DNA of 13,844 bases, taken from the NCBI GenBank assembly GCA_015494035.1, contig WGBZ01000166.1:1-13844 (forward strand), in the 5' to 3' direction. Origin of the DNA: Lysobacterales bacterium. GTDB lineage: Bacteria; Pseudomonadota; Gammaproteobacteria; Xanthomonadales; Marinicellaceae. Positions 1 to 13,844 of this stretch are shown here, in pieces. The position numbers and the translations under genes are program-made. Numbering within the stretch: the stretch's first letter is position 1; the number at the start of each line of letters is the position of its first letter. Under the pieces are notes generated by a model. The model worked only from the letters and a program-made list of their open reading frames with translations. It was not told the origin of the DNA and searched no databases.

Positions 1-382
1 GCACAACTACGCGCAGCTGATCGAGCAGGAAAAAATCGACATTGCCATCTCACCGCAGGAAATCACCATGGGCGGCATTCTCGCGCACGTGCGCAAGGGC
101 AACATGGTACGCATCCACTCCCTGCGCGAAGGGGCGGCTGAGGCCATTGAAGTGGAGGTGCACGGCGACCACAACACTTCCAAGGTCATCGGCAAGGAAC
201 TGCAGGAAATCAACCTGCCACCGGGCACCATCATCGGTGGCATTATCCGGGGCGACAAGGTCATCATGGCCCATCGCGACGTGGTCATTGAAAGCGGCGA
301 TCACGTCATCCTGTTTGTGACCGACAAGCGCAATATCAACGACATCGAACGGCTGTTTCACGTCAGCCCGACCTTCCTCTGA
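1..382 (+). CDS. trkA: Trk potassium uptake regulatory subunit TrkA, C-terminal part
   Basis: The gene enters from the left edge; only about the last 126 codons are present, reading from base 2 to a TGA at 380-382. TrkA is the peripheral cytoplasmic NAD(H)-binding protein that gates the TrkH channel. The visible part matches the end of the second half: a stretch ending in IDIAISP, then MGGILAHVRKG, and a final TrkA_C (RCK_C) domain with the motifs LPPGTIIGGIIRGD and GDHVILFV. The Rossmann NAD-binding halves lie outside the window. trkH starts 16 bp downstream on the same strand, so the two are probably co-transcribed. The assignment is strong because domain ending and neighbour agree. Confidence 0.93.
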   Translation, partial: HNYAQLIEQEKIDIAISPQEITMGGILAHVRKGNMVRIHSLREGAAEAIEVEVHGDHNTSKVIGKELQEINLPPGTIIGGIIRGDKVIMAHRDVVIESGDHVILFVTDKRNINDIERLFHVSPTFL

Positions 383-398
383 TGCAGGCAGTGGTCAC

Positions 399-1850
399 AT
401 GAATCCACGCGTGATACTGAAAATCATGGGCATGGTGCTGCTGGTTTCCAGCCTCACCATGCTGCCACCGGCGCTGGTGGGCTGGCACTATGGAGACGGT
501 GATGTGCAACCGTTCCTGGAAGGCTTTCTGGTTCTGTTTCTTTCCGGTGCAGTGCTGTTTCTGCGCTATTACCAGGCCGGCACCGACCTGAAAATCCGCG
601 CCGGTTTTCTGGTGGTGGCGGTTTCCTGGATACTGCTGGGTCTGAGCGGAGCGATTCCCCTGTATTTCAGTGACGCACTGGATCTCTCCTTTACCGATGC
701 AACGTTTGAATCGGTGTCCGGCCTCACCACCACCGGCGCCACCATTCTGACACACATCGACGGGCTGCCACATTCCGTGCTCTATTTCCGCAGCCAGCTG
801 CACTGGCTAGGCGGCATGGGCATTATTGTGCTGGCCATCGCCATTCTGCCCATGTTGCGTATTGGCGGCATGCAGATGTTCAAGGCCGAAACTCCCGGCC
901 CCATGAAAGACCAGAAACTCACCCCGCGCATTACCGAAACGGCCAAGACCTTATGGCTCATCTATCTGGGCATCACCGTTTTGTGTGTGCTGTGCTACTG
1001 GCTGGCTGGCATGGAATTGTTTGACGCGGTGTGTCATGCCTTTGCCACCTTGTCCACTGGCGGCTATTCCACCCACGATGCCTCACTGGGGTATTTCAAC
1101 AGCCCGCTGATTGAAATGGTGTCCGTGTTTTTCATGGCGGTGTCCGCGATCAATTTCGCTTCGCACTTCATGGCCTGGAAACACGCCACCATCAAGGCCT
1201 ACCTGCAAGACAGCGAGGTCAAGACCTTTATCGCCATTCTGGCGGCCTTGTCCCTGCTGATTTCCCTTGGCCTGTACCTGACCGGCACCTTCCCCAGCCT
1301 GTTTTCTGCCTTGCGCTACGGGATTTTCAATACCGTGTCCTTTGTCACCACCACCGGCTTCGGCACGGCCCCGGCTTACCTGTGGCCCGCGGCCATTGCC
1401 TTGTTGCTGATCCTTTCCAGCGCCATTGGCGGTTGCGCCGGTTCCACCGGCGGCGGCATGAAAGTGGTGCGCGTGATCCTGCTGTATAAAATCAGCCTGA
1501 AAGAGCTTTACCGGCTGATTCATCCGCACGGCAAATTCATCATTAAACTCAATGGCCGCACGGTGGATTACCGCGTGCTGGACTCGGTGTCCGCGTTTTT
1601 TGTCTTGTTTGCCTTGCTGTTTTCCCTCTTTACCCTGTTGCTGGCCGCCTATGGCGAAGACCTGGTCACCGCCGCGTCGGCCACCATCGCCAGCATGACC
1701 AACCTGGGCCCGGCACTGGGCAAGGCCGGCCCGCACTACGCCGAGCTCACTGACGCCAGCAAATGGACGCTCGCTTTGGCCATGATTGCCGGTCGCCTGG
1801 AGTTGTTCACTGTGCTGGTGCTGTTGACTCCTGCCTATTGGAAAAGCTGA
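399..1850 (+). CDS. trkH: Trk potassium uptake channel subunit TrkH
   Basis: Integral inner-membrane, potassium-translocating subunit of the Trk system, working with TrkA. It is 483 residues, the usual size for TrkH of gammaproteobacteria. Four pore loops of the SKT superfamily can be recognised: TTTGAT at about residue 110, LSTGGYS at about 218, TTTGFGTA at about 317 and SMTNLGP at about 433, with the expected central glycine in the first three and a more relaxed fourth filter. Hydrophobic segments occur throughout, and GGCAGSTGGG lies in the connecting region before the final pore unit. The start ATG is 16 bp after trkA and has only a weak ribosome-binding site, which suggests translation coupled to trkA. 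No clear terminator hairpin with a T-run follows the gene. Confidence 0.95.
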   Translation: MNPRVILKIMGMVLLVSSLTMLPPALVGWHYGDGDVQPFLEGFLVLFLSGAVLFLRYYQAGTDLKIRAGFLVVAVSWILLGLSGAIPLYFSDALDLSFTDATFESVSGLTTTGATILTHIDGLPHSVLYFRSQLHWLGGMGIIVLAIAILPMLRIGGMQMFKAETPGPMKDQKLTPRITETAKTLWLIYLGITVLCVLCYWLAGMELFDAVCHAFATLSTGGYSTHDASLGYFNSPLIEMVSVFFMAVSAINFASHFMAWKHATIKAYLQDSEVKTFIAILAALSLLISLGLYLTGTFPSLFSALRYGIFNTVSFVTTTGFGTAPAYLWPAAIALLLILSSAIGGCAGSTGGGMKVVRVILLYKISLKELYRLIHPHGKFIIKLNGRTVDYRVLDSVSAFFVLFALLFSLFTLLLAAYGEDLVTAASATIASMTNLGPALGKAGPHYAELTDASKWTLALAMIAGRLELFTVLVLLTPAYWKS

Positions 1851-1901
1851 AACCCGCCTCTATATTGATCACTTGGCCAACCGATTAAGGCTGCTGCGTT
1901 A

Positions 1902-2952
<1,051 letters not shown>

Positions 2953-2982
2953 ACCACGCCGAACAACGAAATCCAGCCACTC

Positions 2983-3146
2983 TAGGGAGCCTCTGATCGA
3001 ATCGTGAACTCGCTTCTCACACCTGAAATGTCCGATAACTGCGTTGAAGTTCTTGCTAATAGCCGGCTATTCGCTGCGATCTCCGCCTTGTTCTCGAACA
3101 TTTCCGGCATAACCTGCTTCGTCCAGATTCAATCAGAGGCTCCCTA
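2983..3146. repeat. Palindromic MITE-like element, copy 1 (subtype A)
   Basis: A 160-bp core (2985-3144) flanked by TA on both sides, filling most of the trxB-aat gap. Its ends are near-perfect inverted repeats: GGGAGCCTCTGATCGAATC on the left, and the complement of the right end differs at one base. Both arms remain recognisably complementary all the way in, for example CCTGAAATGTCCGA on the left against CCGGAAATGTTCGA from the right. The exact midpoint is the CG of AATAGC-CG-GCTATT (3058-3071). No reading frame of note lies inside. It is very similar throughout to the copy at 11369. It ends 7 bp before the aat start codon. Confidence 0.9.
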
Positions 3147-3153
3147 GCTGCCC

Positions 3154-3876
3154 ATGTCAGCGGATGAATTCATCCCCAGTCTGGATGAACTGAACGGCCA
3201 GTTCCCGCCCGTGAGCGAAGCGCTGTGTTCGCCAAACGGGCTGCTGGCCTGGGGCGGCGACCTGTCGCCCCGAACCCTGATCTCGGCCTATTCCAGAGGG
3301 ATTTTCCCGTGGTACAGCGAAGGCGAGCCCATACTCTGGTGGTACCCTAGCCCGCGTGCGGTGATTTTTCCTGAGCAATTGCACGTCTCGCGGCGACTGG
3401 CCCGCCGCCTGCGGAACCTGGACTGGAGCGCTCACCTCAACCGCAATTTTGAATCTGTCATGCGCCATTGCGCCGCACCGCGTCAGGGCCAGCCGGGCAC
3501 CTGGATCAGCCCGGAGATGATGGCCGCCTATACCCGCCTGCATGCCATGGGCTATGCCCAATGCCTGGAAGTGGATATTAACGGCCAACTGGCCGGAGGC
3601 ATTTACGGCGTCACCCTGGGGAATGTGTTTTTTGGCGAGTCTATGTTTTCCTGCCAGAACGACGGTTCCAAAATCGCCATGAAAGCCTTGTGCGATGCAC
3701 TGCGTGTCAGTGGCTACCGCCTGCTGGACTGCCAGTTGCCATCCCCCCATTTGCAACGCATGGGAGCCGTTTCTCTTGCTGCAGAAACATTTCAGTCATG
3801 TCTGCCTGCCGAAGCCGACATAGCGCCACTGCCACTTACTCTGCCAAAAGATCTGCTTATTGCCCAGCCTGACTAA
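3154..3876 (+). CDS. aat: Leucyl/phenylalanyl-tRNA--protein transferase Aat
   Basis: Cytoplasmic enzyme of the bacterial N-end rule pathway. It transfers Leu or Phe from tRNA to proteins starting with Arg or Lys, marking them for ClpS/ClpAP. It is 240 residues, about family length. Family signatures include FPPVSEAL and GLLAWGGDLSP near the N-terminus, YSRGIFPWYSEGEPILWWYPSPR in the usual position (starting about residue 46), and the GNAT-like core GGIYGVTLGNVFFGESMFS with a following DGSKIA and LLDCQ. The start codon has no Shine-Dalgarno match and lies only 7 bp after palindromic element 1, so its 5' leader is mostly repeat sequence. Its stop TAA is formed by the left boundary of palindromic element 2. 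Confidence 0.95.
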   Translation: MSADEFIPSLDELNGQFPPVSEALCSPNGLLAWGGDLSPRTLISAYSRGIFPWYSEGEPILWWYPSPRAVIFPEQLHVSRRLARRLRNLDWSAHLNRNFESVMRHCAAPRQGQPGTWISPEMMAAYTRLHAMGYAQCLEVDINGQLAGGIYGVTLGNVFFGESMFSCQNDGSKIAMKALCDALRVSGYRLLDCQLPSPHLQRMGAVSLAAETFQSCLPAEADIAPLPLTLPKDLLIAQPD

Positions 3877-4039
3877 GGAGCCTCTGATTGAATCTGGCGC
3901 AAGCAGATTGTAATGAAAAATTGTTCAGTTCAAGGCGCAAACCGCACGCAATAGCCAGCTATTGTGAAGGTTTGCCACGCAGAAATGGACGATTTTACGC
4001 CGCAAGATGCCGTGACACGATTCAATCAGAAGCTCCCTA
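3874..4039. repeat. Palindromic MITE-like element, copy 2 (subtype B)
   Basis: A 162-bp core (3876-4037) flanked by TA. The left end reads AGGAGCCTCTGATTGAATC and the complement of the right end GGGAGCTTCTGATTGAATC. Inner arms stay complementary, with a GCAAACC block on each side of the centre. The midpoint is the CA of AATAGC-CA-GCTATT (3950-3963). It shares its ends and centre with copies 1 and 3, but the rest of the arms match only copy 4. The left TA begins the aat stop codon (TAA). The right TA belongs to the stop codon (TAG on the minus strand) of the convergent cyclase gene, so this element is the entire spacer between the two genes. Transcribed from either side, it would fold into a long hairpin. 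Confidence 0.9.
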
Positions 4040-5830
4040 ACCGGGCGTAGTCATTGACCCCGATGCTGAAAACGTGTCGCTGGCGCTTCCATCAAAAACC
4101 TTGACACAATTGCGGCCCGCTTTCTTGGCCTGGTACATGGCCTTGTCAGCCATGGATATCAGTGTTTTGAATTCATGCCCGGCGGCCTGTGTGTCTGCTA
4201 CCCCAAAGCTGGCACTGAAATGGAAAGGCCGTTTATCTGCATCCATCTCGGTGGCGGCCATGTGGGCACGACAGGATTCCGCCACTTTACTGGCCTCTAC
4301 TGTTGTCATGCCAGGCAAAAGGACCGCGAATTCCTCGCCACCGATACGGCCTAGCAAGGCTTCTGGTGGCAGTTTTTTCAGGCAACAGCGAATGGCCTTT
4401 CTCAATACCTGATCTCCTTGCCGATGCCCATAGGTGTCGTTGACCTGTTTAAAGTGATCAAGGTCAAAGACAATCATGCTCGCAGGCTGTTTTTGACGAG
4501 CCAGTTGCGACAGAAGCTTATACGCGGCCTGGCGAAAATAGAAGCGATTGCTAATGCCTGTCAATGAGTCGTGCTGGCTGAGGTACTTCAATTTCCGCTG
4601 ACTGCGACGGGCCTGCCACAGCCACACAAACAGCAAGCCAATGATGGCAGCAAACCAGATCAGCAGCCAGCGATCTCGCCGGGCTTTTTCCACGCTCAGG
4701 CGGTTATTCAAACGCAATATCTGGTTTTGCTGATCCAGCAGAGCGATACGAGTGTCCTTTTCCTGGGTTTTGAATTTTGCCAGCTGCAACGCCAGGCTTT
4801 TGGCCTTATTCTGTTCGTATTGCTCTTTGAGCAAATGCAAAGACTGATGCAGGTGGGTGATGGCATCAGCCAGGTTGTTGTTATGCTCCGCCACCCGATA
4901 TAGCACCTGATGGGACGTCAGCAAGGGCGCCAGATAACGGGGGTCTTCACTGGCAGAAACGGCTCTTTCTGCAACCTCTCTGGCTTCATGATAGCGGCCT
5001 TGTTCAAGCAGCGCCTGAGCCAGAATCGCATTCAGTTCAATGGTCAACATGGAGTAATGGCTGGATTTGGCCGCTGGCAGGTGAGCCCTGATTAATGCTT
5101 CTGCTTTTCGCGCCTGCCCGCGGGCCAACTCAAAACCCGCCTGCTTGGCCCGAATGATCAAGCCCAGCAGCTCTTCACCGTGCTCGCGGCAGTCACTGGC
5201 GGCCTGATCAAAATCGGTTTCGGACAATTCCGGCGACATCAGTTTGGCCAGCGCTTGTACGCGCAGACCCAACTGCAGGCACCGATTACGACCAGTGCTC
5301 TTCTCCTTAATGCGTTCCAATGCTGCCAGCGCTGATTCGGGCTGATCCATTTCATTGTAGAAGAAAGCCGCCACCAGCAAGCCCTCCTGACGAATGGTGG
5401 TGTCCGCAACATTATTGGCATGTTCAAAGATAAAATCCAGGTATTTGAAACCTTGCAGCCATTGACGCTGGAAAGCGAAAAGATTCACCAGCGACAAAGC
5501 ACTGCGATAGCGTATCTGGATGTTGCTGGTGTCCTCAAACAAGGACTCATACGCTGTAACTGCTTGAGGTAACTGCCCCAGATAGGCCAGTTTATAGGCA
5601 TTGAGGTACCGGTACAAATCGGCTTGCTGTGGCGTAAATACAGCGGCTTTCTGTTCAAGTTCAGCCATCAGTTGTTGAAAAAGTGCCGGTTTGGCGGTGC
5701 GAACCGCATCCGCCTGTTTCAGCTTCTGTGACGCATCAGCAAAAACAGCGGCAGTCTGCCCGGTAACACCCGGGCAAGCCAGCAGAAGGCCCAGCATCCA
5801 TGCCCATATCCAGGGCAGCGGTCTGTTCAC
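4037..5830 (-). CDS. Membrane diguanylate cyclase: helical-repeat sensor and GGDEF domain
   Basis: A 597-residue protein expected to make cyclic-di-GMP from two GTP. In order: an N-terminal hydrophobic signal (about residues 5-19, LLLAC could even be a lipobox), a long alpha-helical region with TPR-like repeats (about 45-345), a probable coiled coil (about 345-385), one transmembrane helix (388-406) and a cytoplasmic GGDEF domain (about 418-583). The active-site motif GGEEF (497-501) and the substrate/metal motif FDLDHFKQVND are intact, so it should be active. The product-inhibition I-site RxxD is missing: PPEA stands in its place. The sensor part probably lies in the periplasm. The start is GTG with no good ribosome-binding site, 12 bp after the candidate precursor gene, suggesting translational coupling. 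Its TAG stop overlaps palindromic element 2. Confidence 0.88.
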   Translation of the reverse strand: MNRPLPWIWAWMLGLLLACPGVTGQTAAVFADASQKLKQADAVRTAKPALFQQLMAELEQKAAVFTPQQADLYRYLNAYKLAYLGQLPQAVTAYESLFEDTSNIQIRYRSALSLVNLFAFQRQWLQGFKYLDFIFEHANNVADTTIRQEGLLVAAFFYNEMDQPESALAALERIKEKSTGRNRCLQLGLRVQALAKLMSPELSETDFDQAASDCREHGEELLGLIIRAKQAGFELARGQARKAEALIRAHLPAAKSSHYSMLTIELNAILAQALLEQGRYHEAREVAERAVSASEDPRYLAPLLTSHQVLYRVAEHNNNLADAITHLHQSLHLLKEQYEQNKAKSLALQLAKFKTQEKDTRIALLDQQNQILRLNNRLSVEKARRDRWLLIWFAAIIGLLFVWLWQARRSQRKLKYLSQHDSLTGISNRFYFRQAAYKLLSQLARQKQPASMIVFDLDHFKQVNDTYGHRQGDQVLRKAIRCCLKKLPPEALLGRIGGEEFAVLLPGMTTVEASKVAESCRAHMAATEMDADKRPFHFSASFGVADTQAAGHEFKTLISMADKAMYQAKKAGRNCVKVFDGSASDTFSASGSMTTPG

Positions 5831-5842
5831 AGCAAACGGCTA

Positions 5843-6151
5843 TCAGGCACCGCCAGCAGCGAATCGGCCTGCCTTTCGAGCTGTATCCGTTTGCTCTTCT
5901 TCAGGTGGAGGTGGGGGATCCGAGGGCGCATCTGTGTCTTCCTTTTCCTCGTCCTCCCTGGAAGGAACCAGAAAAGCCACCACTGTATCGCGCGCACCCA
6001 GGGCCTCTGCCAGGGTCTGTTCATCACCACTCAATGCGGCCTGGATCAGCGCTTCTTCAACCCGATATTGAGTGGCCAGCTGTCGTATTTCTTTTGGGTC
6101 GTTTGAGGCTGCTTCACCGAGCGCCTGCAGCCACTGGGTAACGTGATGCAT
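5843..6151 (-). CDS. Candidate split-borosin precursor peptide
   Basis: A 102-residue protein between a borosin-type methyltransferase gene (89 bp upstream) and the GGDEF gene (12 bp downstream). ATG start behind AGGGGG at 5-bp spacing. Residues 1-52 look like a small helical bundle with the pattern LGEAAS..., YRVEEALIQAAL, SGDEQTLAEALG, as I recall for the borosin-binding domain of split precursors such as Shewanella SonA. A short hydrophobic stretch, TVVAFLVPS (56-64), follows directly, in the place where the methylated core sits in SonA. After it comes an acidic, proline-rich tail (EDEEKED, five prolines at 79-83) ending in RKAGRFAAGGA. It has no signal peptide. The gene being real is well supported by its start site and tight packing; the precursor role is inferred from context and layout. 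The core could instead be the C-terminal end. Confidence 0.72.
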   Translation of the reverse strand: MHHVTQWLQALGEAASNDPKEIRQLATQYRVEEALIQAALSGDEQTLAEALGARDTVVAFLVPSREDEEKEDTDAPSDPPPPPEEEQTDTARKAGRFAAGGA

Positions 6152-6240
6152 TCTTTCCCCCTGCTTGTTGCGTAGTTAGGTTTGGTATCAAGACGAACTG
6201 GCCTCGGGGATCACCCCTGTGCTTCTGCGAGACCAATGGC

Positions 6241-7038
6241 CTAATCCTGCTCTTTGAGCCGGGATTTTGCAAGCAATTGTTGAGTTTCATGATCCACTTC
6301 ACACGTTCTGGCAGGCGGTACGACCAGGGTGCTGTGCTGGCTAAGCGCTACAGTGACAAATTTTTTCACTGGAATTGTTTCACTTCTGAAAGAAGAAATA
6401 GGCAAGGTGGCTGCTTCATAAATGGTCATCAGATGGTCTTCCGGGTACATTCGCAACAATTTCTGTTGCAGCAATTGCCTCTCCAGTTTGCCTGTGGACA
6501 GGCGCGAGTGCGTCTCGTCACCCACCACTCCCACTTGCCAGAGAATAAGGTAAGCAGAAGAGTCCACTTCGCGTTTACGGGTCAGAAACTGGGTGGCCTC
6601 ATAATGCTGACAGCCCCACTTTCCCGGGTCGATGCCCAAATCAGCATACAGGCAGTCTGCAGCCGATATAGCGGCTTCCATGCGTGCTGAAAAACCCGCA
6701 CGATGAGCTGCCTCTACCGCACGATGAGCCACGCAGGCAAAAACGCCCGGGTGGCCATAGAAAGCCGCGCACACCCGTATGCCTTTCCGAACACTGCTTA
6801 AAATGGTTTCCACCATACGCTGGTATGTGCGATCACGGGGACAACCAGGTTGGTAGAATACTTGCAAGCTGCGTGCATCCGGGTGCATGTTCTCCAGCCA
6901 TTTTTCCACAATCGGATCAGAGACCGCCATAAACAACCGCTCTGAAAGCGAAATGGCCGAGCGCGCCCTGGGCGTCAGATGTCCACCCAGCATCATCCCG
7001 GTCCCTACGCATACCAAGCTGCCTGTCTGCTTTGTCAT
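6241..7038 (-). CDS. Borosin-type peptide backbone alpha-N-methyltransferase
   Basis: A 265-residue enzyme of the tetrapyrrole-methylase (class III SAM methyltransferase) fold. It is predicted to methylate backbone amides of a peptide substrate. The SAM-site motif VGTG is at residues 11-14. By comparison with fungal OphMA (from memory), the catalytic Tyr66, Arg72 and Tyr76 correspond to Y62, R68 and Y72 with the same spacing (Y-x5-R-x3-Y), and FYGHPGVF (93-100) carries the equivalent of Tyr98. Further family blocks follow: DCLYADLGIDP at about 128, then GC..YEA and a QVGVVGDE-like stretch. It stops after the methyltransferase domain, with no fused C-terminal precursor as in OphMA, so it would act on a separate peptide, best matched by the small gene just downstream. 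The ATG at 7038 is chosen over GTG at 7044 because GAGGAG sits 5 bp before the ATG. Confidence 0.85.
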   Translation of the reverse strand: MTKQTGSLVCVGTGMMLGGHLTPRARSAISLSERLFMAVSDPIVEKWLENMHPDARSLQVFYQPGCPRDRTYQRMVETILSSVRKGIRVCAAFYGHPGVFACVAHRAVEAAHRAGFSARMEAAISAADCLYADLGIDPGKWGCQHYEATQFLTRKREVDSSAYLILWQVGVVGDETHSRLSTGKLERQLLQQKLLRMYPEDHLMTIYEAATLPISSFRSETIPVKKFVTVALSQHSTLVVPPARTCEVDHETQQLLAKSRLKEQD

Positions 7039-7043
7039 AACCA

Positions 7044-7049
7044 CTCCTC
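7044..7049 (-). promoter_or_regulatory. Ribosome-binding site fixing the methyltransferase start
   Basis: On the minus strand GAGGAG is followed by TGGTT and then ATG (7038-7036). The spacing suits the ATG. The in-frame GTG at 7044-7042 would overlap the ribosome-binding site, so the two extra N-terminal residues are unlikely. Confidence 0.8.
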
Positions 7050-7050
7050 A

Positions 7051-7564
7051 TTTCTTTTGCTGACAGGGTAACGCAACCTGCCTGAAACATCAGCTGAACA
7101 GGCAAAAAGCCCGCCAGGATGTTGCATGTCTGCACGAGTGCACGCACCAAAATTGGCACGTTGGGTTTTTTCTGGCGATAAGAAGCCTGACTTTCATATC
7201 AACCTTAATGTCGGTAGATATTCCGGAAAGCGGGTTCATACCAGACGGCATTCAGGCTGAGTCGGGCAAACGTAATAATGTGTTGCCCTTCTCAAAAAGG
7301 GGAGAATTATTGCCGCATAATATTAACGGTTTGCGCGATTCAAAAGGGCATGTATTGGTGTTGCGGCTTTTGACACGGCTTGGCCAGTGCCTACACACCT
7401 TGGTCTGGCATTCACCGGATTTGAAACACCATAAAGAGACAGGCTTGGTTGTTGGGTTAAAAAAAACCGCCCGGGCCTGCACTTGAGCCGCTTGGTCTTT
7501 TCTTGTTCAATTTGTTAAGAAAATCGGGTAAAGTACGGATTTTAATGGGGATTTAACGGGCAAA
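7051..7564. other. Noncoding interval between the divergent borosin and pil operons
   Basis: About 0.5 kb, more AT-rich than its neighbours, with no open frame that has both a ribosome-binding site and plausible protein composition. It should hold the promoters of both divergent operons, but I see no clear -35/-10 pair. Two small inverted repeats lie on the methyltransferase side: TGCAC-GA-GTGCA (7131-7142) and CCAA-AA-TTGG (7149-7156). A TTGACA lies at 7370-7375 with only a weak -10. A short imperfect palindrome (CCCTT...AAGGG, with competing TTCTC...GAGAA) lies at about 7286-7306. The last 60 bases before pilB are AT-rich and may contain its promoter. No type IV pilin gene is present here. 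Confidence 0.5.
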
Positions 7565-9268
7565 ATGGCTGAAGCACAGAACACTATCATCATGGAGGGG
7601 GCGCTGCGGCGGCTGGTCATGGATCAGGTTTTGACCAAAGAAATGGCCCAAGACGCCCAAATCAAGTCACGCACGCAGAAAATCCCCCTGTTTCGCTACC
7701 TGGTGGAAAACGACATTGTCCCGGCCGAAGAACTGGCCCATGCCGCCGCCCAGGAATATGGCATTCCCCTGCTGGATGTTACAGCCATGGACCTGTCGCA
7801 AATTCCTCTGCAACTGGTCGAACAGGAGCTGATTGAAAAGCACAACGTGCTGCCACTGTGGAAACGCGGACAAAAGCTTTTTCTGGCGGTGTCCGATCCG
7901 ACTGACTCGCAGGCACTGCGGGACATCGGCTTTCACACCAATTTGTCTGTCAGCCCCATCCTGGTGCAACAGGATGCGCTGGAGGGAGCCATTAACGATG
8001 CCTTCCAGGCCAGCAACGAAGTCATGTCTGGGCTGGAAGAAGAAGGCCTGGCTGACCTGGATTTCGAAGAAGAAACAGTGGAAGACGACAGCGGCTCGGA
8101 TGAAGCTGACGAAACCCCGGTGGTTCAACTCATCAACAAAACCCTTTTGGATGCTTTCCGTCGTGGCGCATCGGATATCCATTTTGAACCGTACGAAAAC
8201 CAGTACCGGATTCGATTCCGCATTGACGGCATGCTGAAAACGGTGGTCAAGCCGCCAAAAAGCTGGTCTCCGCGTATTTCTTCGCGCATCAAGGTGATGG
8301 CGCGGCTGGATATCGCCGAAAAACGGGTGCCCCAGGATGGGCGCGTCAAGCTGAACCTCTCCAAGACCCAGGCCATCGACTTCCGGGTCAGCACCTGCCC
8401 GACACTGTTTGGCGAAAAAATCGTGATGCGTATCCTCGACAGTGCCGCAGCCAAAATGGGCATTGATAAACTGGGCTACGAGGAAGAACAGAAACATTTG
8501 TTTCTGGAAGCCATTAAAAAGCCCTACGGCATGGTGCTGGTCACCGGCCCCACCGGCTCGGGTAAAACGGTTTCCCTGTATACCGCGCTCAATATCCTTA
8601 ACACCGATGGCATCAATATTTCCACTGTCGAAGATCCGGTTGAAATTCGTCTGGCCGGTGTCAATCAGGTACAACAAAACGCCAAACAGGGCATGACTTT
8701 TGCCGCGGCCCTGCGCTCATTTTTGCGTCAGGACCCCGATGTCATCATGGTGGGTGAGATTCGTGACCTGGAAACGGCTGAAATCGCCATCAAGGCGGCA
8801 CAAACCGGTCACATGGTGCTGTCCACCCTGCACACCAACAGCGCCCCGGAAACCATCAGCCGGCTCATGAACATGGGCGTGGCGCCGTTTAATATCACCT
8901 CCGCCGTGTCGCTGGTTATTGCTCAGCGTCTGGCCCGCCGCTTGCATGATTGCAAAAAACCGTCGGAAAAGTCACGCGATGCCTTCCTGGCCGCGGGCTT
9001 TCGTGAAGACGAGCTGGATGACCTGCAGGCCTATGACCCGGTGGGCTGCCGCAAATGCAACGAAGGCTACAAGGGCCGCGTGGGCGTGTATCAAGTCATG
9101 CCCATGACCGACAGCATCAAACGCATTATCCTGGAAGGCGGCAACGCGCTGGAGATCGCCGATCAGGCAAAAAAAGACGGCATTCTGGATTTGCGCGATG
9201 CCGCCTTGCTAAAAGTAAAAAATGGCTTAACCAGTCTGGAAGAAGCCCTCCGAATCACAGTCGAGTAA
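7565..9268 (+). CDS. pilB: Type IV pilus extension ATPase PilB
   Basis: Cytoplasmic hexameric ATPase that powers pilus assembly. It is 567 residues, normal for PilB. An N-terminal T2SSE_N/MshEN-type domain (about 1-150), which in related ATPases can bind cyclic-di-GMP, is followed by an acidic linker (EEEGLADLDFEEE) and the secretion-ATPase core. Walker A GPTGSGKT is at about 328-335, the Asp box VEDPVEI follows, Walker B with DPDVIMVGEIRD is at about 389, and the His box GHMVLSTLHTN comes after that. Near the C-terminus, HDC and GCRKC form the usual four-cysteine zinc site region. ATG start, weak ribosome-binding site. First gene of pilBCD; pilC follows after 4 bp. Confidence 0.96.
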   Translation: MAEAQNTIIMEGALRRLVMDQVLTKEMAQDAQIKSRTQKIPLFRYLVENDIVPAEELAHAAAQEYGIPLLDVTAMDLSQIPLQLVEQELIEKHNVLPLWKRGQKLFLAVSDPTDSQALRDIGFHTNLSVSPILVQQDALEGAINDAFQASNEVMSGLEEEGLADLDFEEETVEDDSGSDEADETPVVQLINKTLLDAFRRGASDIHFEPYENQYRIRFRIDGMLKTVVKPPKSWSPRISSRIKVMARLDIAEKRVPQDGRVKLNLSKTQAIDFRVSTCPTLFGEKIVMRILDSAAAKMGIDKLGYEEEQKHLFLEAIKKPYGMVLVTGPTGSGKTVSLYTALNILNTDGINISTVEDPVEIRLAGVNQVQQNAKQGMTFAAALRSFLRQDPDVIMVGEIRDLETAEIAIKAAQTGHMVLSTLHTNSAPETISRLMNMGVAPFNITSAVSLVIAQRLARRLHDCKKPSEKSRDAFLAAGFREDELDDLQAYDPVGCRKCNEGYKGRVGVYQVMPMTDSIKRIILEGGNALEIADQAKKDGILDLRDAALLKVKNGLTSLEEALRITVE

Positions 9269-9272
9269 ACCC

Positions 9273-10502
9273 ATGGCAACCAAAGCACAGAAACTGAACG
9301 AACCGGTCGTCTTTGTCTGGACAGGCAAGGACAAGACCGGCAAGAAAATCAAGGGCGAGCAAAAAGCCATGAACCCGGCCATTGTGCGGGCGGAACTGCG
9401 TCGCCAGGGCATTCAGGTCAATCGAGTGGCGAAAAAGCCCAAGCCCTTGTTTGGCGGTGCTGGCAAGGCCATCAAGCCCAAGGATATCGCTCTGTTCTCC
9501 CGCCAACTGGCCACCATGCTTGAATCCGGTGTGCCTATGGTGCAGGCCTTTGAAATCATCGCCAGCGGCCAGAGCAACCCCCGCATGGCGAAGCTCATCA
9601 ATGACATCAAAAACGACATCCAGTCGGGCACCAGTCTGGGCGAAGCACTGGAAAAACACCCCATGTATTTTGACGAGCTTTACGTTAATCTGGTTAAAGC
9701 CGGTGAAAAGGCCGGGGTGCTGGATGAGCTGCTGGATACCATCGCCACCTACAAGGAACGCACCGAAGAAATCAAGGGCAAGATCAAAAAGGCCATGTAC
9801 TACCCCATTGCGGTACTGGTCGTCGCCGTTTTGGTGACAGCATTATTGCTGATCAAGGTGGTGCCGCAGTTTGAAGCCATCTTCAAGGATTTTGGCGCCG
9901 ATTTGCCCGCGCTAACCAAAATGGTGGTGGCGGCCTCGGTCGCATTGCAAAAAAACTTTTTCTTATATTTCCTTTCCTTTATCGGCATTATTTTTGGACT
10001 GGTCTTGCTCAAGAAACGCTCCAGGGCCTTTGCGCATTTTCTGGATCGCATGATCCTGCGCATGCCCATCATCGGCGACATTGTCAACAAAGCCGCCATT
10101 GCACGCTATGCACGCACCCTGGCCACCACCTTCAAGGCCGGCGTGCCGTTGGTAGAGGGTTTGGATACCGTGGCTGGAGCCGTGGGTAACATTGAATATT
10201 ACAATGCGGTCAAAAGCATCAAACACGACGTTTCCAATGGCTTGAAACTAGAACAGGCCATGAAAATGACTGGCCGTTTTCCGCATATGGTGGTGCAAAT
10301 GACCGCCATTGGCGAAGAATCCGGTAATCTGGACACCATGCTCGACAAGGTGGCCGAGTATTATGAACAGGAAGTGTCCAATGCCGTGGATGCCATGAGC
10401 AGCCTCATCGAACCGCTGGTCATGGTACTGATTGGGGGTCTGGTTGGTGTCATGGTTGTGGCCATGTACCTGCCGATTTTCAAACTCGCGGCCGTAATGT
10501 AA
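9273..10502 (+). CDS. pilC: Type IV pilus inner-membrane platform protein PilC
   Basis: Polytopic inner-membrane protein on which PilB acts to add pilin subunits. It is 409 residues with the PilC/GspF layout: an N-terminal cytoplasmic region, a first T2SSF domain beginning around FSRQLATMLESGVPM (about residue 75), a hydrophobic segment (YYPIAVLVVAVLVTALLLI, about 173-191), a second hydrophobic pair near 229-247, a second T2SSF domain beginning YARTLATTFKAGVPLVEGL, and a C-terminal membrane segment with LVMVLIGGLVGVMVVAMYLP. It starts 4 bp after pilB and ends 2 bp before pilD, so the three genes form one translation-coupled operon. Confidence 0.96.
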   Translation: MATKAQKLNEPVVFVWTGKDKTGKKIKGEQKAMNPAIVRAELRRQGIQVNRVAKKPKPLFGGAGKAIKPKDIALFSRQLATMLESGVPMVQAFEIIASGQSNPRMAKLINDIKNDIQSGTSLGEALEKHPMYFDELYVNLVKAGEKAGVLDELLDTIATYKERTEEIKGKIKKAMYYPIAVLVVAVLVTALLLIKVVPQFEAIFKDFGADLPALTKMVVAASVALQKNFFLYFLSFIGIIFGLVLLKKRSRAFAHFLDRMILRMPIIGDIVNKAAIARYARTLATTFKAGVPLVEGLDTVAGAVGNIEYYNAVKSIKHDVSNGLKLEQAMKMTGRFPHMVVQMTAIGEESGNLDTMLDKVAEYYEQEVSNAVDAMSSLIEPLVMVLIGGLVGVMVVAMYLPIFKLAAVM

Positions 10503-10504
10503 CC

Positions 10505-11371
10505 ATGAATCTGCTGGAAACCCTGCAGGCCAACCCCACGGCGTTGGCCATTGTCACCTTTGTCTTTTCATTGCTGGTTGGCAGTTTTCTCAATGTACTG
10601 ATACTTCGCTTTCCCAAGCGGCTGCAGTACCAATGGACACGGGATTGCAAGGAGCACCTGGGCGAAAAATTTGAAGGCACCCCCCCGCCGGGCATTGTTT
10701 TTGAACGCTCGCACTGCCCCAAATGTGGCTATCAGCTGAAAGCCTGGCAGAACATTCCCCTGTTGGGTTATGTGCTGTTACGCGGTCGCTGCGCCAACTG
10801 CAAGGGAAAAATTGCCGCCCGCTACTGGCTGGTGGAATTGCTCACCGCCATCCTCTCCACGCTGGTGGTTCTCAAGTTTGGCTGGTCCATACAGGCCGCA
10901 GCGGCCCTGGTGCTGACCTGGTGGCTGATTGCCATTGCCTTCATTGACCTCGACACCATGCTGATCCCCGACCAGCTCAGCTTGCCGCTGGTCTGGCTGG
11001 GCCTGATCGTTAACCTCAAAGGCGTGTTTGTCAGTCCCGAACAGGCCATACTCGGAGCAGTGCTCGGCTACCTGATTCTGTGGTCCATCTTTCACCTGTT
11101 CCGGCTGTTAACCGGCAAGGAAGGCATGGGCTATGGTGATTTCAAGCTCCTGGCTGCAGCCGGGGCATGGCTGGGACCCAAGGCCTTGTTACTGGTGCTG
11201 GTGATTTCCTCCATTGCCGGGGCGGTCATTGGCATCACCCAGATGCTGCTGATGCGGCACAAACGCAGCCAGCCCATTCCCTTCGGCCCCTATCTGGCCA
11301 TAGGCACCTGGATTGCCCTGATGTACGGCGACCAACTGCTTGACTGGTACCTGAATGCCGCCGGTCTGTAG
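10505..11371 (+). CDS. pilD: Prepilin peptidase/N-methyltransferase PilD
   Basis: Inner-membrane aspartyl protease that removes the leader of type IV prepilins (and type II pseudopilins) and methylates the new N-terminus. It is 288 residues, the usual size. The zinc-binding cytoplasmic domain has CPKC at 71-74 and CANC at 96-99. The catalytic aspartates lie in FIDLD (D148) and in GMGYGDFK (D212, the GxGD motif). Several hydrophobic helices follow the zinc domain. The start is 2 bp after pilC. The stop TAG (11369-11371) is shared with the left boundary of palindromic element 3; with the element removed, TAG would still end the gene and coaE would begin 4 bp later. Confidence 0.97.
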   Translation: MNLLETLQANPTALAIVTFVFSLLVGSFLNVLILRFPKRLQYQWTRDCKEHLGEKFEGTPPPGIVFERSHCPKCGYQLKAWQNIPLLGYVLLRGRCANCKGKIAARYWLVELLTAILSTLVVLKFGWSIQAAAALVLTWWLIAIAFIDLDTMLIPDQLSLPLVWLGLIVNLKGVFVSPEQAILGAVLGYLILWSIFHLFRLLTGKEGMGYGDFKLLAAAGAWLGPKALLLVLVISSIAGAVIGITQMLLMRHKRSQPIPFGPYLAIGTWIALMYGDQLLDWYLNAAGL

Positions 11372-11532
11372 GGAAGCGCTGATCGAATCATGAACTCGCT
11401 TCTCACATCTGAAATGTCCGATAACTGCATTGAAGTCCTGGCCAATAGCCAGCTATTTGCTGCGAACTTCGCCTTGTTGTCGAGCATTCCAGGCACAACA
11501 TGCTTCGTCCAGATTCAATCAGAGCTTCCCTA
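11369..11532. repeat. Palindromic MITE-like element, copy 3 (subtype A)
   Basis: A 160-bp core (11371-11530) flanked by TA, filling the whole space between pilD and coaE. The left end is GGGAAGCGCTGATCGAATC and the complement of the right end GGGAAGCTCTGATTGAATC. Relative to copy 1 the same end bases have changed on both arms (GAGCC to GAAGC), so pairing is kept. The midpoint is the CA of AATAGC-CA-GCTATT (11444-11457). The body matches copy 1 closely. The left TA starts the pilD stop codon and the right TA is 5 bp from the coaE ATG. An open frame crosses the element into coaE but is judged accidental. Confidence 0.9.
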
Positions 11533-11537
11533 GCCGC

Positions 11538-12161
11538 ATGCCCCTTAACACTGAACCCAAGCCGCTGGTGGTTGCCTTGACCGGTGGCGTGGCGGCGGGA
11601 AAAACACTGGTTTCCGACGCTTTCGCCAGTCTGGGTGTGCCGGTGATAGACGCTGATGTGGAGGCACGGCGTGTTGTGGCACCCGGCAGCCCCGGCTTGC
11701 AGGCGCTGGTGGATGCCTTTGGCCCGGCAATACTGACCGCCAACGGACAATTGGACCGGGCAGCCATGCGTCAACGGATTTTTTCCCAACCCCAAGACCG
11801 CGAAACCCTCAACGCCATCCTCCACCCCATGATTGGTGAACACATGCAAGCCAGGGCTTCTGCTGCCAACAGCGACTACGTGCTGGCCGTGATTCCCTTG
11901 CTGTGCGAAACCCCACGGCGAGACTGGATTGATCGCACACTGATCGTGCAGGCAGACCCGGCCCTGCGTAAAAAACGCCTGATGAAACGCGACAGCATCA
12001 ATGCAGCACTGGCAGCACAGATGATCGCCGCACAGTGCAGCGATGAAGACCGCTTGCAGATGGCAGATGACCTCATCATCAATGAGGATGATCCTGATCA
12101 GGTCACACAGCGGATCAAACACTTGCACACCTTTTATCAGGCCCTGGCGTCCAGCCGGTAA
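11538..12161 (+). CDS. coaE: Dephospho-CoA kinase CoaE
   Basis: Cytoplasmic P-loop kinase for the last step of coenzyme A synthesis: ATP phosphorylates the 3' hydroxyl of dephospho-CoA. It is 207 residues, normal length. The P-loop GGVAAGKT is at 16-23, the substrate-side VIDADVEARRVV at 36-47, then LHPMIG and VIPLLCE, both typical of the family, and the lid region with KKRLMKRD. The ATG at 11538 puts the P-loop at the expected distance from the start; the upstream frame continues into palindromic element 3 but lacks family sequence. No ribosome-binding site is visible, as the leader is the end of the element. It often follows pilD in gammaproteobacteria, as here. Its TAA stop is the left boundary of palindromic element 4. 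Confidence 0.95.
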   Translation: MPLNTEPKPLVVALTGGVAAGKTLVSDAFASLGVPVIDADVEARRVVAPGSPGLQALVDAFGPAILTANGQLDRAAMRQRIFSQPQDRETLNAILHPMIGEHMQARASAANSDYVLAVIPLLCETPRRDWIDRTLIVQADPALRKKRLMKRDSINAALAAQMIAAQCSDEDRLQMADDLIINEDDPDQVTQRIKHLHTFYQALASSR

Positions 12162-12324
12162 GGAGCCTCTGGTTGAATCTGGCGCGAACAGATTGGAGTG
12201 TAAAATTGATCAGTTCAAGGCGCAAACCGCACGCAATAGCACGCTATTGTGAAGGTTTGCAACACAGAAATGGACGATTTTACGCCGCAAGATCCCGTGT
12301 CACGATTCAATCAGAGGCTCCTTA
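12159..12324. repeat. Palindromic MITE-like element, copy 4 (subtype B)
   Basis: A 162-bp core (12161-12322) flanked by TA. Both ends carry AGGAGCCTCTG (complement on the right), differing inside at one base (GGTTGAATC against GATTGAATC). The midpoint is the AC of AATAGC-AC-GCTATT (12235-12248). The body matches copy 2 closely, including the CAGTTCAAGGCGCAAACC block and the GAAATGGACGATTTTACGCC block. The left TA begins the coaE stop codon; removing the element and one TA gives CGG TAA CTG, so the stop is preserved. Confidence 0.9.
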
Positions 12325-12425
12325 ACTGCCTCTTCTGTCCCTGCTGAATTGACTGCTCCACGCTTCTGTTATGCCAGGATGAGGCCTGTCCTCAGGGCCT
12401 TTCAATAAGCCAGCCCGGCAAGCCC

Positions 12426-12461
12426 TTGACACGGTTATGGTGTTGTAGTAGAGTACAACAC
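12426..12461 (+). promoter_or_regulatory. Promoter with perfect inverted-repeat operator
   Basis: TTGACA (12426-12431), a 17-bp spacer, and TAGAGT (12449-12454) as -10. A perfect 8-bp inverted repeat, GTGTTGTA-GTAGAG-TACAACAC (12440-12461), covers the -10. A repressor bound there would block RNA polymerase. The GntR regulator encoded two genes on in the same operon is the obvious candidate, as YtrA-type regulators usually repress their own ABC-transporter operon. The first ATG (12486) has GAGGGG upstream. Confidence 0.75.
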
Positions 12462-12485
12462 ATAGACACAAACGAGGGGCATCCC

Positions 12486-12749
12486 ATGAAAAACAGCATC
12501 GCACCCATTGACCACCGCCCGGCCGCCGGCTTTATCCAGCAATCACTGATTGCCGGGGCTTTGCTGGCGGTGTCCCTGTTTCTGAGTCTGGTGGTCTCCG
12601 GTCTCATCACTCAGGTCACCGGCGGCCCAACCACACCGGAAAGCAAAAACCAGGCAGGCACAGACATTCGCATTGAGATCACTCAATCTCCGGCCGGCAT
12701 TAAGGCTATTTGGACCTTGCTGCTGCCAAAAACAACGAGCAAGGGCTAA
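12486..12749 (+). CDS. Small single-pass membrane protein in a GntR/ABC operon
   Basis: An 87-residue protein I do not recognise. It has a short polar N-terminus with a few basic residues, one strongly hydrophobic helix at about 18-42 (SLIAGALLAVSLFLSLVVSG) and a C-terminal part of about 45 residues with a Thr/Pro/Gly-rich start and IRIEIT. Orientation cannot be fixed from sequence alone. The ATG at 12486 follows GAGGGG; in-frame codons further upstream overlap the promoter and are rejected. It is the first gene after the operator and ends 2 bp before the GntR gene, so it probably belongs with the ABC transporter, perhaps as an accessory subunit. The function is unknown. Confidence 0.7.
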   Translation: MKNSIAPIDHRPAAGFIQQSLIAGALLAVSLFLSLVVSGLITQVTGGPTTPESKNQAGTDIRIEITQSPAGIKAIWTLLLPKTTSKG

Positions 12750-12751
12750 CC

Positions 12752-13141
12752 ATGTCATTCCAGTGGAATGACAAACAGCCCATTTACCTGCAACTGAAAG
12801 AGCTGGTAAAAAACCGCATCCTTACCGGTGATCTGCAGGCGGGAGACACCCTGCCCTCGGTGCGTCAGGTTGCGGCAGAATACCAGGTCAATCCTATTAC
12901 TGTCTCCAAGGCCTGGCAGGCTTTGGCCGAAGAAAAACTGGTGGAAAAAAAACGTGGCCTCGGCATGTTTGTCATGCCGCAGGCACGACGCCTGCTGGAA
13001 CAGCGGGAAAAAGCCCTGTTCGTGGAGAACGAATGGCCCCTGACACTGCAACGCATCCAGGACCTGGGGATTGACGTGGAACCATTGATCGAGTCCCTAA
13101 AAATACTTGGCACAAAAAAACCACCGAAGACCAGAAAGTAA
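12752..13141 (+). CDS. GntR-family transcriptional regulator, YtrA subfamily
   Basis: A 129-residue DNA-binding protein. The winged helix-turn-helix spans about residues 9-76, starting with QPIYLQLKELV and including LPSVRQVAAEYQVNPITVSK, then LVEKKRGLGMFV as the wing. The effector part is very short (about 50 residues), as in the YtrA subfamily, which typically controls ABC-transporter operons. The ATG at 12752 is preferred because it gives the standard YtrA-type N-terminus. It starts 2 bp after the small membrane protein and 67 bp before the ABC ATPase gene. The palindrome at 12440-12461 is its likely target. Its ligand is unknown. Confidence 0.92.
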   Translation: MSFQWNDKQPIYLQLKELVKNRILTGDLQAGDTLPSVRQVAAEYQVNPITVSKAWQALAEEKLVEKKRGLGMFVMPQARRLLEQREKALFVENEWPLTLQRIQDLGIDVEPLIESLKILGTKKPPKTRK

Positions 13142-13208
13142 ACCGGGAAATGAATCGCCAGTGCATCTCTGGCCTATTGAAAAAACAGACACGCAAAGGG
13201 GAAAACGC

Positions 13209-13844
13209 ATGAGCGCCATCATCCAGGCACGCAACCTTGGCAAGAAATACGGCAAGTTCGAGGCCCTGAAAAACATCACCCTGGACATCAAGCCAGGAAA
13301 AATCGTGGGCCTGATCGGCCCCAACGGGGCCGGCAAAACCACCTTGCTCAAAGCCCTGCTGGGACTGACCAGCTATGACGGCGAGTTGTCGGTGCTGGGA
13401 CTTGATCCATTCAAACAGCGTCACAAACTGATGCAGGACATCAGCTTTATTGCCGACGTGGCGGTGTTGCCCAAGTGGATTCGGGTAGAGCAGGTGCTGG
13501 AGTTTGTCCAGAACGTGCACCCGCACTTCTCCCGGACCGAAGCCGAACGCCACCTGAAAAGAACGAAAATAAAACATCAGCAGCGTGTTTCCGAATTGTC
13601 CAAGGGCATGGTGGTGCAGCTGCACCTGGCGCTGGTGATGGCCATTGATGCCAAACTGCTGGTGCTGGATGAACCGACGCTGGGACTGGATATCCTGTTC
13701 CGCAAGGAGTTTTACGACAACCTCCTGAACGATTACTTTGACCATCAGCGCACCATACTCATCACCACTCACCAGGTGGAAGAAGTTGAACATATTCTCA
13801 CCGATTTGCTGTTTATCAAAAACGGCGAAATCGTGCTGGACGCC
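13209..13844 (+). CDS. ABC transporter ATP-binding protein, partial (runs off the window)
   Basis: 212 codons are present; the 3' end lies outside the window. Motifs: Walker A GPNGAGKTT at about residue 37, an unusual ABC signature LSKGMVVQ where LSGGQ is standard, Walker B LLVLDEPTLGLD, and the H-loop TTHQVEEVE. The expected Q-loop region reads FIADVAVLPK, so no canonical Gln is seen. These features resemble the ATPases of YtrB/BcrA-type exporters found with YtrA-type regulators. The ATG is preceded by AAAGGGGAA. A permease gene should follow downstream. The substrate cannot be told; antimicrobial or envelope-stress export is the common theme for such operons but is not shown here. Confidence 0.9.
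   Translation, partial: MSAIIQARNLGKKYGKFEALKNITLDIKPGKIVGLIGPNGAGKTTLLKALLGLTSYDGELSVLGLDPFKQRHKLMQDISFIADVAVLPKWIRVEQVLEFVQNVHPHFSRTEAERHLKRTKIKHQQRVSELSKGMVVQLHLALVMAIDAKLLVLDEPTLGLDILFRKEFYDNLLNDYFDHQRTILITTHQVEEVEHILTDLLFIKNGEIVLDA

Follow-up and report, generated by a model that had tools for sequence, protein, structure and literature searches.

The closest described relative of the locus analysed here is the SonM-SonA system of Shewanella oneidensis (PMC8429565; PDB 7LTC and others), with which it shares a separately encoded enzyme and precursor and the same catalytic residues. In the accessible portion of that account (PMC8429565), no split borosin pathway has yet been assigned a final natural product, and that portion makes no mention of a sensor gene. 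A GGDEF-containing domain is included among the borosin architectures in the Figure 1 legend of PMC11395268, although the legend does not specify a borosin type and, unlike the account developed below, is silent on TPR sensors, on any pairing and on a role in signalling. Within a literature scope that left the surveys Imani 2022 and Cho 2022 outside, searches returned no paper beyond PMC11395268 connecting borosins with GGDEF proteins, and none connecting them with diguanylate cyclases or with tetratricopeptides; the pairing of borosin and histidine kinase returned a paper that is, to judge from the accessible text, unrelated (PMC9505594). Given that scope, we do not claim the precursor-sensor pairing as unpublished.

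The window, by which we mean the whole stretch of DNA analysed (13,844 nt; Lysobacterales bacterium, contig WGBZ01000166.1), carries on its minus strand, in this order, a methyltransferase gene (7038-6241), a spacer of 89 nt, a precursor gene (6151-5843) and, with its GTG start 12 nt past the precursor stop, a sensor gene (5830-4037). We read the locus as a type IV split borosin cassette made up of three genes, for methyltransferase, precursor and TPR-GGDEF sensor, and for this explanation in its entirety, cassette and ligand-receptor mechanism taken together, we consider the chances evenly balanced. The features to which the text refers are the following.

6241-7038, minus strand: alpha-N-methyltransferase of a split borosin, homologous to SonM, with 265 aa counted from the ATG at 7038
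5843-6151, minus strand: borosin precursor, SonA-like, 102 aa, next gene after the methyltransferase on the same strand
5993-6151, minus strand: predicted borosin-binding domain (leader), precursor residues 1-53
5960-5986, minus strand: putative core TVVAFLVPS, precursor residues 56-64, positioned beyond the final helix; the closest relative has KTVVAFLVPSRED
5846-5959, minus strand: acidic, proline-rich tail, precursor residues 65-102, from the sequence; low-confidence coil at the tail end in the model
4037-5830, minus strand: TPR-GGDEF sensor (putative diguanylate cyclase), 597 aa from GTG; PF00990 at 2.9e-42, TPR families
4883-5689, minus strand: TPR domain containing C184 and C214, sensor residues about 48-316, periplasmic by prediction
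4616-4669, minus strand: predicted membrane helix, sensor residues about 388-405, from hydropathy
4109-4576, minus strand: GGDEF domain, sensor residues 419-574, with GGEEF at 497-501
7565-9268, plus strand: PilB-like ATPase with MshEN domain (Pfam), divergent from the cassette

The methyltransferase and its precursor

The methyltransferase reading frame would occupy 6241-7044 on the minus strand if begun at an in-frame GTG at 7044, but the ATG at 7038, which is closely preceded by GAGGAG, is the likely start. The protein belongs to the Pfam class TP_methylase (PF00590, 54 bits), and its best matches in the PDB are SonM entries (E 3.6e-62), followed by the fungal borosins (E 1.7e-44 to 1.2e-38). 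Alignment with SonM yields 108 identical residues among the 246 aligned (44%). A preliminary description of this DNA had placed a split borosin at 5843 to 7038, coordinates that agree with the two ORFs, and had pointed to a catalytic layout of Y62, R68, Y72 and Y94. These residues, numbered from the ATG, are indeed present and correspond in a 26-row alignment to Y58, R67, Y71 and Y93 of SonM; the pairwise alignment sets the partner of R67 two residues later, a shift that results from gap placement. The two proteins are identical in the pairwise alignment at Y58, Y71, Y93, F99, E146, W166 and Q167 (SonM numbering), and the core-binding residues of SonM are conserved in the window enzyme.

In a tree of 33 rows, a branch with support 92/97 separates 26 borosin-type enzymes, SonM and the window's among them, from seven CysG- and RsmI-type paralogues. 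A tetrapyrrole methyltransferase identity was rejected, because the enzyme falls outside the CysG-/RsmI-type side of this tree. The broader idea of an ordinary tetrapyrrole or rRNA methyltransferase beside an unrelated small ORF draws on the TP_methylase class, but is scarcely credible against the borosin matches in the PDB, the tree, the conserved core-binding residues and the SonA-like neighbour. The window enzyme is the sole match in its own genome. As the preliminary description had noted, it has no fused substrate domain, the enzyme and the precursor being two ORFs, and it probably methylates the backbone of its small partner peptide.

The same description had recognised in the next gene a small protein with a helical leader, an SGD turn and a hydrophobic stretch, and the structural model bears this out. 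Helices are predicted at residues 2-14, 19-28, 33-41 and 44-51, followed by coil, with SGD (residues 41-43) at the turn that links helix 3 to helix 4, so that the leader has the predicted structure of a helical borosin-binding domain, and the hydrophobic TVVAFLVPS lies near the C-terminus as the candidate core. All of the six best structural matches of the model are SonA entries. Searches with the single precursor sequence in the PDB, Pfam, NCBIfam and a protein database found no relative; when a profile of 36 precursors was compared with the PDB, the matches below E 0.07 were confined to SonA chains. Another genome from this genus carries a 65%-identical enzyme followed by a 46%-identical precursor, and this recurrence, together with the restriction of the PDB profile matches to SonA, indicates that the pairing of enzyme and precursor is more than chance. 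The window locus is almost certainly a further type IV split borosin, composed of a SonM-like enzyme and a SonA-like precursor, as judged from sequence comparison and modelling.

Most precursors of the window's own family (L110-L134) are short, with a terminal C-x-x-x-P-acidic pattern, for example LVCVLFPDDDDED, the cysteine of which is an alanine in the window precursor (VVAFLVPSRED). Other arrangements were also seen: two precursor ORFs ahead of one sensor (L201, 5399-5914), tandem methyltransferases, two in number, ahead of one precursor (L219, 5172-6825), and a precursor-like ORF with a basic tail just 5′ of the methyltransferase (L072 and L081, from bins that are labelled Thermoplasmata archaeon and may be mis-binned).

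The sensor gene and its linkage to the precursor

The sensor is a putative diguanylate cyclase by virtue of its GGDEF domain and the active-site motif GGEEF; no RxxD was found at the usual I-site position of this domain. The model (mean pLDDT 91.5) consists of helical repeats, one long helix and the GGDEF domain. The GGDEF domain is preceded by a membrane helix and, at the N-terminus of the protein, by a hydrophobic stretch, which points to a periplasmic location of the TPR domain, and by a simple hydropathy rule both hydrophobic features occur in 78 of the 91 GGDEF genes of the screened loci. The cysteine pair C184 and C214 is kept in every paired sensor compared (74/74 and 16/16), as well as in 12 of the 15 GGDEF genes that have no detected precursor; since the other 3 of the 15 lack the pair, they are probably not such sensors. 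A core fused to a GGDEF protein, an arrangement suggested by the chart in PMC11395268, was considered and rejected: by eye, the GGDEF C-termini in our loci have no core-like end.

A precursor profile seeded with 14 methyltransferase-adjacent precursors gave 113 matches among 5,411 small ORFs, and across 134 screened loci a precursor ORF lies directly 5′ of 76 of the 91 GGDEF genes (74 of 89, in 67 loci, once two duplicated loci are removed). Within the window's own family, represented by 33 genomes, 24 of the 27 methyltransferase matches have a same-strand TPR-GGDEF gene within 2 kb and the remaining 3 lie at contig ends, whereas such a gene lies within 6 kb of none of 46 other PF00590 loci in the same genomes (one control row was dropped, being a second piece of a gene from G001 that was in the count before). 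A sensor match is found in all 25 genomes that have the enzyme and in 3 of the 8 without it (Fisher p 2.4e-4, kinship ignored). Two of 370 class-wide genomes, the window's own and G351, have a window-type sensor (at E 1e-6), and the enzyme is present in both. The same-strand neighbour within 1.5 kb of 80 named loci is a GGDEF gene in 52 cases, a histidine kinase in 6, a STAND-TPR gene in 3, a Ser/Thr kinase in 3 and a TPR-only gene in 1, with none in 15 (5 of them at a contig end); because these are the best 80 of 138 loci, the set leans to close relatives. In this tally L090 is entered as GGDEF owing to an unrelated upstream GGDEF gene, which by eye has an EAL-like tail, the gene after its precursor being a histidine kinase, and Pfam confirms only L100 among the three Ser/Thr-kinase loci. 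The other 26 own-family loci comprise 21 with GGDEF, 1 with TPR and 4 at contig ends.

The order methyltransferase, precursor, sensor prevails in most gammaproteobacterial loci; in Undibacterium and Rhodoferax it is precursor, sensor, methyltransferase. Six loci have two or three precursor-sensor pairs with one methyltransferase, and pairs also stand on contigs devoid of the enzyme, either with the enzyme elsewhere in the same genome (L138, L139, L141) or in a draft genome in which no enzyme was found (L137). Ten stretches around sensor matches away from the enzyme include 6 with a precursor match below 1e-9, one of which (L142) probably continues a methyltransferase contig that was broken. 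The unit is the precursor together with the sensor, and their adjacency recurs in many lineages.

A search with SonM matched 95 of 394 genomes (order around G334), and 20 loci from these, chosen across several families, were inspected. A precursor ORF with an adjoining GGDEF, kinase or TPR ORF was present in all 20. Two of these loci (L200 and L201) encode enzymes 98 and 99% identical to SonM and carry the cassette seen in the window, the precursor being immediately followed by a TPR-GGDEF gene of 595 aa. The sensor frame is interrupted by a stop in L207, and the precursor and sensor of L217 are divergent from the enzyme.

The preliminary description had suggested a minimal system whose product stays on the leader. 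As argued there, this is unsupported, because the description overlooked a co-directional sensor gene (4037-5830) that begins 12 nt downstream of the precursor, in a pairing that recurs in many loci. A system of enzyme and precursor only, with the product left attached and an irrelevant GGDEF neighbour, would suit the loci at which the contig continues without a sensor neighbour (10 of the 80 named loci and 6 of 10 in a class-wide sample), but we regard it as quite improbable in view of the contrast between methyltransferase matches and PF00590 controls from the same genomes and of the frequency with which precursor and GGDEF gene adjoin. The class-wide sample was drawn from 15 matching genomes among 370, with 10 of the 14 non-own genomes taken and the four weakest left out. 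All 6 loci without a sensor neighbour have enzymes of at most 43% identity to SonM, and the 4 with one fall at 45-51%, the window enzyme itself standing at 44%; the sensor link is therefore a trait of the SonM-like branch and not of every borosin enzyme. Precursor and sensor distances are correlated (r 0.77, with a partial value of 0.44 once the enzyme is taken into account; p 0.001 from 999 permutations), a relationship that can arise from linked inheritance, and a nearest-sensor test showed agreement in 9 of 13 cases. In L095 and L101, a flavin amine-oxidase gene, encoding a different enzyme and not a TPR sensor, takes the sensor's place beside the precursor and methyltransferase.

Swapped outputs and genomic surroundings

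The gene after the precursor does not always encode a GGDEF protein. In Alteromonas- and Paraglaciecola-type loci (L075, L090, L091, L096 and L104) it has the architecture TPR-HisKA-HATPase-REC, which is found again in L161-L163. A STAND-TPR query matched this gene at three loci from alphaproteobacteria, and a Pfam cyclase domain was detected in the STAND-TPR gene of L084 (2.5e-05) and, weakly, of L089 (0.0077). A Ser/Thr kinase with TPR is present in L100, and a Ser/Thr kinase with an AAA domain lies near the precursor in L094. A further gene, of GNAT acetyltransferase type, stands between methyltransferase and precursor in L034, L035, L037, L055, L056 and similar loci, and also in L050, L052 and L127; it was identified by Pfam (PF13302) in L034 and by eye elsewhere, and may represent an additional tailoring enzyme.

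On the plus strand of the window, the cassette is flanked on one side by pilB-, pilC- and pilD-like genes and coaE, and on the other by trkA-, trkH- and thioredoxin-reductase-like genes and a leucyl/phenylalanyl-transferase gene, the names being read from Pfam families. The MshEN domain, which is carried by the PilB-like ATPase, is a c-di-GMP receptor. This next gene on the other side would suit a reversed relationship, in which the TPR-GGDEF protein responds to some other stimulus and the expression or deployment of an effector borosin, for example in biofilms, is under c-di-GMP control; the operon-like arrangement would be the same. Such a reversal seems unlikely to us, however, as sensors tend to own a precursor each, even at loci without a methyltransferase, and as the output domain varies while the adjacency of precursor and TPR protein is constant.

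Pfam scans of the window revealed no protease, transporter or tailoring enzyme directly beside the enzyme and precursor, in line with the preliminary description, and no signal peptide is evident on reading the precursor sequence. Both observations would accommodate a methylated precursor that is never cut and acts whole within the cell, where the sensor or some other protein would be its partner in regulation, but with the TPR domain predicted to lie outside the cytoplasm, a placement favoured by the two hydrophobic features common among the GGDEF genes, we find this explanation less probable than the reversed relationship. A promoter and terminator scan gave one promoter-like and seven terminator-like sites (2.8 and 4.2 in shuffles) and nothing informative on an operon.

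The window also contains two families of near-palindromic, MITE-like repeats of about 170 nt, one at 2980-3151 and 11366-11537 (87% between copies) and the other at 3874-4041 and 12159-12326 (91%). Each family is present in the own genome in at least 41 copies at 89% or more; as 40 of the 315 and 291 candidates were scored, this 2.1-Mb draft may contain far more.

A possible ligand-receptor mechanism

Split borosin peptides may be signals. Our preferred reading, to which we give slightly less than even weight and in which the signalling is what we infer, is that split borosins are ligands made for the adjoining TPR sensors. The enzyme would dock the leader and methylate backbone amides within TVVAFLVPS, after which the core would be either freed by an unlinked protease or displayed on the precursor. 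The methylated peptide would then reach the predicted periplasmic TPR domain and bind in its superhelical groove, much as pheromones do with Rap receptors, and binding might be relayed by the long helix to alter how the GGDEF domains pair, with a resulting change in c-di-GMP. Related loci would couple the same input to a histidine-kinase, cyclase or Ser/Thr-kinase output. We extend this, more tentatively, to TPR receptors of Gram-negative bacteria as a large family of modular build, in which each methylated core is encoded beside its own receptor, one methyltransferase serves several pairs in trans and evolution exchanges the output among diguanylate cyclase, hybrid histidine kinase, cyclase-STAND and Ser/Thr kinase. 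On this view a peptide logic like that of Rap/Phr would have moved to the periplasm, where backbone N-methylation would give stability and passage.

Taken by itself, the locus adds a member to an enzyme class already known, and what makes it valuable is a function that can be tested. The retention of the precursor beside a TPR receptor, the swapped outputs and the duplicated pairs lead to a direct question, namely whether the N-methylated core controls the sensor. If it does, peptide signalling in Gram-negative bacteria would feed c-di-GMP and provide a reason for bacterial backbone N-methylation.

Compared with SonA, the window precursor likewise has a helical binding domain and a short hydrophobic core near its C-terminus, but it differs in the core itself, TVVAFLVPS, and in the long acidic tail that follows. 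The fused fungal borosins OphMA, dbOphMA and MroMA1 share a homologous methyltransferase domain, whereas the window encodes its substrate as a separate protein and has a linked signalling gene. The RRNPP receptors Rap and NprR offer the nearest parallel for the sensor: its TPR model, a superhelix of the same shape, superposes on them over 303-313 residues, and a peptide gene adjoins. RRNPP receptors are cytoplasmic, and the window sensor, with its N-terminal hydrophobic stretch and predicted membrane helix, departs from that definition, so that it would at most work like an RRNPP receptor and is not a member of the family. Unlike Rap and NprR, with which it has 11-14% identity, it is predicted to be periplasmic and membrane-bound with a GGDEF output, and its peptide would be backbone-methylated.
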